Shown: piece after piece, positions 1 through 64,000 of the stretch
Layout: each line of letters opens with the position of its first letter
How positions within the stretch are numbered: position 1 is the first letter of the stretch
Assembly: GCA_016938685.1 (NCBI GenBank)
Contig: JAFGUD010000240.1
Coordinates: 1-64,000, forward strand
Direction: 5' to 3'
Length of the DNA: 64,000 bases
Source of the DNA: Bacteroidales bacterium
GTDB taxonomy: Bacteria > Bacteroidota > Bacteroidia > Bacteroidales > JAFGUD01
Notes under the pieces: generated by a model
Databases searched by the model: none
Seen by the model: the letters and a program-made list of their open reading frames with translations, nothing else
Told to the model about the DNA's origin: nothing
Position numbers and translations under genes: made by a program

Positions 1-121
1 TCATTTAAAAAGAAAGAAAGATATACAATTTAAATATAGAAAACAGATTTAAAATCAAAAAACTTTAAGTTCGTAAAGTAGAATTATATACTTTTACAAA
101 ATAATTATAAGCAAAATCTAA

Positions 122-985
122 ATGGAATTTAACTCCTTAAATATAACTATTTTACTTATTATTTCTGCCGTAATTGTTGGATTCATAGCAAGAAGAAGAA
201 GCAAAGACAGATGCCTAAGAGACTTTAATAAATCTCCAATTACTGTTGAGAAAATAAACGGAAACATAATAGCAAAAGGAATACTAGATGTGAAAACGAC
301 AGGTTTAGTAATAAATTTCCCTGAAATGATAATGACTCCACAAGGATTTCCAATAAGCTCAACCCTAATTTACAAATATGAATTCGATTTAATACAAGCA
401 ATAATAAGACCTCATGAAGAATTAAGTCAACATGGTAAAAACAAAAGAGAAAGGAAGTTGAAAAAAACACACAGACCAACACTTTTAAGAAAAGCAGTGA
501 GAAAAATAAGAAATATTTTTAATGCTTTAAAAGATTCATTTTTAGAAATAATGAACATAAGCATTACTTATTTAACAGCGAGAAAAGCCTCTATTCTTAT
601 GCCTCACGACAAATATGTAAGAAACATCAACAGTGAATTATTAGAATCGGTTGGAATGTCTCACGAACCTTTGTTGGAGCCATATATTGGTCACATGATA
701 GTTTTTGAAATGATAAAATCTGACAAAAAAATTAAACTTAGCGGAATTTTAAAAGACTACACCAAAGAATTTATAGAAGTAATGGACGTAAATTATATTC
801 TTCCAAACGAAACAGAACCGGAATTAGTAGATATGATTATTCCTCAGAAATTAGCTATTGTAAGGCATTTTAGCGAAAAAATACCTTATAGGTTTGCTTT
901 TTTGAAAGAAATAACTTCATTTTCATCAAAAATTTCAAAAATAGAATCAGATAAAGAAAAAGAAACTAAAAAAGATACCAACTAA
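122..985 (+). CDS. Hypothetical membrane-anchored protein
   Basis: I do not recognise this 287-residue protein. Residues about 8-24 form one strongly hydrophobic segment followed at once by a basic cluster (RRRSK), which fits an N-terminal membrane anchor with the body in the cytoplasm. A very basic stretch lies at about residues 104-135, and the end is a charged, Lys/Glu-rich tail. No catalytic motif is visible. The ATG at 122 is the first in-frame start and composition matches the neighbours. Its last 20 bases overlap the 3' end of the convergent gene that ends at 966, so the two stops interlock. A soluble-domain function cannot be named from sequence alone. Confidence 0.7.
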   Translation: MEFNSLNITILLIISAVIVGFIARRRSKDRCLRDFNKSPITVEKINGNIIAKGILDVKTTGLVINFPEMIMTPQGFPISSTLIYKYEFDLIQAIIRPHEELSQHGKNKRERKLKKTHRPTLLRKAVRKIRNIFNALKDSFLEIMNISITYLTARKASILMPHDKYVRNINSELLESVGMSHEPLLEPYIGHMIVFEMIKSDKKIKLSGILKDYTKEFIEVMDVNYILPNETEPELVDMIIPQKLAIVRHFSEKIPYRFAFLKEITSFSSKISKIESDKEKETKKDTN

Positions 986-2357
986 GACCAGCTTTAAAAG
1001 AAAAAGTTTGATTTTGAAATTCATTTCCGGCAACCCAACCTTTTGTTTTGGCTGTAATTTGAGCATACGGGAAAAAAGTTTTCTTACCCATTTTCAATTT
1101 TAAATCAATCAAACCTCCAAAATCCGCATTGTTATCTACAAAAAGTAAATTTTCAGGCTGAAACCAAATCAAAGTTTTAGCCGAAGTCCTTAATATTAAA
1201 TCTTTAAATTTAAAATCATAATCAATAAGTTCCAGCTCTATTCCAGGCATTGATTTAATTTGATTTTGATATAAATGTACACCTGAAATAAGATTTAACT
1301 TTTCTTGTTTGTAGAAGAAATAAAAAGAAACATCGCTCCCGAAAGAAGTTAAAAGATGACGAGCAGCAAAATTAAAATAAGAGTTTTTGTCTCTATTAAA
1401 AGGAATCTTATTCACTCCAATCAACATTGGATACAAAAAATTAATCATCTGTAAATATCCTTGTTTAGTCAAGTATTTCATTTGTTCCTGAGTTAAATCA
1501 GAAGGAACAATATATCTGTCAATTCCAACACCTGATGGATGAATGCCTCTATTTTCATAAGGTTCATAAGGGTTATACAAATCATAAGTCCAGGCTAAAA
1601 AATCTAGTCCGGTAAAATCTCTAATTTCAATATCAGAACCGTCTTGTGTATTTACATCATTAGTTGTGATTTCAGCATCATGAGTATGACAAAACCAAAC
1701 ATAATAAAAGGAGTTTACTGTCCAATAGAGTGTATATGTGAAATAGGGAAGTTTTTGATCATAAAAAAAATTATACGATTGCAATTTATGCGTAAGCATA
1801 TATTCTCCTTCAATTCCAGCAGCATGAAGCCTCACAAAATCTTGTGGATTTGAAGCTTTAAATCTGATTAAATCTTCATCAGTTACACGATTAACGCTTA
1901 TTAATTCACTAAAAAAAGGTAAATCATTAACCTGATCATAACTTCTTACATTATTGTTCGTTAAAATAGTTCGATGAAACTCTTCATGTAACCAAGCATC
2001 TCCAAGTGGCACATAAGTTGATAATAATTCGGCAGTTATTAGAATTGTAGACTCAGTTAAATAATTTAAAAAATCTTTGTTGAACCAATTAATGTTGATT
2101 ACTTCGTAAGCATAATTTAATGAATTATAAAAAGAAGCAGAGGCAGACAAAGTTTGTTGCATACTTGGCGAATTATAAGCCCTCAAATAATCATACCATT
2201 TCACATTAGAAGCAGGATAATGATTGCTATAAGTCATAGCAGAATTAGACATGTATTTAAAATCAGCAAAAGGCAAATCCAAAACGAGTTTAGAATTGAC
2301 CTGACTAAAAGAATTAAAAGCTGTTAATAACAAAACAATTACAAAAAAATTCTTCAT
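966..2357 (-). CDS. Exported protein with HExxH motif, outer-membrane-like C terminus
   Basis: This 463-residue protein begins with a clear signal peptide (residues 1-19, ending FSFSQ-like before the mature N terminus). A metalloprotease-type HExxH motif (HEEFH) sits at residues 124-128, directly after a hydrophobic helix at about 101-116, and a HAAGIEGE segment with possible third-ligand glutamates lies at 178-185. The C-terminal 130 residues alternate hydrophobic and polar residues and end in an aromatic residue (WYLF), as outer-membrane barrels do. I infer an envelope protein with a possible zinc site. The family is not recognised, and HExxH can occur by chance. Its promoter region is shared back to back with that of tRNA-Phe. 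Confidence 0.75.
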   Translation of the reverse strand: MKNFFVIVLLLTAFNSFSQVNSKLVLDLPFADFKYMSNSAMTYSNHYPASNVKWYDYLRAYNSPSMQQTLSASASFYNSLNYAYEVININWFNKDFLNYLTESTILITAELLSTYVPLGDAWLHEEFHRTILTNNNVRSYDQVNDLPFFSELISVNRVTDEDLIRFKASNPQDFVRLHAAGIEGEYMLTHKLQSYNFFYDQKLPYFTYTLYWTVNSFYYVWFCHTHDAEITTNDVNTQDGSDIEIRDFTGLDFLAWTYDLYNPYEPYENRGIHPSGVGIDRYIVPSDLTQEQMKYLTKQGYLQMINFLYPMLIGVNKIPFNRDKNSYFNFAARHLLTSFGSDVSFYFFYKQEKLNLISGVHLYQNQIKSMPGIELELIDYDFKFKDLILRTSAKTLIWFQPENLLFVDNNADFGGLIDLKLKMGKKTFFPYAQITAKTKGWVAGNEFQNQTFSFKAGLSWYLF

Positions 2358-2382
2358 TTCTTTAATTTTTTTTAAATTTTAT

Positions 2383-2413
2383 TTTGCAAAATAAAAAAAA
2401 GAAAATACTTTTG
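2383..2413 (+). promoter_or_regulatory. Promoter of tRNA-Phe (TTTG, N19, TAnnTTTG)
   Basis: TTTG at 2383-2386 and TACTTTTG at 2406-2413 are separated by 19 nt, which matches the Bacteroidota housekeeping promoter exactly. The predicted start, at about 2418-2420, would leave a 5' leader of roughly 12 nt before the tRNA. The same DNA read on the minus strand also carries a near-consensus promoter for the gene starting at 2357. Confidence 0.75.
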
Positions 2414-2431
2414 CAAAGCAATTTTCAAAAA

Positions 2432-2504
2432 GGCGCCATAGCTCAGTTGGTAGAGCAGTGGACTGAAAATCCATGTGTCCCTGGTTCAAATCCAGGTGGT
2501 GCCA
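2432..2504 (+). tRNA. tRNA-Phe (anticodon GAA)
   Basis: The sequence folds into a full cloverleaf. The acceptor stem GGCGCCA pairs with TGGTGCC (one G-U), there is a D arm GCTC/GAGC, and the anticodon stem GTGGA/TCCAT carries loop CTGAAAA with GAA at positions 34-36. The T arm is CCTGG-TTCAAAT-CCAGG. The discriminator is A at 2504. The next bases are CAA, so the 3' CCA is not encoded and must be added by nucleotidyltransferase. A strong terminator follows directly. Confidence 0.97.
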
Positions 2505-2506
2505 CA

Positions 2507-2536
2507 AAAGCGATTCATAAATGAATCGCTTTTTTC
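2507..2536 (+). terminator. Rho-independent terminator after tRNA-Phe
   Basis: Arms AAAGCGATTCAT (2507-2518) and ATGAATCGCTTT (2521-2532) are perfectly complementary. A T-run with one C follows. Confidence 0.85.
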
Positions 2537-2578
2537 TTTTAAACTTACCTTTAAATAATCAAGAAAAGTTTGTGAATA

Positions 2579-2610
2579 TTTGGACTTTATAAAAAAATGC
2601 ACTAAAATTG
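2579..2610 (+). promoter_or_regulatory. Probable promoter of the HU/SPOR gene
   Basis: TTTG at 2579-2582, a 20-nt spacer and TAAAATTG at 2603-2610 match the Bacteroidota pattern at all but one -7 position. Transcription would start near 2615-2617. That excludes the upstream TTG codon at 2608 and favours GTG 2635 as the translation start. Confidence 0.5.
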
Positions 2611-2634
2611 TACGAAATTCTAAAATTCAGGGCA

Positions 2635-3699
2635 GTGAAAATTCAATCTTTAATCAAAGCATTACTTATTTCAAACGAACAACTTGTTATCCCGAATTTC
2701 GGAAGCTTTGTCAGTAAGCACAAAAGCGCTGAAATAGATGAAAAAACAGGAGAAATCACACCACCAACTAAAGAAATAGTATTTGATCAAACGCTTACTC
2801 TAGATGACGGAACACTTCGAGGAGAGCTTATTGGTCAAGGACTAACATTAGAAGAAGCAAATAAGGAAATTGATTTTTTAGTAAAATCAATTAATGACAA
2901 ATTAGAATCGAAAACGAACTACGAAATACCGGAATTAGGCTTTCTTTCAAAAAATGACAAAGGAGAAATATTTTTCACGACAACAGCTAAAGAATCTCTT
3001 TTACCCGGAAATATCGGATTATCCTCTATCAGTTTCAATCAGGCTGATCTAAACAAAGTGACTGTTACAAAAGAAAAGCCTAAAAAAGAAAAAACAAAAT
3101 CAGAAAAAAAGGACAAAGAAATTACTGCTATAGAAAAGCCTAAAAAAGAAAAGACAGAAAAACCTAAAAAAGACAAACAAAAATCAAAAAAAGCAGTAAA
3201 AGCATTATTAATTATTTTACCAATTGTAGCAATACTTGTTTTAGGCTGGATTTTCAAAGATCCAATTATTGAAAAAGGCAAAGAAATTTTCGCTAGCAAT
3301 AAAGACACAACAAATACTGAAAACATTGTCAATATAGATACAAACAAAGTAGTCAATAATAACAACAACTCGAACAATTCTAATATTGATAATGAACTTG
3401 GAAATGACGAGGAATACAGAAAATTACTAGACTCTAAGATTTCAAGTACAGCTGATGTTTTTCTAGGCAATAGCTTCAAAAAATTCTATATAATAGTTGG
3501 AAGTTTTTCTATGAAAGACAATGCCAATAAATATAAAAATGAACTAAAAAATCAAGGATACGATGCCACTGTAATAAATGGCTCAGAGTTTTACAGAGTT
3601 GCTATTGGTGGTTATGACACAGCAGATAGTCTGATAGAAGATTATAACAAGATTAAAAATAAACACGGAGATAATATTTGGATACTAATAAACAGATAA
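2635..3699 (+). CDS. HU-like (CCDC81-type) and SPOR domain membrane protein
   Basis: I place the start at GTG 2635 (354 residues), because a probable promoter overlaps the alternative TTG at 2608 and the conserved domain begins right here. The N-terminal ~150 residues resemble the two bacterial CCDC81-type HU domains (the segment with LLISNEQLVIPNFGSF). Next comes a Lys/Pro/Glu-rich linker with repeated EKPKKEK units, one membrane helix at about 187-207, an Asn-rich spacer and a SPOR domain over the last ~73 residues (KKFYIIVGSF to the end). SPOR domains bind denuded peptidoglycan at division sites. The topology puts HU domains in the cytoplasm and SPOR in the periplasm. The next gene starts 1 nt downstream, so the two are probably cotranscribed. 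Confidence 0.85.
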   Translation: MKIQSLIKALLISNEQLVIPNFGSFVSKHKSAEIDEKTGEITPPTKEIVFDQTLTLDDGTLRGELIGQGLTLEEANKEIDFLVKSINDKLESKTNYEIPELGFLSKNDKGEIFFTTTAKESLLPGNIGLSSISFNQADLNKVTVTKEKPKKEKTKSEKKDKEITAIEKPKKEKTEKPKKDKQKSKKAVKALLIILPIVAILVLGWIFKDPIIEKGKEIFASNKDTTNTENIVNIDTNKVVNNNNNSNNSNIDNELGNDEEYRKLLDSKISSTADVFLGNSFKKFYIIVGSFSMKDNANKYKNELKNQGYDATVINGSEFYRVAIGGYDTADSLIEDYNKIKNKHGDNIWILINR

Positions 3700-3700
3700 A

Positions 3701-4711
3701 ATGCTTATAGAAGCAAAATATTACGAAAGTTTAGATCAACAAAAAGTTAAATGCACTCTATGTCCACATGAGTGCATTTTATCTTTAAATAAAACCGGCA
3801 TATGTAGAACCAGAAAAAACATTGACGGAAAGCTTTTTACATTAGCATATTCAAATCCTTGTGCCGTAAATATCGACCCCATTGAAAAGAAACCTCTTTC
3901 ACATTTTTTACCATCTTCTAAAACGTTTTCTATTGCAACAGCCGGATGCAATCTGGCTTGCGATAATTGCCAAAATTCAACAATATCACAATCAAGTCCC
4001 AGCCAATTAAAGCATTATGATATTTCACCTACTGAAGTAATAAAGTTGGCAAAAGAAAACAATTGTAAATCAATCTCATACACATACACAGACCCCGTTG
4101 CTTTTTACGAATATACTTTAGAAACTGCAAAAATTGCAAGAACAAACAACCTGAAAAATGTAATTATTAGTGCAGGTTACATTAACCCAAAACCACTAAA
4201 AGAACTAATTCCATTTATTGACGCTGCAAATATTGATTTGAAAAATTTTGATGACAATATTTACAAAAAAATAAATAAAGCCACATTAAAGCCGGTTTTG
4301 GAGACACTTAAAACACTTAAAGAAAACAATATTTGGCTTGAAATTACTTATTTGCTAATTCCCGGACTAAATAATAGCGATAAAATGTTAAACGAAATGT
4401 GTGGTTGGTTATCAAAAAATGGATTTAATGAAACACCAATCCATTTAAGTAAATATTTTCCAACATACAAAATGCTAAATTACAGAGAAACAAATATAAA
4501 AGACCTAACAAAAGCAAAGGAAATAGCACTACAACATGGAATAAAATTCATTTATATTGGAAATATCGCCGGCAACAATTCAGAAAACACTTACTGTCCA
4601 AACTGCAACCAAACACTTATTAAAAGAATTGGTTATAATGTACTATCTAACAATATTATTGAAGGAAAATGTAAGTTTTGTTCTACAAACATAAGTGGAA
4701 TATGGTCATAA
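3701..4711 (+). CDS. amrS: AmmeMemoRadiSam system radical SAM enzyme
   Basis: This 336-residue protein has the radical SAM cluster motif CNLACDNC at residues 83-90 (C-x3-C-x2-C). It is preceded by a cysteine-rich N terminus (C18, C21, C25, C35) typical of the AmmeMemoRadiSam branch of PflA-like activases. A C-terminal zinc-ribbon-like pair (CPNC and CKFC) ends the protein. The chemistry would be reductive SAM cleavage to a 5'-deoxyadenosyl radical; the physiological substrate of the family is not settled. The Memo-like and AMMECR1-like partners that often accompany it are not in this window. It starts 1 nt after the HU/SPOR gene and is probably in the same operon. Confidence 0.88.
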   Translation: MLIEAKYYESLDQQKVKCTLCPHECILSLNKTGICRTRKNIDGKLFTLAYSNPCAVNIDPIEKKPLSHFLPSSKTFSIATAGCNLACDNCQNSTISQSSPSQLKHYDISPTEVIKLAKENNCKSISYTYTDPVAFYEYTLETAKIARTNNLKNVIISAGYINPKPLKELIPFIDAANIDLKNFDDNIYKKINKATLKPVLETLKTLKENNIWLEITYLLIPGLNNSDKMLNEMCGWLSKNGFNETPIHLSKYFPTYKMLNYRETNIKDLTKAKEIALQHGIKFIYIGNIAGNNSENTYCPNCNQTLIKRIGYNVLSNNIIEGKCKFCSTNISGIWS

Positions 4712-4716
4712 ATTTC

Positions 4717-4724
4717 TATTTTTG
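4717..4724 (+). promoter_or_regulatory. -7 promoter box (TATTTTTG)
   Basis: A perfect TAnnTTTG box followed by C lies 15 nt before ATG 4740. No convincing -33 TTTG at the usual spacing was seen. It supports ATG 4740 rather than GTG 4695 as the start of the membrane-protein gene. Confidence 0.4.
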
Positions 4725-4739
4725 CAGAATCGTAATACA

Positions 4740-5729
4740 ATGCTAAAAAACTTTCAAAAATATAGTTTCAGCAGTATCTATATTACTGTTATAATTGCCG
4801 TTTTAATATGGTTAGGTAGTTTTATTAATCCAATTACTAACAATACCGAAGTATATTATTCTGATCTTGCACAATTATTTAACCATTGGATAAATTTACT
4901 TGGGAAAGGTAAAATATTTCTCGCATTCATAATAATACTATCTCAAGCAGCAATGTTAGCATCATTTTCCAATAAATTTAAGACGTTTGGCAAAAACACT
5001 TTTTTAGCAGGAATTATTTATATTATTCTTACAGCTCCGCACGATGTGCAAACATTTAATCCTGTAATAATTGCTAATATTTTTGTTATTTGGTCATTAG
5101 GAATTCTACTAAAATCTATTGAAAAGAAAAAAGCAACAACTAATTTTTTCTCAGTTGCAATTCTAATGGCTATTGCATCTTTAATATATCCACAATATGT
5201 TCTAATTACATTGTTTACACTTGCGGCAACGTTGGTTGTCAGATCTAAACTCACAAAGGAATTTTTTGCGGTAATTTTAGGTTTTATTCTTATTTATGCA
5301 CTTTATGCAGAAATATATTTTTTAACACAAGGCTCTTGGGCAGAAATAAAATCGTTCACACAAATATTTGAAAACAAAGCGATAAAATACATACAAAACT
5401 GGTATTTTTTGGCTTTCTTTGGTTTTTATAGTATTGTTTTCATGATTTCAAGCGCCAATATTTTAAAAAATATCGGTTACAAAGAAATTGACAAAAGAAC
5501 AATTTTTCAACTTATTTTCACTTTCTTTATTTTTACAATTATAACATATCTAATAATTCCAAGTGTTGGGATAAACTTTTTTGCAACAATAGCAATTCCT
5601 CTAACATTCTTATTTGGTGATTTTTTCGCAGACTTAAAGCCTAAATTGTCAAATAGAATTATTTTCTGGCTTTTTATTGCTTTTGGGTTTACTTTTTACG
5701 CAGAAAATATAATATCATTATTTGAATGA
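4740..5729 (+). CDS. Polytopic membrane protein, DUF6427-like
   Basis: From ATG 4740 this encodes 329 residues with about nine or ten hydrophobic helices spread over the whole length, so it is an integral inner-membrane protein. Size, N terminus and helix distribution resemble the Bacteroidota family DUF6427, but I cannot confirm this without a profile search. No catalytic motif is evident. A GTG at 4695 would extend it by 15 residues into the preceding gene; the -7 box at 4717-4724 argues against that. The 3' end overlaps the convergent small membrane protein gene by 12 nt. Confidence 0.7.
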   Translation: MLKNFQKYSFSSIYITVIIAVLIWLGSFINPITNNTEVYYSDLAQLFNHWINLLGKGKIFLAFIIILSQAAMLASFSNKFKTFGKNTFLAGIIYIILTAPHDVQTFNPVIIANIFVIWSLGILLKSIEKKKATTNFFSVAILMAIASLIYPQYVLITLFTLAATLVVRSKLTKEFFAVILGFILIYALYAEIYFLTQGSWAEIKSFTQIFENKAIKYIQNWYFLAFFGFYSIVFMISSANILKNIGYKEIDKRTIFQLIFTFFIFTIITYLIIPSVGINFFATIAIPLTFLFGDFFADLKPKLSNRIIFWLFIAFGFTFYAENIISLFE

Positions 5730-6185
5730 TTTCATTTTGATAATAGAATCAAGCTCTTTTTTCAACAAATTAATTTTATTTTCATTCAACAACGTTACAC
5801 TAACCGACGGATAAGCACCTGTTGATTTTCCTTTTTTAATATAAAGCACCAAATTTTTACTCAATCCACCAAAACCTTTTACTATTTCATACTTATCAAA
5901 CTGTTCAATAGACACTTCAAAAGCTTTGTGTTTAGTAAGGAAAGGATGAGGATTAAAAAACCGAATAATAAAACTTCTGTGTTTTGCTTCAAATTCAAAA
6001 TAGTGAGGCTTCTTCAAAAAAATCAACACATAAACAACTGCAAAAACAACACCTAACCCAAGCCAAATAAAATTATAGTTAGATTTATCAACAAAAAAAT
6101 AAGCAACAGAAGCCAATGTAGCTATTAACAATACAGGGAAAAATAATCTATAAGGCGCTGCTTTTTGAAAGTTTTCAATTTTCAT
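5718..6185 (-). CDS. Small membrane protein with two N-terminal helices
   Basis: This 155-residue protein (start chosen at the second ATG, MKIENFQ) has two membrane helices at about residues 13-32 and 38-57, followed by a soluble, beta-rich domain of about 90 residues. The layout resembles bacterial PH-domain-like membrane proteins, but no assignment can be made. It is the last gene of the minus-strand glycan cluster, 33 nt after the flippase gene, so it may be cotranscribed with it. An in-frame ATG six codons upstream is possible. Confidence 0.65.
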   Translation of the reverse strand: MKIENFQKAAPYRLFFPVLLIATLASVAYFFVDKSNYNFIWLGLGVVFAVVYVLIFLKKPHYFEFEAKHRSFIIRFFNPHPFLTKHKAFEVSIEQFDKYEIVKGFGGLSKNLVLYIKKGKSTGAYPSVSVTLLNENKINLLKKELDSIIKMKSFK

Positions 6186-6218
6186 AATAATAAATTTAAG
6201 CAAAAATATAAAATTAGG

Positions 6219-7739
6219 TTAATTTTTTTCTTTTTTATTTTTATTCGTAAGGTTTTTAATATTTGTTTTCAATTGTTTTGGGTTTTTCCATTTTGTCCAA
6301 GCCTGCAAAAGTCTTTCTTTTTCAATAGGTTCCAAAAACCCGAAAAAAACAATAATTATTGGGAAAATCGCCAATAAGATAAGCTTTAATAAAATACCAA
6401 TCCAAATATTAATTTCCCAAAACGTAAATGTTAATAAATAAAGCCCAAAAGCAACAAAAACAACAAGAATATCCTTCAATATTTTATAATCAACCTTATA
6501 AAAACGTCTTCCAACGAAATAGTAAACCATATTAAGCAAAAAAGTAGCAATAATAGAACTAACTACTGCTCCATTTATTCCGAATTCAGGAATCATCAAG
6601 AAATTCAAAAGAATATTAAGTCCGGCAAAAAAAGTAACTATAAATGGAATATGAAGAGTCTTTTTAGCAAAATGAAAATTTAATGTTAACATAAAACGAT
6701 ATCCAAAAAGCACTACGACAACTGAAATAAGTCCTACGTATTGAGCGGCCTCCCAATACTTGGGATTAGAGGGAGCAAATATTTTTGCAAACTCAGGGGC
6801 AAACAATGCCAAACCCAAAGCACCAAATGCCATTACCATTGTAAGATAAGTGGTAATTTTAGAGAAAAATCTTGGAGCAGTTGAATCTTTATACATTTTA
6901 TAAGCAATTGGTAAAAATCCCATTTGGAATGACTGCAAAACAAAAAAGTTCAAGAAACCGGCTATTTTATATGCTAGAGAATAAATACCAACGTCATAAG
7001 TCCCCGAAACAAACTTTAAAACATATCTGTCTCCAATATTAAAAATAGTCAAAGACAATGCAGTAAAAGCAAGCGGAATTGAGTAAACCAACATTTCTTT
7101 CAATGCCTTATAATCAATTTTAGCTATAAGATTCTTAAATAACAGAGGTAAGAGAGCAATAAACCCTGCAACATTTCCAACAAGCTGCGCTAAAATTATT
7201 CCTTTAACACCCATTTCTAAACCTACTATAAAATAAATAGTTAAGGTTAATGAAATCACTAGCTTTATTGAATTAACAATAATATAGTAATAAGACTTTT
7301 CCAAAACTCGCATAAGACTAAAAACATACTTTGTAAGCATATCAAAAGCCACTGAAATAAACAAAATATTAAAATAAACTGCAAAAATTTCATCATCAAA
7401 AAGCCATAATGCAAATTTATCAGCAAATGGTTGAACTAAAAGATTTAAAACAATAGATGAAAAAACAAGGAAAATAAAACCTGTATATACAAACTTTTTC
7501 TTTTGCTTTTCATCGTCAGAATCTGCCCACCAACGCATCATTGCATTAGAAATATTTACGGAAAATATTGAAGCCACAAACAATGATGTTGTTTCTAAAA
7601 GAGCTAAAATACCGTATTGCTCAGGTTGAAGATAGGCTGTATATAAAGGAAGAAGAACCAACCCAATAACCTTAATCGAAAGTTGACCAAGACTATAAAC
7701 AACGGTGTGTTTTAACGTGTTTTTTAGTTTATCAAGCAT
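6219..7739 (-). CDS. Oligosaccharide flippase (Wzx/MATE-like)
   Basis: This 506-residue protein has about 14 hydrophobic helices and the typical N terminus of the polysaccharide biosynthesis/export family (TVVYSLGQLSIKVIGLVLLP, residues 12-31, then PEQYGILALLET). Proteins of this family flip undecaprenyl-linked oligosaccharides across the inner membrane. It lies 3 nt after an SGNH hydrolase gene that itself follows a sulfotransferase gene, which suggests that the exported unit is a decorated surface glycan. The substrate cannot be read from sequence. The basic C-terminal tail (KNKKEK) is an ordinary cytoplasmic end. Confidence 0.88.
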   Translation of the reverse strand: MLDKLKNTLKHTVVYSLGQLSIKVIGLVLLPLYTAYLQPEQYGILALLETTSLFVASIFSVNISNAMMRWWADSDDEKQKKKFVYTGFIFLVFSSIVLNLLVQPFADKFALWLFDDEIFAVYFNILFISVAFDMLTKYVFSLMRVLEKSYYYIIVNSIKLVISLTLTIYFIVGLEMGVKGIILAQLVGNVAGFIALLPLLFKNLIAKIDYKALKEMLVYSIPLAFTALSLTIFNIGDRYVLKFVSGTYDVGIYSLAYKIAGFLNFFVLQSFQMGFLPIAYKMYKDSTAPRFFSKITTYLTMVMAFGALGLALFAPEFAKIFAPSNPKYWEAAQYVGLISVVVVLFGYRFMLTLNFHFAKKTLHIPFIVTFFAGLNILLNFLMIPEFGINGAVVSSIIATFLLNMVYYFVGRRFYKVDYKILKDILVVFVAFGLYLLTFTFWEINIWIGILLKLILLAIFPIIIVFFGFLEPIEKERLLQAWTKWKNPKQLKTNIKNLTNKNKKEKN

Positions 7740-7742
7740 CTC

Positions 7743-8462
7743 CTACTCTATTTCATTTTTAATTATTTCAAACAATCTTTTAGCTACAATTTTATGTCCT
7801 TCTTGATTAAAGTGTATGCCATCAGGATAGTGATTTTCAGACACCAAGTCGTCTAGATTCAAATGAATAACACCGTATTTTTCAGAAAGTTTTTTAATTT
7901 CGTTATTATACTTAATGTAGTTTTTGCTACTTCCGGGTATAATTTTTTCTATTCTATTATCTGCCTGATTTATAGACATTGTAATTATTTTTGCATTAGT
8001 ATCTTTTACTAAGGTTTTCAAAATTTCATCATAATAATTAGAGAACTTCCTAAATTTCAACCAAGTTCTTTTACCTCTTAATTTCACAAAAAAAGAATTA
8101 CTTTTTTTTATAATTTTTGAATGAATAAATGAAAATACTGTTTTAATTAAGCTATCTGTTCTTTTATTTAAAATTTGTGCAAACCAGTATGGAATTTCTC
8201 TGGTTGATGCATCAGGAACACCAATATTTAAAACAAAAAAGTCCGGAAAAGTGGCAGTATAATTTTCAAGTTTTTCGTATATCTCAGTAATTGTAGCCCG
8301 ACTAAAACCAAAGTTTTGAACTAAAATATTTTTTTTAGAAATTTCATTGAATAATAAATCTTCTAAAACTGAACCATAGTTCTTATTATTGGGGTGTTTC
8401 TCCGACGGTCTTATTCTTACAGCAACTGAACAACCAAAAATTGTGACTTTAAAATTACTCAT
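7743..8462 (-). CDS. SGNH/GDSL hydrolase-like protein
   Basis: This 239-residue protein has the blocks of SGNH esterases. A nucleophile-type GCS lies at residues 10-12, a block II-like NFGFSRATI near 52-60, NIGVPDAS in the block III position, and DGIHFNQEGH with catalytic D214 and H217 near the end. There is no signal peptide, so it should be cytoplasmic. Members of this family in glycan loci act as esterases or acyl transferases on sugars or lipid intermediates, and some have unknown roles. It sits between sulfotransferase and flippase genes with 11- and 3-nt gaps, so it is almost surely in the same operon. Confidence 0.82.
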   Translation of the reverse strand: MSNFKVTIFGCSVAVRIRPSEKHPNNKNYGSVLEDLLFNEISKKNILVQNFGFSRATITEIYEKLENYTATFPDFFVLNIGVPDASTREIPYWFAQILNKRTDSLIKTVFSFIHSKIIKKSNSFFVKLRGKRTWLKFRKFSNYYDEILKTLVKDTNAKIITMSINQADNRIEKIIPGSSKNYIKYNNEIKKLSEKYGVIHLNLDDLVSENHYPDGIHFNQEGHKIVAKRLFEIIKNEIE

Positions 8463-8473
8463 AAATCTAAAAA

Positions 8474-9361
8474 TTATAATTCGTATCCGTATTTAATTGC
8501 CAAATCTCCACAAATATCTTTTAATTGGCTCTTTTCTTCATCAGACCAATCCTTATACTTCTTGACATTGCCTATTTCTTGTGCATTAACTCTTACAGAC
8601 ATTTGTTTTTTTATATGTTTTTCTGTTATATTAACCCCACAAAAATCAGCGAGTTTTCTAATATTATCAGCAGATTTTTTATTAAAATTAAAATCCATTT
8701 TTCTATTTTCAGGTATCAAAGTTTTGACCTCTTCAATAAATCCATTTACCTCAGTCCAAAGCCAAGAAATTTTTTGCAACTGATTATAATTATGCCAGTT
8801 ACTATCATTTATCGGACTAATTATTTTAAGGTTAGATCTTTCTCCTTCGCCATACCAATTTCTTCTCAAGCCGGAACGAACAAATTCGCCGGGATGTCTA
8901 TACAAATGAACAAATTTAGCATTCGGAAACAAACGGACCATAGCTTTTGCAAAAAAAACATACTGATTATTTGTTTCTAAAAAACTTTTATTGGTTTTAT
9001 ATGAATTAACAAGAAATTGTTCCCGTCCGGCAAGAAACATTTCTTTACCAATATTTAATTTAGTTTCTTCATCTATATCTGGCCTTCTATCAAGTTTGTA
9101 AAAAAAACCATTTTGTATAGACAGATGAGGAATTGCTTCATGAAAAACAATAAAGTTTTTATCCTTACTTAACAAATCTGCAAACCACGCAGTTCCTGTT
9201 CTTCCTGTCGACAAAAAAAACACTGGCGGTGGCAGATTCTCAAAATTTGCTCTACGCAAATCGAAAATATTCCCTTTTTTAACAGGTTTTCCAGCCTTAA
9301 AAAACCAATACCATTGGCTCAAATTAGCGTCTATTAATGTTCTAAAAAATTCCATGTTCAA
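8474..9361 (-). CDS. Sulfotransferase family protein
   Basis: The 295-residue protein carries a 5'-phosphosulfate-binding-type loop near residues 44-58 (PPPVFFLSTGRTGTAW) and a 3'-phosphate-binding-type segment HLYRHPGEFVRSG around residue 155, as in PAPS-dependent carbohydrate sulfotransferases. The expected role is transfer of sulfate from PAPS to a sugar hydroxyl. The sugar is unknown, and family members can also have lost activity or act on other small molecules. It is the first gene of the minus-strand unit leading to the SGNH and flippase genes. A -7 box TACTTTTG lies just upstream. Start ATG 9361 or 9355. Confidence 0.82.
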   Translation of the reverse strand: MNMEFFRTLIDANLSQWYWFFKAGKPVKKGNIFDLRRANFENLPPPVFFLSTGRTGTAWFADLLSKDKNFIVFHEAIPHLSIQNGFFYKLDRRPDIDEETKLNIGKEMFLAGREQFLVNSYKTNKSFLETNNQYVFFAKAMVRLFPNAKFVHLYRHPGEFVRSGLRRNWYGEGERSNLKIISPINDSNWHNYNQLQKISWLWTEVNGFIEEVKTLIPENRKMDFNFNKKSADNIRKLADFCGVNITEKHIKKQMSVRVNAQEIGNVKKYKDWSDEEKSQLKDICGDLAIKYGYEL

Positions 9362-9369
9362 AATTTTGC

Positions 9370-9377
9370 CAAAAGTA
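9370..9377 (-). promoter_or_regulatory. -7 promoter box for the sulfotransferase unit
   Basis: Read on the minus strand this is TACTTTTG, followed by GC, 8 nt before ATG 9361. No TTTG at the normal -33 distance was found. Confidence 0.4.
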
Positions 9378-9521
9378 CAAATTATTTACACTAAACATTT
9401 TTAAATTAACAAATTTTGAATACAAGAAGCCAGATGAATTACAGAAAATAAGGAATAAACAAATTTATTTTCTAATTTTACGGTTCTTTTACACGCAAAA
9501 AAAAGAATTAAAACACTGAAA

Positions 9522-10736
9522 ATGAGAATAGTTAAGGTAGCAAATTTTTACAAAAGTTTTTTTGGGTTTTACAACAACGAATTTCCGGAAATTCTCACAA
9601 AATCATATCAAGAGCAATACAATCATCTGATGAATCAATATGTAGGCTGGTCAGATTTTTACTCGAAAGCGCTTCGAAAACAAGGCATTGAAGCTTTTGA
9701 AATCGTCTACAACGCCACACACATGCAAAACCAATGGGCAAAAGAAAATAACGTTCAGGGACAAGGATTAGAAATTTTAACAGCCCAATTAAAACATTAT
9801 AATCCTGATATTATTTGGTTTCAGGACAGCTTTTCTTTTGATGCGCAATACATGAACAGTTTTAGAACAATATTACCAAACTTAAAACTTTTAATTGGTA
9901 ATTCTTGCGCTCCTTACACTTCAAAAAATCTGGAAAATTTAAAAATATTTGATTTTGTAACAACATGTTCACCAAAATTTGTTCAGGAATTTGAGGCAAA
10001 CGGCTTAAAAACATTGTTGCTTTATCATGCTTTTGAACCAACAATTTTACCTGAAATTGAAGCAGAAAAGAAAATTGATTTCATTTTTATAGGAAGTATT
10101 GTTCCAAGAAAAAACTATCATATTCAACGCAAAAGTTTTTTGGAGGAAATAGCCGCAAATCCTAACATAAACTTCACATACTACGGAAATCTCACAAGTG
10201 TTACTCTTTCAGAGGTTCTTAAACAGCAATTTTTATACATTGTAAAAGAATTTCTTATAAAAACCGGAGCAAGCAAATTTTTCAAAAATTCTTTTAGGTT
10301 CAAAAAAATGGAGAACCTGGATTCATTTCCAAAATATTTTAAATTTTCAAAAGAAATAAAACAAGCTTATAAAGGTCAACTTTACGGCAAAAACATGTTT
10401 AAAGAATTAGCAAAATCAAAAGTAACTTTGGATATTCAAGTTGAAGCAGAAGGCGATTATGCAGGAAACATGAGAATGTTTGAAACTTCTGGGGCAGGAG
10501 TTTGTCTTTTACTTGAAGATAAAATTAATATTCCAGATATTTTTGAACCAGAAAAAGAAGTAATAATCTACAAATCATTTGAAGATGCAATGGAAAAAAT
10601 TATTTGGCTTTTGAATAACGAAGACAAGCGCAAAGAAATAGCCAAAGCCGGACAAAGAAGAGTTCTTAGAGACCACACTTACGATTTGCGAGCGAAACAA
10701 TTAGTTGAAGAAATTGAGAAATATTTAATAAAATGA
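9522..10736 (+). CDS. Glycosyltransferase, CgeB/GT4-like
   Basis: The 404-residue protein looks like a GT-B glycosyltransferase of the CgeB-like group. A Rossmann-like segment DFIFIGSIVPRKNYH (about 187-201) opens the C-terminal domain, and the nucleotide-sugar region contains NMRMFETSGAGVCLL, then DIFEPEKEVIIYKSFEDA, close to the usual donor-site Glu pattern. No signal peptide or membrane helix is present. Donor and acceptor cannot be deduced. Its stop overlaps the start of the next glycosyltransferase gene (ATGA), so translation is probably coupled. It diverges from the sulfotransferase/flippase unit across a 160-bp gap. Confidence 0.82.
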   Translation: MRIVKVANFYKSFFGFYNNEFPEILTKSYQEQYNHLMNQYVGWSDFYSKALRKQGIEAFEIVYNATHMQNQWAKENNVQGQGLEILTAQLKHYNPDIIWFQDSFSFDAQYMNSFRTILPNLKLLIGNSCAPYTSKNLENLKIFDFVTTCSPKFVQEFEANGLKTLLLYHAFEPTILPEIEAEKKIDFIFIGSIVPRKNYHIQRKSFLEEIAANPNINFTYYGNLTSVTLSEVLKQQFLYIVKEFLIKTGASKFFKNSFRFKKMENLDSFPKYFKFSKEIKQAYKGQLYGKNMFKELAKSKVTLDIQVEAEGDYAGNMRMFETSGAGVCLLLEDKINIPDIFEPEKEVIIYKSFEDAMEKIIWLLNNEDKRKEIAKAGQRRVLRDHTYDLRAKQLVEEIEKYLIK

Positions 10737-11986
10737 AAATTTTACTAATCAACAAGTTCGACGATAAAGGCGGAGCAGCAATTGCAACAAAAAGACTTTT
10801 TGAAGCATTAAAATTAAAAGGCTTAGATGTTAAGCTTCTTGTTCAAAAATCGACTAATCAAAACTACTTTTCAACAACAACTACACTCCTAAAAAACAAA
10901 ATTGACTTTGCCAGATTTGCCATTGAAAGGCTGAAAATATTGACAAATATTAAAGATAAACAAAATCTGTTTTTTTTCGATTCCGCTAGCTTTGGAGAAG
11001 ATATTTCAACCCACCCTTTGGTTTTAGAAGCAGACATTATACACCTTAATTGGATAAATTTTGGGTTTTTATCACTAAAAACATTGCAAAAATTAATTCA
11101 ACTAAACAAACCCATTTTTTGGACAATGCATGACATGTGGCCAATAACCGGAGGATGTTTTCACAGTAGAGGTTGCCAACAATATCAAACAGAATGTAAA
11201 AATTGTCCTTTTTTGAAGAATAGCAGCAAATTAGCAAAAAGAACTTTTTCAAAAAAACTTGAAATTTTCAAAAATGCGAACATTCTTCCTATTGCAATCA
11301 GTACATGGATGAAAGAAAAAATAGAATCCTCTGCTTTTTTTAGAGATAAAGAACTTTTTTTATCCTCAAACACAATTGACACAGATTATTATACAATTGA
11401 AGACAAAAAGAAAGCTAAAGAAAAATTAGGTTGGAATACTGAAAAAATACAAATCGGATTTGCTGCTTTCAATGTTTCAAATAAATACAAAGGAGGCGAA
11501 TTTGTAGTAGAAAGTATCAAAATGTTACAAGAACAAAACCCAACGCTTGCTAATAAAACAGAACTAATTGCAATAGGAAAAGAAGGAGATAAAAGCATTT
11601 TCCCTGATAATATTAAAATTACATTCACAGGATATATTGAAAACGAAGACAAAATGAGAGACATGTACAGAGCTTTCGATCTTTTTTTGATGCCATCACT
11701 CGAAGAAAGTTTATCTCTCGTTACCCAAGAAGCTATGTCATGTGGAACCCCTGTTGTTGCTTTTAACAATGGCGGACAAACCGATTTAATTGATCATAAA
11801 AAAAACGGATATCTGGCTGAACATAAAAACTCAAAAGACCTAAAAAAAGGGATAGAATTTATTTTAAACAACCCTGATTCCTACATAAGTTTTCAAATAT
11901 CTGCAAGAAATAAAATTGTTAAAAATTATTCGTACCCCGTTTTAGCTGAAAATATTATTGAAATATACAAAAAAGTAAAAATATAG
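10733..11986 (+). CDS. Glycosyltransferase family 4 protein
   Basis: The 417-residue protein has a GT4 layout: an N-terminal acceptor domain with GGAAIATKRLFEALK near residue 12, a linker with TMHDMWPITGGCFHS followed by a cysteine group (CQQYQTECKNC), and a C-terminal domain with SLEESLSLVTQEAMSCGTPV (the E-x7-E donor motif) and NGGQTDLID. The cysteine-rich insertion matches a WcaC-like subgroup of colanic-acid-type transferases. It overlaps the preceding gene by 4 nt. Retaining transfer to a surface-polymer intermediate is the likely role; the specific sugar is unknown. Confidence 0.9.
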   Translation: MKILLINKFDDKGGAAIATKRLFEALKLKGLDVKLLVQKSTNQNYFSTTTTLLKNKIDFARFAIERLKILTNIKDKQNLFFFDSASFGEDISTHPLVLEADIIHLNWINFGFLSLKTLQKLIQLNKPIFWTMHDMWPITGGCFHSRGCQQYQTECKNCPFLKNSSKLAKRTFSKKLEIFKNANILPIAISTWMKEKIESSAFFRDKELFLSSNTIDTDYYTIEDKKKAKEKLGWNTEKIQIGFAAFNVSNKYKGGEFVVESIKMLQEQNPTLANKTELIAIGKEGDKSIFPDNIKITFTGYIENEDKMRDMYRAFDLFLMPSLEESLSLVTQEAMSCGTPVVAFNNGGQTDLIDHKKNGYLAEHKNSKDLKKGIEFILNNPDSYISFQISARNKIVKNYSYPVLAENIIEIYKKVKI

Positions 11987-11987
11987 T

Positions 11988-13092
11988 TTACTCAACTTTG
12001 ATAAATTTAAATTTGTAAGTATCTGTTTCTGTTTTTATGATTACAATGTAAGAAGCATTTTCTACCCAAGATAAATTAATAGGATTTGCTTGATTAAATT
12101 TTTTTCTCATAAATAATATTCTCCCAACCATGTCAGTAACTTCAACTTCTAAGTTTTCGATTAATTTTCCTTCACGAACAGCGTTAATATAAAAAACTCC
12201 GGTTGTTGGATTGGGATAAATCATTATTCCTTCCTTTATAATTAAATCACTATCGGTATTGGTAGTATCTATAATAACATCAACATTATGATGAAAAGCT
12301 CCCACTAGAGCATAATCATTGGACATACTTACTGTCCAACCAAAAAAATCACCATATTCTCCATCACTGGGATATAACTTTTGCATAAATTGCCAAGTAC
12401 CTGAAATATTTTTGTAAAAGTATGCTCTTCTCGAACCATTTGAACCATAAGCACCAACAATTGCATAATTCCCTGAGATATTTACAGAAGAACCAAAATA
12501 TTCGACTCCTGTTGTTGTAGGTAACAACATTTGTGTCTGTTGCCAGTAACCGTTAGTATTTTTATAAACATAAACAGCTCCTACTCCACTTTTTAAGTAC
12601 GCTCCAACGAAAGCGTATTCATCATTCAAGCAAACTGAATTTCCAAGCTGTGCATTATATTAGAAGTCACTTGCGGAAATCTTTTGATATTCATTCCACT
12701 CTTCTCCGTTGAACTTTAAGATATAAGCGAAGCCACAATTATAATCAGAACCATCGTCTCTGGAAGATCCAACAATAGCAAAATCATTTAAAATAAAAAC
12801 ATATTTTCCAAATCTATCATCTTCTTCTCCATCACTTGCCATAATTTTTTTCTAAAACCCAGCTTCTCACACTATATTTATAAATATAAACACTTCCGGC
12901 ATTTATTCCATTTTCATTATCGTCCATCCAAGATCCGACAATCATAAAATCACCGGAATAAGATACTGTTAGCCCATACTGGTCTTTTGCATCCTGATCG
13001 AATGCTGTTATTTGTTGTAATTCAGTATGTATTTGAGAAAAACCAAATTCAACAAAAAATAAAAAAATCACAAACAACAAAACCTTTCTCAT
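11988..13092 (-). pseudogene. Broken FG-GAP-type beta-propeller gene with T9SS sorting domain
   Basis: Three adjacent minus-strand pieces read as one gene. 12832-13092 starts with a signal peptide and an FG-GAP-like repeat (QYGLTVSYSGDFMIVGSW). 12660-12842 continues with DRFGKYVFILNDFAIVGS. 11988-12659 adds more such repeats and a type A T9SS C-terminal sorting domain (IYPNPTTGVFYIN). The first break is a +1 shift at a run of seven T (12845-12851); six would restore the frame through KIMASDGEEDDRFG. The second is an in-frame TAA at 12660-12662 inside SDF-stop-YNAQLGNS. When intact it would encode a secreted beta-propeller of about 365 residues. A frameshift alone could be a sequencing error; the additional stop makes true decay more likely. 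Confidence 0.8.
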
Positions 13093-13108
13093 AATAATAT
13101 TTTTACAT

Positions 13109-13116
13109 CAAAAATA
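13109..13116 (-). promoter_or_regulatory. -7 promoter box of the broken propeller gene
   Basis: The minus strand reads TATTTTTG about 16 nt before the ATG at 13092, so the promoter appears to have survived the decay of the gene. Confidence 0.35.
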
Positions 13117-13220
13117 GCTCTTTTTATTTAACAATATGTGTTTTTTTTGATGAATATTAAACTTTTTGTTTTAAAACTACCAATTCGTCAAACAATCATA
13201 GTAAATAAAAAAAACAAAAT

Positions 13221-13228
13221 TATATTTG
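13221..13228 (+). promoter_or_regulatory. -7 promoter box (TATATTTG)
   Basis: A perfect TAnnTTTG box followed by C lies 15 nt before ATG 13244. It overlaps the upstream in-frame TTG at 13226, which rules that codon out as the start. Confidence 0.45.
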
Positions 13229-13243
13229 CTAAAAATCAAAATC

Positions 13244-13906
13244 ATGAAAAAAACAATTTTACTTATAATTACCATTATTATTTCAAACTGTGCTTTTGCT
13301 CAAAAAACAGTTATTGACTACTATAAAATACTTCCGGATAGTTTAAAACACGATTACAATTTAAAATTTGTTGAAAATAAGTGGCAAACTATGTCGTGCG
13401 TTGATTATGAAATTTATCCATTAGTAGATATCAGCAATGGGTTTATAAAAATAACAGACGAAGGTACAGGAGGAGGAACAATTGTTTTAACAGTTGTTTT
13501 ATACAGACAATATGATGGTTCTGGACTTATTGGTATTTCTTTCTCTAACTTTGACTTTATGTATTACTCTTGTTCAACTTATTTTTTGGATTACAAAAAC
13601 AACAACTGGAATATTGTAAACGAAAAAGTATTACCCGACATTTCACATAAAAATTTCATGAACAAAGAATACGAATTAGCCGATTTTGATTTTAACCCAT
13701 ATAGCATTGTATTTGAGTTACCTCAACATGGAACAACTATAAAACTACGATTTGAATACACATATATTAAAATGCTATGTGCGGGAGCTTTCGAAAACAA
13801 ATCACAAATAGAAAAACAAGCGGCATGCCTGTTTCAAGAAAACGTTATTAATGATTCAATAGAACTTTTCTGGGACAAAAAAAACACAAGATTCTACTTG
13901 AAATAA
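13244..13906 (+). CDS. Hypothetical exported protein
   Basis: This is an unrecognised 220-residue protein from ATG 13244. It starts with a signal peptide (KKTILLIITIIISNCAFA, then Q), so it should leave the cytoplasm. A Cys at about 13 is inside the hydrophobic core and does not form a good lipobox. The mature part is beta-rich with many aromatic residues and a glycine-rich turn (DEGTGGGTIV). No T9SS sorting domain is present. It sits alone between the broken propeller gene and holB, with its own -7 box. Confidence 0.7.
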   Translation: MKKTILLIITIIISNCAFAQKTVIDYYKILPDSLKHDYNLKFVENKWQTMSCVDYEIYPLVDISNGFIKITDEGTGGGTIVLTVVLYRQYDGSGLIGISFSNFDFMYYSCSTYFLDYKNNNWNIVNEKVLPDISHKNFMNKEYELADFDFNPYSIVFELPQHGTTIKLRFEYTYIKMLCAGAFENKSQIEKQAACLFQENVINDSIELFWDKKNTRFYLK

Positions 13907-13936
13907 GTATTAATTCAAAATAACAAAATCATTTTT

Positions 13937-13944
13937 TATCTTTG
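13937..13944 (+). promoter_or_regulatory. -7 promoter box upstream of holB
   Basis: TATCTTTG followed by C is a perfect Bacteroidota -7 box 29 nt before GTG 13974. No clear -33 TTTG was found. It may drive the holB-ricT-gldH-trmB-sprE run. Confidence 0.45.
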
Positions 13945-13973
13945 CAGATTGTAATCAAGCAAAAACTAAACTT

Positions 13974-15131
13974 GTGTTATTCAAAGATATTTACGGACAT
14001 AAAAATACTATAAAAAACTTCATAGACGCTGAGAAGAAAAACCGAATTAGTCATGCCCAACTTTTTCTCGGACAAGAAGGTATTGGCAAAATATCGCTGG
14101 CTATTGCATTTGCTCAATATCTCAATTGTGAAAATCCCAAAGAAAATGATTCTTGCGGCGAATGTAAATCGTGCAAAAAATACGCAAAAATAGCACATCC
14201 GGACTTGCATTTTGTTTACCCTGTTGTAAAAACAGCAAGTATTTCAAAACCTGTTAGTTTAGATTATATTAATAAATGGCGAGAATTTATTTTGAAAAGT
14301 AAATTTCATAGTTACAATGAATGGCTTGAATTTATTGGAACAGATAATTTACAAGGAAGTATTTATGCTCAAGAAAGTCAGGAAATTATCAGAATAATTA
14401 ATTTAAAAACATTTGAAGCAAAATACAAAGTACTAATAATTTTTATGCCCGAAAAAATGAATATTTCAGCGGCAAACAAACTACTAAAAGCAATTGAAGA
14501 ACCACCACCAAACTCATTATTTATACTTATTTCTGAAGACGAATCTTCAATTCTTACTACAATAAGATCCCGAACTCAGTTAATAAAGCTTAATTCACTA
14601 TCAAATAATGAAATAATCTCTGCTTTAAAAGAAGAATTTCCTGAAACTGATAAATCAATTATGGAAGACGCCACAAAAATTGCGGCCGGAAATTATATAT
14701 ACGCACGACAAATATTATCCCAAGACAATAATTCCGAAGAAAATAGTTTTTTCAAAAACTTCGATTATTTTACAGAATTAATGAGAAGTTCTTTTTCAGG
14801 GAATTTTTCTGAAATGGTTGATTTGGTTGAAAAACTAAGCAAACTTGGAAGAGAAAAACAAAAATCTTTTATTGAATATTCATTAAGATATTTACGTGAA
14901 AATTTCATATTTCACAGTGTACCACAAAACAGTAATTTAAACTATTTAACAAAAAAAGAAGCTGATTTTTCGAAAAATTTCAGTAAATTTATTCATTCAA
15001 AAAATATTTCTCAATTATTCGAGGAATTTAACAAAGCATATTTTGACATCACTCGAAATGCTTCCCCTAAAATTTTATTTTTAGATTTAGCATTAAAAAT
15101 TTCGAGATATCTAAAAATCAAAGAATCGTAA
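13974..15131 (+). CDS. holB: DNA polymerase III subunit delta' (clamp loader)
   Basis: The 385-residue protein has the AAA+ clamp-loader layout. FKDIYGHKNTIKNF opens the protein, GQEGIGKISLAIA is the P-loop region near residues 33-45, and four clustered cysteines (CENPKENDSCGECKSC) form the zinc module. The sensor region includes NKLLKAIEEPPPNSLFIL and the SRC-like position reads TIRSRTQ. The Lys-Ile after GIG replaces the usual Lys-Thr/Ser, as expected for a delta' subunit that does not hydrolyse ATP. The subunit helps to load the beta clamp at replication forks. It starts with GTG. A PSP1-family gene follows after 11 nt, a common Bacteroidota arrangement. Confidence 0.92.
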   Translation: MLFKDIYGHKNTIKNFIDAEKKNRISHAQLFLGQEGIGKISLAIAFAQYLNCENPKENDSCGECKSCKKYAKIAHPDLHFVYPVVKTASISKPVSLDYINKWREFILKSKFHSYNEWLEFIGTDNLQGSIYAQESQEIIRIINLKTFEAKYKVLIIFMPEKMNISAANKLLKAIEEPPPNSLFILISEDESSILTTIRSRTQLIKLNSLSNNEIISALKEEFPETDKSIMEDATKIAAGNYIYARQILSQDNNSEENSFFKNFDYFTELMRSSFSGNFSEMVDLVEKLSKLGREKQKSFIEYSLRYLRENFIFHSVPQNSNLNYLTKKEADFSKNFSKFIHSKNISQLFEEFNKAYFDITRNASPKILFLDLALKISRYLKIKES

Positions 15132-15142
15132 AAAGACAAAAA

Positions 15143-16378
15143 ATGAAAAACTTACAATACTACATAAATCTTACTCGAGGTTGCTCTCAACCAATTGATG
15201 AAGGAGAAAAAACATGCAGAAACAGCATTTTTGACACAATGCACACTTTTGATTGGTCTGAAAATTTAAAGACCGGCACTAAAAATTACAATTACGTTGA
15301 AGTAAGATTTAAAAACGGAAGAAAAGGGATTTATGACAATTTTGAAGAACTTTTTCTTAAAACCGGAGATATAGTTGCTGTTGAAGCGGCTTCGGGACAC
15401 GACATAGGAGTTATTGGTTTACAAGGAGAAACTGTAATCTGGCAAATGAAAAAATACGAACAAGAATTAAATAACATAATTCCCAAAGTATACAGAAAAG
15501 CAAGACCGGTTGATATTGAAAAATGGAATGAAGCCTTATACAGAGAACCAATGGTACTTAATCGCAGCAAAGAAATAATTACTGAATTATCATTAGAAAT
15601 GAAACTCGGAGATATTGAATTTCAAGGCGATGGTTCTAAAGCTACTTTTTATTACACAGCAGACGACCGAGTTGATTTTAGAGAACTAATTAAAATATTA
15701 GCATCAGAATTTAAGATAAGAATTGAAATGCGTCAAATAGGCGCAAGACAAGAATCTTCAAAAATTGGAGGATTAGGAACTTGTGGCAGAGAATTATGTT
15801 GTATTAGTTGGAAAAGAAATTTTGCTTCCGTAACTACCAACTCTGCACGTTATCAGGAACTTTCTCTTAACCCAACTAAACTTGCAGGACAATGTGGAAA
15901 GCTAAAATGTTGTCTAAACTATGAATTAGACTGTTATATTGAGGCTAGAAAAGGTTTCCCTGATACATCTATTGCTTTGAAAACTAAAAACGGAAACGCT
16001 TATTTTCAAAAAAGCGATGTTTTCAAACAAATCCTTTGGTATTCTTTTGACCCCGAAAACTCGGTTAACATTACACCGCTGACAATTGAAAGAGTTGAAG
16101 AAGTTATTGAAATGAACAAAAAACAGATTTATCCCGATACTTTAGAACAAAACAATTTAGAATTAGCAGACCTAATAAGTAACAAACACAACGTAAAAAT
16201 CACTACTCAAGAGATTGCTGAAACAAACAAAGACAAATTAGAGAAAAAACCATACAAGAAAAAACCTCAGAGGAAGAAAAAGAATTATAACAATAACAGA
16301 AACAATAATAACAGAAACAATAATAACAGGAGCAACAATAATAACAGCAACAATAATAACAACACGAAAAACCAATAA
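15143..16378 (+). CDS. ricT: PSP1-domain protein, RicT/YaaT-like
   Basis: This 411-residue protein has the PSP1 domain signature GGLGTCGRELCCISWKR followed by LAGQCGKLKCCLNYELDCY, two cysteine groups that bind Fe-S clusters in Bacillus RicT. RicT acts in a Ric complex linked to RNA maturation; the role in Bacteroidota is not established. The last ~45 residues are a basic, Asn-rich tail (KKPYKKKPQRKKK, then runs of NNNR) encoded by short tandem repeats. It is followed by gldH after 65 nt; PSP1 next to gldH is a recurrent order in this phylum. Confidence 0.87.
   Translation: MKNLQYYINLTRGCSQPIDEGEKTCRNSIFDTMHTFDWSENLKTGTKNYNYVEVRFKNGRKGIYDNFEELFLKTGDIVAVEAASGHDIGVIGLQGETVIWQMKKYEQELNNIIPKVYRKARPVDIEKWNEALYREPMVLNRSKEIITELSLEMKLGDIEFQGDGSKATFYYTADDRVDFRELIKILASEFKIRIEMRQIGARQESSKIGGLGTCGRELCCISWKRNFASVTTNSARYQELSLNPTKLAGQCGKLKCCLNYELDCYIEARKGFPDTSIALKTKNGNAYFQKSDVFKQILWYSFDPENSVNITPLTIERVEEVIEMNKKQIYPDTLEQNNLELADLISNKHNVKITTQEIAETNKDKLEKKPYKKKPQRKKKNYNNNRNNNNRNNNNRSNNNNSNNNNNTKNQ
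16285..16372 (+). repeat. Short tandem repeats encoding the Asn-rich tail of RicT
   Basis: Units of about 15-18 bases built on AACAATAATAACAGAAAC repeat in frame with slight decay, giving NNNR-like blocks. All units keep the reading frame. Such repeats vary in number easily by slippage, so tail length may differ between strains. Confidence 0.75.
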
Positions 16379-16443
16379 TTCAATCAATCAATTAATTCAT
16401 TAATATTATTTTCTGTTTCACAGAACATCCAATTAAACTTAAA

Positions 16444-16908
16444 ATGAAAAAAGCAATCTTTTTCGCCATACTTTTAATAATTACAACAATAAGTTGCAAT
16501 AAAAATCACTATTTTGAAGATTCTGTTGAAATTCCTCAAGGCAATTGGGACTTAAATCAAATTGTGAAATTTACTGTTAATATTGACGATATTTCAACAC
16601 CATACAGTTTATTTGTAAACATTGTTCATGGTGATAATTACCCATATAGAAACCTTTGGATTTTTATTAAAAGTACGGCTCCAAACGGGAACTATCAATT
16701 TGACACCTTAAATTGCATTCTAACTGATGATGATTATAAATGGATTGGGAAAAAGCAAAATAATTTATTGCACATTACAAATACATTTGCTGACTCTGTG
16801 GAATTTTCAGAACCCGGCAATTACACATTCGAAATACAACAAGCTCTAAGGCAGGATATTGTTCCCTCTATCAACAAAATTGGTTTTACAATTGATAAGT
16901 TAAACTAA
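16444..16908 (+). CDS. gldH: Gliding motility lipoprotein GldH
   Basis: The 154-residue protein has a lipoprotein signal (ISC at residues 17-19). The mature part follows the GldH pattern closely: GNWDLNQIVKFTVNI, then PYSLFVNIVHGDNYPYRNLWIFI, DTLNCILTDDDYKWIGK, and a late FEIQQALRQD. GldH is needed for gliding in flavobacteria and is widely kept in Bacteroidota together with T9SS. Location is the periplasmic face of the membrane, by lipid anchor. It lies in the holB-ricT-gldH-trmB-sprE run, so secretion-related and housekeeping genes are probably expressed together. Confidence 0.88.
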   Translation: MKKAIFFAILLIITTISCNKNHYFEDSVEIPQGNWDLNQIVKFTVNIDDISTPYSLFVNIVHGDNYPYRNLWIFIKSTAPNGNYQFDTLNCILTDDDYKWIGKKQNNLLHITNTFADSVEFSEPGNYTFEIQQALRQDIVPSINKIGFTIDKLN

Positions 16909-16948
16909 ACATTCTAACAACCTAATAATTAGCAGAAAAACTAAAAAA

Positions 16949-17665
16949 ATGTCTAAAAATAAATTAGAAAAATTTGCTGAAAACGAAATATTTAAAAACG
17001 TATTTCAACCACCTGCAAAAGGTATTATTACAGAAGATTTTGAAATGAAAGGCAAATGGAACGTAATTCATTTTAAAAATAACAATCCGCTTGTATTAGA
17101 ACTTGGTTGTGGAAAAGGAGAATACTCAATTGCTCTTGCATTAGAAAACCCGAACATTAATATTATCGGAATAGACATTAAAGGAGCAAGAATTTGGAGA
17201 GGAGCAAAAACAGCAACAGAACAAAACATAAATAATGTTGCATTTTTAAGAACTAAAATAGAACATATTACTCGTTTTTTTGCAGAAGACGAAATTTCTG
17301 AAATTTGGATTCCTTTTCCAGATCCTCAACCCAAAAGACAAAAAAAGAGACTAACTTCAAATCTTTTTCTTAGTTTTTATCAAAAAATCTTAAAAAATGA
17401 AGGAATTATTCATTTAAAAACCGACAGTCTTGAACTTCATCAATTTACAAATGCTCTTCTGGATAAAAACCAAATCGAGCCAATAGAAGCATATACAGAT
17501 ATTTACTCCGAAAACATAGATTCTATTTTAACCAAAATTCAAACATTTTACGAGAAAATTTTCTTAAATGAAGGCAAAAAAATAACTTATGTTAGTTTTC
17601 GTTTGAATAAAAACAAAGTTATAATTGCACCAGATAAAACAGATAATCCGGGCTATAAATATTAA
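16949..17665 (+). CDS. trmB: tRNA (guanine-N7)-methyltransferase TrmB
   Basis: The 238-residue protein has the SAM-binding motif LELGCGKGEYSIALA (about 51-65) and the TrmB signature IPFPDPQPKRQKKRL, with the tRNA-contacting Asp-Pro and basic residues. The enzyme makes m7G at position 46 of tRNA variable loops. It lies 40 nt after gldH and ends 4 nt before the sprE-like start, so it is in the same transcription unit. Length and motifs are normal for the family. Confidence 0.94.
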   Translation: MSKNKLEKFAENEIFKNVFQPPAKGIITEDFEMKGKWNVIHFKNNNPLVLELGCGKGEYSIALALENPNINIIGIDIKGARIWRGAKTATEQNINNVAFLRTKIEHITRFFAEDEISEIWIPFPDPQPKRQKKRLTSNLFLSFYQKILKNEGIIHLKTDSLELHQFTNALLDKNQIEPIEAYTDIYSENIDSILTKIQTFYEKIFLNEGKKITYVSFRLNKNKVIIAPDKTDNPGYKY

Positions 17666-17669
17666 AAAT

Positions 17670-20255
17670 ATGAAAAGAAATTTCGCAATAATACTTCCTC
17701 TTTTTTCTATATTATTTTTTGCTTGTTCTACACAAAAAAACACAGCTGTAACAAGAACTTATCACAATGTAACAGCTCATTATAATGTATATTTCAATGG
17801 AAATGAAAGTTATAACGCCGGCAGAAAAAAAATAGAAACAGAATATAAAGACAATTATTCCATTTTGTTGCCTATTTTTAAGTATTCAGAAGAAAATGCT
17901 CTAAAACTAGCATCAAGTGACATGGAAAGAACCTTGTCTAAAATGGGTAAAACAATTGCAGTACATTCTATTACAGTTAAGCCTAAATTGAAAGGAAATA
18001 TGACTCCAAAAGATAAGGAGTTTATGAAAAAAAATGAATACTGTAAATGGATTGATGACTCCTATTTACTTATTGGAAAAGCAGATTTTTACAAACAAGA
18101 TTATTCAAAAGCATTACGTTCTTTCCGTAAAATAATTACAGAATACAAAACAGAAGAAACACGTTTTGAATCGCAACTTTGGATTGCAAAGGTTTATATT
18201 GAGCAAGAAAAATACAAAGATGCTTTTAACTACCTCACAGAACTTGAAAATGACGTTAGACATCCTAAAAAATTAGATAAAGAGATAAACTTGACTTTTG
18301 CAGATTATTATATTCGACAAAAAGAATACAAAAAAGGAATTAGCAGACTTGAAGCAGCAATAAAGCTCACAAAGAAAAAAGACGACAAAGCCCGTTATTA
18401 TTACATCATAGCACAACTTGAACAAAAATTAGGCAACAACAGTATAGCTTCGGACAATTTTAAAAAAGTAATAAAACTGAACCCAAATTACGACATGGTT
18501 TTTAGCGCAAAAATAATGCGTGCTACAGTATTTACTGCCGGACAAAATTCAGCCGACATAAAAAAAGAGTTGCGAAAAATGCTAAAAGATGAAAAGAACG
18601 AAGAATACAAAGACCAAATTTATTACGCCCTTGCAACAATTGAACAAAAAGAAGACAACGAAACTGAAGCAATCAAAAATTACAAATTATCTGCAAGTAC
18701 AAGTGTTAAAAACGATAATCAAAAAGCAATTTCTTTTTTGGCATTAGCCGATATTTTCTTTGCAAAAAAAGATTTTGTACCTGCCGGAAATTACTACGAC
18801 AGTACAATGCAATACTTGGCAACAAATTACCCTGATTATGATTTAATTTCAAAAAAAGCTGAAAATACTGGAATGCTTGTAGAATATCTAACTGTTGTAC
18901 AAGTGCAAGACAGTTTACAAAAGATTGCAAAAATGTCTGAACAAGATAGAACCGCATTCATTCAACAAATAATTGAAGAAGTTAAAGAAGAAGAACGAAG
19001 AAAGCAAGAAGAACTTACCAGCAACCAAACCTATGATCCACTTGATTTTGGAAACAACTCTCAAAACAACAACAATAATCAGGGAGGAAAATGGTATATG
19101 TACAATCCTGTTCTTGTAAGCAGAGGAAAAAATGAATTTAAAAAGAAATGGGGGGCACGAAAACTAGAAGACGACTGGCGAAGAAAAAACAAATCTGTTT
19201 TAAATAATATCGGCGATGAAGAAATAGATGAAAATGCAGATTCTACCAGAGTAACAGACAACAAAACAGTTGAATACTATCTACAAGATTTGCCATTAAA
19301 TGATTCCTTGTTAGAAATTTCAAACGATTTAATTATAAATGCTTTATTTAATGCTGCTGACGTTTACGAAAACCGACTTGATGACGGAAACGCGGCAATA
19401 AGAACTTACGAAGAACTAATGAACAGATATCCTGATAATTATCTTAAATTAGAAACATACTATCGTTTACACAAACTTTATCAGAAAAAAACTGAGGAAA
19501 CAAAAGCGAATTACTACAAAGAACTTATTGTTATTCAATACCCTGATAGTAAATATTCAAAAATGCTTCTTGATCCGAATTTTTATGCCAAGCTAATGGC
19601 TACAGAGAATGATGCGCTCAATCTTTACGACAAAACCCTAAGCGAATATAAATCAAACGATTACAATCAAACTCTTGTTTATGCAAACGAAGGAATCAAA
19701 AAATATCCAGATTCTCAAGCTTATCCAAACTTTTTGTTTTTAAAAGCAAAAGCATTTGGAAATACAGGCAGGCAAGACTCAATGGTTTTTTATTTTAAAG
19801 AAATTGTAAAACATTTTCCCAAATCTGATATTGGTATTTTATCCAAAGAAATTTTGACTTTAATTGAAAGCGGAAAATATGATTACGACATTTACAAAAT
19901 AGCACCTCTTGAAGAACATTATTTTGTTGTTATTATCGATAAAACTCAAAATACAACTGAATTTAAATTTAAATTAAAATTAAAAGTTGAACAATTTACA
20001 AATACAAAAGCATTTGAAATAGAAGACGAAAATTTCAGCTCTAAGAAGTCTTTAATTAAAATAAAAACATTTGATAATCAAAAAGAAGTAGAAAGCTTCT
20101 ACAAATCAGTTATTGACAGCGATGCTTTTGAGAATATTGACAAAAGCCATGTTTATTTTATTTCTAAAACAAATTATGACTTATTTATAAAAGACAAAAT
20201 GCTTGACAAATACGATTCTTTTTTCAAAAAGAACTATTCTTTAACAATTCAATAA
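17670..20255 (+). CDS. sprE: T9SS/gliding TPR lipoprotein, SprE/PorW-like
   Basis: From ATG 17670 this encodes 861 residues. A lipoprotein signal (FFACS, cysteine at about 19) precedes the sequence CSTQKNTAVTRTYHNVTAHY, which matches the start of SprE/PorW proteins. Many TPR-like helical repeats follow (for example DYSKALRSFRKIITEY, KYKDAFNYLTELEND and KQEYKKGISRLEAAIKL), with an Asn-rich spacer around 465-480 and further TPRs. The C terminus holds two small domains with a SPOR-like KSHVYFISKTNYDLFIKD ending. SprE/PorW links the T9SS outer-membrane translocon to the motor complex in the periplasm. An upstream in-frame start at 17625 lies inside trmB and is unlikely. Confidence 0.86.
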   Translation: MKRNFAIILPLFSILFFACSTQKNTAVTRTYHNVTAHYNVYFNGNESYNAGRKKIETEYKDNYSILLPIFKYSEENALKLASSDMERTLSKMGKTIAVHSITVKPKLKGNMTPKDKEFMKKNEYCKWIDDSYLLIGKADFYKQDYSKALRSFRKIITEYKTEETRFESQLWIAKVYIEQEKYKDAFNYLTELENDVRHPKKLDKEINLTFADYYIRQKEYKKGISRLEAAIKLTKKKDDKARYYYIIAQLEQKLGNNSIASDNFKKVIKLNPNYDMVFSAKIMRATVFTAGQNSADIKKELRKMLKDEKNEEYKDQIYYALATIEQKEDNETEAIKNYKLSASTSVKNDNQKAISFLALADIFFAKKDFVPAGNYYDSTMQYLATNYPDYDLISKKAENTGMLVEYLTVVQVQDSLQKIAKMSEQDRTAFIQQIIEEVKEEERRKQEELTSNQTYDPLDFGNNSQNNNNNQGGKWYMYNPVLVSRGKNEFKKKWGARKLEDDWRRKNKSVLNNIGDEEIDENADSTRVTDNKTVEYYLQDLPLNDSLLEISNDLIINALFNAADVYENRLDDGNAAIRTYEELMNRYPDNYLKLETYYRLHKLYQKKTEETKANYYKELIVIQYPDSKYSKMLLDPNFYAKLMATENDALNLYDKTLSEYKSNDYNQTLVYANEGIKKYPDSQAYPNFLFLKAKAFGNTGRQDSMVFYFKEIVKHFPKSDIGILSKEILTLIESGKYDYDIYKIAPLEEHYFVVIIDKTQNTTEFKFKLKLKVEQFTNTKAFEIEDENFSSKKSLIKIKTFDNQKEVESFYKSVIDSDAFENIDKSHVYFISKTNYDLFIKDKMLDKYDSFFKKNYSLTIQ

Positions 20256-20290
20256 AACAAAGCCGACAATTATTTTGTCGGCTTTGTTTT
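20254..20290. terminator. Bidirectional terminator between sprE and hflX
   Basis: A perfect 16-bp stem (arms 20254-20269 and 20275-20290; GC core AAGCCGAC/GTCGGCTT) has A-rich and T-rich flanks that serve both converging genes. Confidence 0.88.
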
Positions 20291-20303
20291 TAATTACACA
20301 TGA

Positions 20304-21500
20304 CTACTGCTCTAATTCTTCGTCATAATCAGGATAATATAAATCATCATAAGGAAAACGACTAACGTGAATCTTTCTAATTTCATCGTACATCATTTTT
20401 CTCAATTCTTCAATATTGATTCTTTTTTTAGCTGAGATAAAAACACTCATATCTTGTGTTTTACCAATCCACATTTGCTTTAATTCTTCTAGTGAATAAT
20501 TTTCCTTTTCTTTAGGAGTTAAATCAAATTCGTCTTTTGGAGTATAAGAGTACGCATCTATTTTATTAAAAACAATCATCGATTTTTTATCGGCTGAATC
20601 CAAATCTTTCAAAGTACTAATAACAACATCTAACTGTTCATCAAAATTCGGATGTGAAATATCAACCACATGTATCAAAAAATCAGCTTCCCTAACTTCA
20701 TCAAGTGTAGATTTAAAAGCTTCGACCAAATGATGTGGCAATTTTCTAATGAAACCAACTGTATCAGTTAATAAAAACGGGAGATTTCCAATTGCGATTT
20801 TTCTAACTGTTGTATCTAATGTTGCAAAGAGTTTATTTTCTGCAAAAACATCTGCTTTTGAGAGAATATTCATCAAAGTAGATTTTCCAACATTTGTGTA
20901 TCCAATAAGCGCAACACGTACAAGTTTACCACGATTTTTACGCTGTGTCAACATTTGTTTGTCTATTTTTTGCAAATCTGTTTTCAACTTAGCTATTCTA
21001 TCACGAATCACACGTCGGTCAGTTTCAATTTCTTTCTCTCCCGGACCTCTTAATCCAATACCTCCTCGTTGTCTTTCAAGGTGAGTCCACATTCCGGTTA
21101 ATCTTGGCAAAATATACTGATATTGAGCAAGTTCAACCTGAGTTTTAGCAACAGCGGTTTGTGCTCTTTTTGCAAAAATATCGAGGATAAGATTTGTTCT
21201 ATCTAGTATCCTTGCTTCAAATATTTTATCCAAATTCCTTAATTGAGAAGGACTAAGTTCTTCATCGAAAATAACTAAATCTATTTCATTTTCCTGAACA
21301 TATTCTGCTATTTCCTGAATTTTACCAGTTCCTACAAAGGTTTTAGGATTAATATAATCCAATTTTTGAGTAAATCTTTTAACGGTTATAGCTCCGGCTG
21401 TTTCTGCTAAAAACTCTAATTCGTCCAAATACTCTTCTACTTTTGTTTCAGGGTCAATTTTTAATGACACTCCTACTAAAACGGTTTTTTCTTCAACCAT
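20304..21500 (-). CDS. hflX: GTPase HflX
   Basis: The 398-residue protein shows the HflX N-terminal domain (NPKTFVGTGKIQEIAEYV), the HflX signature GIGLRGPGEKEIETDRR, and a full G domain: GYTNVGKSTLMN (G1), DTVGFIRKLPHHLVEAFKSTL (G3 and switch region), NKID (G4) and SAKK (G5). HflX binds the large ribosomal subunit and rescues stalled or heat-damaged ribosomes. A short acidic tail (YDDLYYPDYDEELEQ) ends the protein. It lies downstream of a lipoprotein gene with a 7-nt gap, so they are likely cotranscribed. Confidence 0.94.
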   Translation of the reverse strand: MVEEKTVLVGVSLKIDPETKVEEYLDELEFLAETAGAITVKRFTQKLDYINPKTFVGTGKIQEIAEYVQENEIDLVIFDEELSPSQLRNLDKIFEARILDRTNLILDIFAKRAQTAVAKTQVELAQYQYILPRLTGMWTHLERQRGGIGLRGPGEKEIETDRRVIRDRIAKLKTDLQKIDKQMLTQRKNRGKLVRVALIGYTNVGKSTLMNILSKADVFAENKLFATLDTTVRKIAIGNLPFLLTDTVGFIRKLPHHLVEAFKSTLDEVREADFLIHVVDISHPNFDEQLDVVISTLKDLDSADKKSMIVFNKIDAYSYTPKDEFDLTPKEKENYSLEELKQMWIGKTQDMSVFISAKKRINIEELRKMMYDEIRKIHVSRFPYDDLYYPDYDEELEQ

Positions 21501-21507
21501 AAAAAAT

Positions 21508-22689
21508 TTAATATCTTTGATTAATAAATACTCTGTTGTCCATCAATGCATGATAAATAACATCTCTTAACGTTTGATTAGCTGCGTAGATCATTTCAAC
21601 ATCAAGCGGATAAGAAATAGGGGTTGATTTTAATAATGAGCGGGTTTCGTTTGAAAGTGCATTCAAATCTCCATCTGCTTTGTAATAGTAATGTTCAAAA
21701 GTGTGATCAGCTGCTATTGGTATTGACCGAACTATTTGATTACTGTTTGCATCAACATAATTTAAAGCTCCTTGTATATGGGCTTGCTTAAATTGTCTGG
21801 TTTTAATTACTCTACAAGTTATTGTTTTATATTTTGGAATTTTAATTGCATTTCCATCTTCATCTTTTACAATGTTTCCGTCATCATCAAGTTGATATTC
21901 CCAACCATCTTCAATTTTCTTGGATTCTGAAAACTCTGAATTTGTCATTTCATTTCTAGAAACATCGGCAATTGTAAGAGTCACATTTATAAAAACATCA
22001 TAATTTCCATTTCGTGTATCTCTTGAATAATAATTCACCCAAAAACTACTCAAATCTGAAACCGGAAAATCTATCAAATTTATCATAAAATCATCAGGCA
22101 ACTGAAAAGGTGTACTATTTACGGCAATTATTATTACATGTGCTAAACCTTTGTTATAACATTCTGTAATTAAACTTTCTATGTCGGAATAAGAAGAGGT
22201 ATAACTTTTTGCAATTTCAAATTCCGCATACGCTTGTCTATAAGAAAAACGATTATTATCTTCCATTAGTTTTTTTGCATGAGCATAATAATAAGCTGCT
22301 GCTCTAAGTTTTGCTTCAACAAGCAGTTCATCATAATCTACGTGTTCAAAAGAAACCTCTCTGCCTTCAACATAAAGTGGGGTAACTCCTTCTACCAAAA
22401 CCTGTCTTATTTCCATGTTGCTGTATAGATGAAAAATCTCGTCCCACCTATCCGGTTCTCCTTCGGTATGAAGATATTCTATTCTGGCTTGATCAATTTC
22501 CTGAGCTTTTGGGTATGCTTGCTCTATAACCAAAATATGTTTTGTTTTATCCTTATTTTTTCTAAGTTTTTTAACGGCTTCTTTTGTTGCCATATCATAA
22601 TTTCCATGTTTCAAATAATGTTTACTCATAGTACAGCCGGAAAGTAAAACAAAGAAACTAAGAATAGTGATGTAAATGATTTTTTTCAT
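21508..22689 (-). CDS. Hypothetical lipoprotein with TPR-like helices
   Basis: This 393-residue protein has a clear lipobox (LLSGC, Cys at about 19). The mature N terminus (SKHYLKHGNYDMATKEAVKKLRKN) and residues about 120-170 (AAAYYYAHAKKL, then YRQAYAEFEIAKSY) look like TPR-type helices. The second half is a beta-rich domain of unknown identity, with an acidic loop YQLDDDGNIVKDEDGNAIKI near 265-285. It should sit in the periplasm, anchored by lipid. It precedes hflX by 7 nt and has its own -7 box. The family is not recognised. Confidence 0.78.
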   Translation of the reverse strand: MKKIIYITILSFFVLLSGCTMSKHYLKHGNYDMATKEAVKKLRKNKDKTKHILVIEQAYPKAQEIDQARIEYLHTEGEPDRWDEIFHLYSNMEIRQVLVEGVTPLYVEGREVSFEHVDYDELLVEAKLRAAAYYYAHAKKLMEDNNRFSYRQAYAEFEIAKSYTSSYSDIESLITECYNKGLAHVIIIAVNSTPFQLPDDFMINLIDFPVSDLSSFWVNYYSRDTRNGNYDVFINVTLTIADVSRNEMTNSEFSESKKIEDGWEYQLDDDGNIVKDEDGNAIKIPKYKTITCRVIKTRQFKQAHIQGALNYVDANSNQIVRSIPIAADHTFEHYYYKADGDLNALSNETRSLLKSTPISYPLDVEMIYAANQTLRDVIYHALMDNRVFINQRY

Positions 22690-22726
22690 ATAGAATGCTT
22701 TTAACTTATTATTTATATTTTTGCGA

Positions 22727-22734
22727 CAAATTTA
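22727..22734 (-). promoter_or_regulatory. -7 promoter box of the lipoprotein-hflX unit
   Basis: The minus strand reads TAAATTTG, matching TAnnTTTG, about 37 nt before ATG 22689. No TTTG at -33 is seen. The rest of the 278-bp gap up to 22967 is very AT-rich and shows no gene. Confidence 0.35.
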
Positions 22735-22967
22735 GCCACATTTATTGATAAATTTTTTTTGAAATGCTGTAAATTAAAAAAATATTTGCAAATTAGTAAA
22801 ATATGACTTAAAAAACCATTAAAATTAAAACTTTTTCAAATCAAAATCATATTCTTATAAACGAAAATGTTTTTCTATTCGTTTCTGAATTAAATTTTTT
22901 TTAACATAATGATTTTTATTTCTTTAAAAAAAACTAAATAAATTTAAAATCCTTTAAAACACTAAAA

Positions 22968-23684
22968 ATGAGACTATTACTTATTAGCAACTCAACAAAC
23001 GCCGGTGAAAGTTATTTAGCACACTGTATTAACGATATCAAAGAATTTCTAGGTGCAGAAAAAAAGACAGCACTATTTATCCCTTATGCGGCAGTTACTT
23101 TTAGCTACGATGATTACGAAGCAAAAGTAAAAGAAAATTTCCAAAAAATAGGTCACGATGCTATTTCAATTCATAGATTTGATAATCCGGTTGAAGCGGT
23201 AAAAAACGCCGAAGCTATTGTAGTAGGAGGCGGAAACACTTTTGCCCTTACAAAAAAAATGCAAGAACAAGGTTTAATTGAAGCTATTAGAGAAAAAGCA
23301 CTGGCAGGAACTCCTTACATTGGTTGGAGTGCCGGTTCAAATGTTGCTTGTCCAACAATTAGAACAACCAACGACATGCCGATAGTTGAACCCGAATCTT
23401 TTAACGTTTTCAATTTAGTAAAATTTCAAATCAATCCACATTATCTTGATGCTCATCCTGATGGACACGCAGGAGAAACAAGAGAAATGAGAATTGAAGA
23501 ATATCTTGAACTTAACAGAGATATTTTTGTTGTTGGACTTAGAGAAGGGACAATGCTTCTTATTGAAAACAATTCTATAAAACTTATAGGAAAAAGAGAC
23601 GCAAGAATTTTTAAACATAATCAATCACCGTTGGAATTAAAACCTTCTGACGATTTTTCATTTTTATTGAATATTAACGCTTAG
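22968..23684 (+). CDS. pepE: Peptidase E (alpha-aspartyl dipeptidase)
   Basis: The 238-residue protein matches peptidase E of family S51. VVGGGNTFAL precedes the nucleophile elbow GWSAGSNVACPT with Ser121. The segment TTNDMPIVEP (Asp136) and NPHYLDAHPDGHAGETR with His158 complete the usual set. The enzyme cleaves Asp-X dipeptides in the cytoplasm. It lies 3 nt before ruvA, so the two are probably cotranscribed. Length is close to that of the Salmonella enzyme. Confidence 0.93.
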   Translation: MRLLLISNSTNAGESYLAHCINDIKEFLGAEKKTALFIPYAAVTFSYDDYEAKVKENFQKIGHDAISIHRFDNPVEAVKNAEAIVVGGGNTFALTKKMQEQGLIEAIREKALAGTPYIGWSAGSNVACPTIRTTNDMPIVEPESFNVFNLVKFQINPHYLDAHPDGHAGETREMRIEEYLELNRDIFVVGLREGTMLLIENNSIKLIGKRDARIFKHNQSPLELKPSDDFSFLLNINA

Positions 23685-23687
23685 CTT

Positions 23688-24275
23688 ATGTATGAATATA
23701 TTTCAGGGGAAATTGTTGAAGTTTCCCCTTCGTTTGTTATTGTAGAAACAGGAGGAATTGGCTATTTCATCAATATCTCGTTAACAACTTACGAAAAAAT
23801 CAACAAACAGAAAAACGGCAAATTATATATTTATCAAGTACTTAGAGAAGATTCAAATGCGTTTTTCGGTTTTTACGAAAAATCTGAACGAGATGTTTTC
23901 AGACACCTGATTTCTGTATCCGGTATTGGTGCCAATACTGCACGACTAATGCTTTCATCTTTAAAACCAAATGAAATTATTAACGCTATAACCGAAGGCG
24001 ATGTTAGCACTATTAAAAGTGTAAAAGGAATTGGATTAAAAACAGCTCAAAGAGTTATTGTTGACTTAAAGGATAAAATTGGAAAAGCTGACGGTTCAGA
24101 TACTTTACCGTTTACAAACGTAAGTCCTGTTGTCGAAGAAGCTCTTTCTGCTCTTGTTATGTTAGGTTTCAATAAAAAAAACGCAGAAAAAGTAATCCAA
24201 AAAATCACAAGCACAAACAAAAATGTATCAGTTGAAGAACTTGTAAAACAAGGAATAAAAAACATGTCAAATTAA
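23688..24275 (+). CDS. ruvA: Holliday junction DNA helicase subunit RuvA
   Basis: The 195-residue protein has the N-terminal OB fold (MYEYISGEIVEVSPSFVIVE), two helix-hairpin-helix motifs (ISVSGIGANTARLML and IKSVKGIGLKTAQRVIVDL) and a C-terminal three-helix domain (EEALSALVMLGFNKKNAEKVI). RuvA tetramers hold four-way junctions for the RuvB motor. ruvC lies 20 kb away in this window; ruvB is not here. It directly follows pepE. Confidence 0.96.
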   Translation: MYEYISGEIVEVSPSFVIVETGGIGYFINISLTTYEKINKQKNGKLYIYQVLREDSNAFFGFYEKSERDVFRHLISVSGIGANTARLMLSSLKPNEIINAITEGDVSTIKSVKGIGLKTAQRVIVDLKDKIGKADGSDTLPFTNVSPVVEEALSALVMLGFNKKNAEKVIQKITSTNKNVSVEELVKQGIKNMSN

Positions 24276-24370
24276 ACATTAGTTTGTTTTAACATTTTTT
24301 CAACACTATAAACGCAGTTAGTCCGTTTTTATTTTTTATTACTCAAAACAAAGCCCAAAACTTAAGTTAA

Positions 24371-27300
24371 ATGAACAGAAATAAGGTCTTTAGATTCCTG
24401 ATTTTTATACTTACTACTTTTTTGGTAAGCAATAATATTTATGCGCAAAATAATTCGCCGGATTCAACCGATTTACCGTATCCTTATCACTATTTTGATA
24501 ATCCATTGCTAAACAACAGATATAATTCTCCGCTGTATATGCAAACTCCTTCTGTTTATCAACAAGATATTCAGTACGATCCAATTACCGGAAATTTTGT
24601 GATAGTTGAAAAAGTTGGAAATATAGTTGTTACTCGTCCTTATGTGATGTCTTTTGACGACTACAATACATACAGAACCAACTCAATAATGCAAAATAAC
24701 TGGCGCACTAACTTAAAAACCGGAAACAGAACAGACGAAAATGATTTTTTAAGCAATTTTTTAAGCCCTCAAATAAATCTTGGTCTAAAAGGAATTGACA
24801 AAATTTTTGGAAGTGACCAAATTACTGTTCAGCCTAACGGAAATGTTGATATTACATTGGGCATTTCTTATTATAATCAAAACAATCCAACATTATCCAA
24901 AAGGCAACGCCGTCAAACTATTTTTGATTTTACACAAGATATTCAACTTGGAGTAAACGGAAAAGTTGGTGATAAAATGAACGTAGGTATAAACTACAAC
25001 ACAAAAGCTCTTTTTGATTTTGAAAACAGAAAAAAAATTGACTATACAGGAGAAGAAGACGAAATAATTCAGAAAATAGAAGCCGGAGATGTTACATTTC
25101 CTCTGGAGAACACTTTAATTCAAGGAAGTAACACTCTTTTCGGAATACGAACCGATTTAAAATTCGGAAAATTTACCGTAACGAGCGTTTTTTCTCACCA
25201 AAGAGGCGAATCTAAAACAATTGAAGTACAAGGTGGAGCAGTTTTAAATGATTTTGAAATTTCTGCCAGTGAATACGAATCCGACAAGCACTTTTTCCTT
25301 TCGCATTATTTCAGAGATCATTACGAAGAAGCAATGGCTAATTTGCCAATAATAACAAGTCCTGTGAAAATAACTAGGATAGAAGTTTGGGTTACAAATA
25401 AAACTTCAGATTTTGAAAATGCAAGAAACATTGTTGCTTTTATGGACTTAGGAGAAAGTAATGGAAATATTTATGCAACAGCTTTGTTTAATCAAAATGG
25501 TGCACAACAATATCCAAGTAACAACACAAACACTTTGTATGAAATGATGACCACTACTTACAGTGGGATAAGAAATATTTCTGCAGCTTCAAATATTCTT
25601 ACAGGCATTTCAGGGTTTTCAGAAGGAGTTGATTTTGTAAAACTTGAAAGTGCTAGAAAATTAAATTCAAACGAATATTCTGTAAATACCGAGTTAGGTT
25701 TTATTTCAATCAATTATCAACTTCGCTCCGGCGAAATTTTAGCAGTTGCATACGAATATACAATTGATGGAAAAACTTATCAGGTCGGAGAATTTTCAAA
25801 TGATATAGAAGCGCCACAAACACTTATCTTAAAACTTTTGCGTGGACCGGCTGCTATACCTACTCTACCAACCTGGGATTTGATGATGAAAAATATTTAC
25901 AGCCTAAATACTTATTCTCTTTCACCGGAAGATTTTCAACTTGAAGTATATTACAACAACGACAGAACAGGAACAGCAATCAACTACATTCCCGAAGGAG
26001 AAATAGCCAATCAACGTCTTTTAAAAGTATTAAATCTTGATAATGCAGACAATCAAGGCAATGCAAATCCCGATGGCTTTTTTGATTTTATGGAAGGAGT
26101 AACAGTTATTTCACAAAAAGGATCTATTATTTTTCCTGAACTTGAACCTTTTGGAAATTATTTAAAAGATCAAATTGGCAATAATCAAATTGCTCAAAAA
26201 TACATTTTCACCGATTTGTATGACTCCACTCAATATATTGCTCAACAAAACGCCGTTAAAAATAAATTTTACTTGAGAGGTCGATATAAATCTTCCGGAG
26301 GTAGTCAAATTATGTTAAATGTAATGAACGTACCTCAAGGTTCTGTAAAAGTCACACAAGGAGGGCAAGAACTGAATGAAGGAACAGATTACACCGTTGA
26401 TTACAACATTGGAAGCGTAACAATATTAAATGAGTCTTTGCTTAACTCAGGAATGCCGATTAAAATTTCGTTGGAAAGCAATGACATGTTTGGAATGACA
26501 ACAAAAAGTCTTTTAGGCTCCCATTTTAACTACCAGTTTAATGAAAAATTTAATATTGGAGGAACAGTAGTACATTTGTCAGAATTGCCAGTTGATGTAA
26601 AAACAAGGTTTGGAACAGAACCAATTTCAAACACAATATACGGATTTAACACAAATTACTCCCGAGAAGTTCCTTTTTTAACACAAATGGTTGATTTTCT
26701 GCCTTTTATTGAAACAAAAGCACCTTCTAACTTCAATTTTACAGGAGAATTTGCCCAACTCATTCCGGGAAATCCAAGAGTTTTAGACAAAGAAGGAATT
26801 TCTTTTCTTGACGATTTTGAAGACAGTCAAACTGATATTGACTTAAAAGCTCCAAATGCATGGGTTTTAGCTAGTATTCCGCAAGGACAATCATTATTTC
26901 CCGAAGCAAAAGAAAACGCGACAACAATATCTGGATACAACAGAGCAAAACTTTCATGGTATGATATTAATGAAGATTTAGTTGCAATAAATAGCACAAC
27001 CAGACCCGACTACATCTCAGTAGATGATGTTTCTAACCACTTAGTCAGACTTGTTTACGAAAAAGAGATTTTTCCTAACAAACAAAATTACGGGAACACT
27101 CCAACAAGAATGACTGTACTTAATTTAGCATATTATCCCGAAGAACGAGGTCCATATAATTTTGATACCGAAGGAGAACCTGGAATTTCAGAAGGTATTA
27201 ATGAAAGCGGAGATCTTAACGCACCGGAAACCAGATGGGCTGGAATAATGAGAGATTTATATATCAACGATTTTGAAAGTTCAAATATTGGTTTTCTGGA

Positions 27301-30300
27301 ATTTTGGCTATTAGACCCCTTTATTTATGATTCTTTATCAACAGGAGGCGATTTGTATGTTAATTTAGGTGATATTTCAGAAGATATTCTAAAAGACTCT
27401 CGAAAAAGTGTCGAAAACGGAATTCCTTATCCATCTGACCCAACAAAAATTGACACAACTCAATGGGGTATTGTCTCAAAAATTCAGGTAACCACTCGAA
27501 ATTTCGACAATAATCCTGATGCTAGAGCAATACAAGATGCCGGTTATGACGGAATTCTAGATGACGCTGAAAAATCATTTTTTAATAATTATTTGCAAAA
27601 ATTGGCTCAAATGTACGGAGTTAACTCATCTGTTTACCAGAAAGCCCTACAAGATCCTAGTAACGATAATTTCAAATATTTTATTGATGAAGAATATGAC
27701 AATTTAAATGCTGATATCTTAGAACGCTACAAAGCATATAATGGCACACAAGGAAATTCTCCTACAAATACAGGAAATCAAAACTTCACATCAGTTTCTC
27801 AATTTCCTGATATTGAAGATGTTAACTCCGATAATACTCTTGATCTTTATGAAGCTTATTATCAATACAGAATACATTTAGAACCGGGGCAAATGAATGT
27901 TGGAGAAAACTATATCGTAAACAAAGTAGACGCCACAGTTCCAGCTTTACCAAACAAAGACAACACACAACATGTTACTTGGTATCAGTTTAAAATACCT
28001 ATAAAATCTCCCGATCAAATAATAGGAACCGTTCAGGGCTTTAAATCAATAAGGTTTATCAGATTATTCATGACTAATTTTGAATCCCCTATTGTCTTAC
28101 GTTTTGCCAAGATGAATCTTATTAAAGAAGAATGGAGACAATACGAAAACACCATTACTGAAGGAGGAGAAATTACTCCAACACCGGAACCCGAAGGAAA
28201 TGGGACACTTGATATTTCTGTTGTAAATATTGAAGAAAGCACTCAAAAAGAACCAGTAAACTATATTTTACCTCCGGGAGTAACCAGAGAACAAGACTTT
28301 TTTGACCAACAAGCAAGAAAATTGAACGAACAGGCTATGACAATGAAAGTTGTTAATTTACCCGACGGAGAAGCAAAAGGAGTATACAAAAATCTTGACA
28401 TTGATTTAAGAAAATTCAATAAGTTAAAAATGTTTGTTCATGCAGAAGCGTTAATTGACGAAGAACAATCCCTAAATGACGGTGACCTAAATATTTTTGT
28501 TCGTTTAGGTTCGGATTTCACCAATAATTATTACGAATATGAAATTCCGTTAAAAAAGACTCCTGCTGGTTCATATTCATCTACAGATGAAGATATTGAA
28601 GCTCCCGCAAGATATGTTGTATGGCCTTCTGAAAATGAAATGGATTTGTCGCTAGCACTCCTTCTGGAAGCTAAACAAATGCGTAATGAGGCAATGAGTC
28701 AAATAAACTCTAACGTGTCTCTAAACACACCATATTGGGTTTATGACGGTGAAAATAAAATAACTGTAATTGGAAATCCTAATCTTGCTAATGTTAAATC
28801 AATAATGATTGGTATTCGTAACCCGAAACAAGAAAATAATCTAAATAATGACGACGGACTTATTAAATCTGCAGAAATTTGGGTGAACGAACTTAGACTA
28901 ACGGACTTTAACTCAGACGGAGGTTGGGCCGCAAATGCCAGAGTATCTGCAAACTTTGCTGATTTTGCAAATGTAACACTTTCCGGTTATACACATACAC
29001 CGGGATTTGGAAGTGTTGAAAAAAGAGTGAACGAAAGATACGAAGATCAGGCTTTGGAATACGATTTAACAACTCAGGTTCAATTTGGTAAGTTTTTCCC
29101 GAAAGAATACGGCGTTTCAATTCCTTTGTATATGGGACTTGCAAGAAGCATTTCAAATCCTGAATACAACCCATTTGATCCTGATATAAAATTTAATGAC
29201 GCTCTTTCGACATTAACTGATGATGAAAAAAGTTCGCTAAAAAATGCAGCTCAAACTTATACTCAACGAAGAAGTTTCAACTTAACAAATATTAGCATTC
29301 AGGGAAAACCTAAAAAAAATGTTAAAGGAGATGTTGGAAATAGAGTAAACAAAAAAAGTGGAAATAAAACTAAAATTACTCCTCCATGGAAAATTTCAAA
29401 TTTTTCTGCGTCTATTGCTTTTAATGAAACTTATAGCAGAACTCCGATAATTGAGTTTCATAAACAACAAAATTTCATGCAAAGTTTTAACTACAACTAT
29501 TCTCCAAACCCTAAAGTTGTAAAACCTTTCAAAAAAGTTAAGTTTCTAAATCACAAAGCATTAAGATTAATCAAAGATTTTAACTTTTATTATTTACCAA
29601 CTCGTGTTAGTTTCACTTCGGAAGTAAACAGACAATACATTACTTTTAAGAACAGAGAAATAAGTGATGCAGATATTAATTTACCAACATCATATCAAAA
29701 GAACTTTTTATGGGCAAGAAATTACGACGTAACATATAAGTTAAGCAATTCTTTACGACTTGATTTTACTGCAACAAACTCATCAAGGGTAGAACCTGAT
29801 GGTTGGAACGAAACTTTATTCCAAAAATGGGGAGTAAGACATCCTTCAGATACTGTTTTATTAAACATTTATGATTTGGGCAGAAACACAGATTATAACC
29901 AACAAGTAAGGGTAAATTACCGAGTGCCGATTGACAAAATACCATTATTAGGTTGGACATCACTTACAGCAGACTACAATACAGATTATGACTGGCGAAG
30001 AGGACAAGACCCATATACAATAGAAGCAACAGACACAACAGACGCGCATATTGTTGATTTTGGAAACGCAATTCAGAATGCAGCTACATTAAGGCTAAAT
30101 GGTCGTTTAGATTTTATTAAACTATACAACAGCGCAAAATATTTGAAAAAAGTAAATTCCAGATTCACAAAAAATGGAAGAACTCCTGTCAAAAGAGAAG
30201 ACAAAGACGTAAGTTTTACTTCTGAAATCAGATTAAAAAAAGGTGTGCCGGTATACATCACACACAATATGAAAACCGAAAACATCACAAAATTTGAAGT

Positions 30301-31858
30301 CAAGACACAGGACGGAAAACCAATAAAATCAGAAAATTACGAAATAGTAAACGCAAACAGAATAAAATTCACGCCGGATACAACACTCAACAACGTTAAA
30401 CTTGTAATTCAAGGTAAAAAGCAAATGAATGAAAATATTTTTATCATTGCTTCTGATTACACATTAAAAACAATGATGATGCTTCAAGGAGTTTCTATTA
30501 ACTACAAAAAAGCAGGCGGAACACTTATTAATGGCTATCGACCAAATGCAATTTTATTTGGAAGTCAAAAAGTTAACAATGAACTTGCCCCAGGCTGGGA
30601 ATTTATTACAGGTTTGCAAGACAGATTAATAGTTGATGAATTTGCTCAACGCAATTGGCTAACGGAGGATACCCTTTTCAATTTGCCTGTAAATTTCACA
30701 GAATCAGATGAAATAAGAGTAAGAGTAAATGTTGAACCAATCAATAATCTTAAAATTGATTTTAATTTTCAAAGAAACATTACTCTTAACGAATCCATCT
30801 ATGGTTACACTGAAAATGGAAGCTTTACAGAACAAACAAAAATGAAAGACGGAAACTTCTTCATTTCGTTCAATACAATACTTTCAGCTTTTGACAATAT
30901 TGATTCAAGTGCCAATTTTTATTCAAAGTATTATGAAAACTTTTTAAACGGAAGACAAGATATTGCTTATGAATTGGCAAGACAAAGAAGCGAAGCAGCT
31001 GTTGGCTACGTTTTTGACACTTATGTTGACACTCTTGGACACAGATATCCTGTTGGTTACAGTCATACTTCGCAAGACGTGCTTTTATTGTCATTTTTAT
31101 CTGCTTATTCAGGTATTTCTGTAGATAAATTAGGATTTAATCCGTTTTTAGCAATTCCACTACCCGACTGGAGATTAACTTTTGACGGTTTATCAAATTT
31201 ACCGTTTGTAAAAAATTACGTCAAAAAAATCAGCTTAACTCATGCTTATTCTTCAACTTATGGTGTCAATAATTTCAATTCAAATCCCAATTACAATTTC
31301 TATATGTACGACGAATTAGGCACCAGTGATGCGATGTATGAAACGAACGGTTTATTTATTCCTCAATATGAAATCAGCGGAATAATGATAAGTGAAAAAT
31401 TCACACCATTCTTTGGCTTAGATATTACTTGGATGGGACCATTAAGCACTAGATTTGAATACAAAAGAGCCAGAGATTTATTCTTAAGTTTCAGTAATAA
31501 TCAAGTAAGGGAAAGACATAACAACTCGTTTACTTTTGGTGGAGGCTACACTTTTAAGGAATTAAAAATGACAATAAATGTTGGAGGCAAACCTCAAAAA
31601 TTAAACAGCGACTTAAATTTAAGACTTGACTTTACCAAAGGACATGATATTGAAATTTACAGAAAAATAGTAGAGAATATTTCTCAGGAAAATACCGAAA
31701 GAGATAATTTTAGTCTAACTTTTACTGCAGATTATTCAATCAATGACAAATTAAGCATACAATATTACTATAATCATTCTGTAATGGAAACAAATACAAA
31801 TTACAGAACAACCAATGTTCAGACCGGTTTCAAAATAAGATTTGCATTAACACCATAA
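24371..31858 (+). CDS. sprA: T9SS translocon / gliding protein SprA (Sov)
   Basis: At 2495 residues this is the size expected for SprA, the 36-strand barrel that forms the T9SS outer-membrane channel. A signal peptide covers residues 1-25 (ending IYAQ). Family-typical stretches include NFLSPQINLGLKGIDKIFGS, SNTLFGIRTDLKFGKFTVT, FLDDFEDSQTDIDLKAPNAW near the middle, RWAGIMRDLYINDFE, and a C-terminal half of repeated amphipathic strands. The sequence is complete, with no frameshift or large deletion. It follows ruvA by 95 nt. Together with gldH and the SprE/PorW-like gene it shows that this organism exports proteins by T9SS. Confidence 0.95.
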   Translation: MNRNKVFRFLIFILTTFLVSNNIYAQNNSPDSTDLPYPYHYFDNPLLNNRYNSPLYMQTPSVYQQDIQYDPITGNFVIVEKVGNIVVTRPYVMSFDDYNTYRTNSIMQNNWRTNLKTGNRTDENDFLSNFLSPQINLGLKGIDKIFGSDQITVQPNGNVDITLGISYYNQNNPTLSKRQRRQTIFDFTQDIQLGVNGKVGDKMNVGINYNTKALFDFENRKKIDYTGEEDEIIQKIEAGDVTFPLENTLIQGSNTLFGIRTDLKFGKFTVTSVFSHQRGESKTIEVQGGAVLNDFEISASEYESDKHFFLSHYFRDHYEEAMANLPIITSPVKITRIEVWVTNKTSDFENARNIVAFMDLGESNGNIYATALFNQNGAQQYPSNNTNTLYEMMTTTYSGIRNISAASNILTGISGFSEGVDFVKLESARKLNSNEYSVNTELGFISINYQLRSGEILAVAYEYTIDGKTYQVGEFSNDIEAPQTLILKLLRGPAAIPTLPTWDLMMKNIYSLNTYSLSPEDFQLEVYYNNDRTGTAINYIPEGEIANQRLLKVLNLDNADNQGNANPDGFFDFMEGVTVISQKGSIIFPELEPFGNYLKDQIGNNQIAQKYIFTDLYDSTQYIAQQNAVKNKFYLRGRYKSSGGSQIMLNVMNVPQGSVKVTQGGQELNEGTDYTVDYNIGSVTILNESLLNSGMPIKISLESNDMFGMTTKSLLGSHFNYQFNEKFNIGGTVVHLSELPVDVKTRFGTEPISNTIYGFNTNYSREVPFLTQMVDFLPFIETKAPSNFNFTGEFAQLIPGNPRVLDKEGISFLDDFEDSQTDIDLKAPNAWVLASIPQGQSLFPEAKENATTISGYNRAKLSWYDINEDLVAINSTTRPDYISVDDVSNHLVRLVYEKEIFPNKQNYGNTPTRMTVLNLAYYPEERGPYNFDTEGEPGISEGINESGDLNAPETRWAGIMRDLYINDFESSNIGFLEFWLLDPFIYDSLSTGGDLYVNLGDISEDILKDSRKSVENGIPYPSDPTKIDTTQWGIVSKIQVTTRNFDNNPDARAIQDAGYDGILDDAEKSFFNNYLQKLAQMYGVNSSVYQKALQDPSNDNFKYFIDEEYDNLNADILERYKAYNGTQGNSPTNTGNQNFTSVSQFPDIEDVNSDNTLDLYEAYYQYRIHLEPGQMNVGENYIVNKVDATVPALPNKDNTQHVTWYQFKIPIKSPDQIIGTVQGFKSIRFIRLFMTNFESPIVLRFAKMNLIKEEWRQYENTITEGGEITPTPEPEGNGTLDISVVNIEESTQKEPVNYILPPGVTREQDFFDQQARKLNEQAMTMKVVNLPDGEAKGVYKNLDIDLRKFNKLKMFVHAEALIDEEQSLNDGDLNIFVRLGSDFTNNYYEYEIPLKKTPAGSYSSTDEDIEAPARYVVWPSENEMDLSLALLLEAKQMRNEAMSQINSNVSLNTPYWVYDGENKITVIGNPNLANVKSIMIGIRNPKQENNLNNDDGLIKSAEIWVNELRLTDFNSDGGWAANARVSANFADFANVTLSGYTHTPGFGSVEKRVNERYEDQALEYDLTTQVQFGKFFPKEYGVSIPLYMGLARSISNPEYNPFDPDIKFNDALSTLTDDEKSSLKNAAQTYTQRRSFNLTNISIQGKPKKNVKGDVGNRVNKKSGNKTKITPPWKISNFSASIAFNETYSRTPIIEFHKQQNFMQSFNYNYSPNPKVVKPFKKVKFLNHKALRLIKDFNFYYLPTRVSFTSEVNRQYITFKNREISDADINLPTSYQKNFLWARNYDVTYKLSNSLRLDFTATNSSRVEPDGWNETLFQKWGVRHPSDTVLLNIYDLGRNTDYNQQVRVNYRVPIDKIPLLGWTSLTADYNTDYDWRRGQDPYTIEATDTTDAHIVDFGNAIQNAATLRLNGRLDFIKLYNSAKYLKKVNSRFTKNGRTPVKREDKDVSFTSEIRLKKGVPVYITHNMKTENITKFEVKTQDGKPIKSENYEIVNANRIKFTPDTTLNNVKLVIQGKKQMNENIFIIASDYTLKTMMMLQGVSINYKKAGGTLINGYRPNAILFGSQKVNNELAPGWEFITGLQDRLIVDEFAQRNWLTEDTLFNLPVNFTESDEIRVRVNVEPINNLKIDFNFQRNITLNESIYGYTENGSFTEQTKMKDGNFFISFNTILSAFDNIDSSANFYSKYYENFLNGRQDIAYELARQRSEAAVGYVFDTYVDTLGHRYPVGYSHTSQDVLLLSFLSAYSGISVDKLGFNPFLAIPLPDWRLTFDGLSNLPFVKNYVKKISLTHAYSSTYGVNNFNSNPNYNFYMYDELGTSDAMYETNGLFIPQYEISGIMISEKFTPFFGLDITWMGPLSTRFEYKRARDLFLSFSNNQVRERHNNSFTFGGGYTFKELKMTINVGGKPQKLNSDLNLRLDFTKGHDIEIYRKIVENISQENTERDNFSLTFTADYSINDKLSIQYYYNHSVMETNTNYRTTNVQTGFKIRFALTP

Positions 31859-31897
31859 AAAAAGTTGTTAAAATTTTTCTTTTTAAAAATCGATAAT

Positions 31898-31905
31898 TAC
31901 ATTTG
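31898..31905 (+). promoter_or_regulatory. -7 promoter box of the ferredoxin gene
   Basis: TACATTTG followed by C is a perfect -7 box 38 nt before ATG 31944. Around -33 there is only a T-run (TTTTT at 31874-31878), not TTTG. Confidence 0.45.
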
Positions 31906-31943
31906 CACTATCAATATTTTATAAACATTTAAAAAATAAAAAA

Positions 31944-32111
31944 ATGGCTTACGTTATTTCTGACGATTGTACCGCTTGTGGATCTTGCATTGACGAATGT
32001 CCTGTGGAAGCAATAAGCGAAGGTGATATCTATTCAATTGACGCTGATCTTTGTACTGACTGTGGCGCATGCGCTGATGTTTGTCCTGTAGAAGCTATCA
32101 GTCCAGCTTAA
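31944..32111 (+). CDS. 2[4Fe-4S] ferredoxin, 55 residues
   Basis: This small gene encodes a clostridial-type ferredoxin. Two clusters are bound by C9-x2-C12-x2-C15-x3-C19-P and C37-x2-C40-x2-C43-x3-C47-P, and both halves share the CPVEAIS ending, the usual sign of the ancient internal duplication. It is an acidic, soluble electron carrier of low potential. It stands alone between sprA and a strong terminator and has its own -7 box, so it is probably a separate, well-expressed transcript. Its partner enzyme cannot be inferred from the neighbours. Confidence 0.95.
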   Translation: MAYVISDDCTACGSCIDECPVEAISEGDIYSIDADLCTDCGACADVCPVEAISPA

Positions 32112-32130
32112 TCACCTGATTAACAAACAA

Positions 32131-32159
32131 AAAAAACGCTCTTTTCGAGCGTTTTTTTT
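32131..32159. terminator. Terminator after the ferredoxin gene, shared with the convergent redoxin gene
   Basis: Arms AAAAAACGCTC (32131-32141) and GAGCGTTTTTT (32147-32157) surround a 5-nt loop. A- and T-runs on the two sides suit both converging genes. Confidence 0.85.
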
Positions 32160-33195
32160 ATTGAAGAATTATTTTCTGACTAAACAGAGAATCGTGGGTT
32201 TTCATAACCAAAATATAAATTCCTTTTGGCAACACACCCAAATTTTGCTCATTTTGTGATGGAATAATTTTAGAAACAAATCTACCTTCGATATCATAAA
32301 TCAAAATTGTTTCAATTTTTTTATAATCAGGCAGATAAATTATTCCGGTTGAAGGATTAGGATAAACCTGCATTTGTTCGTTTACCTCTAAAATATCAGA
32401 ATAGCCATTTATTATCACTGTCCAATCTTCGATAATTGTATCAACCTCAGCAACAACATTATAAACAAAAATTGTATCGGAAATATCTACAGGTGTTTTA
32501 CCTGAAATTTGGATTTCACTATTTTTTAAAACTGTAGAATTAGAAGAAACAATAAAAAACGCAGTATAAACAGAATCAAGTTCTTTTGTTCCAATATCGA
32601 CAGTAATTAATTTATTTTGAATATCTACAATTCCCGGAAAAGTATCATTAGCAGTTCTTAATTCATAATAACTAAAAACAGTTCCTTCACACAATCTAGG
32701 ATTAAGTCCCCAATACAATAAAGTATCTCTTATTAAATAAGCACCACTTGAAAAAAGAGTAGTATCGTAAATCACTTTGTTATTTGGGTCAATAAACACA
32801 AAATAAGGAGTCCAAGGAACTTCAAGCAATTCAGCTATATCAGCTCCACCACCTTCTCCACTAACAGCAGGAGCATTCAAATGATAATTCTGAGTAAATT
32901 GAAAAACTTCTTCATCAGTGCTTGTTTCGTAAACATTCATCGCCACAAAAAAAGCATCACCACAATTGCATCCAAAATAACGATGCATTGTATCCACATA
33001 AGGTGCTACATCATGACAGCTTGAACAACCATTATTAAAAAAATCGATTATGATATATTGACCATAGGAAGTTATGCTGTCACTTGTGTAATAATTTCCG
33101 AAAATATCTGTAAATTTCAAGTTAATAGCCTTTTGAGAAAAAACATTTCCCACAATTATAATAAAAAATATTATTAGTATAGTTCTAATTTTCAT
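32158..33195 (-). CDS. Exported thioredoxin-like protein with T9SS sorting domain
   Basis: The 345-residue protein starts with a signal peptide (residues 1-20). A redoxin/thioredoxin-like domain follows with the motif NNGCSSCHDVAPYVD, a CxxC active-site pattern, and VPWTPYFVFIDPNNKVIY, which contains the usual cis-Pro region. A beta-rich linker of about 100 residues leads to a type A T9SS C-terminal domain (MQVYPNPSTGIIYL to the end). It should be exported through the outer membrane to the surface or medium by T9SS, where a thiol-disulfide role is inferred but not shown. Confidence 0.86.
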   Translation of the reverse strand: MKIRTILIIFFIIIVGNVFSQKAINLKFTDIFGNYYTSDSITSYGQYIIIDFFNNGCSSCHDVAPYVDTMHRYFGCNCGDAFFVAMNVYETSTDEEVFQFTQNYHLNAPAVSGEGGGADIAELLEVPWTPYFVFIDPNNKVIYDTTLFSSGAYLIRDTLLYWGLNPRLCEGTVFSYYELRTANDTFPGIVDIQNKLITVDIGTKELDSVYTAFFIVSSNSTVLKNSEIQISGKTPVDISDTIFVYNVVAEVDTIIEDWTVIINGYSDILEVNEQMQVYPNPSTGIIYLPDYKKIETILIYDIEGRFVSKIIPSQNEQNLGVLPKGIYILVMKTHDSLFSQKIILQ

Positions 33196-33281
33196 ACATA
33201 TAAAGATTTAGATGTTAATAACTACAAGATATAGTGAAAAAAAATAGTTGCAATTTTTCTCCAAAAATAAAACTTTTATCT

Positions 33282-33289
33282 TAAATTTG
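33282..33289 (+). promoter_or_regulatory. -7 promoter box upstream of accA
   Basis: TAAATTTG matches TAnnTTTG 53 nt before ATG 33343. No exact -33 TTTG is seen. Confidence 0.35.
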
Positions 33290-33342
33290 TTCTTGGCTAA
33301 AAAGGCTAAACATACTATCTTATAATCATTTAAACCAAAAAC

Positions 33343-34305
33343 ATGATTTTACTAGAATTCGAAGAAACACTAATTGACCTGTATGAACAACTCGAAAAAC
33401 TTAGAGAAATAGGCGAACACTCAGAAATAGATATAAGTGCAACAGTCAAAGAATTAGAAGATAAAATTACAGGGAAAAAGAAAGAAATTTATTTTAATTT
33501 ATCTCCTTGGCAAAAAGTACAAATTTCCAGACATCCCGAAAGACCTTATACTTTGAGTTACATAAATGCAATTACCAACGGGGATTTTATTGAATTGCAC
33601 GGAGACAGAAATGTTAAAGACGACAATGCAATGATTGGTGGATTTGGTAGCATTGATGGTCAAACAGTTATGTTTATCGGACAACAAAAAGGCGAAAACA
33701 CAAAACAACGACAGTACAGAAACTTTGGAATGGCGAACCCCGAAGGATACCGTAAAGCATTACGTTTGATGAAACTTGCCGAAAAATTCAACAAACCAAT
33801 CGTTACTTTAATTGACACTCCCGGAGCATTTCCAGGACTCGAAGCCGAAGAAAGAGGACAGGCAGAAGCAATTGCAAAAAATCTTTTTGAAATGTTCAGA
33901 GTAAAAGTTCCAATTATTGTAATTATTATTGGCGAAGGAGCTTCCGGCGGAGCAATTGGAATTGGAGTTGGAGACAAAGTTTACATGCTTGAATATACTT
34001 GGTACTCAGTTATTTCACCAGAATCATGTTCTCAAATTTTATGGAGAAGCTGGGATTACAAAAAAGAAGCTGCGCAAGCTCTAAAACTTACAGCTGATGA
34101 TATGCAAAAGAACAAACTTATAGACGGAATAATAAAAGAACCATTTGGTGGCGCACATAATAACCCTGATGAAATTTTTGCAACAGTTAAAAAAGTAATT
34201 ATTGAAGATTTAGCAAAATTATCAACAAAAAAACCAGATGAACTAACAAATGAAAGAATTAAAAAATTCACCGAAATTGGTCAATTTCAAGAAAAAGAAT
34301 TTTAG
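33343..34305 (+). CDS. accA: Acetyl-CoA carboxylase carboxyltransferase subunit alpha
   Basis: The 320-residue protein has an N-terminal helical part ([18 protein letters not shown]) and the carboxyltransferase core with [41 protein letters not shown] and [21 protein letters not shown], which supply the oxyanion holes. The C-terminal segment [16 protein letters not shown] is typical. With AccD it moves the carboxyl group from carboxybiotin to acetyl-CoA for fatty-acid synthesis. accD and the biotin subunits are not in the window. dnaB follows after 74 nt. Confidence 0.96.
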
Positions 34306-34379
34306 GAAATTCACAACACACAAGAACTCAAATTAAATCAACTTATATCAGACAACACACACATTTTAGGCACAAAAAA

Positions 34380-35852
34380 ATGGCAAAACAACAAGAAAAC
34401 AATGAATTAAACAGAATACCTCCACAAGCAGTAGATGTTGAAGAAGCTGTTTTAGGAGCAATTATGGTAGAACCGGGAAGTGACATTTCTATTGTCGAAA
34501 CACTCAAACCCGAAAGTTTCTACAAAGAAGCACATCAAAGAATTTTCAGAGCAATAGTTCAGCTTTCTTCCGAACATTTACCTATTGACCAACTTACAAT
34601 TGTTGATCAACTAAGAAAAAATGAAGACTTAGACTTTGTTGGTGGACCATATTACGTCAATTTATTAGCTAGTAAAGTAGGTTCGGCTGCTCACTTAGAG
34701 TATCACGCAAAAATAGTTGCCGAAAAATACATCAAGCGAGAAATTATTAGCATTGCAAATAAAATGCAAACAAAAGCTTATGAGCCCGGAGAAGACGTTC
34801 AGGATTTATTGGAGTTTTCCGAAAAAAAGATTTTCGACTTAGCATTTGAAAACATCAAATCTTCGTCAAAAGCATTGGAACAACTTATTCATGACGCAAT
34901 TAACAGAATAGAAGAATTAGGAAAAAGAGAAACAACACTTAGTGGAGTTCCCTCCGGTTTTCCTTCCTTAGACCGTGTTACTTCCGGTTGGCAACGATCA
35001 GATTTAGTTATAGTTGCAGCGCGTCCTTCAATGGGTAAAACTGCTTTTGTACTTTCCATGGCTAGAAACATGGCAGTGGACCACGGAGTTCCCGTAGCTA
35101 TATTTTCGCTGGAAATGTCTGGCATTCAGCTTGTTACGAGGCTAATGGTTGGAGAAACAGAAATAAGTTCTGAAAAACTAAGAACAGGAAAACTTGAAAA
35201 CCATGAATGGAGACAATTAGAAGAAAAAATCAAACCCTTAGAAAAAGCCAAAATATTTATTGACGACACACCAGCAATTTCTTTGATAGAATTACGAGCA
35301 AAATGCAGAAACCTAAAAATTCAACAAGGAATAGAACTTGTCGTAATTGATTACCTTCAACTTATGACCGGACCACCGGAAACAAGAAACAACAGAGAAC
35401 AAGAAGTTAGCACCATTTCAAGAGGTTTAAAAGCAATTGCAAAAGAGCTTGAAATTCCGGTAATTGCATTATCTCAGTTAAACAGATCAGTTGAATCAAG
35501 AACAGACAAAAGACCACAATTATCCGATCTTAGAGAATCAGGAGCAATTGAGCAAGATGCCGATATTGTTACATTCATTCACAGACCTGAAAAATACGGT
35601 ATTCTAACAGATGACAATGGCAATTCATTACAAGGCTTAGCCGAAATCATTATTGCAAAACACCGTAACGGAGCAGTAACAGATGTTCATCTGAAATTTA
35701 TTGATTACATGGCCAAATTTACTGAGCCTGATACTCCAATTGATGATAATTTTGATGGCGGAGAATTGACTCTTTCTTCGAAAATGAATGACGATTCTAC
35801 TTTTGAAGGCACAAACTTAAATGACAATTTTAATAATTCTACTCCGTTCTAA
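34380..35852 (+). CDS. dnaB: Replicative DNA helicase DnaB
   Basis: The 490-residue protein has the DnaB N-terminal domain (PPQAVDVEEAVLGAIM) and the RecA-like helicase domain: AARPSMGKTAFVLSMARN (Walker A), FSLEMSG, VVIDYLQLM (Walker B), ALSQLNRSVESR and RPQLSDLRESGAIEQDAD. The sequence is intein-free and complete. The hexamer unwinds DNA ahead of the fork. The acidic C-terminal tail is normal for this phylum. No dnaA, dnaG or origin is nearby. Confidence 0.97.
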   Translation: MAKQQENNELNRIPPQAVDVEEAVLGAIMVEPGSDISIVETLKPESFYKEAHQRIFRAIVQLSSEHLPIDQLTIVDQLRKNEDLDFVGGPYYVNLLASKVGSAAHLEYHAKIVAEKYIKREIISIANKMQTKAYEPGEDVQDLLEFSEKKIFDLAFENIKSSSKALEQLIHDAINRIEELGKRETTLSGVPSGFPSLDRVTSGWQRSDLVIVAARPSMGKTAFVLSMARNMAVDHGVPVAIFSLEMSGIQLVTRLMVGETEISSEKLRTGKLENHEWRQLEEKIKPLEKAKIFIDDTPAISLIELRAKCRNLKIQQGIELVVIDYLQLMTGPPETRNNREQEVSTISRGLKAIAKELEIPVIALSQLNRSVESRTDKRPQLSDLRESGAIEQDADIVTFIHRPEKYGILTDDNGNSLQGLAEIIIAKHRNGAVTDVHLKFIDYMAKFTEPDTPIDDNFDGGELTLSSKMNDDSTFEGTNLNDNFNNSTPF

Positions 35853-35877
35853 TTTTATAACCTAAAAAAACTATGCT

Positions 35878-37341
35878 ATGAAAACAAAAAAACTAATAAT
35901 CTTTCTATTATCAATTTTTCTCTCATTTTACACTTATGCTCAAGAACCCGAAGGAGATGCAACAGACGACGATGGCCAAGATTTTGAAATAGCAGACGTA
36001 CATCACATTTCTGAAGGAATTGGCGGGAATTTCAACTTCACAAATATTGGAGATCAATATTTAATTGGTGCTAGATTTAAACCTGACCTTTCTTTTGGCA
36101 AACTCGGTTTTGGACTTGATGTTCCAATTATGGTAGACCTCACAACAGGAAAAGTCAGAGTAGATGAATTTCAAGACGGAATTGGTGCTTTACGTATTAT
36201 CAAATACGTAAGATGGGGAGTAAAAAAACGTGACGATGTTTATTTCAGAATAGGCGAACTTAGAGACGGACAACTGGGTTTTGGAGCATTAATATCCGAT
36301 TATAATAACTCAATTAGTTTTGAAAAAAGAAAACTTGGTTTTGAATTTGACTTTGTTTTTAAGAAAAAATTTGGAATAGAATTACTGTACAGCGATATAA
36401 ATTTCAACTCTTTCACAATGTTAGGAATTCGTCCTTATTACAAACCATTTGGAGCGACTGAAATTCCTATCATTAGAACATTTGAACTTGGTTTGGGATA
36501 TGTTACCGACCATGACCAAACTGTTCTTACTCAAAATGATATTGATTTTTATAGAAAAAACTACTTTCTGGACAAAGGAATTAACAGTTTCTCTGCTGAT
36601 TTAGGACTTTATTTATTAAATTTCAAATGGTTAAGATGGAGCGTTTATGGACAAGGCGGATACACACCTAAAATAAAATCAGACACATTACAATCTTATA
36701 TTGCTGCATTTCCAAACGATGAACATTTGCAGAATTATTCAGCCGGAATGGGTTGGGCATTTGGTAGTGATTTCAAATTCAATTTCTTAGGTAATTTACT
36801 TAAAATAAATTATAGGGCAGAACGATTTTGGAATTCTGATTATTATGTTTCAAGGTTCTATAATTTCACTTATGAATTGAACAAAGACAACAGAATATTG
36901 CAACAAGTCTATTCACAAAAAACAGATGGAATGTACATGAAACTTGGGATTTCTATTTTAGATAAAATCATTTTACATACAAATATTATTTTTGAAGATG
37001 AATTTAATTCAGCACACCCGGCAGAATTATATTTTGGATTAGACCTATCAAATTTATTCAAAAAAGTAACATTTTACACATCTATGAATCAAGGACATAT
37101 AACAAATCTGTCTGATATTTACAAATTTTCTGACGAAACAATGTTTGAAACATTATTAGCCTGGACTTTTTATACTGTTCCTGTTATCAATCTTCAATTT
37201 ACAGCCGGTGTAGACTTTAAATGGACTTATGCATTTTTATCAGATCAAAATTTTGAAGCAACACACTATGTTTCTCCTTTTTTCTCAATAAATCTCCCAC
37301 TAAACAAAGAAGAAAAACAACCAGAAGAAAACGAATTATAA
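35878..37341 (+). CDS. Outer-membrane beta-barrel protein, unknown
   Basis: The 487-residue protein has a signal peptide (residues 1-21, ending TYAQ), an acidic mature start (EPEGDATDDDGQDFE), and then almost continuous alternating strands typical of an outer-membrane barrel, such as GNFNFTNIGDQYLIGARF and the YFGLDLSNLFKKVTFYTSM region. It is thought to be a porin- or OMP-like protein with about 18-20 strands, but no family is recognised. It has no T9SS domain, no TonB box and no CarboxypepD-like domain. A strong terminator follows. Confidence 0.75.
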   Translation: MKTKKLIIFLLSIFLSFYTYAQEPEGDATDDDGQDFEIADVHHISEGIGGNFNFTNIGDQYLIGARFKPDLSFGKLGFGLDVPIMVDLTTGKVRVDEFQDGIGALRIIKYVRWGVKKRDDVYFRIGELRDGQLGFGALISDYNNSISFEKRKLGFEFDFVFKKKFGIELLYSDINFNSFTMLGIRPYYKPFGATEIPIIRTFELGLGYVTDHDQTVLTQNDIDFYRKNYFLDKGINSFSADLGLYLLNFKWLRWSVYGQGGYTPKIKSDTLQSYIAAFPNDEHLQNYSAGMGWAFGSDFKFNFLGNLLKINYRAERFWNSDYYVSRFYNFTYELNKDNRILQQVYSQKTDGMYMKLGISILDKIILHTNIIFEDEFNSAHPAELYFGLDLSNLFKKVTFYTSMNQGHITNLSDIYKFSDETMFETLLAWTFYTVPVINLQFTAGVDFKWTYAFLSDQNFEATHYVSPFFSINLPLNKEEKQPEENEL

Positions 37342-37349
37342 AAAAAAGT

Positions 37350-37380
37350 AACCCCGAAAAATTTCGGGGTTGTTTTTTTT
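37350..37380 (+). terminator. Terminator after the outer-membrane protein gene
   Basis: Arms AACCCCGAAA (37350-37359) and TTTCGGGGTT (37362-37371) are GC-rich for this genome. A run of eight T with one G in front follows. Confidence 0.85.
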
Positions 37381-37408
37381 AGGGTTTTATTTAATTTCGC
37401 AAAAAAAA

Positions 37409-38134
37409 ATGACTAAATTAAGCGTAAACATAAACAAGATTGCAACACTTAGAAACGCCAGAGGAGGCGATATTCCTAACGTTGTAGAAGCTGCTATAAA
37501 TGCAGAAAGATTTGGGGCACAAGGAATTACAGTTCACCCAAGACCAGACGAAAGGCATATTAGATATTCTGACGTTTATGATTTAAAAAAAATAGTATCA
37601 ACAGAATTCAACATCGAAGGTTATCCAAATGAAGAATTCATTAAACTAGTTCTTGAAGTTAAGCCACATCAAGTAACTTTGGTTCCTGACCCTCCCGATG
37701 CTCTAACTTCAAATGCTGGTTGGGATACAATCAAAAATCATGACTTTTTAAAACAAGTTATCAAGAAATTTCACACAAGCGGAATAAGAACTTCGATATT
37801 TATTGAAACAAATATTGAAAACATTAAATATGCAAAAGAGACAGGAACAGACAGAGTTGAATTATACACAGAACCTTATGCAACAGATTATCCCGAAAAC
37901 AAAGACAAAGCAATCGACTCATTTGTTAAGGCTGCAAATTATGCAAACCAAATAGGGCTTGGAATTAATGCCGGACACGACCTAAGTCTTGAAAACCTGG
38001 AATTTTTTATAAAAAAAATACCATTTTTGAAAGAAGTATCAATTGGTCATGCATTAATATCTGATTCTCTTTATTTTGGTTTTGAGAATACTATACAAAT
38101 GTACTTAAAGAAAATTCATAATGGTTTAAATTAA
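37409..38134 (+). CDS. pdxJ: Pyridoxine 5'-phosphate synthase
   Basis: From ATG 37409 this encodes 241 residues. The start fits the PdxJ N terminus ([19 protein letters not shown]); an in-frame ATG 13 codons upstream lies inside the preceding terminator. Motifs include [59 protein letters not shown] and [13 protein letters not shown], covering the catalytic Glu and His residues. The enzyme condenses 1-deoxyxylulose 5-phosphate with 3-amino-2-oxopropyl phosphate to make vitamin B6; dxs, 9 kb away, supplies the first substrate. The YigZ-family gene starts 1 nt after its stop. Confidence 0.95.
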
Positions 38135-38135
38135 A

Positions 38136-38726
38136 ATGGATGATATATACAAAACAATATCAGCACCATCTGAAGGTTTTTTCAAAGACAGATTGAGTAA
38201 ATTTTATGCCTTTGCTTACCCTGTGAATAATGAAGAGCAGATAAGAGAAATACAAAAAGAATTGCGGAAGAAGTTTCACGACGCCAGACATCATGTTTAC
38301 GCTTTTATTTTAGGAAAAGAAAAAGAAAACTTCAGGTACAGTGATGACGGAGAACCGGCAAATTCATCAGGACCACCAGTTCTAAATGCAATCAAATCAT
38401 TTGATTTAACAGATATTTTGGTAGTTGTAATAAGATATTTCGGCGGAAAAAAATTAGGAGTTCCAGGATTGATAAATGCTTACAGAACAGCAGCTGAAGA
38501 AGCTTTAACTAACGCAAAAATTTTAGAACAACAATCAGAAACAACGTTAACATTAAATTTTGAGTATTCTCAAATAAATCGAGTAATGTATATTTTAAAG
38601 AAAGAAGAAATAAATATTATTTCTCAAAATTTTTCACAAAGCTGCGAAATAAAGTGTTCAGTTAGAGATAGTAAGTTTGAAGAAATTAAAAAATTTCTTG
38701 ATAACATTGGGGTAGAAGTAAAATAA
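38136..38726 (+). CDS. YigZ/IMPACT family protein
   Basis: The 196-residue protein has the UPF0029 core KKFHDARHHVYAFIL, RYSDDGEPANSSGPPVLNAI and VVVIRYFGGKKLGVPGLINAYRTAAEEAL, and a C-terminal ferredoxin-fold domain. Its role in bacteria is poorly defined; eukaryotic IMPACT regulates Gcn2. It is cotranscribed with pdxJ (1-nt gap). Confidence 0.93.
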   Translation: MDDIYKTISAPSEGFFKDRLSKFYAFAYPVNNEEQIREIQKELRKKFHDARHHVYAFILGKEKENFRYSDDGEPANSSGPPVLNAIKSFDLTDILVVVIRYFGGKKLGVPGLINAYRTAAEEALTNAKILEQQSETTLTLNFEYSQINRVMYILKKEEINIISQNFSQSCEIKCSVRDSKFEEIKKFLDNIGVEVK

Positions 38727-38750
38727 AAAAAGGCTTTATAAGCCTTTTTT
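38726..38750. terminator. Bidirectional terminator after the YigZ gene
   Basis: Arms AAAAAAGGCTT (38726-38736) and AAGCCTTTTTT (38740-38750) flank a 3-nt loop; it serves the two converging genes. Confidence 0.8.
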
Positions 38751-39636
38751 ATTTAGACAAAATATCTATAATTTTTTCAACAGCAGAAGGCTGAAAAACA
38801 GCATCGTAAGCAATAATATCAACTAGTTTTTGTTCAAATATTTTTTCAGAATTCTCGATACAAATAATCTCATCATATTCTTTTAAATCGTCCATAAAAA
38901 CAAATAATTTATATTGAGAATTTTCCTTTAAGTCAGAATAAACATCAATATCAAAAGTTGAAGTACCAACAGCAATTAAATTAATATTCTCGTAAGGCTT
39001 AACTTTTTCAATATCAGTTAACCAAGACATCAAATCAGGATTTTCAATTGAAAGAATAACCTCCATCGATTTATCTCTCTTAGCTAAAATAGAGTTTAAA
39101 GAATCAAAAGCAGCTATAATACTTTGTTCATTTTGCATTTTATGAAAAATAATCAAATCTACTCTTCCTGCTAAAAGAGCTTTAATCTGCTCAGAATAAA
39201 TACTCTGAACAAAATCCAAATCCAAATCATTTGGCAAACTGGATACGCAACCGGCAGCATATCGAGGTTTATTTCTGGTAATTGAAGAATATTTAGAAAC
39301 TTTATCTCTGGCTATTTTAGCACTTGCAAGGTTTAATTCATAAGTAATATCTTCTAATCCAAATTCTTTTAAGTGAAAACGATTAGCTTTTGAAGTATTT
39401 GTAACAATAATATCAGCTCCGGATTTTAGAAATCTTTCATCAATTTCGCTAATTACCTGGGGCTTAGTTAACGACAGAATATCATCAAACCCAAGTAAAG
39501 TATGATCTAATTTTGCAAATCTTTCTCCTTTGTAATCTCTCTCTTTTAGAGAATATTTCTTAATAATTTGTTCTTTGCTGCCAATCATTACTAAAACAGA
39601 TGACTCTAATGTTTCTGTTATATTTTTCTTCATCAC
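38749..39636 (-). CDS. MetH N-terminal-like (homocysteine methyltransferase fold) protein lacking zinc ligands
   Basis: The 295-residue protein follows the N-terminal (homocysteine-binding) module of methionine synthase: YKGERFAKLDHTLLGFDDIL, LTKPQVISEIDERFLKSGAD, IIVTNTSKANRFHLKEFGLE, ITYELNLASAKIARDK, YAAGCVSSLPND and EQIKALLAGRVDLIIFHKM. However, the first Gly-rich motif (DGAMGT type) reads VMIGSKEQ. The Cys in the GxNC position is missing (IAVGTSTF), and the GGCCGT motif that carries two zinc Cys is replaced by AYDAVFQPS. All three zinc ligands therefore appear lost. I infer a stable fold without homocysteine methyltransferase activity. Length matches the single domain and the frame is open, so it is not an obvious pseudogene. 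Confidence 0.75.
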   Translation of the reverse strand: MMKKNITETLESSVLVMIGSKEQIIKKYSLKERDYKGERFAKLDHTLLGFDDILSLTKPQVISEIDERFLKSGADIIVTNTSKANRFHLKEFGLEDITYELNLASAKIARDKVSKYSSITRNKPRYAAGCVSSLPNDLDLDFVQSIYSEQIKALLAGRVDLIIFHKMQNEQSIIAAFDSLNSILAKRDKSMEVILSIENPDLMSWLTDIEKVKPYENINLIAVGTSTFDIDVYSDLKENSQYKLFVFMDDLKEYDEIICIENSEKIFEQKLVDIIAYDAVFQPSAVEKIIDILSK

Positions 39637-39689
39637 TTATATTTTGAAATGTAAAACAATCTTTTCATTAAGTACAAAAATTTTGCCAT

Positions 39690-39717
39690 AAAAAATAAAA
39701 ACCCTCTAAAAAGAGGG
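39690..39717 (-). terminator. Terminator of asnS
   Basis: On the minus strand CCCTCT (39712-39717) and AGAGGG (39702-39707) form a short GC stem, followed by a T-rich tail (complement of 39685-39701). It lies 8 nt after the asnS stop. Confidence 0.7.
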
Positions 39718-39724
39718 CTTAATA

Positions 39725-41248
39725 TTATGGATTCAATCTGCCATACATTCTTGGGAATGGAATTGTTTCACGAATATGTTTTGTGTTTGTTATCCAACCA
39801 ACAAACCTTTCCAAACCAAGTCCAAAACCTGAATGAGGAACAGAACCATATTTTCGCAGGTCTAAATACCAATCAAATACTTCTTCCGGTAAATTATGTC
39901 CATGAATTCTATCCAATAAAACTTCCAAATCAGTTTCTCTTTCGCTACCTCCTACTATTTCACCAAAACCTTCGGGAGCAAGCACATCAACACCTTTTAC
40001 TAAGTTATCATTATCTTCAGCTCTTTTCATGTAGAAAGCTTTAATATCTTTAGGCCAGTTATAAACCATAATAGGCAACGAAAACATTCGTGTTAAAACA
40101 GTTTCATCTGCTCCACCAAAATCATTTCCATATTTAAAATTTTTGGCACTGTTAAGATATTCAGGAATATGAGATAATTTTTCTTCCAAGTCTTTTAACT
40201 CATTTTTAAAAGTGTCTATTTTATTCTGAACAAAGTTTTTCTTTCCTTGTTTAATATTTGGATCTTCGAGTATTTCTTCTCTTTCGGCAATTTCTTTTTT
40301 AACAATAACAATTTTCTCTTCAAGTTCTTTTTTATCTTTATTCAACAAATCAATTGAAGTAATACCGTTAACTTCTTTTCTTCCATTAAGAATTTCTACA
40401 GCTTCATCATAAGAAATTCTAGGGAATTTTTCAGAAACAACTTTTCCTAAAATATCAAAATCTCTGTCAAGCACTTCCAGTTCAAGTTTGCATCTTTCGG
40501 TAACTTCTTTAACAACAGATTTTATAAATTCTTCGATTAAATCCATATTCATTTCGTTATCGAAAAAAGCCATTTCAGGTTCAATCATCCAAAACTCAGA
40601 TAAATGACGACGAGTTTTAGATTTTTCGGCTCTAAAAGTAGGTCCAAAAGTATAAATTCTGCCCATTGCCATAGCCATTGCTTCGCCATATAATTGACCA
40701 GATTGAGTTAAATATGCAGGACGATCGTAAAAATCAGTTTCAAACAAAGTAGTTGTTCCTTCAACAGCATTTCCGGTAAAAATAGGAGCATCCATCTGCA
40801 TAAAACCTTGTTTTTGGAAAAAATTATGGATTCCGTAAATAATGCTATTTCTAACACGCATTATTGCCCATTGTTTTTTGGAACGCAACCATAAATGACG
40901 ATTATTCATTAGAAATTCAACACCATGAGCTTTATTTGTAATTGGAAAATTATTATCATTTAGATGGATTAAATTCAAATTAGTAACATGTAGTTCGCTA
41001 CCGCCAATTTGACGATCATCTTTTACTACTTTACCTGTTAACTCAACTGAACTTTCCTGAGTCAACTTACGAGCTGTTTCATACATTTCAGCCCCAATTT
41101 TTTCCTCATCAACAATACATTGCACAAAACCGGTACCATCTCTAAGTATAAGAAATTCAATACCTTTACTGCTTCGTTTGTTGATTACCCATCCCTTAAG
41201 AGTAACATCTTTTCCGTGATGAGATTTTAAATCAGAAATGTAAACCAT
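39725..41248 (-). CDS. asnS: Asparaginyl-tRNA synthetase, atypical type with insertion
   Basis: The 507-residue class II synthetase has an OB-fold anticodon domain (LKGWVINKRSSKGIEFLILRD) and motif 2/3 regions FGPTFRAEKSKTRRHLSEFW and GFGLGLERFVGWI. The ending HIRETIPFPRMYGRLNP resembles the Bacillus/Thermus-like AsnS subclass more than the 466-residue enterobacterial type, whose end reads PRTPRNASF. An extra charged, coiled-coil-like segment (about residues 295-360, KDKKELEEKIVIVKKE and onward) makes it about 70 residues longer than usual. It charges tRNA-Asn. The aspartate-specific sister family is less likely, because FGEIVGGSERE is an AsnS-type stretch. Confidence 0.92.
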   Translation of the reverse strand: MVYISDLKSHHGKDVTLKGWVINKRSSKGIEFLILRDGTGFVQCIVDEEKIGAEMYETARKLTQESSVELTGKVVKDDRQIGGSELHVTNLNLIHLNDNNFPITNKAHGVEFLMNNRHLWLRSKKQWAIMRVRNSIIYGIHNFFQKQGFMQMDAPIFTGNAVEGTTTLFETDFYDRPAYLTQSGQLYGEAMAMAMGRIYTFGPTFRAEKSKTRRHLSEFWMIEPEMAFFDNEMNMDLIEEFIKSVVKEVTERCKLELEVLDRDFDILGKVVSEKFPRISYDEAVEILNGRKEVNGITSIDLLNKDKKELEEKIVIVKKEIAEREEILEDPNIKQGKKNFVQNKIDTFKNELKDLEEKLSHIPEYLNSAKNFKYGNDFGGADETVLTRMFSLPIMVYNWPKDIKAFYMKRAEDNDNLVKGVDVLAPEGFGEIVGGSERETDLEVLLDRIHGHNLPEEVFDWYLDLRKYGSVPHSGFGLGLERFVGWITNTKHIRETIPFPRMYGRLNP

Positions 41249-41293
41249 CGCTTAAAAATTTAATGATTAAATAATAATTATCCAAATGTTTGG

Positions 41294-41301
41294 CAAATGT
41301 A
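41294..41301 (-). promoter_or_regulatory. -7 promoter box of asnS
   Basis: The minus strand reads TACATTTG followed by C, 45 nt before ATG 41248. It matches TAnnTTTG; the -33 box is not recognisable. Confidence 0.4.
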
Positions 41302-41343
41302 TAACAATTTGAGTAATTTTACTAAAACAATAACTTCAAAATA

Positions 41344-43566
41344 ATGCTAAAATTTTTTCTATCAATCATTTTACTAGTTACATGCTTTTGTGAAATATCA
41401 GCTCAATATTTCCAAAACTATGAAAAAGTTTATAGAAATTTTTCAGACAGTATAAGCTGGCAAAAAATTTATTTACACACAGACAAAAACAATTATTCCT
41501 CAAATGAAACAATTTGGCACAAAGCCTATTTATTTGATTCAAAGAATAATTACCTTGACTCAACAAAACAAATAATTTATATAGAACTTATAAGTCCCGA
41601 AGAAAAAATAGTTTACGCAAAACAATACCTTTGTGGAAATGGAACAACATACGGGAAAATATTTATCCCCGATTCTCTTTTATCAGGCAAATACCAACTA
41701 AGAGCTTTCACTGAAAACATGAAAAATTTCTCGTCTTTATTCTACTTCTGCAAAACAATTTCAATAGAAACAAAAAACAAACTATACAAAAATGAATACC
41801 GAATAAAAGACAAATCGCAAAAGAAAAAACAAAATCAAATTTTTTGCGACATGAGTTATTCTTCTCAAAATTTAGTAGCTGGTATCGACAACAAAATTAT
41901 TTTTAATTGTTTTGATTATATGGGAAATCAGCTAGATTGTAACGCAAGAATAATTTCAAATAAAAGGAAACATTTATATGAGTTATACCCTATAAACGAC
42001 AATTTTGTAGAACTTAAACCTATTGAAAATGAAAAGCTCAAAATAGTATTTACTTCAAATAATTATAAAAAAAGAAGAATAAAATTAAATAAAGCCGAAA
42101 ATTCAGGAATCTCAATTAACACAAATCAACAAAAAGAATCCTTGACAATAAATTTCATTTCAAACTACCCAAAAACAAAAGACACTCTCAGCAGGACTTA
42201 TTATATTATTGTTGAAAAAAACGGAAAAATATATTCCAAAAAAGAAGCAGAAGTTTTTGAAAAAGAACAACTTTCAATAGATAACAAAGAACTTCCAAAA
42301 GGAATTAGTCGATTAGTCATTTTCAATAAAAATTATGAAAAGATTTTCGAACAACAAATCTATATTGAGCCTAAAAAACCAGATTTCATTGTAGAAACAA
42401 GTAGAATAAATGACACCCTGAACGTTCACATAAAAATTACAAAATCAAATTTTGCTAACATTTCCATTTCTCTAACTAAAGACACTTCAAAGAACACAAA
42501 CATTTTTGATTATTACTATTTCTTTTCAGGCATCATATCAACGTCATTAAATAGATTTATAAACACAAACACAGAACAGAAACAAAATTTAATAATAACA
42601 GAAACAAAGTTTAAGTACTCTGCTGATTATGAAGACCTTTTAAACACGAACTATAAAAAACACAAAGAAAAAACTGGAGTAACAATTTCAGGAAGAGTAA
42701 GCAATATATTAGAAAAGGTTCCTGCAAAAAATGCAAGTTTAAGCCTTACAATATTAAATTCATACAATGATGTTTTTTACACCACAACAGATGAAAACGG
42801 TTTTTTTAAATTTGAAAACCTTATTTATCCTGACAGTATAGAGTTTTTAATTGAGGCTCAAACACAACAGGGGAAAAAACATGTTGTTATTTTTCTTGAT
42901 AATTATGACACATCTGACATCTATTTTAATGAAAATCAAAATGAAATAAAAAAATTTAAACTTAAAAAAAGTCAAGAAAAAAAAGTCAAGAAAAGAACTA
43001 CAATACATTCAAACGCAGACCAAATAATTTATTTTGATGAAATCAACACTGCTTCGACATCTAATCCACTAGAAGTACTGCAAGGAAGAGTACCCGGTTA
43101 TGACACGCAGGGAGAAAGTTCTTTATTGAGGGGATTTACGTCGATAACACAATCAAATGAACCTCTGTATCTTATTGATGATATTCCGACAAATGCTTCT
43201 GCTGTTTCAAATTTGAACATAGATGACATCGACAGAATAGAAATTATCAAAAATGCGAGTTATTCAGCAATATATGGTCAAAGAGGCTCCAATGGAATAA
43301 TTGCAGTATATACAAAACAGGGATACAACATAATTTGGGGTAAAATATATTCCAAAACAGCAGGTATTTCACAAAAAATATTTTTTGAAAAAGACACTAC
43401 AAAATCGCTGAATAAAACAGTATTTTGGAATCCAGAGATTAAAATTAACACCAAAGACACAATTATTAAAATACCACTTAATAAAATTGACAGTAATTTC
43501 GTTTTAAACATTCAAGGTGTTGATAACTACGGTTTCCCCTTATTTTCAACCAATTATATTAAATAA
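41344..43566 (+). CDS. Exported MG2-like / TonB-plug protein without barrel
   Basis: The 740-residue protein has a signal peptide (residues 1-20). An MG2/alpha-2-macroglobulin-like N-terminal domain follows (KIYLHTDKNNYSSNETIWHKAY, then LLSGKYQLRAFTENM), and further beta domains lead to a carboxypeptidase-regulatory-like domain (GVTISGRVSN with FYTTTDENGFFKFENL). The TonB-receptor plug is then clear: NPLEVLQGRVPGYD, then EPLYLIDDIPTN and IDRIEIIKNASYSAIYGQRG. After the plug only about 80 residues remain, far too few for a 22-strand barrel. It is therefore probably a periplasmic or surface accessory protein rather than a transporter; similar barrel-less proteins are known in Bacteroidota. Confidence 0.82.
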   Translation: MLKFFLSIILLVTCFCEISAQYFQNYEKVYRNFSDSISWQKIYLHTDKNNYSSNETIWHKAYLFDSKNNYLDSTKQIIYIELISPEEKIVYAKQYLCGNGTTYGKIFIPDSLLSGKYQLRAFTENMKNFSSLFYFCKTISIETKNKLYKNEYRIKDKSQKKKQNQIFCDMSYSSQNLVAGIDNKIIFNCFDYMGNQLDCNARIISNKRKHLYELYPINDNFVELKPIENEKLKIVFTSNNYKKRRIKLNKAENSGISINTNQQKESLTINFISNYPKTKDTLSRTYYIIVEKNGKIYSKKEAEVFEKEQLSIDNKELPKGISRLVIFNKNYEKIFEQQIYIEPKKPDFIVETSRINDTLNVHIKITKSNFANISISLTKDTSKNTNIFDYYYFFSGIISTSLNRFINTNTEQKQNLIITETKFKYSADYEDLLNTNYKKHKEKTGVTISGRVSNILEKVPAKNASLSLTILNSYNDVFYTTTDENGFFKFENLIYPDSIEFLIEAQTQQGKKHVVIFLDNYDTSDIYFNENQNEIKKFKLKKSQEKKVKKRTTIHSNADQIIYFDEINTASTSNPLEVLQGRVPGYDTQGESSLLRGFTSITQSNEPLYLIDDIPTNASAVSNLNIDDIDRIEIIKNASYSAIYGQRGSNGIIAVYTKQGYNIIWGKIYSKTAGISQKIFFEKDTTKSLNKTVFWNPEIKINTKDTIIKIPLNKIDSNFVLNIQGVDNYGFPLFSTNYIK

Positions 43567-43570
43567 AAAA

Positions 43571-43601
43571 TTTGAAAAAATCTCACAATTATTTATTTTT
43601 G
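43571..43601 (+). promoter_or_regulatory. Promoter of the LRR gene (TTTG, N19, TATTTTTG)
   Basis: TTTG at 43571-43574 and TATTTTTG at 43594-43601 are separated by exactly 19 nt, the Bacteroidota consensus. The predicted start near 43606 gives a leader of about 25 nt to ATG 43631. Confidence 0.75.
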
Positions 43602-43630
43602 CTAAAATTTCATAATTAGAAAATAATAAA

Positions 43631-44644
43631 ATGAAAAAACTTTCCATATTTATCGTTTTGCTGTCAATATTGAGCACATCGCTTTTTAGTCAGAAAAACA
43701 CATTCTACTCGCTTTCAGATGCAATAGCTCATCCTGCTGATGTTATAATTTTGGATTTAGAAGACGAAAACTTGTCTGCATTTCCTGATGCTATTTTAGA
43801 ATTTAAAAATTTAAAAACACTAAATCTAAAAAACAACAACATTACCACTATTCCTGGCAATATTAACAAATTACAAAACTTAGAAGTCCTTCTTTTAGAC
43901 TATAATCAAATTTCAGCTTTGCCAGAAAGCATCGGCGAATTACCTAAATTACAAGCATTAACACTTTCAAATAATAAAATAAAAACCATCCCGGCAAGTA
44001 TCTCAAAATTAACAAATTTGATATATTTATCTTTAGCAAATAATCAAATTACAACTTTCCCTGAACATATTTGCACACTTACAAAATTAGAACAACTGGA
44101 TTTAAGTTATAACAATATTTCAACTCTACCTACGGAATGCACCAATATTCCTACTTTAAGCTCATTTTATCTATCGAACAATAAATTCACAACATTTCCA
44201 ACAGTTTTGACGCAAATAACTTCTTTAAATTTTCTTATTTTAGACGATAACGAAATTCAAAACATACCACCGGAAATAACAAAAATGAAATCGTTAAGAA
44301 ATTTTCATATTGCCAACAATAAACTAACTTATTTACCAGTTGAAATTGGACAAATGGAAAACCTTGAATATCTGTATTTGAATTACAACAAAATAGCCAA
44401 AATCCCCACAGAAATAGGAAGCCTCAATAAACTTAAATTCATAGACTTATCTAACAATCTTATTGTTAACATTCCGGCAAGTTTAGCTTTACTTGCAGAG
44501 TGTGAAGAAATAAATCTTTGTTCTAATAAGATTTATGAACTTCCAAAAGAATTTGCAAACTCACCAAAACTGAGAAAAATAGGAATAACAAACAACACAA
44601 TGGTTCAGATTCCAAGTTCATTGAGCAAGTACATTATTTACTAA
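43631..44644 (+). CDS. Exported leucine-rich-repeat protein
   Basis: The 337-residue protein has a signal peptide (residues 1-20) and then about eleven tandem leucine-rich repeats of 23 residues, such as LKTLNLKNNNITTIPGNINK and LQALTLSNNKIKTIPASISK. Each fits the LxxLxLxxNxIxxIP pattern, and the solenoid runs almost to the C terminus. No T9SS sorting domain, lipobox or membrane anchor is present, so it probably stays in the periplasm. Such solenoids bind proteins or glycans; the ligand is unknown. It has a strong consensus promoter, and ruvC begins 10 nt after its stop. Confidence 0.9.
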   Translation: MKKLSIFIVLLSILSTSLFSQKNTFYSLSDAIAHPADVIILDLEDENLSAFPDAILEFKNLKTLNLKNNNITTIPGNINKLQNLEVLLLDYNQISALPESIGELPKLQALTLSNNKIKTIPASISKLTNLIYLSLANNQITTFPEHICTLTKLEQLDLSYNNISTLPTECTNIPTLSSFYLSNNKFTTFPTVLTQITSLNFLILDDNEIQNIPPEITKMKSLRNFHIANNKLTYLPVEIGQMENLEYLYLNYNKIAKIPTEIGSLNKLKFIDLSNNLIVNIPASLALLAECEEINLCSNKIYELPKEFANSPKLRKIGITNNTMVQIPSSLSKYIIY

Positions 44645-44654
44645 AAAACAAAAA

Positions 44655-45194
44655 ATGATTATTATAGGAGTTGATCCTGGTACAAATATGTTAGGATATT
44701 CAATTGTTGACACGTCAGAAAATAAACCAACAATTGTCGTTTCCGGAAAATTAAACTTATCAAAAGTTGAAAACCCATATTCAAAGCTTGAAAAAATTTA
44801 CGAAAAGATAACTTCATTAGTCAAAGAATATTCACCCGAAACAATGTCAATCGAAGCTCCTTTTTTTGGGAAAAATGTTCAATCAATGTTAAAACTGGGA
44901 CGAGCACAAGGAGTTGCAATTGCAGCAGCATTTGGACAAGGTGTTGAGGTTTTTGAATATTCACCAAGAAAAATAAAGCAATCAATTACAGGCAACGGAA
45001 ACGCATCAAAAGATCAAGTTGCTCAAATGATAAAAAGTATTCTAAATCTTAAAACATTACCCGATTCTTTTGATGAAACAGATGCTATTGCTGCTGCGTT
45101 ATGTCATTTTTATCAAAATAGTAAAGTATCTACAAAAAAATCTTATAACGGCTGGAAAGATTTTATTTCACAAAACCCCACCAAATTAAAATAA
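44655..45194 (+). CDS. ruvC: Crossover junction endonuclease RuvC
   Basis: The 179-residue protein carries the four acidic catalytic residues of RuvC: D7 (IIIGVDPGT), E67 (MSIEAPF), D140 and D143 (SFDETDAIAAALCH). GKNVQSMLKLGRAQGV is the DNA-contacting helix. It cuts Holliday junctions made by RuvAB. tadA starts at the next base after the stop, and a leucine-rich-repeat gene ends 10 nt before it, which is an unusual upstream partner. Confidence 0.96.
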   Translation: MIIIGVDPGTNMLGYSIVDTSENKPTIVVSGKLNLSKVENPYSKLEKIYEKITSLVKEYSPETMSIEAPFFGKNVQSMLKLGRAQGVAIAAAFGQGVEVFEYSPRKIKQSITGNGNASKDQVAQMIKSILNLKTLPDSFDETDAIAAALCHFYQNSKVSTKKSYNGWKDFISQNPTKLK

Positions 45195-45665
45195 ATGCAA
45201 CACAAACCTTTTTCTGATGAGTATTTTATGCAAATTGCTATAAACGAAGCAAAAAAAGCATTTGAAAACGACGAAGTTCCGGTTGGAGCAATTGTAGTAC
45301 TCAACAACCAAGTAATAGCAAAAGCGTACAATCAAACAGAAATTCTCAACGATCCTACTGCTCATGCCGAAATGCTTGCAATAACTTCTGCTAATCAGTT
45401 TTTAGGTTCCAAATATCTTACAGACGCTCGTTTATACGTAACTCTAGAACCCTGTATTATGTGTTCGGGAGCAATTTTTTGGAGTAAAATTTCAGCATTA
45501 ATTTATGGTGCTTCTGACATCAAAAACGGATTCATGAAAATTGAAAACAACCTAAACCAGAACATAACATTATCACATCCAAAACTAATTATTAAAGGAG
45601 GTGTACTTGAAGAAGAAGCCTCAATTCTTATGAAAGATTTTTTCAAGAAAAAAAGAAAATTCTAA
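45195..45665 (+). CDS. tadA: tRNA adenosine(34) deaminase TadA
   Basis: The 156-residue protein has the deaminase zinc site HAEM (H57, E59) and PCIMC (C87, C90), with the usual VPVGAIVVLNNQVIAKAYNQ N-terminal segment. It converts A34 to inosine in tRNA-Arg(ACG). A guanine- or cytosine-deaminase role is less likely because the C-terminal helix (LMKDFFKKKRKF) fits TadA. The gene is directly adjacent to ruvC, with no intergenic base. Confidence 0.93.
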   Translation: MQHKPFSDEYFMQIAINEAKKAFENDEVPVGAIVVLNNQVIAKAYNQTEILNDPTAHAEMLAITSANQFLGSKYLTDARLYVTLEPCIMCSGAIFWSKISALIYGASDIKNGFMKIENNLNQNITLSHPKLIIKGGVLEEEASILMKDFFKKKRKF

Positions 45666-45670
45666 AAAAA

Positions 45671-46666
45671 TTATTCCGAACAATTTTTACAAATATCTAT
45701 TTCTTTTCTAATTGTTAAAAGCTTATTAGCAAACATCTTAAAGCTATCGTTTTTACAAATTGATTTAACATCTGAATCTCTAATATTACCAAATGAATAT
45801 TCTGCATCTTTGTCAAAACAGCAAGGCAAAATATTTCCATCCCAAGTTATAACAACAGAGTTCCACAAACGCCAACATCTATTTTTTATCTTATTTTTTA
45901 AAATCCATTTTTCATTTGATTTTTTGTAACGACTATATTTAGGATTTTCCGGTATAAATTGATTATCATTTTCAAAATCATAAATTTGAGCAGATTTGAA
46001 ACTTAATTTATCTACTTTCAAACTTTTTGCCAACCTCTTAACTTCATGAATTTGATGTTCATTCGTCTTTAAAACTAAAAATTGTAATTCAATGTAAGGT
46101 TTCAAACTCTTCTTTTCTTTTCTTATCGATACCAAATTCCGAATTCCTTCTAAAACAACATCAATATTTCCGTTAATACGATACTTAGAATAAGAATCTT
46201 GCGTTGTACCATCTAATGAAATAATTAATTTATCAATACCTGAATTCAATATTTTTAAACAATTATCTGTACTTAAAAAATGTCCATTAGTTGAAGTTGT
46301 TACAAAAATTTTTTTCCTGTCAGCATATTCAATCAACCTAAATATGTTTTTGTTCAAAAAAGGTTCTCCTTGAAAATATAAAAATAAATTCAGCAAATAT
46401 TTTGCAGATTGGTCAATAATTTCATGATAAAGTTCCTCATTGATGCTTCCTTTTTTTCTTTTTAAAACGCCTAAACCAACAGGACATTCCGGACATTTGA
46501 GATTGCAAGTATTATTTGGCTCAACAGACATAGAAAAGGGAAAGCCAGACCTCCAAACAACGTTTATCACTATTGAAATAAAATAAGAAAAAAGCACTTT
46601 TAAATAGTTTATCAACTTCCAGAAACTAAGCTTTTTAACAAAGATTATAAATATCCTCAAATTCAT
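45671..46666 (-). CDS. Orphan radical SAM/SPASM protein
   Basis: From ATG 46666 this encodes 331 residues. The cluster motif is CNLKCPEC (EPNNTCNLKCPECPVG, about residues 58-65), and a C-terminal SPASM-type region has NRCWRLWNSVVITWDGNILPCCFDKD and a final CKNC. The ATG 12 codons further upstream (46702) would come within 11 nt of the divergent dxs start, so I chose the inner one. SPASM proteins of this shape modify peptides, or act in glycan and cofactor pathways. No small precursor gene or partner is nearby, so the substrate is unknown. Confidence 0.82.
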   Translation of the reverse strand: MNLRIFIIFVKKLSFWKLINYLKVLFSYFISIVINVVWRSGFPFSMSVEPNNTCNLKCPECPVGLGVLKRKKGSINEELYHEIIDQSAKYLLNLFLYFQGEPFLNKNIFRLIEYADRKKIFVTTSTNGHFLSTDNCLKILNSGIDKLIISLDGTTQDSYSKYRINGNIDVVLEGIRNLVSIRKEKKSLKPYIELQFLVLKTNEHQIHEVKRLAKSLKVDKLSFKSAQIYDFENDNQFIPENPKYSRYKKSNEKWILKNKIKNRCWRLWNSVVITWDGNILPCCFDKDAEYSFGNIRDSDVKSICKNDSFKMFANKLLTIRKEIDICKNCSE

Positions 46667-46713
46667 TAATAATTTTTTTGTAATTTTACACACAATTTTC
46701 AAAAATAAGAAAA

Positions 46714-48621
46714 ATGGACAAAAATAAATATGAATTACTCAGCAAAATAAACTTTCCGTCTGATTTAAAAGAACTTTCAGAAGAAGAATTAGTGAAATTA
46801 TCGGAAGAAATTCGCCATTTTTTAATTCATCAACTTTCTACTACTCCCGGACATTTTGGAGCAAGCTTGGGAGTTGTTGAATTAACAATTGCTCTTCATT
46901 ATATTTTTGACACACCAAACGATAAAATAATTTGGGATGTTGGTCATCAGGCATATATACATAAAATTTTAACAGGCAGAAAAGATAAATTTAACACTCT
47001 AAGAAAACTTCACGGATTAAGTGGATTTCCTAACATATTCGAAAGTGAATATGACGCTTTTACCGTTGGACATTCTTCAACATCTATTTCAGCAGCACTT
47101 GGAATGAGCATTTCATCACAAATGCAAAATACAAATAATCAAGCAATTGCAGTTATTGGAGATGGAGCAATGACCGCCGGACTTGCTTTTGAAGGAATAA
47201 ATAACGCAGCTGAATCTAACGCAAACATTCTGATAATACTTAATGACAACGATATGGCTATTGACCCGAGTGTTGGCGCATTGAGTAAATATTTCACCAG
47301 ATTTACCGCGTCTAAACGTTACAATAAATTAAAAGAAGACATTTGGAATAAATTAGGTAAATTGAAAAAAGTTGGAGAAAGAACCAGAGAATTTATTAGA
47401 AAAGTTGACACAAGTATAAAAGTCTCTATTTCAGAAGGAAGCAATTTTTTTGAAGGAATGGGACTAAGATATTTCGGACCAATTGACGGACATTGTATGC
47501 ATGATTTACTTGAAGTTCTTGGAGATTTAAAAGAAGTTAAAGGTCCTAAAATATTACACATTAAAACACAAAAAGGTAAAGGATATAAATTTGCAGAAGA
47601 AAATCAACCGGCATGGCACGCAACAAGTGCGGCATTCGATATAGAAACAGGAAAAATAATAAATGACGACACAAGCCCTAAGCCACCAAAATTTCAAGAC
47701 GCTTTTGGAGAAACACTTATAGAACTCGCCGAAATAAACGAAAAAATAGTTGGAGTTACTCCTGCGATGCTTTCAGGTTCTTCATTGAACAAAATGCAAA
47801 AAGTTATGCCGGAAAGGGTATTTGACGTTGGTATTGCAGAACAACATGCAGTTACTTTTTCAGCCGGAATGGCAATTGACGGAATGGTACCTTTTTGTAA
47901 TATTTATTCTTCTTTTATGCAAAGAGCTTACGATCAAGTAATACATGACGTTGCCCTACAAAATCTTAAAGTTATTTTTTGCTTGGACAGGGGAGGTTTA
48001 GTTGGAGCTGACGGAGCAACACATCATGGTGCTTTTGATTTATCTTACATGAGAGTTATACCCAACATGGTTATTGCATCACCGATGGACGAAATTGAGT
48101 TAAGAAATTTAATGTACACAGCTCAATTAGAAAAACATCATTTTCCATTTACAATAAGATATCCTAGAGGTAGAGGATCATATATTACTTGGAAACAGAC
48201 ATTTGAAGAGATTATAATAGGGAAAGGCAGAAAAATTAAAGACGGTGATAAAATTGCCATTCTTAGTATTGGAGCTATTGGCACTCAGGCTATAAAAGCA
48301 ACAGAAATGCTTGAAATGCAAGGAATTAGTATAGCTCACTATGACATGAGATTTGTAAAACCACTGGATAAAGATTTACTAAATGAAATTTTAAAAAAGT
48401 TCAAATACATCATAACTTTAGAAGATAATTCAATTGTTGGTGGCTTTGGATCAGCTATTTCAGATTTTATGATTACAAGTAATTTCAAAAATAAAATTAT
48501 AAAATTAGGAATACCTGACGAATTTATAGAACAAGGAACACAAAGTGAATTATATAATATCTGCAAATATGATTTCAATGCAATAATTGAAACAGTTGAA
48601 AAACTTTTAGTAACAAAATAA
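46714..48621 (+). CDS. dxs: 1-deoxy-D-xylulose-5-phosphate synthase
   Basis: The 635-residue thiamine-diphosphate enzyme has all expected landmarks: STTPGHFGASLGVVELTIAL, WDVGHQAYIHKILTGR, VIGDGAMTAGLAFEGIN, then DNDMAIDPSVG, MGLRYFGPIDGHC, and the transketolase-like pyrimidine domain with GIAEQHAVTFSAGMA and DRGGLVGADGATHHGAFD. It makes DXP for isoprenoids, for thiamine and, through PdxJ, for vitamin B6. It begins 47 nt from a divergent radical SAM gene. Another gene follows after 4 nt. Confidence 0.97.
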   Translation: MDKNKYELLSKINFPSDLKELSEEELVKLSEEIRHFLIHQLSTTPGHFGASLGVVELTIALHYIFDTPNDKIIWDVGHQAYIHKILTGRKDKFNTLRKLHGLSGFPNIFESEYDAFTVGHSSTSISAALGMSISSQMQNTNNQAIAVIGDGAMTAGLAFEGINNAAESNANILIILNDNDMAIDPSVGALSKYFTRFTASKRYNKLKEDIWNKLGKLKKVGERTREFIRKVDTSIKVSISEGSNFFEGMGLRYFGPIDGHCMHDLLEVLGDLKEVKGPKILHIKTQKGKGYKFAEENQPAWHATSAAFDIETGKIINDDTSPKPPKFQDAFGETLIELAEINEKIVGVTPAMLSGSSLNKMQKVMPERVFDVGIAEQHAVTFSAGMAIDGMVPFCNIYSSFMQRAYDQVIHDVALQNLKVIFCLDRGGLVGADGATHHGAFDLSYMRVIPNMVIASPMDEIELRNLMYTAQLEKHHFPFTIRYPRGRGSYITWKQTFEEIIIGKGRKIKDGDKIAILSIGAIGTQAIKATEMLEMQGISIAHYDMRFVKPLDKDLLNEILKKFKYIITLEDNSIVGGFGSAISDFMITSNFKNKIIKLGIPDEFIEQGTQSELYNICKYDFNAIIETVEKLLVTK

Positions 48622-48625
48622 AACA

Positions 48626-49636
48626 ATGCAGAAAGATTTTCACTACTATGTAATTAGGATTTTAAGCGAAAAAGCGGGATTTAAACCCGAAGAAGCTCAA
48701 ATAATTGCTTATGCTTCTCAATTTGTTGACGATGCAACTGAACACAAGCCTATTGAATTGCCGCAGAATTATAAAATTGAACACCCTCGTTTATCAGGTC
48801 AAATATTCGATCCTGTATGCACCGCTCACAAAGGACTACAATTTTTAAATGACTTTAGAAAGGAAGTTCAGATGAAAATTTACATGAGTTTTCATTTTTT
48901 ACCTGCAGAAATTTACACTAATCAAGAAGATTACAATTATGTTACTAAACCAAACAGTTTTTTTGCAAAAAAACTTATCGAAAACGTAAAAGAAAAATTT
49001 CACAACAACGATAAAAACATAACATATAATTTAGTTGCATTAGGAATTGCAATCCATACATTTGCAGACACTTGGGCTCATCAAAATTTTTCAGGCAGAA
49101 ACAATATTGAAAACGGAATAAAAAGAATAAAGACTTGGAACATAGGCAAATGGAAATATATTGGAGCAATAAATCAATTTAGAAATAATTTATTACCTCA
49201 GATAGGACATGCAGAAGCATATAGTTTACCAGACTTACCTTACGAAACATGGAAATTCAAAAGCGAAAAAGACAATACCTCACAAATTAGACACAATTTA
49301 GACATATATATTGAAGCGGCAGAAGAAATATACAAAGTATTTTTAGACATTACAAAAAAAGAAAACATATGGAATCAATTCTCAGACAGGCTAATATACT
49401 GTCTTTCTTATATTAACGATTCATTAAAAAAAAGAAAAACTAAATACAAAAAATACTTTCCTGAAATTGGTTTTTATTATAACGAAAAGGAATGGAAAAA
49501 TGAAATATTCAAAACAAAGTTCCCATATAAATCATTAAAAATAAAGAAAAAAGAAATAGAATTAAAGTGGCTTTATTTTCATCAAGCAGCATTTGAACAA
49601 AGAAATTTCATTTTAGGAAACATAAAACCATTATAA
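48626..49636 (+). CDS. DUF6765-like protein
   Basis: The 336-residue protein starts MQKDFHYYVIRILSEKAGFK and has YASQFVDDATEH, which matches DUF6765, a family of mainly helical proteins. Conserved histidines are seen (HTFADTWAHQNFSGRN), and this can suggest an HD- or zinc-dependent phosphatase-like fold, although no function is proven. No signal peptide or membrane helix is seen. It lies 4 nt after dxs, so it is probably translated from the same mRNA. Confidence 0.72.
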   Translation: MQKDFHYYVIRILSEKAGFKPEEAQIIAYASQFVDDATEHKPIELPQNYKIEHPRLSGQIFDPVCTAHKGLQFLNDFRKEVQMKIYMSFHFLPAEIYTNQEDYNYVTKPNSFFAKKLIENVKEKFHNNDKNITYNLVALGIAIHTFADTWAHQNFSGRNNIENGIKRIKTWNIGKWKYIGAINQFRNNLLPQIGHAEAYSLPDLPYETWKFKSEKDNTSQIRHNLDIYIEAAEEIYKVFLDITKKENIWNQFSDRLIYCLSYINDSLKKRKTKYKKYFPEIGFYYNEKEWKNEIFKTKFPYKSLKIKKKEIELKWLYFHQAAFEQRNFILGNIKPL

Positions 49637-49662
49637 AAAAGCCACTAAATGTGGCTTTTTTT
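49635..49662. terminator. Bidirectional terminator between the DUF6765 and gmd genes
   Basis: Arms AAAAAAGCCAC (49635-49645) and GTGGCTTTTTT (49651-49661) flank a 5-nt loop between converging genes. Confidence 0.85.
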
Positions 49663-50794
49663 ACTCAAAATAATTTAATATTTTAAATCCGTTTTGTTTT
49701 AAAAAACGTTCTTTTTTCATCTCTTTCAAGTCACTTCTAACCATATCAATAACTAAATCGTCAAGAGTATGTTTCGGCGTCCAACCTAAAATATTTTTAG
49801 CTTTGGTGGGATCTCCAAGCAAAATTTCAACCTCAGTAGGTCTGAAATATTTCGGATCAACCTTCACTAGTTCCTGACCAACTTTAACATGTTGAGTGAG
49901 ATCTTTATATTTTTCTTCTTTGCTAATCTCAGCGGCAAACCCTACTTCATCAACACCATCTCCTTTAAATTCAACTGTTACACCAACCTCTTTGAAAGCC
50001 ATTTTTACAAAATCACGAACCGAAGTAGTTTTCCCTGTTGCAATAACAAAATCTTCTGGTTCATCTTGCTGTAATATAAGATACATAGCCTCTACATAAT
50101 CCTTTGCGTGTCCCCAATCTCTTTTAGCAGATAAATTTCCTAACCAAACACTGCTTTGCAATCCTAAAACGATACGAGCTACTGCTCTTGTTATTTTTCT
50201 GGTAACGAATGTTTCTCCACGAATTGGTGACTCATGATTAAATAATATTCCATTTGTGGCAAAAATTCCATAAGCTTCTCTATAATTAACTGTAATCCAA
50301 TAAGAATACATTTTAGCAACAGCGTAAGGACTTCGTGGATAGAAAGGAGTATTCTCATTTTGAGGCATTTCCTGAACTTTTCCGAATAATTCGCTTGTAG
50401 AAGCCTGATAAAAACGAACCTTTTTTTCCATTCCAAGAATTCTAAGAGCATCTAAAATCCTTAAAGTTCCTATTCCGTCGGCATTAGCTGTATATTCAGG
50501 GGTATCAAAACTAACTTTCACATGACTCATTGCGGCTAAATTATATATTTCATCAGGCTTAACTTCCTGAATAAGTCGTATTAAATTAGTAGAATCTGTT
50601 AAATCGCCATAATGAAGAATAAAGTTCCTATTTTTAATATGAGGATCTTGGTAAAGATGATCAATTCTGTCGGTATTTAAGGAAGAACTTCTTCTTTTAA
50701 CTCCGTGTACAACATAACCTTTATTTAGTAGAAACTCAGACAAATAAGCTCCGTCCTGACCGGTAACTCCGGTAATCAATGCTATTTTTGACAT
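49661..50794 (-). CDS. gmd: GDP-mannose 4,6-dehydratase
   Basis: From ATG 50794 this encodes 377 residues of the short-chain dehydrogenase type. [15 protein letters not shown] is the NAD(P)-binding loop, followed by [16 protein letters not shown]. Further stretches are [19 protein letters not shown] (YxxxK catalytic pair), [17 protein letters not shown] and [18 protein letters not shown]. It converts GDP-mannose to GDP-4-keto-6-deoxymannose, the first step towards GDP-fucose or related deoxyhexoses. No fcl/wcaG or other nucleotide-sugar gene is adjacent. It may feed the glycan locus at 6-12 kb. An in-frame ATG at 50809 overlaps the -7 box and is unlikely. Confidence 0.95.
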
Positions 50795-50808
50795 TTGAAT
50801 ATTTTTCA

Positions 50809-50816
50809 CAAAAGTA
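50809..50816 (-). promoter_or_regulatory. -7 promoter box of gmd
   Basis: The minus strand reads TACTTTTG, a perfect TAnnTTTG box 14 nt before ATG 50794. It supports this start rather than 50809. Confidence 0.4.
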
Positions 50817-50928
50817 TAAAAAAAGTGCTGTTATAAAAACAGTAGTCTATTTGAAAAAAACATTTATATTTCGGATGGAGATTAAAAACAAGATAGGAAA
50901 AAACAAACAAAACATTTCATAAAAAAAG

Positions 50929-51002
50929 TGACCCCGGCGGGATTCAAACCCGCAACCCTCAGATCCGAAGTCTGATGCTCTATTCAGTTGAGCCACGGAG
51001 CC
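50929..51002 (-). tRNA. tRNA-Arg (anticodon TCG)
   Basis: The minus strand folds into a cloverleaf: acceptor GGCTCCG with CGGGGTC (G-U pairs at two positions), D arm GCTC/GAGC, anticodon stem TCAGA/TCTGA with loop CTTCGGA, so positions 34-36 are TCG, and T arm GCGGG-TTTGAAT-CCCGC. The discriminator is A at 50929, and the 3' CCA is not encoded. The tRNA reads CGA and possibly other CGN codons. It lies between gmd and radA on the same strand. Confidence 0.96.
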
Positions 51003-51006
51003 GATG

Positions 51007-51014
51007 CAAAATTA
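51007..51014 (-). promoter_or_regulatory. -7 promoter box very close to tRNA-Arg
   Basis: The minus strand reads TAATTTTG followed by C, and its G lies only 4 nt before the tRNA. If used, transcription would start at or just inside the mature 5' end. No -33 TTTG is visible. An upstream promoter inside radA is the alternative. Confidence 0.35.
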
Positions 51015-51022
51015 CACAATTT

Positions 51023-52378
51023 TTATTTTCTACCGAATAATTTTCTAAAAACTTCTTCGACTTTGCTCACTTGGGTTATTTTTATTTTAAATCTTGAAAA
51101 ATCCACACTTTTCGTATGCTTAGAAATGTATATTTCTGTTAATCCAAGTTTTTGTGCTTCACTTATTCGTTGTTCTATTCTACTCACAGGTCTCACTTCT
51201 CCGGATAACCCGATTTCTCCGGCAAAACATATTTCTTTTGGAATAGCAATATCCAAATCAGATGACAAAACAGACGCTATTACAGCTAAATCCATTGCTG
51301 TATCAACAACTTTTAATCCACCGGCAATATTCAGAAAAACATCTTTTGTTGAAAGTCTAAAACCAGCTCGCTTTTCGAGAACTGCTAGAAGCATGTTTAA
51401 TCTTCTCAAATCAAAAGTTGTGCTACTACGTTGTGGTGTCCCATATACAGCAGAGCTAACAAGTGCTTGTATTTCTATCAACAATGGACGAACTCCCTCC
51501 AAAGTTGCAGAAATTGTCACTCCACTAACATTTTCATTTCCCTGCGACATCAAAAGTTCTGAAGGATTACTAACTTCTCTCAGTCCTGTGTTTTTCATTT
51601 CAAAAATTCCGATTTCTGAAGTTGAACCAAAACGGTTTTTCATGCCTCGTAAAATTCTGTACATGAAGTTTCTATCTCCTTCAAACTGAAGTACTGTATC
51701 AACAATATGTTCTAATATTTTTGGTCCGGCAATGCTACCTTCTTTATTTATGTGACCAATAATAATAAACGGAATATCAGTTTGTTTTGCATAACGCTGA
51801 ATAATTGATGTACATTCCCGCACTTGCGACACACTTCCGGGAGTTGATTCTATTCGTTCTGTTTGCATTGTTTGAATAGAGTCTATTACAACAAGTTTTG
51901 GTTGAATATTGTCAATTGTAGTAAGAATGTTTTCCAATGACACTTCTGCATAAACATAACAATTAACTGATTCGGGATTTATTCTTTCTGAACGTAATTT
52001 TATTTGTTGTAAACTTTCTTCTCCGGAAACGTACAAAACAGGAATATCGAGACCAAGAGCTACTTGTAAAGCTAAAGTTGATTTTCCTATTCCGGGTTCG
52101 CCACCAAGCAAAGTTATTGAGCCTTCAATTATTCCTCCTCCTAAAACACGATTGAGTTCTCCATTTTTAGTGTCTAATCTAGATTCCGGCTTTGAATTGA
52201 TATCTTTTATCAAAGTTGGTTTTGATTCTTTGACAGGAGCTAGTTTTACTGCATTTTTCCCCGTAACTACTACTTCTTCTTCATAAGAATTCCATTCTCC
52301 GCACATTGGGCATTTCCCCAGCCAAGTCGCTGAATTTGATCCACAATTTGAACAAACGTATTTTGATTTTTTTGCCAT
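51023..52378 (-). CDS. radA: DNA repair protein RadA
   Basis: The 451-residue protein has an N-terminal zinc ribbon (CSNCGSNSATWLGKCPMC), a RecA-like ATPase core with GGEPGIGKSTLALQ (Walker A) and LVVIDSIQTM (Walker B), the RadA-specific KNRFG motif (KNRFGSTSEIG) and a Lon-protease-like C-terminal domain with GLSGEVRPVSRIEQRI. It drives branch migration in recombination. The end of the gene lies 20 nt from tRNA-Arg. Confidence 0.96.
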   Translation of the reverse strand: MAKKSKYVCSNCGSNSATWLGKCPMCGEWNSYEEEVVVTGKNAVKLAPVKESKPTLIKDINSKPESRLDTKNGELNRVLGGGIIEGSITLLGGEPGIGKSTLALQVALGLDIPVLYVSGEESLQQIKLRSERINPESVNCYVYAEVSLENILTTIDNIQPKLVVIDSIQTMQTERIESTPGSVSQVRECTSIIQRYAKQTDIPFIIIGHINKEGSIAGPKILEHIVDTVLQFEGDRNFMYRILRGMKNRFGSTSEIGIFEMKNTGLREVSNPSELLMSQGNENVSGVTISATLEGVRPLLIEIQALVSSAVYGTPQRSSTTFDLRRLNMLLAVLEKRAGFRLSTKDVFLNIAGGLKVVDTAMDLAVIASVLSSDLDIAIPKEICFAGEIGLSGEVRPVSRIEQRISEAQKLGLTEIYISKHTKSVDFSRFKIKITQVSKVEEVFRKLFGRK

Positions 52379-52427
52379 TTAAAAGAGTTGAAGGTTTATG
52401 ATGGTATAAAGCTGAAAGTTGTCATTT

Positions 52428-52739
52428 TTATTTATCTACTTTTCCAATTTTATTTTCGATTGATTTAATTTTTGATAATAGCCTATTGTGTTTGCTTTTT
52501 TGAATATCTAATTTAATAGAAGAATAAACTCTATTGGAGTATGGTTCTAGTATTCTGTATGATTTATTAACTATTTCAGTTGATTCTTCAATTGTTGAAG
52601 TTTCAACGATTGTTCCCATTGCTGTCAATTGATAAGGAAATCCACTTTCACGAACCATTTCTATTATTTGACTTACATATTGACTAACACTTTCGCCTTT
52701 ATCTGTTGGAAACATTGCATATTCTAGTAAAACGGACAT
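52428..52739 (-). CDS. MTH1187/YkoF-like thiamine-binding family protein
   Basis: This 103-residue protein fits the family of small ferredoxin-fold, thiamine-binding proteins (PF01910-like): LLEYAMFPTDKGESVSQYV at the start, then GFPYQLTAMGTIVET, and EIVNKSYRILEPYSNRVYSSIKLDI. Members form tetramers and bind thiamine or related ligands. No thiamine transport gene is next to it. The gene is between ruvX and radA on the same strand. The similarity is clear, but the in-cell role is not known. Confidence 0.82.
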   Translation of the reverse strand: MSVLLEYAMFPTDKGESVSQYVSQIIEMVRESGFPYQLTAMGTIVETSTIEESTEIVNKSYRILEPYSNRVYSSIKLDIQKSKHNRLLSKIKSIENKIGKVDK

Positions 52740-52789
52740 ATTTTTATGTTTTAAAGAGACATTGCACGCAATATCTGTAATTTATTTTT

Positions 52790-53197
52790 TTATTTTGATT
52801 GCAAATATTCTTGTAAAATAATTGTTGCTGCAATTTTGTCAAGATTTCCTTTTTTTTGTCTGTCTTTTTTTTTGTAACCTGCATCAATAAGAACTTTTGC
52901 CGCCATTTTTGATGTGAATCTTTCGTCCCAAAAAGTATACTTAATTTTTGGGAATTTATTTTTCAATTTGTTCACGAAATTTTTTATTTCAGGGAAAATA
53001 TCCGCATCTGTATTATCTGCATGTTTTGGGTGTCCAACAACTATTTCTTCGACTTCTTCTGTTGTTAAATATTTCTCAAGATAAGTCATTAAAACATTTG
53101 TTTCAACAGTTTCCAGAGCATGAGCAATTATTTGCAAAGGATCTGTAACCGCAATTCCGGTTCTTTTTTTTCCGTAATCTATTGCTAATATTCGCAT
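52790..53197 (-). CDS. ruvX: RuvX/YqgF-type Holliday junction resolvase-like protein
   Basis: This 135-residue protein has the YqgF start ILAIDYGKKRTGIAVTDPLQ (Asp6) and an RNase-H-like core with VEEIVVGHPKHADNTD, FWDERFTSKMA and a final DKIAATIILQEYL (last catalytic Asp). It acts in pre-16S rRNA 5' maturation in E. coli and was earlier proposed as a junction resolvase. Start ATG overlaps the preceding exonuclease stop as TAATG, so translation may be coupled. Confidence 0.93.
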   Translation of the reverse strand: MRILAIDYGKKRTGIAVTDPLQIIAHALETVETNVLMTYLEKYLTTEEVEEIVVGHPKHADNTDADIFPEIKNFVNKLKNKFPKIKYTFWDERFTSKMAAKVLIDAGYKKKDRQKKGNLDKIAATIILQEYLQSK

Positions 53198-53745
53198 TAA
53201 ATAATTCCTCTACTTTGAAGTTCAAAAAAACATTTTACTGTTGCGTCAACATCTGCGTCAGCAGAGTGAGCATTATCAAATTTTTCATTAAAAAGATGAA
53301 CGTGCAATTCTTCTAATTTTGGAAATTTAAACCCTTTATATCTAGGATTTTTATTTGGTAATTTTAGATAGTTTGTGCTTTCTTTCATTGTATCTAAATG
53401 AGGTATTTGAGAAAAAACAGTCATCATAGAAAGTCTTTGATACTCTCCCATTACAATTTGTGCGTCAAAACGATAGTTGTGAGCAACTATTTTATCAACC
53501 GTGTTTATATCTGTGTCAAATTCTGACATTACTTTTCCTAAATCTTCACCTTTTTTAATTGCAATTTCTGTAGTAATACCGTGAATTTTAGCAACTTCAT
53601 CTGGTATAGTAAAACCATTAGGATATATAATGTAGTTTTTCTTACTGATTAGTTGATTATTATCCCAAACTTGCCATGCAATTTGCACTAATCTTGCTTT
53701 TGGAGGAAAACCTGTTGTTTCTGTGTCAAAAAATAAATATTTCAC
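53197..53745 (-). CDS. DnaQ-type 3'-5' exonuclease
   Basis: This 182-residue protein has the DEDDh exonuclease motifs: FDTETTGFPPKARLVQIAW (D and E of Exo I), VAHNYRFDAQIVMGEY (Exo II), and NAHSADADVDATVKCFFEL (Exo III, H and D). It could be a stand-alone proofreading or repair nuclease; it is much shorter than a PolIII epsilon fusion. It is the first gene of a unit with ruvX (1-nt overlap). A -7 box lies at 53781-53788. Confidence 0.9.
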   Translation of the reverse strand: MKYLFFDTETTGFPPKARLVQIAWQVWDNNQLISKKNYIIYPNGFTIPDEVAKIHGITTEIAIKKGEDLGKVMSEFDTDINTVDKIVAHNYRFDAQIVMGEYQRLSMMTVFSQIPHLDTMKESTNYLKLPNKNPRYKGFKFPKLEELHVHLFNEKFDNAHSADADVDATVKCFFELQSRGII

Positions 53746-53780
53746 GTTAATTTCTGTTATTTAGTTAATTTGTAGATGGG

Positions 53781-53788
53781 CAAATATA
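53781..53788 (-). promoter_or_regulatory. -7 promoter box of the exonuclease-ruvX unit
   Basis: The minus strand reads TATATTTG followed by CCC, 36 nt before ATG 53745. It matches TAnnTTTG exactly. The terminator of the efflux operon is immediately upstream of it. Confidence 0.4.
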
Positions 53789-53791
53789 AAA

Positions 53792-53820
53792 AAAACTCAT
53801 CAATTTGTTTGATGAGTTTT
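53792..53820 (-). terminator. Terminator of the RND efflux operon
   Basis: Arms AAAACTCATCAA (53792-53803) and TTGATGAGTTTT (53809-53820) are perfect and flank a 5-nt loop. The minus strand continues with a T-run. It lies 8 nt after the pump stop codon. Confidence 0.85.
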
Positions 53821-53827
53821 AATTTTG

Positions 53828-56800
53828 TTAATCGTTTTCTTTTGAAAATTTCAATTTTACTCTATTTCCAACCAAATACATAGCCGGAACAACAACCAAA
53901 GTCATAAAAGTAGCAAAAGTTAATCCAAAAATCACAGTCCAAGCCATTGGTCCCCAGAAACCAACATTATCACCACCTAAATAAATTTCCGGTTTTAAAT
54001 TGCTTAACAGTCCACCAAAATCAATATTTAGTCCAATTGCTAGAGAAATAAGCCCCAGCACAGTTGTAATGGCAGTTAGTAAAACAGGTCTTAACCTTGT
54101 TTTGCCTGCGATAACTATGCACTCAATTATTTCATTTAACGGCAAATCTTCTTCAGAATCTAATTCTAATTCATTTTTGCGCTGTTGTTTTAGAAAATCA
54201 ATATAATCAATTAGAACAATAGCATTGTTTACTACAATTCCAGCTAATGAAATTATACCAACTCCGGTCATGATAATAACAAAATCCATATTGAATGTAG
54301 CTAACCCACCAAAAACACCAATTGTGCTAAAAAGAACACTTGCTAAAATGATTACAGGTTTAATAATTGAATTAAACTGAGTTACTAATATAATAAGTAT
54401 CAATGCAACAGCAATTAACAAAGCCATTTGAATAAATTCCATTGAACTTTTCATATCTTCTTGTTCTCCGGTATATGAAACAGTATATCCTTCGGGGAAT
54501 TTTAAAGTAGACAATTCAGCTTTTATAAGTTGATTTATGTCGTTTGCATTGTATCCTTCCAAAACATTTGATGATATAGTTAAAGTCCTTTTTCGGTCGA
54601 TGTGCCTAATAGAACTAAAACTGTTACTCATTTTTATTGTTGCAACAGCAGAAATAGGTATTACAACTTCTTTTCCACTACTATTTCTAAAACTAATTTG
54701 TTGATTAAGTAATGAAGAAAGGTTGTTTCTATATTGTTTTGAAAATCTAACAATAATTGGATATTCGTCATCTTCTGTTTTGAATTTTGAAACTTCATTT
54801 CCAAATAATGATGTCCTAATTGTTGAAGCAACTTGTGCTGTCGTAACTCCAAAAATACCGGCTTTCTCCTTATCTACCGTTATTACTAAATCAGGTTTTC
54901 CTGTTTCAATATCTAGTGCTAAATTTTCTATTCCGGGTATTTTTGCCTGATCAATTTTAGTAATAATAGAGTCAGAATACTGAATAAGTTTATCCATATC
55001 ATCTCCTTTTAATTCAATATTAATTGGAGAGCCACTAGGAGGTCCCATTCTGTTTTTACCAAAAGTGACATTTATTCCGGCGTACCTGTTTTTGAAATAT
55101 TCTGAAATTTCAATTAAAATTTCAGATGTATTAAATCCTTCTCTGTCTATAAAGTCAACAAAATTAATTGTAATTTGACCTTTGTTATTCTTGTTACCTA
55201 ATGATGAGATACCTCCTGACTGAACTCCGGAACCTACGTTTACAAGTTTTGAATCAATAATGTTTTCGTATGGTTTCAATTGTTTATCTAAATCATCTTC
55301 TATCATATCCATTATAGAATCTGTATACTCCAAAGTTGTTCCAATAGGAAGTTCTACTGTTAGATTAAAATATTGAGGTTGGTTGTTCGGGAAAAGAACA
55401 ACGTGAGGTCTTCTTACTCCGAAATAGAAAATCATAGTTGCAAAAAGAAGCACTACTACACCTCCAATTATCAAAGCTGGTTTTTTACCTCTTAAAGAAT
55501 ATCTGATGAATTTTAAATAGAACTCTTCTAACCAGACTAAGAACTTGTTTTGAACCCATTTTGACAAATCAAAAAACACAAAAGCATAAAGCAAATAAAG
55601 AGCTGCTGAAAATGAAAAGAAATTAGCAAAAACAAATTTATTTGAAATATAAAGAGGTATTGAAAGCACTATTAAAATTCCTGACCAAATTAGCGTTTTT
55701 TTAGCCTTAGGTTTTTGAATTTTGTCTGCATTTTTCACAAAAATCCTACTTAATACCGGAGTAAAAACTAGTGCATTAAATAACGATGATGAGAGAACAA
55801 TTATAAGCGTAATTGGCAACAATTTCATAAATTCGCCCATCAAATCATTCCAGAAAATAAGAGGGAAAAATGCCGCTAATGTAGTTAGAGTAGAAGCAAT
55901 AATGGGCACAGCTACTTCTGAGGTTGCTAATTTAGCAGCTTGAGTAACTTTATATCCCTTATCAACAAATCTATAAATATTTTCAACTACAACAATAGCA
56001 TTATCAACAAGCATTCCGAGTGCTAATATCATTGAAAAAAGAGTAATCATATTAACAGATTCTCCCATTGCATTTAATATTGCAAATGACATTAACATTG
56101 ACATAGGAATTGAAAAACCAACCAAAATGGCGTTTCTTAAACCCAAAAACAACATTAAAATTAAAACAACCAAAATAACTCCCATTATTATGTTGTTCTC
56201 TAGATTACTCAACATAAATTTAATGTTCTTAGATTGATTGTTTGTTATTGTAACAACTAAATCATTTGGGATTTTTCCTGCTTTTTTAGCTTCCTCAATT
56301 TTTTCTAAAGTATTATCAACACAGTTAATTACATTTTCTCCGTTCTTTTTAATTACTTGTAAAGAAATAACCGGATTACCCCAAAGTCGAGTATAACTTT
56401 CAGTTTCAGAATAAGTTTCTTTCACTTCAGCAACATCTCTCAAATATATTGGTTTACCGTTTTCGCTTTTGACGATAATATTTTGTATTTCATCAACAGT
56501 ATTGTACTCTCCAACAATTCTTATGCTTCTTTCAATATCCCCCATTTTAATATCTCCGGCAGACATCGTAATATTTTCAAATTTAATTGCATTAGCAATA
56601 GTATTGAAGCTCACATTCATTTCAGAAAGTTTGTGCATATCAACATTAACCTGAATTTCTTTTTCGCTAATTCCTTGAATTTCAACAGATGATACTTCCG
56701 AAACAGTTTCTAGCTCGTCAGCAAGATAATCAGCAAAACCTTTAAGTTCGTCTAGGTTGTAATTTCCCGATAAATTAACTGTTACTACTGGAAATTCAGA

Positions 56801-57232
56801 TAAATTAAATTCTATAACCATCGGATCTGCAGGTAGATCATCTGGCAAATCACCTTTTGCTCTATCAACAGCATCTTTAACATCTTGAAAAACTTCGTCA
56901 ATGTCAACATTTGGTTTGTATTCTATAAACAACATAGATGCATCTTGAGCTGAAACAGAACGTAGTCTGTTAACGTCTTTTAGCGTTTTCAGCTCTTTTT
57001 CAAGAGGTTTTGTCAATAGATTTTCAACATCACTCGATGAGTTTCCCGGATACACAGTGTTCACAAATACAGTAGGATAATTTATATCAGGAAATAACTC
57101 CTTTGGTAAACTAGTGTAAGAAAAAAAACCAAAAAGTAGTAATAATCCTATCGCTAAGTAAATTGTGTTTTTATTGTTAATTGCCCACGATGTTAATTTA
57201 AAATCGCGAGTGAGTTTGTTTTTTTCTTCCAT
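53828..57232 (-). CDS. RND efflux transporter permease (AcrB-like)
   Basis: The 1134-residue protein has a typical RND layout: a first helix (KNTIYLAIGLLLLFGFFSYT), a large periplasmic loop with PELFPDINYPTVFV-like sequence, TM2-6 with LALGMLVDNAIVVVENIYRFV (the TM4 proton-relay segment, with Asn in the second Asp position), and a second half ending in TGVGIISLAGIVVNNAIVLIDYI. Two extra hydrophobic segments lie at about residues 510-560, between TM6 and TM7. Energy comes from protons or sodium; the substrate is unknown. It follows an adaptor and a TolC-type gene, so the three form one tripartite pump. Confidence 0.93.
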   Translation of the reverse strand: MEEKNKLTRDFKLTSWAINNKNTIYLAIGLLLLFGFFSYTSLPKELFPDINYPTVFVNTVYPGNSSSDVENLLTKPLEKELKTLKDVNRLRSVSAQDASMLFIEYKPNVDIDEVFQDVKDAVDRAKGDLPDDLPADPMVIEFNLSEFPVVTVNLSGNYNLDELKGFADYLADELETVSEVSSVEIQGISEKEIQVNVDMHKLSEMNVSFNTIANAIKFENITMSAGDIKMGDIERSIRIVGEYNTVDEIQNIIVKSENGKPIYLRDVAEVKETYSETESYTRLWGNPVISLQVIKKNGENVINCVDNTLEKIEEAKKAGKIPNDLVVTITNNQSKNIKFMLSNLENNIIMGVILVVLILMLFLGLRNAILVGFSIPMSMLMSFAILNAMGESVNMITLFSMILALGMLVDNAIVVVENIYRFVDKGYKVTQAAKLATSEVAVPIIASTLTTLAAFFPLIFWNDLMGEFMKLLPITLIIVLSSSLFNALVFTPVLSRIFVKNADKIQKPKAKKTLIWSGILIVLSIPLYISNKFVFANFFSFSAALYLLYAFVFFDLSKWVQNKFLVWLEEFYLKFIRYSLRGKKPALIIGGVVVLLFATMIFYFGVRRPHVVLFPNNQPQYFNLTVELPIGTTLEYTDSIMDMIEDDLDKQLKPYENIIDSKLVNVGSGVQSGGISSLGNKNNKGQITINFVDFIDREGFNTSEILIEISEYFKNRYAGINVTFGKNRMGPPSGSPINIELKGDDMDKLIQYSDSIITKIDQAKIPGIENLALDIETGKPDLVITVDKEKAGIFGVTTAQVASTIRTSLFGNEVSKFKTEDDEYPIIVRFSKQYRNNLSSLLNQQISFRNSSGKEVVIPISAVATIKMSNSFSSIRHIDRKRTLTISSNVLEGYNANDINQLIKAELSTLKFPEGYTVSYTGEQEDMKSSMEFIQMALLIAVALILIILVTQFNSIIKPVIILASVLFSTIGVFGGLATFNMDFVIIMTGVGIISLAGIVVNNAIVLIDYIDFLKQQRKNELELDSEEDLPLNEIIECIVIAGKTRLRPVLLTAITTVLGLISLAIGLNIDFGGLLSNLKPEIYLGGDNVGFWGPMAWTVIFGLTFATFMTLVVVPAMYLVGNRVKLKFSKEND

Positions 57233-57250
57233 TTTATTTTTATTTCTGTT

Positions 57251-58375
57251 TTAGATACTAACTTCCATTCCGTCTTTAACTAAATTTTGTCCTTTTGAAA
57301 TAATTTTGTCTCCCTCCGACAATCCAGAAGTTATAATAGTTTCTTTTTCGTTTGAAATACCAATTTGGACATATTTTTTAACAGCAATATTTTTATTTTC
57401 TTTATTCTCGACCACAAAAAGAAACCAACCACTAATATCTTGCGACAAACTATTAGTAGGAACAACAATTGCATTTTCTGCGTTAAAATCCTGAAAACGA
57501 ATAATTGAAATCATATTCGGTTTTATTTTACTCTCTTTATTGCTAAACAAAATTTTAACTCTAAATGTTCTGTTATTTGGATCTATAACATTGCCAATTT
57601 GATAAATAGTGTTTGTTATTTCAAGATCAGGATAAGTAGGAAATGTTAATTTTACTTGATCACCAATTTTTAAATCCGGCAGGTAATTTTCAGGAACATC
57701 AGCAGTTGCTATCATTTGTGATAAATTTACCATTTGAATAAATGTTCTTCCCGGAACGCCCATTTCTCCTTCTTTTAGATAAATTCTATCAACAATACCG
57801 CTAAAAGGAGCAACAATAGTAGTTAATCGTATTTGAGATTTTATAACGTTAATGTTGTCTTCCAACGATTCTTTTTGATTTTTTGCTTGTAAATATTCAA
57901 TTTCAGAAATAACTTTTTGTTCGTATAATTTTTTCTTTTTTTGATAAAGAGTATCAGCCAATAAAAGACCTGTTTGTAATTGAACTAAATTATTTCTTAA
58001 AACCTCATCATTAAGTTTTGCTAAAATTTGTCCCTTATTAACCTTCTGCCCTTCCTTTACATAAATCTTAGTAATTTGACCATTCATTTCAGGACTAATA
58101 AGAGCATGCAAATCAGCATCAATAGTCCCTGTTACATCTATATGATGTTCAAAGTTTTTAGTTCCAACAGTTAAAATTTCTACTTTTAAAGAGTTGTTTT
58201 TTGTTGAGTCGTCCTTTATACTATTTTCTAGTTCTGAAATCTTTCCATTTAAATCTTCAATCTGCATTTTGTACTCAACAATTTGATTTCTTATTTGTTC
58301 AGTTGATTGTTCTTTTGGACTACAACCAATGAGGGCAAAAACCCCAATTGTTATTATTACAATTATTTTTTTCAT
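57251..58375 (-). CDS. RND efflux periplasmic adaptor lipoprotein
   Basis: The 374-residue protein has a lipobox (ALIGC, Cys at about 18). A coiled coil is visible at residues about 25-58 (IRNQIVEYKMQIEDLNGKISELEN). A barrel-sandwich lipoyl-like domain (GQITKIYVKEGQKVNKGQIL) and a second hairpin follow, then beta-barrel and membrane-proximal domains (VPENYLPDLKIGDQVKLTF, then NNRTFRVKILFSN). It bridges the AcrB-like pump to the TolC-type channel. Gaps of 18 nt to the pump gene and 13 nt from the TolC-type gene show one operon. Confidence 0.93.
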   Translation of the reverse strand: MKKIIVIITIGVFALIGCSPKEQSTEQIRNQIVEYKMQIEDLNGKISELENSIKDDSTKNNSLKVEILTVGTKNFEHHIDVTGTIDADLHALISPEMNGQITKIYVKEGQKVNKGQILAKLNDEVLRNNLVQLQTGLLLADTLYQKKKKLYEQKVISEIEYLQAKNQKESLEDNINVIKSQIRLTTIVAPFSGIVDRIYLKEGEMGVPGRTFIQMVNLSQMIATADVPENYLPDLKIGDQVKLTFPTYPDLEITNTIYQIGNVIDPNNRTFRVKILFSNKESKIKPNMISIIRFQDFNAENAIVVPTNSLSQDISGWFLFVVENKENKNIAVKKYVQIGISNEKETIITSGLSEGDKIISKGQNLVKDGMEVSI

Positions 58376-58388
58376 TTTTTATAATGTT

Positions 58389-59774
58389 TTAGTTGTTTAA
58401 TATTTTCTCTAATTCTGTTTGTGCGTTTAATAATTGCATAAGAGCCTGATAGTAAGCAGACTCATTTTGCAAATATTGATTTTGGTTTTGAGTCAAATCC
58501 ATACTACTTGCAGCTCCTTGTTTAAATTTTATTTGTGTTTCATTAAATATTTTCTCAGCCAAATCAAGATTTTCTTTTTGATTTAACAAAGTTTCTAATG
58601 CATTAATATAATTGCTTTTTGCTTGATAATATTGAATGTTCAATTGTTGTTCAACCATTTCTTTTTGGTTTGTTGCGATATCGTATTCAATTTTTCTTTG
58701 TTGAATTACAGCAGTTCTCTGTCCACTTGAAAAAATAGGAATACTTAACTTTATGCCAACAACTGATGTTGGATTCCATTGTTTAGTTTCATCTATGAAA
58801 ATTAAAGAATCATTCTGGGCATTTTGTGAATAAGAATAATATCCAGATAATGTTGGCAATGTTGTACTCATAGATCTTTTTAGGTTTAATTTAGCAAGCG
58901 CAACTTGAGTGTTCATGAGTTGGTAATCCATGTTTGAACCAATATTAAAGTCATTACCAAGAATTTCAAGACTTATGTTTTTTACCAACTCATCTAAATT
59001 TGTTGTTAGAACCAGACTATCTTGAGGTAACATACCCATTTGAAATTTTAGCATCAGCATGGCAAGTTCTTCTTGTCTTTCTATCGAAGAAATTTGATTT
59101 TTCAGGGTCAATTCTAAAATTCTCATTTGATCTGCACTCGTTTGGCTTGCAAAACCGGCATCAACAATTTTTTGAGATTCTTCGTGAAGCGTCTTAATGT
59201 TTTCGTAATTTATTAAAAGAATCTCTTTACTTTGTTTCGCAATAAGTGCAATATAATAAGCTTGTTTCACTGTTGTTTTAAGCTCAAGTTTTGCTTTTTC
59301 ATAGTTTTGTTCAGAGAGCATTTTATAAGTTCTAGCTGCTTGTAAGCCAACAATATATTCTCCACTAAAAATTAGTTGAGAAACAGATGCTCCATAAGAC
59401 ATATTGTGTTTACTACCAAATTGCACAGGCATTTTTTCTCCCGGAACAGGTTCTGCTATTGGAACTAAACCAAAATAATACTGATTTGCTCCAATAATAG
59501 CAGGAGTAATAAAATCAGGCATGTATTGAGTTGGTATGTCAAGCATCAGTTGATATTCTGCCGATGCGTTTACCTGAGGTAGACCAATTGCTGTTGTTTC
59601 CCAAACTTTCCACTTTGCTTTTGTTATTTCATTTTCGCTGTTTTTTATTACCAGATTATTTTCTAACGCATAATCAACAGCTTCATTCAGATTTAATATA
59701 TACACAGAATCGTTTTGTGCATTTATAGATAAACCTAAAATGATAATTCCAATTGTTAAAATTATTTTTCGCAT
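58389..59774 (-). CDS. TolC-family outer-membrane efflux protein
   Basis: The 461-residue protein has a signal peptide (residues 1-19, ending SINAQ) and the alpha-helical OEP repeats LNLNEAVDYALENNLVIKNSENEITKA and, in the second half, MDYQLMNTQVALAKLNLKRSMSTTLP, with heptad-like helical stretches. The trimer forms the outer-membrane exit duct of the pump encoded by the next two genes. It is 11 nt downstream of the tetR-type gene. Confidence 0.93.
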   Translation of the reverse strand: MRKIILTIGIIILGLSINAQNDSVYILNLNEAVDYALENNLVIKNSENEITKAKWKVWETTAIGLPQVNASAEYQLMLDIPTQYMPDFITPAIIGANQYYFGLVPIAEPVPGEKMPVQFGSKHNMSYGASVSQLIFSGEYIVGLQAARTYKMLSEQNYEKAKLELKTTVKQAYYIALIAKQSKEILLINYENIKTLHEESQKIVDAGFASQTSADQMRILELTLKNQISSIERQEELAMLMLKFQMGMLPQDSLVLTTNLDELVKNISLEILGNDFNIGSNMDYQLMNTQVALAKLNLKRSMSTTLPTLSGYYSYSQNAQNDSLIFIDETKQWNPTSVVGIKLSIPIFSSGQRTAVIQQRKIEYDIATNQKEMVEQQLNIQYYQAKSNYINALETLLNQKENLDLAEKIFNETQIKFKQGAASSMDLTQNQNQYLQNESAYYQALMQLLNAQTELEKILNN

Positions 59775-59785
59775 ATTATGTTTTC

Positions 59786-60388
59786 TTATTTTTTTGAGTA
59801 ATTTTTTTGAAAATATTCTATTCCCTTTGGGGTCGCTATCCCCCTAATATGATATTCGAAAATTTCATTAAGAATTTTTTCGTCGTCATATTCAGGCAGT
59901 AATTCTGTAAATTTATTGCTATAATTACTTCTGCATAATTGCAAAACTGCAATAATATTAGTATCTAAATCATTTCTAATAAGCCCTTCCTTTATTCCAA
60001 TTTCATGATTCTGTTTAATAGCTTTAAACATTTTATTTTCAGTCTTTTCGTTGATTTCCTCAGCAATATCCGGATAATATTTTTCAAGATCAAATTGGAC
60101 ATTCTTTGGTGTATTTTTTTTCATCTCGATCATCAATTTGTTGATTTTTATCATTCTATCGATGGTGTTTTCACCAGACAAAAAAATACTTTCCATTAAT
60201 TTAGTCATTTTTTCAACTTCTAAATGAACAATTTTCTTTATCAAATCTGCCTTGTCTTTATAGTGTTGATAAAGAGTTTTTTTGGAAATGCCAATCTCTC
60301 TTGCCAAATCATCCATTGTGATGCTTCGAAGCCCATAAGTCATAAACATCTCTCTGGCTTTTTCGAGAATTTCTTGTTCTTTTTCCAT
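59786..60388 (-). CDS. TetR/AcrR family transcriptional regulator
   Basis: From ATG 60388 this encodes 200 residues. The helix-turn-helix domain is clear: KAREMFMTYGLRSITMDDLAREIGISKKTLYQHYKDKADLI (about residues 10-50). The C-terminal ligand-binding and dimer domain is helical and unassigned. An in-frame ATG 31 codons upstream lies beyond the promoter and palindrome and is rejected. It is the first gene of the efflux operon, so autorepression of tetR-tolC-adaptor-pump is likely. Confidence 0.92.
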   Translation of the reverse strand: MEKEQEILEKAREMFMTYGLRSITMDDLAREIGISKKTLYQHYKDKADLIKKIVHLEVEKMTKLMESIFLSGENTIDRMIKINKLMIEMKKNTPKNVQFDLEKYYPDIAEEINEKTENKMFKAIKQNHEIGIKEGLIRNDLDTNIIAVLQLCRSNYSNKFTELLPEYDDEKILNEIFEYHIRGIATPKGIEYFQKNYSKK

Positions 60389-60404
60389 TTTTTGATTTTT
60401 TTTG

Positions 60405-60434
60405 CAAATGAAGTGAAAACTTTTAAACTGCAAA
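60405..60434 (-). promoter_or_regulatory. Promoter of the tetR-efflux operon
   Basis: On the minus strand TTTG (60431-60434) is followed by an 18-nt spacer and TTCATTTG (60405-60412), 16 nt before ATG 60388. One -7 base departs from TAnnTTTG and the spacer is 1 nt short, but the arrangement is close to consensus. Confidence 0.55.
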
Positions 60435-60455
60435 ACTTTTTTCGTAAAAAAGTTT
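60433..60455. promoter_or_regulatory. Perfect palindrome, probable TetR operator
   Basis: Arms AAACTTTTTT (60433-60442) and AAAAAAGTTT (60446-60455) are exact reverse complements around a CGT centre. The palindrome overlaps the -33 box of the tetR-efflux promoter by two bases, a position where a bound repressor would block RNA polymerase. Confidence 0.55.
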
Positions 60456-60471
60456 CCAGCTAGGAAGCAAA

Positions 60472-60502
60472 AAAACGGCAAATGCTTTATAAATGCCGTT
60501 TT
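60472..60502 (-). terminator. Terminator after the gene ending at 60523
   Basis: AAAACGGCA (60472-60480) and TGCCGTTTT (60494-60502) form the outer stem with a 13-nt loop. The minus strand continues with a T-run. It insulates the efflux promoter. Confidence 0.65.
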
Positions 60503-60522
60503 AATCGCACATTAAGTTTATG

Positions 60523-61233
60523 TTAATATTTCCAAAAAGTAAATTCGTAATATGGATCAATATTTTCTATCTCAATTATTGTTCTTTTTTGAAATCGTTG
60601 ATACATATCTGAAGTTAACTTAGCCGGAGTAATAAATCCTGTTGCACCAGAAGTTAAATAAGTATCGTTGAAATAAACATAAATAGCGACCGGTAATACT
60701 TCTTCAACAAAACGTTTTTTTGCTATTGTGTTTTTTAGCCAAGTATGTGTTTCTTTAAATTCTTTGGCGTTTGTTGCATAACCAGTGTAAAAAATTATGT
60801 TTCTATAAGAATTGTAGTTTTTATAAAAACCAAAATCAGAATTTTTCCTGTTTTTTATTGATTCTGCAATACATATTCTCGTGAACATTGAGATATTGTA
60901 ATAGAAGCCATCTTTTTCGTAAATAAGAGCTTCTGCAGCTAATATTCTAGCTAAATATCCAATTTCTGAGCTAGAATCAATAATTTTTGAACCTGTAAGG
61001 TTTATCTCAATTTTTTCATCGTTATCTACTAGAACAAAAAATCTATCTTCATTTTTTTCATTTTGAAAATGTTCAACCAATTGTCCTGTTTCTGAATAAA
61101 CATAGTCTGATTTTTGTAAAAATGTTTCTTCGTTTGCATCTTGCCTACGTGGAAAATTATTTTCATTTTCAATTGTACTACTTAAAAAAAATGTAGCAAG
61201 TGCGTTAATTCCCAATAATAAAAGTGTGTTCAT
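60523..61233 (-). CDS. Hypothetical exported protein, faint SleB-like pattern
   Basis: This 236-residue protein begins with a hydrophobic segment (LLLLGINALATFFLSS) that may be a signal peptide or anchor. The central part (IGYLARILAAEALIYEKDG, then RICIAESIKNRKNSDFGFY) recalls cell-wall-hydrolase SleB-type proteins, in which an AEA-like segment carries the catalytic Glu and is followed by the VAEVILNR pattern; the match is faint. The end (YVYFNDTYLTSGATGFITPAKL) may match the last SleB block. It could equally be unrelated. It stands alone between a terminator and an AT-rich 278-bp gap. Confidence 0.6.
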   Translation of the reverse strand: MNTLLLLGINALATFFLSSTIENENNFPRRQDANEETFLQKSDYVYSETGQLVEHFQNEKNEDRFFVLVDNDEKIEINLTGSKIIDSSSEIGYLARILAAEALIYEKDGFYYNISMFTRICIAESIKNRKNSDFGFYKNYNSYRNIIFYTGYATNAKEFKETHTWLKNTIAKKRFVEEVLPVAIYVYFNDTYLTSGATGFITPAKLTSDMYQRFQKRTIIEIENIDPYYEFTFWKY

Positions 61234-61266
61234 GTTTTCAATTTTTGCTCAAAGCATACCAGTAAA

Positions 61267-61274
61267 CAAAAATA
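61267..61274 (-). promoter_or_regulatory. -7 promoter box upstream of the gene at 61233
   Basis: The minus strand reads TATTTTTG 34 nt before ATG 61233, an exact TAnnTTTG match; no -33 box is seen. The remaining gap to 61511 holds only a short palindrome (AGTATTA, A, TAATACT at 61361-61375) and no gene. Confidence 0.35.
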
Positions 61275-61511
61275 GATTTCCAAAACGAAAAGGTTTTATA
61301 TATAGAATTATACTGTGCGTGTTAATAATTCAGGTCGGGAAATAATACAGGTAAGCTAAGAGTATTAATAATACTAAATCAAATGTAATATGTTGTGCGT
61401 AAGGCGTTTATCTTTTTTCTTGTTTTAAAAATTGGAGTGCAAATGTAACATATTTTTTTAAAGTGCAAATTTTTTTGCTTTTTTTTTAAAATAAACACAA
61501 CAACCTGACAA

Positions 61512-61895
61512 TCAACTAAATAATAACAAAAATTTTGGCAAGAAAATAATAATCCCGACAACGATTGCGAAGATTGCAGCCAGCAGTACAAAGGCTGCTC
61601 CGAGGTCTTTAATTAAACCGGCTTGTTTATGGAAATCAGGAGATATGAAGTTTACAATTTCTTCTATTGCAGTGTTTACTATTTCAGAAACCATTACCAA
61701 AGCAACTGCTAATGTAATAAATAACCATTCTGAGGAAGAGATTTTGAAAAAGACACCAACTACTACAACTAATATCATCGCAAAAGCATGAATCTGCATA
61801 TTTGTTTGCGTCCTAAAAACGTAAAAAAGTCCCTGAAAAGCGTATTTGAAACTTTTTAATCTTCGTTTAATATGTCCCCAAATTGTTCTGTGCAT
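61512..61895 (-). CDS. dgkA: Diacylglycerol/undecaprenol kinase family membrane protein
   Basis: This 127-residue protein has the DgkA family layout: an amphipathic N terminus (RRLKSFKYAFQGLFYVFRTQTNMQIH) and three membrane helices. The conserved active-site segment is SEIVNTAIEEIVNFI with KDLGAAFVLLAAI downstream. Members of this branch in Gram-positives act on undecaprenol and in enterobacteria on diacylglycerol; which applies here is unknown. A 217-bp gap separates it from the U32-peptidase gene. Confidence 0.9.
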   Translation of the reverse strand: MHRTIWGHIKRRLKSFKYAFQGLFYVFRTQTNMQIHAFAMILVVVVGVFFKISSSEWLFITLAVALVMVSEIVNTAIEEIVNFISPDFHKQAGLIKDLGAAFVLLAAIFAIVVGIIIFLPKFLLLFS

Positions 61896-62021
61896 AATAT
61901 AGAAGTTGTAAAGTTAAATGTTTAAAGTTCACAAAGTTATTGAATTTTTAAGTTTTTTATTTAGCCCAAATTTGGGATAAATATAATTGATTTAAACTTT
62001 TGACTTTATATACTTTCAACT

Positions 62022-62100
62022 CCACATTATTTGTGAACCGACCAAAGGGAGATCACGAAGTAATAATGTGGGTTAACTATAACTGGTGCTTATTTGCACC
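62022..62100. repeat. Nested inverted repeats in the gap between dgkA and the U32 gene
   Basis: CCACATTATT (62022-62031) and AATAATGTGG (62062-62071) are exact reverse complements. Within them GTGA (62033-62036) and TCAC (62053-62056) can also pair. A second hairpin GGTGC/GCACC (62085-62100, 6-nt loop) follows. The block is richer in G and C than its surroundings and has no T-run, so it is not a classical terminator. It could be an RNA structure or a small repeated element. Confidence 0.45.
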
Positions 62101-62112
62101 GGCAACTGCTTA

Positions 62113-63357
62113 TTATTTAGCAAATTCTGTTTTAATAAGTTTATAAAGTTGATCGTTTCTGCGCACTTTTTCGGGCACAGGAATTGAAATTAAATCACCT
62201 TTTTTTGCAGAATGTACCGGTAATAGGTCAAGACGAATTTCTTTTATTATCGTTTCAAGCGAGCCGGTAGTTGTTCCAATAATTAAAATTTTTTCACCTA
62301 ATTTCAGCTCGTCTGCTTTTAATTTAATTTCAGCAACGCCTAATTTTGAAAAATAATTTGTAACAGTGCCAATAAAATGTTTTTTTCTGGTAGCCTTAGA
62401 ACCATATACTTTTGACCATTCGCCAAGTTTTCGTCCTAAATAATATCCATCCCAGAAACCACGATTAAATACTCTTTCCAACCGTTTTTTCCATTCTTCG
62501 ACTTTTTCCTGATTGTATGTTCCGTTTTCTACCGAAGCAATTGCTTCTTTGTAAACCTCTGTTACAGTTTTGACATATTCTGGCGGTCTCGCACGTCCTT
62601 CAAGCTTCAAAACAGTGACACCGCTATCTAAAACCTGATCTAAAAAATCTATTGTAGATAAATCTTTGGGCGACATTATATATTCATTATCTATTTCAAG
62701 TTCGTAACCGGTTTCCTTGTTGATTACTGTATAAGCATGACGACAAGTTTGTTGACAAGCGCCGCGATTTGCAGAAGAATTTTTTTCGTGTAAACTCAAA
62801 TAACATTTACCTGAAATAGCCATACATAATGCTCCGTGAGCAAATATTTCAAGCTCAACAAGTTTACCAGATGGTCCTTTTATTTGTTCTATCTGAATTG
62901 TTTCGTATATTGTTTTAACTTGCATAAGACTTAATTCTCTGGCAAGAACCATAACATCAACAAATTTTGAAAAAAAACGAACGGCTTCAATATTGCTGAT
63001 ATTTAGCTGTGTAGAAGCATGTAATTCAACACCTAGTTCTGATGCGTATTGTATTACAGCTATATCAGAGGCAATTATTGCAGTAACACCTGCATTTTTA
63101 GCTTCATCAATCAGCATTCGCATGATGTTTAAATCGTGGTCGTAAATTATTGTGTTAAGTGCAAGATATGTTTTAACATTGTTTTCCCTACATATTTTTA
63201 CTATTTCGGCTAAATTTTCAAGTGTAAAATTGTTTGCAGATTTTGCTCGCATATTTAATTGTTCAACGCCAAAATAAACTGAATCAGCGCCACCTTGTAT
63301 TGCTGCCGCCAATGTTTCAAAATTACCAACCGGCGACATTATTTCTATTTTGTTCAT
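62113..63357 (-). CDS. Peptidase U32 family protein (TrhP/RlhA-like)
   Basis: The 414-residue protein has the U32 signature EIFAHGALCMAISGKCYLSLHEKNSSANRGACQQTCRHAY with the four cluster-type cysteines, the N-terminal TIM-barrel start MSPVGNFETLAAAIQGGADSVYFG, and DSGVTVLKLEGRARPPEYV. Despite the peptidase name, E. coli relatives (TrhP, RlhA) take part in hydroxylation of tRNA U34 or of 23S rRNA C2501. The single-subunit, about 410-residue form with a C-terminal beta domain matches TrhP better. A -7 box lies upstream. Confidence 0.9.
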   Translation of the reverse strand: MNKIEIMSPVGNFETLAAAIQGGADSVYFGVEQLNMRAKSANNFTLENLAEIVKICRENNVKTYLALNTIIYDHDLNIMRMLIDEAKNAGVTAIIASDIAVIQYASELGVELHASTQLNISNIEAVRFFSKFVDVMVLARELSLMQVKTIYETIQIEQIKGPSGKLVELEIFAHGALCMAISGKCYLSLHEKNSSANRGACQQTCRHAYTVINKETGYELEIDNEYIMSPKDLSTIDFLDQVLDSGVTVLKLEGRARPPEYVKTVTEVYKEAIASVENGTYNQEKVEEWKKRLERVFNRGFWDGYYLGRKLGEWSKVYGSKATRKKHFIGTVTNYFSKLGVAEIKLKADELKLGEKILIIGTTTGSLETIIKEIRLDLLPVHSAKKGDLISIPVPEKVRRNDQLYKLIKTEFAK

Positions 63358-63383
63358 CTATTTTATTCTTTAAAAAAATAATG

Positions 63384-63391
63384 CAAAGATA
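63384..63391 (-). promoter_or_regulatory. -7 promoter box of the U32 gene
   Basis: The minus strand reads TATCTTTG followed by C, a perfect TAnnTTTG box 26 nt before ATG 63357; no -33 TTTG was found. Confidence 0.45.
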
Positions 63392-63418
63392 TAATAAATA
63401 AGTAAAATTAATCGATAA

Positions 63419-63448
63419 AAAAACCGACAATCTATTTTGTCGGTTTTT
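63419..63448 (-). terminator. Terminator of the partial outer-membrane protein gene
   Basis: Arms AAAAACCGACAA (63419-63430) and TTGTCGGTTTTT (63437-63448) form a perfect stem with a 6-nt loop; the minus strand continues with a T-run. It lies 19 nt after the stop of the gene ending at 63468. Confidence 0.85.
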
Positions 63449-63467
63449 ATTCTTTCTTAATTTATTT

Positions 63468-64000
63468 TTATAAAAATGATTTAAATCCCAAAGTTATACC
63501 GTAACTCCAAAATTTTATGTTGTTTTTATTCATAAAATCATAAGAACCGTTAACTCCTCCAAAAAATGCAACATTTTCATTTACCCAGTTATCCATAAAT
63601 ATACTAAAATAACCACCATGTATAAGTCCAATATCATAAGTATTTGAAAGAGATGATTTTGAGTCAAATGGTACTGACAATAAATATCCTATAGAACTTG
63701 TTAGACCAAATGGTGTATTTTCAATCTTAATATATTTTGAAACTAATAAGGGAATTTGTATGTTTTTTGATGTAATTCTTTCATTCTCAATATCAAAATA
63801 TCTATTGCTAATAAATGCGCCTGATGATATTCCCCAAGTATTACTTAAGTAATAACCTAATTGAAGATTTACGTTAATTTCAGGAGCAAGGTAAACAGGA
63901 TTTGTTGTTGTTAACCGGTAAAAATTTAAAGAAGTCGCAAGACTATAATTAAATTGAGCTTTAAGTGTACTAGCAAAAATTACACAAACTGAAATAATAA
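63468..64000 (-). CDS. Partial outer-membrane beta-barrel protein (5' end outside window)
   Basis: The open frame runs from the window edge to 63468 (about 177 codons visible). It begins inside a signal peptide (VCVIFASTLKAQ), then has the alternating strands of a small barrel (FNYSLATSLNFYRL, VNLQLGYYLSNTWGISSGAF, ending in FWSYGITLGFKSFL with a terminal hydrophobic residue). The start codon lies just beyond 64000. It resembles OmpW/OmpA-like 8-stranded or porin-family proteins of Bacteroidota, but no family can be named. An internal TTG at 63680 is not the start. Confidence 0.75.
   Translation of the reverse strand, partial: IISVCVIFASTLKAQFNYSLATSLNFYRLTTTNPVYLAPEINVNLQLGYYLSNTWGISSGAFISNRYFDIENERITSKNIQIPLLVSKYIKIENTPFGLTSSIGYLLSVPFDSKSSLSNTYDIGLIHGGYFSIFMDNWVNENVAFFGGVNGSYDFMNKNNIKFWSYGITLGFKSFL

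Follow-up and report, generated by a model that had tools for sequence, protein, structure and literature searches.

Genomic context of the barrel gene

The window analysed here, a stretch of 64 kb (64,000 nucleotides) from a Bacteroidales genome (G000), carries a gene for a stand-alone barrel of the MetH homocysteine-binding type that lacks the zinc ligands. Orthologues of it were found in G001, G002 and G046; G000, G001 and G002 are referred to below as the genus trio. The gene comprises 295 codons from the listed GTG at 39636, or encodes 294 aa from an ATG at 39633, one codon further in, and since the orthologues begin at the latter position, ATG 39633 is likely to be the true start. Residues of the window protein are numbered with the GTG counted as 1. 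The coordinates of all features are listed in Table 1.

The barrel gene lies directly downstream of asnS in six genomes (G000, G001, G002, G046, G249 and G322), and this neighbour is absent beside it in G156 and in both genomes of family f70 (G174 and G071). A terminator-like hairpin separates asnS from the barrel gene in the window and makes cotranscription there improbable, so that the window barrel gene is probably not transcribed together with asnS. A chance open reading frame was ruled out by the Pfam match, the orthologues and the selection analysis. Elsewhere in the window, genes for SprA and for a protein with a TonB plug domain were observed.

Table 1. Positions of the features described in this study, in the window unless a locus or contig is given
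Feature	Position	Strand	Evidence or remark
Stand-alone MetH-type homocysteine barrel without zinc ligands	38749..39636	-	Orthologues in G001, G002, G046
Site of GGCCG zinc motif, reads AYDAV (residues 276-280)	38797..38811	-	Alignments
Site of GxNC zinc motif, reads GTST (residues 224-227)	38956..38967	-	Alignments; the last residues may be shifted by 1-2
Site of MetH DGAMGT, reads IGSKEQ (residues 18-23)	39568..39585	-	Alignments
Conserved upstream element GGCAAAATTTTTGT, GG-N10-GY	39674..39687	-	Sigma54 -24/-12-like, or imperfect inverted repeat
Terminator-like hairpin (CCCTC TTTTTA GAGGG) and T-run, after asnS	39690..39720	-	Read directly from the sequence
asnS, asparaginyl-tRNA synthetase	39725..41248	-	Pfam: class II synthetase, OB fold
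SprA, 2495 aa, gliding/type 9 secretion component	24371-31858	+	PF14349
740-aa protein, TonB plug domain near its end	41344-43566	+	No receptor barrel match in Pfam
Upstream element in relatives	L004:1460-1473; L005:2213-2226; L116:1453-1466; L119:2424-2437
Barrel genes of family f45	L116:1498-2445; L117:1498-2445; L119:1438-2391
Contigs of relatives	G001 JAFGXO010000222.1; G002 DYKL01000002.1; G046 WFZV01000074.1
Separate homocysteine barrel of G043, ~350 aa	L026:1102-2148		Beside surE

Family assignment and loss of the catalytic motifs

The window protein belongs to the homocysteine S-methyltransferase superfamily, with a PF02574 match of 85.4 bits against a cut-off of 22 (E 8e-24, residues 41-224), and its residues 3-197 are matched by the NCBIfam MetH models TIGR02082 (E 4e-31) and NF007024 (E 3e-34). 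It is not a full-length MetH, scoring 107.7 bits against the TIGR02082 equivalog cut-off of 1010.85 at a length of 295 aa. A first-pass annotation, made by reading the sequence, had reported that the Cys of GxNC, the double Cys of GGCCG and the first Gly-rich motif were gone, and the alignments bear this out (Table 1); the three zinc Cys of GxNC and GGCC are absent from all four zinc-less proteins described below. On the reading given there no substitute Cys or His ligands were to be expected, and in the alignment of the genus trio no Cys or His was conserved in all three members. The only column with Cys or His in two of them is a MetH-conserved His, which is Asp in the window protein, and an alternative Cys/His zinc site was therefore ruled out.

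In functional enzymes homocysteine is contacted by the Asp of DGAMGT, the Glu of ETIFD and the Asn of PNAG. The window protein lacks these contacts, with I18 in place of the Asp, H165 in place of the Glu and the PNAG motif gone; ETNTF has also become VTNTS, with loss of its Glu. The G046 barrel retains the DGAMGT Asp and the ETIFD Glu. We infer that the window protein binds neither zinc nor homocysteine and makes no methionine. Ligand sensing had been proposed for it, and the sensing of homocysteine is unlikely, because the homocysteine contacts have been lost as well as the zinc.

Among 103 columns conserved in at least 93% of 61 MetH barrels, 24 are kept by all three species of the genus and 54 are lost by all three. 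The kept columns lie mostly in the N-terminal half (for example D75, T79, N102, A109, R125, G129, Q150, L154 and D160), and the barrels of G000 and G002 share 58% identity in this half vs 34% in the strongly diverged C-terminal half, where all zinc ligands had been located. The earlier statement that the scaffold motifs are well kept thus holds for the N-terminal half and not for the C-terminal one.

Distribution and phylogeny of the stand-alone barrels

Searches that covered 60 relatives and, at the level of the order, 393 genomes identified eight further stand-alone barrels like the window protein, namely two in the window genus (G001 and G002), four in family f45 (G046, G249, G322 and G156) and two in family f70 (G174 and G071). 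One such barrel is present in every genome searched of three small Bacteroidales families (3/3, 4/4 and 2/2). A strict search at E 1e-85 of 395 class genomes, which overlap the 393 order genomes, yielded no additional member. A contig profile scan with the single window protein gave no match; with a 4-row alignment the same three orthologues ranked on top, and the other matches examined were MetHs.

The nine stand-alone barrels lie together on one side of a single branch (support 100/100) in a maximum-likelihood tree of 29 rows, and the loop that joins strand 3 to helix 3 (the SPDVNDPGYR region of MetH) is deleted in all nine; the window protein shares both features. The zinc Cys triad is retained in five of the nine (G249, G322, G156, G174 and G071) and is missing entirely from the other four (G046 and the genus trio), the zinc-less form being found in all three species of the window genus. 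G046 groups with G249, G322 and G156 (100/99), the genus trio is separate (100/99), and a 74-row tree recovers the same groups. Constraining the four zinc-less proteins to one clade was 12.6 log units worse and was rejected (AU p 0.027), and long-branch attraction would favour precisely that rejected tree. The neighbouring asnS also places G046 with G249 and G322 (83-84% identity, vs 70% to G000). These comparisons indicate that the zinc site was lost independently at least twice, once in the window genus and once in G046. The question whether the zinc-free form is a conserved clade therefore has a divided answer: it is conserved across species and does not descend from a single loss. Since the strand 3 loop deletion is common to all nine proteins, the loss of the loop most simply came before that of the zinc.

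Among the MetHs listed, the full MetH at L007 (G038:C171) has the barrel closest to the stand-alone clade, with 336 bits against the stand-alone profile vs at most 302 for the others, hinting at where the stand-alone duplication may have arisen. G043 encodes a separate homocysteine barrel with zinc motifs and MetH loop intact (L026), which groups with ordinary MetHs outside the stand-alone clade; no MetH remainder was seen within the 3.6 kb read. The Chlorobiota contig JAUVIX010000037.1 (L044) carries, besides MetH, a second and very divergent homocysteine-barrel frame of 621 codons, perhaps of the bifunctional HMT/MTHFR type.

Methionine metabolism of the host genomes

The window genome contains one other PF02574 protein, a normal MetH of 1240 aa with NC and GGCC intact on contig C175, where MTHFR lies a few kilobases away. 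With a full MetH, which the first-pass annotation had proposed to look for, and MTHFR at hand, the window barrel is not needed as a methionine synthase. MetH is present in all three genus members and in both f70 members. In all four f45 genomes, which are drafts of 75-96% completeness, MetH, MetE (PF01717), MTHFR and B12-binding_2 were consistently not detected, and PF01717 had no match in ten genomes. The sole PF02574 protein of the f45 genomes is the stand-alone barrel, which contains the zinc motifs in three of them and is zinc-less in G046. The zinc-intact members, as they keep the NC and CC motifs, are presumably still homocysteine methyltransferases, and the pattern in f45 suggests that active members there may take the methyl group from a donor that is not methyl-folate, or that methionine is salvaged.

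Selection and evolutionary rate

For the genus trio a codon model gave an omega of 0.028 (2dlnL 265 against omega = 1), with 0.021 in the N-terminal half and 0.070 in the C-terminal half (2dlnL 45 for the latter); as synonymous sites are saturated these values are rough, and the rejection of neutrality weighs more than the values themselves. The reading frame is open in all nine genomes, and a frameshifted or broken copy was ruled out, in line with the expectation that relatives would carry no frameshifts. In 500 runs of neutral drift to the observed DNA distance, about 18 stops arose and never fewer than 8; none was observed. Purifying selection acts on the zinc-less barrels and is most intense in the N-terminal half. 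At the same time the barrel protein changes rapidly: G000 and G002 are 48% identical in it, far below the 83% for the adjacent asnS and the 85% for the MetH barrel of the genome.

Predicted structure

AlphaFold2, run with a 20-row alignment whose MetH rows may have aided prediction of the fold, gave a complete (beta/alpha)8 barrel for the window protein (pLDDT 92, pTM 0.91), with strands at 15-18, 76-78, 126-132, 161-167, 191-197, 218-225, 243-248 and 274-277. The best PDB matches in Foldseek were human (TM 0.87) and Thermus MetH, followed by T. maritima MetH, MmuM and BHMT. A full barrel was also predicted (pLDDT 88.5) for the G046 protein, zinc-less by a separate loss. On this evidence the barrel was retained and the catalytic face lost. 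The conserved residues T79, N80 and N85 lie at strand ends on the catalytic side and could form a remaining ligand site.

A conserved element upstream of the gene

The element GGCAAANNNTTTGY (GGCAAAN3TTTGY) occurs 36-54 bases before the start in five of the nine members (the genus trio, G249 and G156) and has a single exact match in the 64 kb window. When the nine upstream regions were shuffled, the expected count was 0.003 against the five observed, a figure that is optimistic because the motif was first noticed in those same regions. The sequence flanking the element differs between members, and the element is kept in G156 despite the lost asnS neighbour; it is not present upstream of the G046 gene, and a looser TCGGCAYARTTATTGAA precedes the two f70 genes. 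The sigma54 consensus is TGGCACN5TTGCT (PMC12316311), from which the G001 element (TGGCAA-N5-TTGCT) differs by one mismatch and the others by more. The element fits the GG-N10-GC spacing and RpoN was found in all ten genomes; a sigma54 promoter and an inverted-repeat operator appear equally possible. No riboswitch was found upstream at the Rfam gathering thresholds (window, L001, L116 and L118).

Comparison with known systems

The window protein resembles the N-terminal homocysteine barrel of MetH (the PF02574 part of TIGR02082) in fold, N-terminal motifs and phylogenetic origin. Unlike MetH, it stands alone at 294 aa, without folate, cobalamin and activation domains, and, unlike the MetH barrel, it has no zinc ligands, homocysteine contacts or strand 3 loop. 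MmuM and BHMT are likewise single-domain, stand-alone homocysteine-type barrels; however, they retain the zinc Cys triad, and the window sequence is much closer to MetH. The zinc-intact barrels of f45 (G249, G322 and G156) and f70 (G174 and G071) share its clade, similar length and loop deletion, and differ from it in retaining the NC and CC motifs; the asnS neighbour is common to the window gene, G249 and G322, and the upstream element to the window gene, G249 and G156. The core methionine synthases MesA-D are small zinc enzymes, and among their relatives MesB-like proteins of Chloroflexales and MesC of MSBL-1 have lost zinc residues (PMC7857596); the zinc-less relatives of these MetE-type core synthases are suspected of other functions (PMC7857596). 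They parallel the window protein but are MetE-type and belong to a different family, and in the literature searched this analogy was the only one found, with no published zinc-less or stand-alone MetH-type barrel.

Possible roles of the zinc-less barrels

The same loss at least twice in one small group points to a role other than making methionine, and the protein probably does something else. The earlier idea of selection for a role other than methyl transfer to homocysteine is supported by the analysis. We incline, without great confidence, to a pseudoenzyme reading, in which the window gene encodes a homocysteine-methyltransferase barrel that is catalytically dead and is kept for a non-catalytic task, probably the binding of a protein or regulation. 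The data show that in a small Bacteroidales group the N-terminal barrel of MetH exists as a stand-alone copy, which forms one clade without the strand 3 loop, and that the complete zinc site was lost twice while the frame stayed open under purifying selection. Less surely, the selected function may now be a binding surface for another protein, formed by the N-terminal half (strands 1-4 and helices), and transcription may start from a conserved promoter of the gene itself, perhaps of the sigma54 type, and not together with asnS. The weak conservation of the C-terminal half and the fast evolution of the protein count against this reading, as does the conservation of T79, N80 and N85 on the catalytic side. 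As a more tentative extension, the stand-alone barrels may have carried out an additional, non-catalytic job at a time when they were still active. A role of this kind, present already in the zinc-containing ancestors, would explain two parallel losses of the zinc/homocysteine site in a gene that was kept, and a methionine-synthase barrel would then have turned into a pseudoenzyme in nature more than once.

The main rival, which we consider unlikely, is that the pocket was rebuilt for binding or chemistry of a different small molecule through residues such as T79, N80, N85 and, in the genus, an acidic residue. The confidently predicted barrel would suit this, as would the invariance of T79, N80, N85, E100 and R110 in all nine stand-alone members and the D, D and E found in the genus trio at position 278, where the first Cys of GGCCG stood. 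However, MetHs too keep several of the invariant residues almost unchanged, and their role may be structural; in the C-terminal half the loops of the catalytic face are shortened and poorly conserved, and no new motif on that face is common to both zinc-less lineages. Given the selection test, it is less likely still that a redundant stand-alone enzyme is drifting slowly towards decay and is not yet broken. The high rate, the C-terminal divergence, the twofold loss of the site and the small clade are what such relaxation would leave, but the frame is open in nine of nine genomes, omega is well below 1 in both halves, the genus trio has preserved the upstream element throughout, and the site was lost in G046 even though no MetH that would make the barrel redundant was detected there. 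Structural partnership with MetH, also raised by the first-pass annotation, here in the sense of a subunit, either accessory or decoy, for the MetH of the same cell, seems very improbable. The homology to the MetH N-terminal barrel and the presence of MetH throughout the genus and f70 speak for it; however, all four f45 genomes carry the gene without detectable MetH, MetE, MTHFR or B12-binding_2, and the MetH strand 3 loop is missing from every stand-alone barrel. As zinc-less G046 is among these genomes, partnership with MetH is not a general role.

Under routine annotation the window protein would be labelled a homocysteine S-methyltransferase, and a genome could be assigned a methionine synthesis that it lacks; G046, whose only such protein is zinc-less, is the clear case. 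Sister lineages contain both active-looking and inactive members, in one instance inside a single genus (G046 vs G249, G322 and G156), and together they form a small system in which to study the role of a methionine-synthase barrel that is no longer an enzyme.
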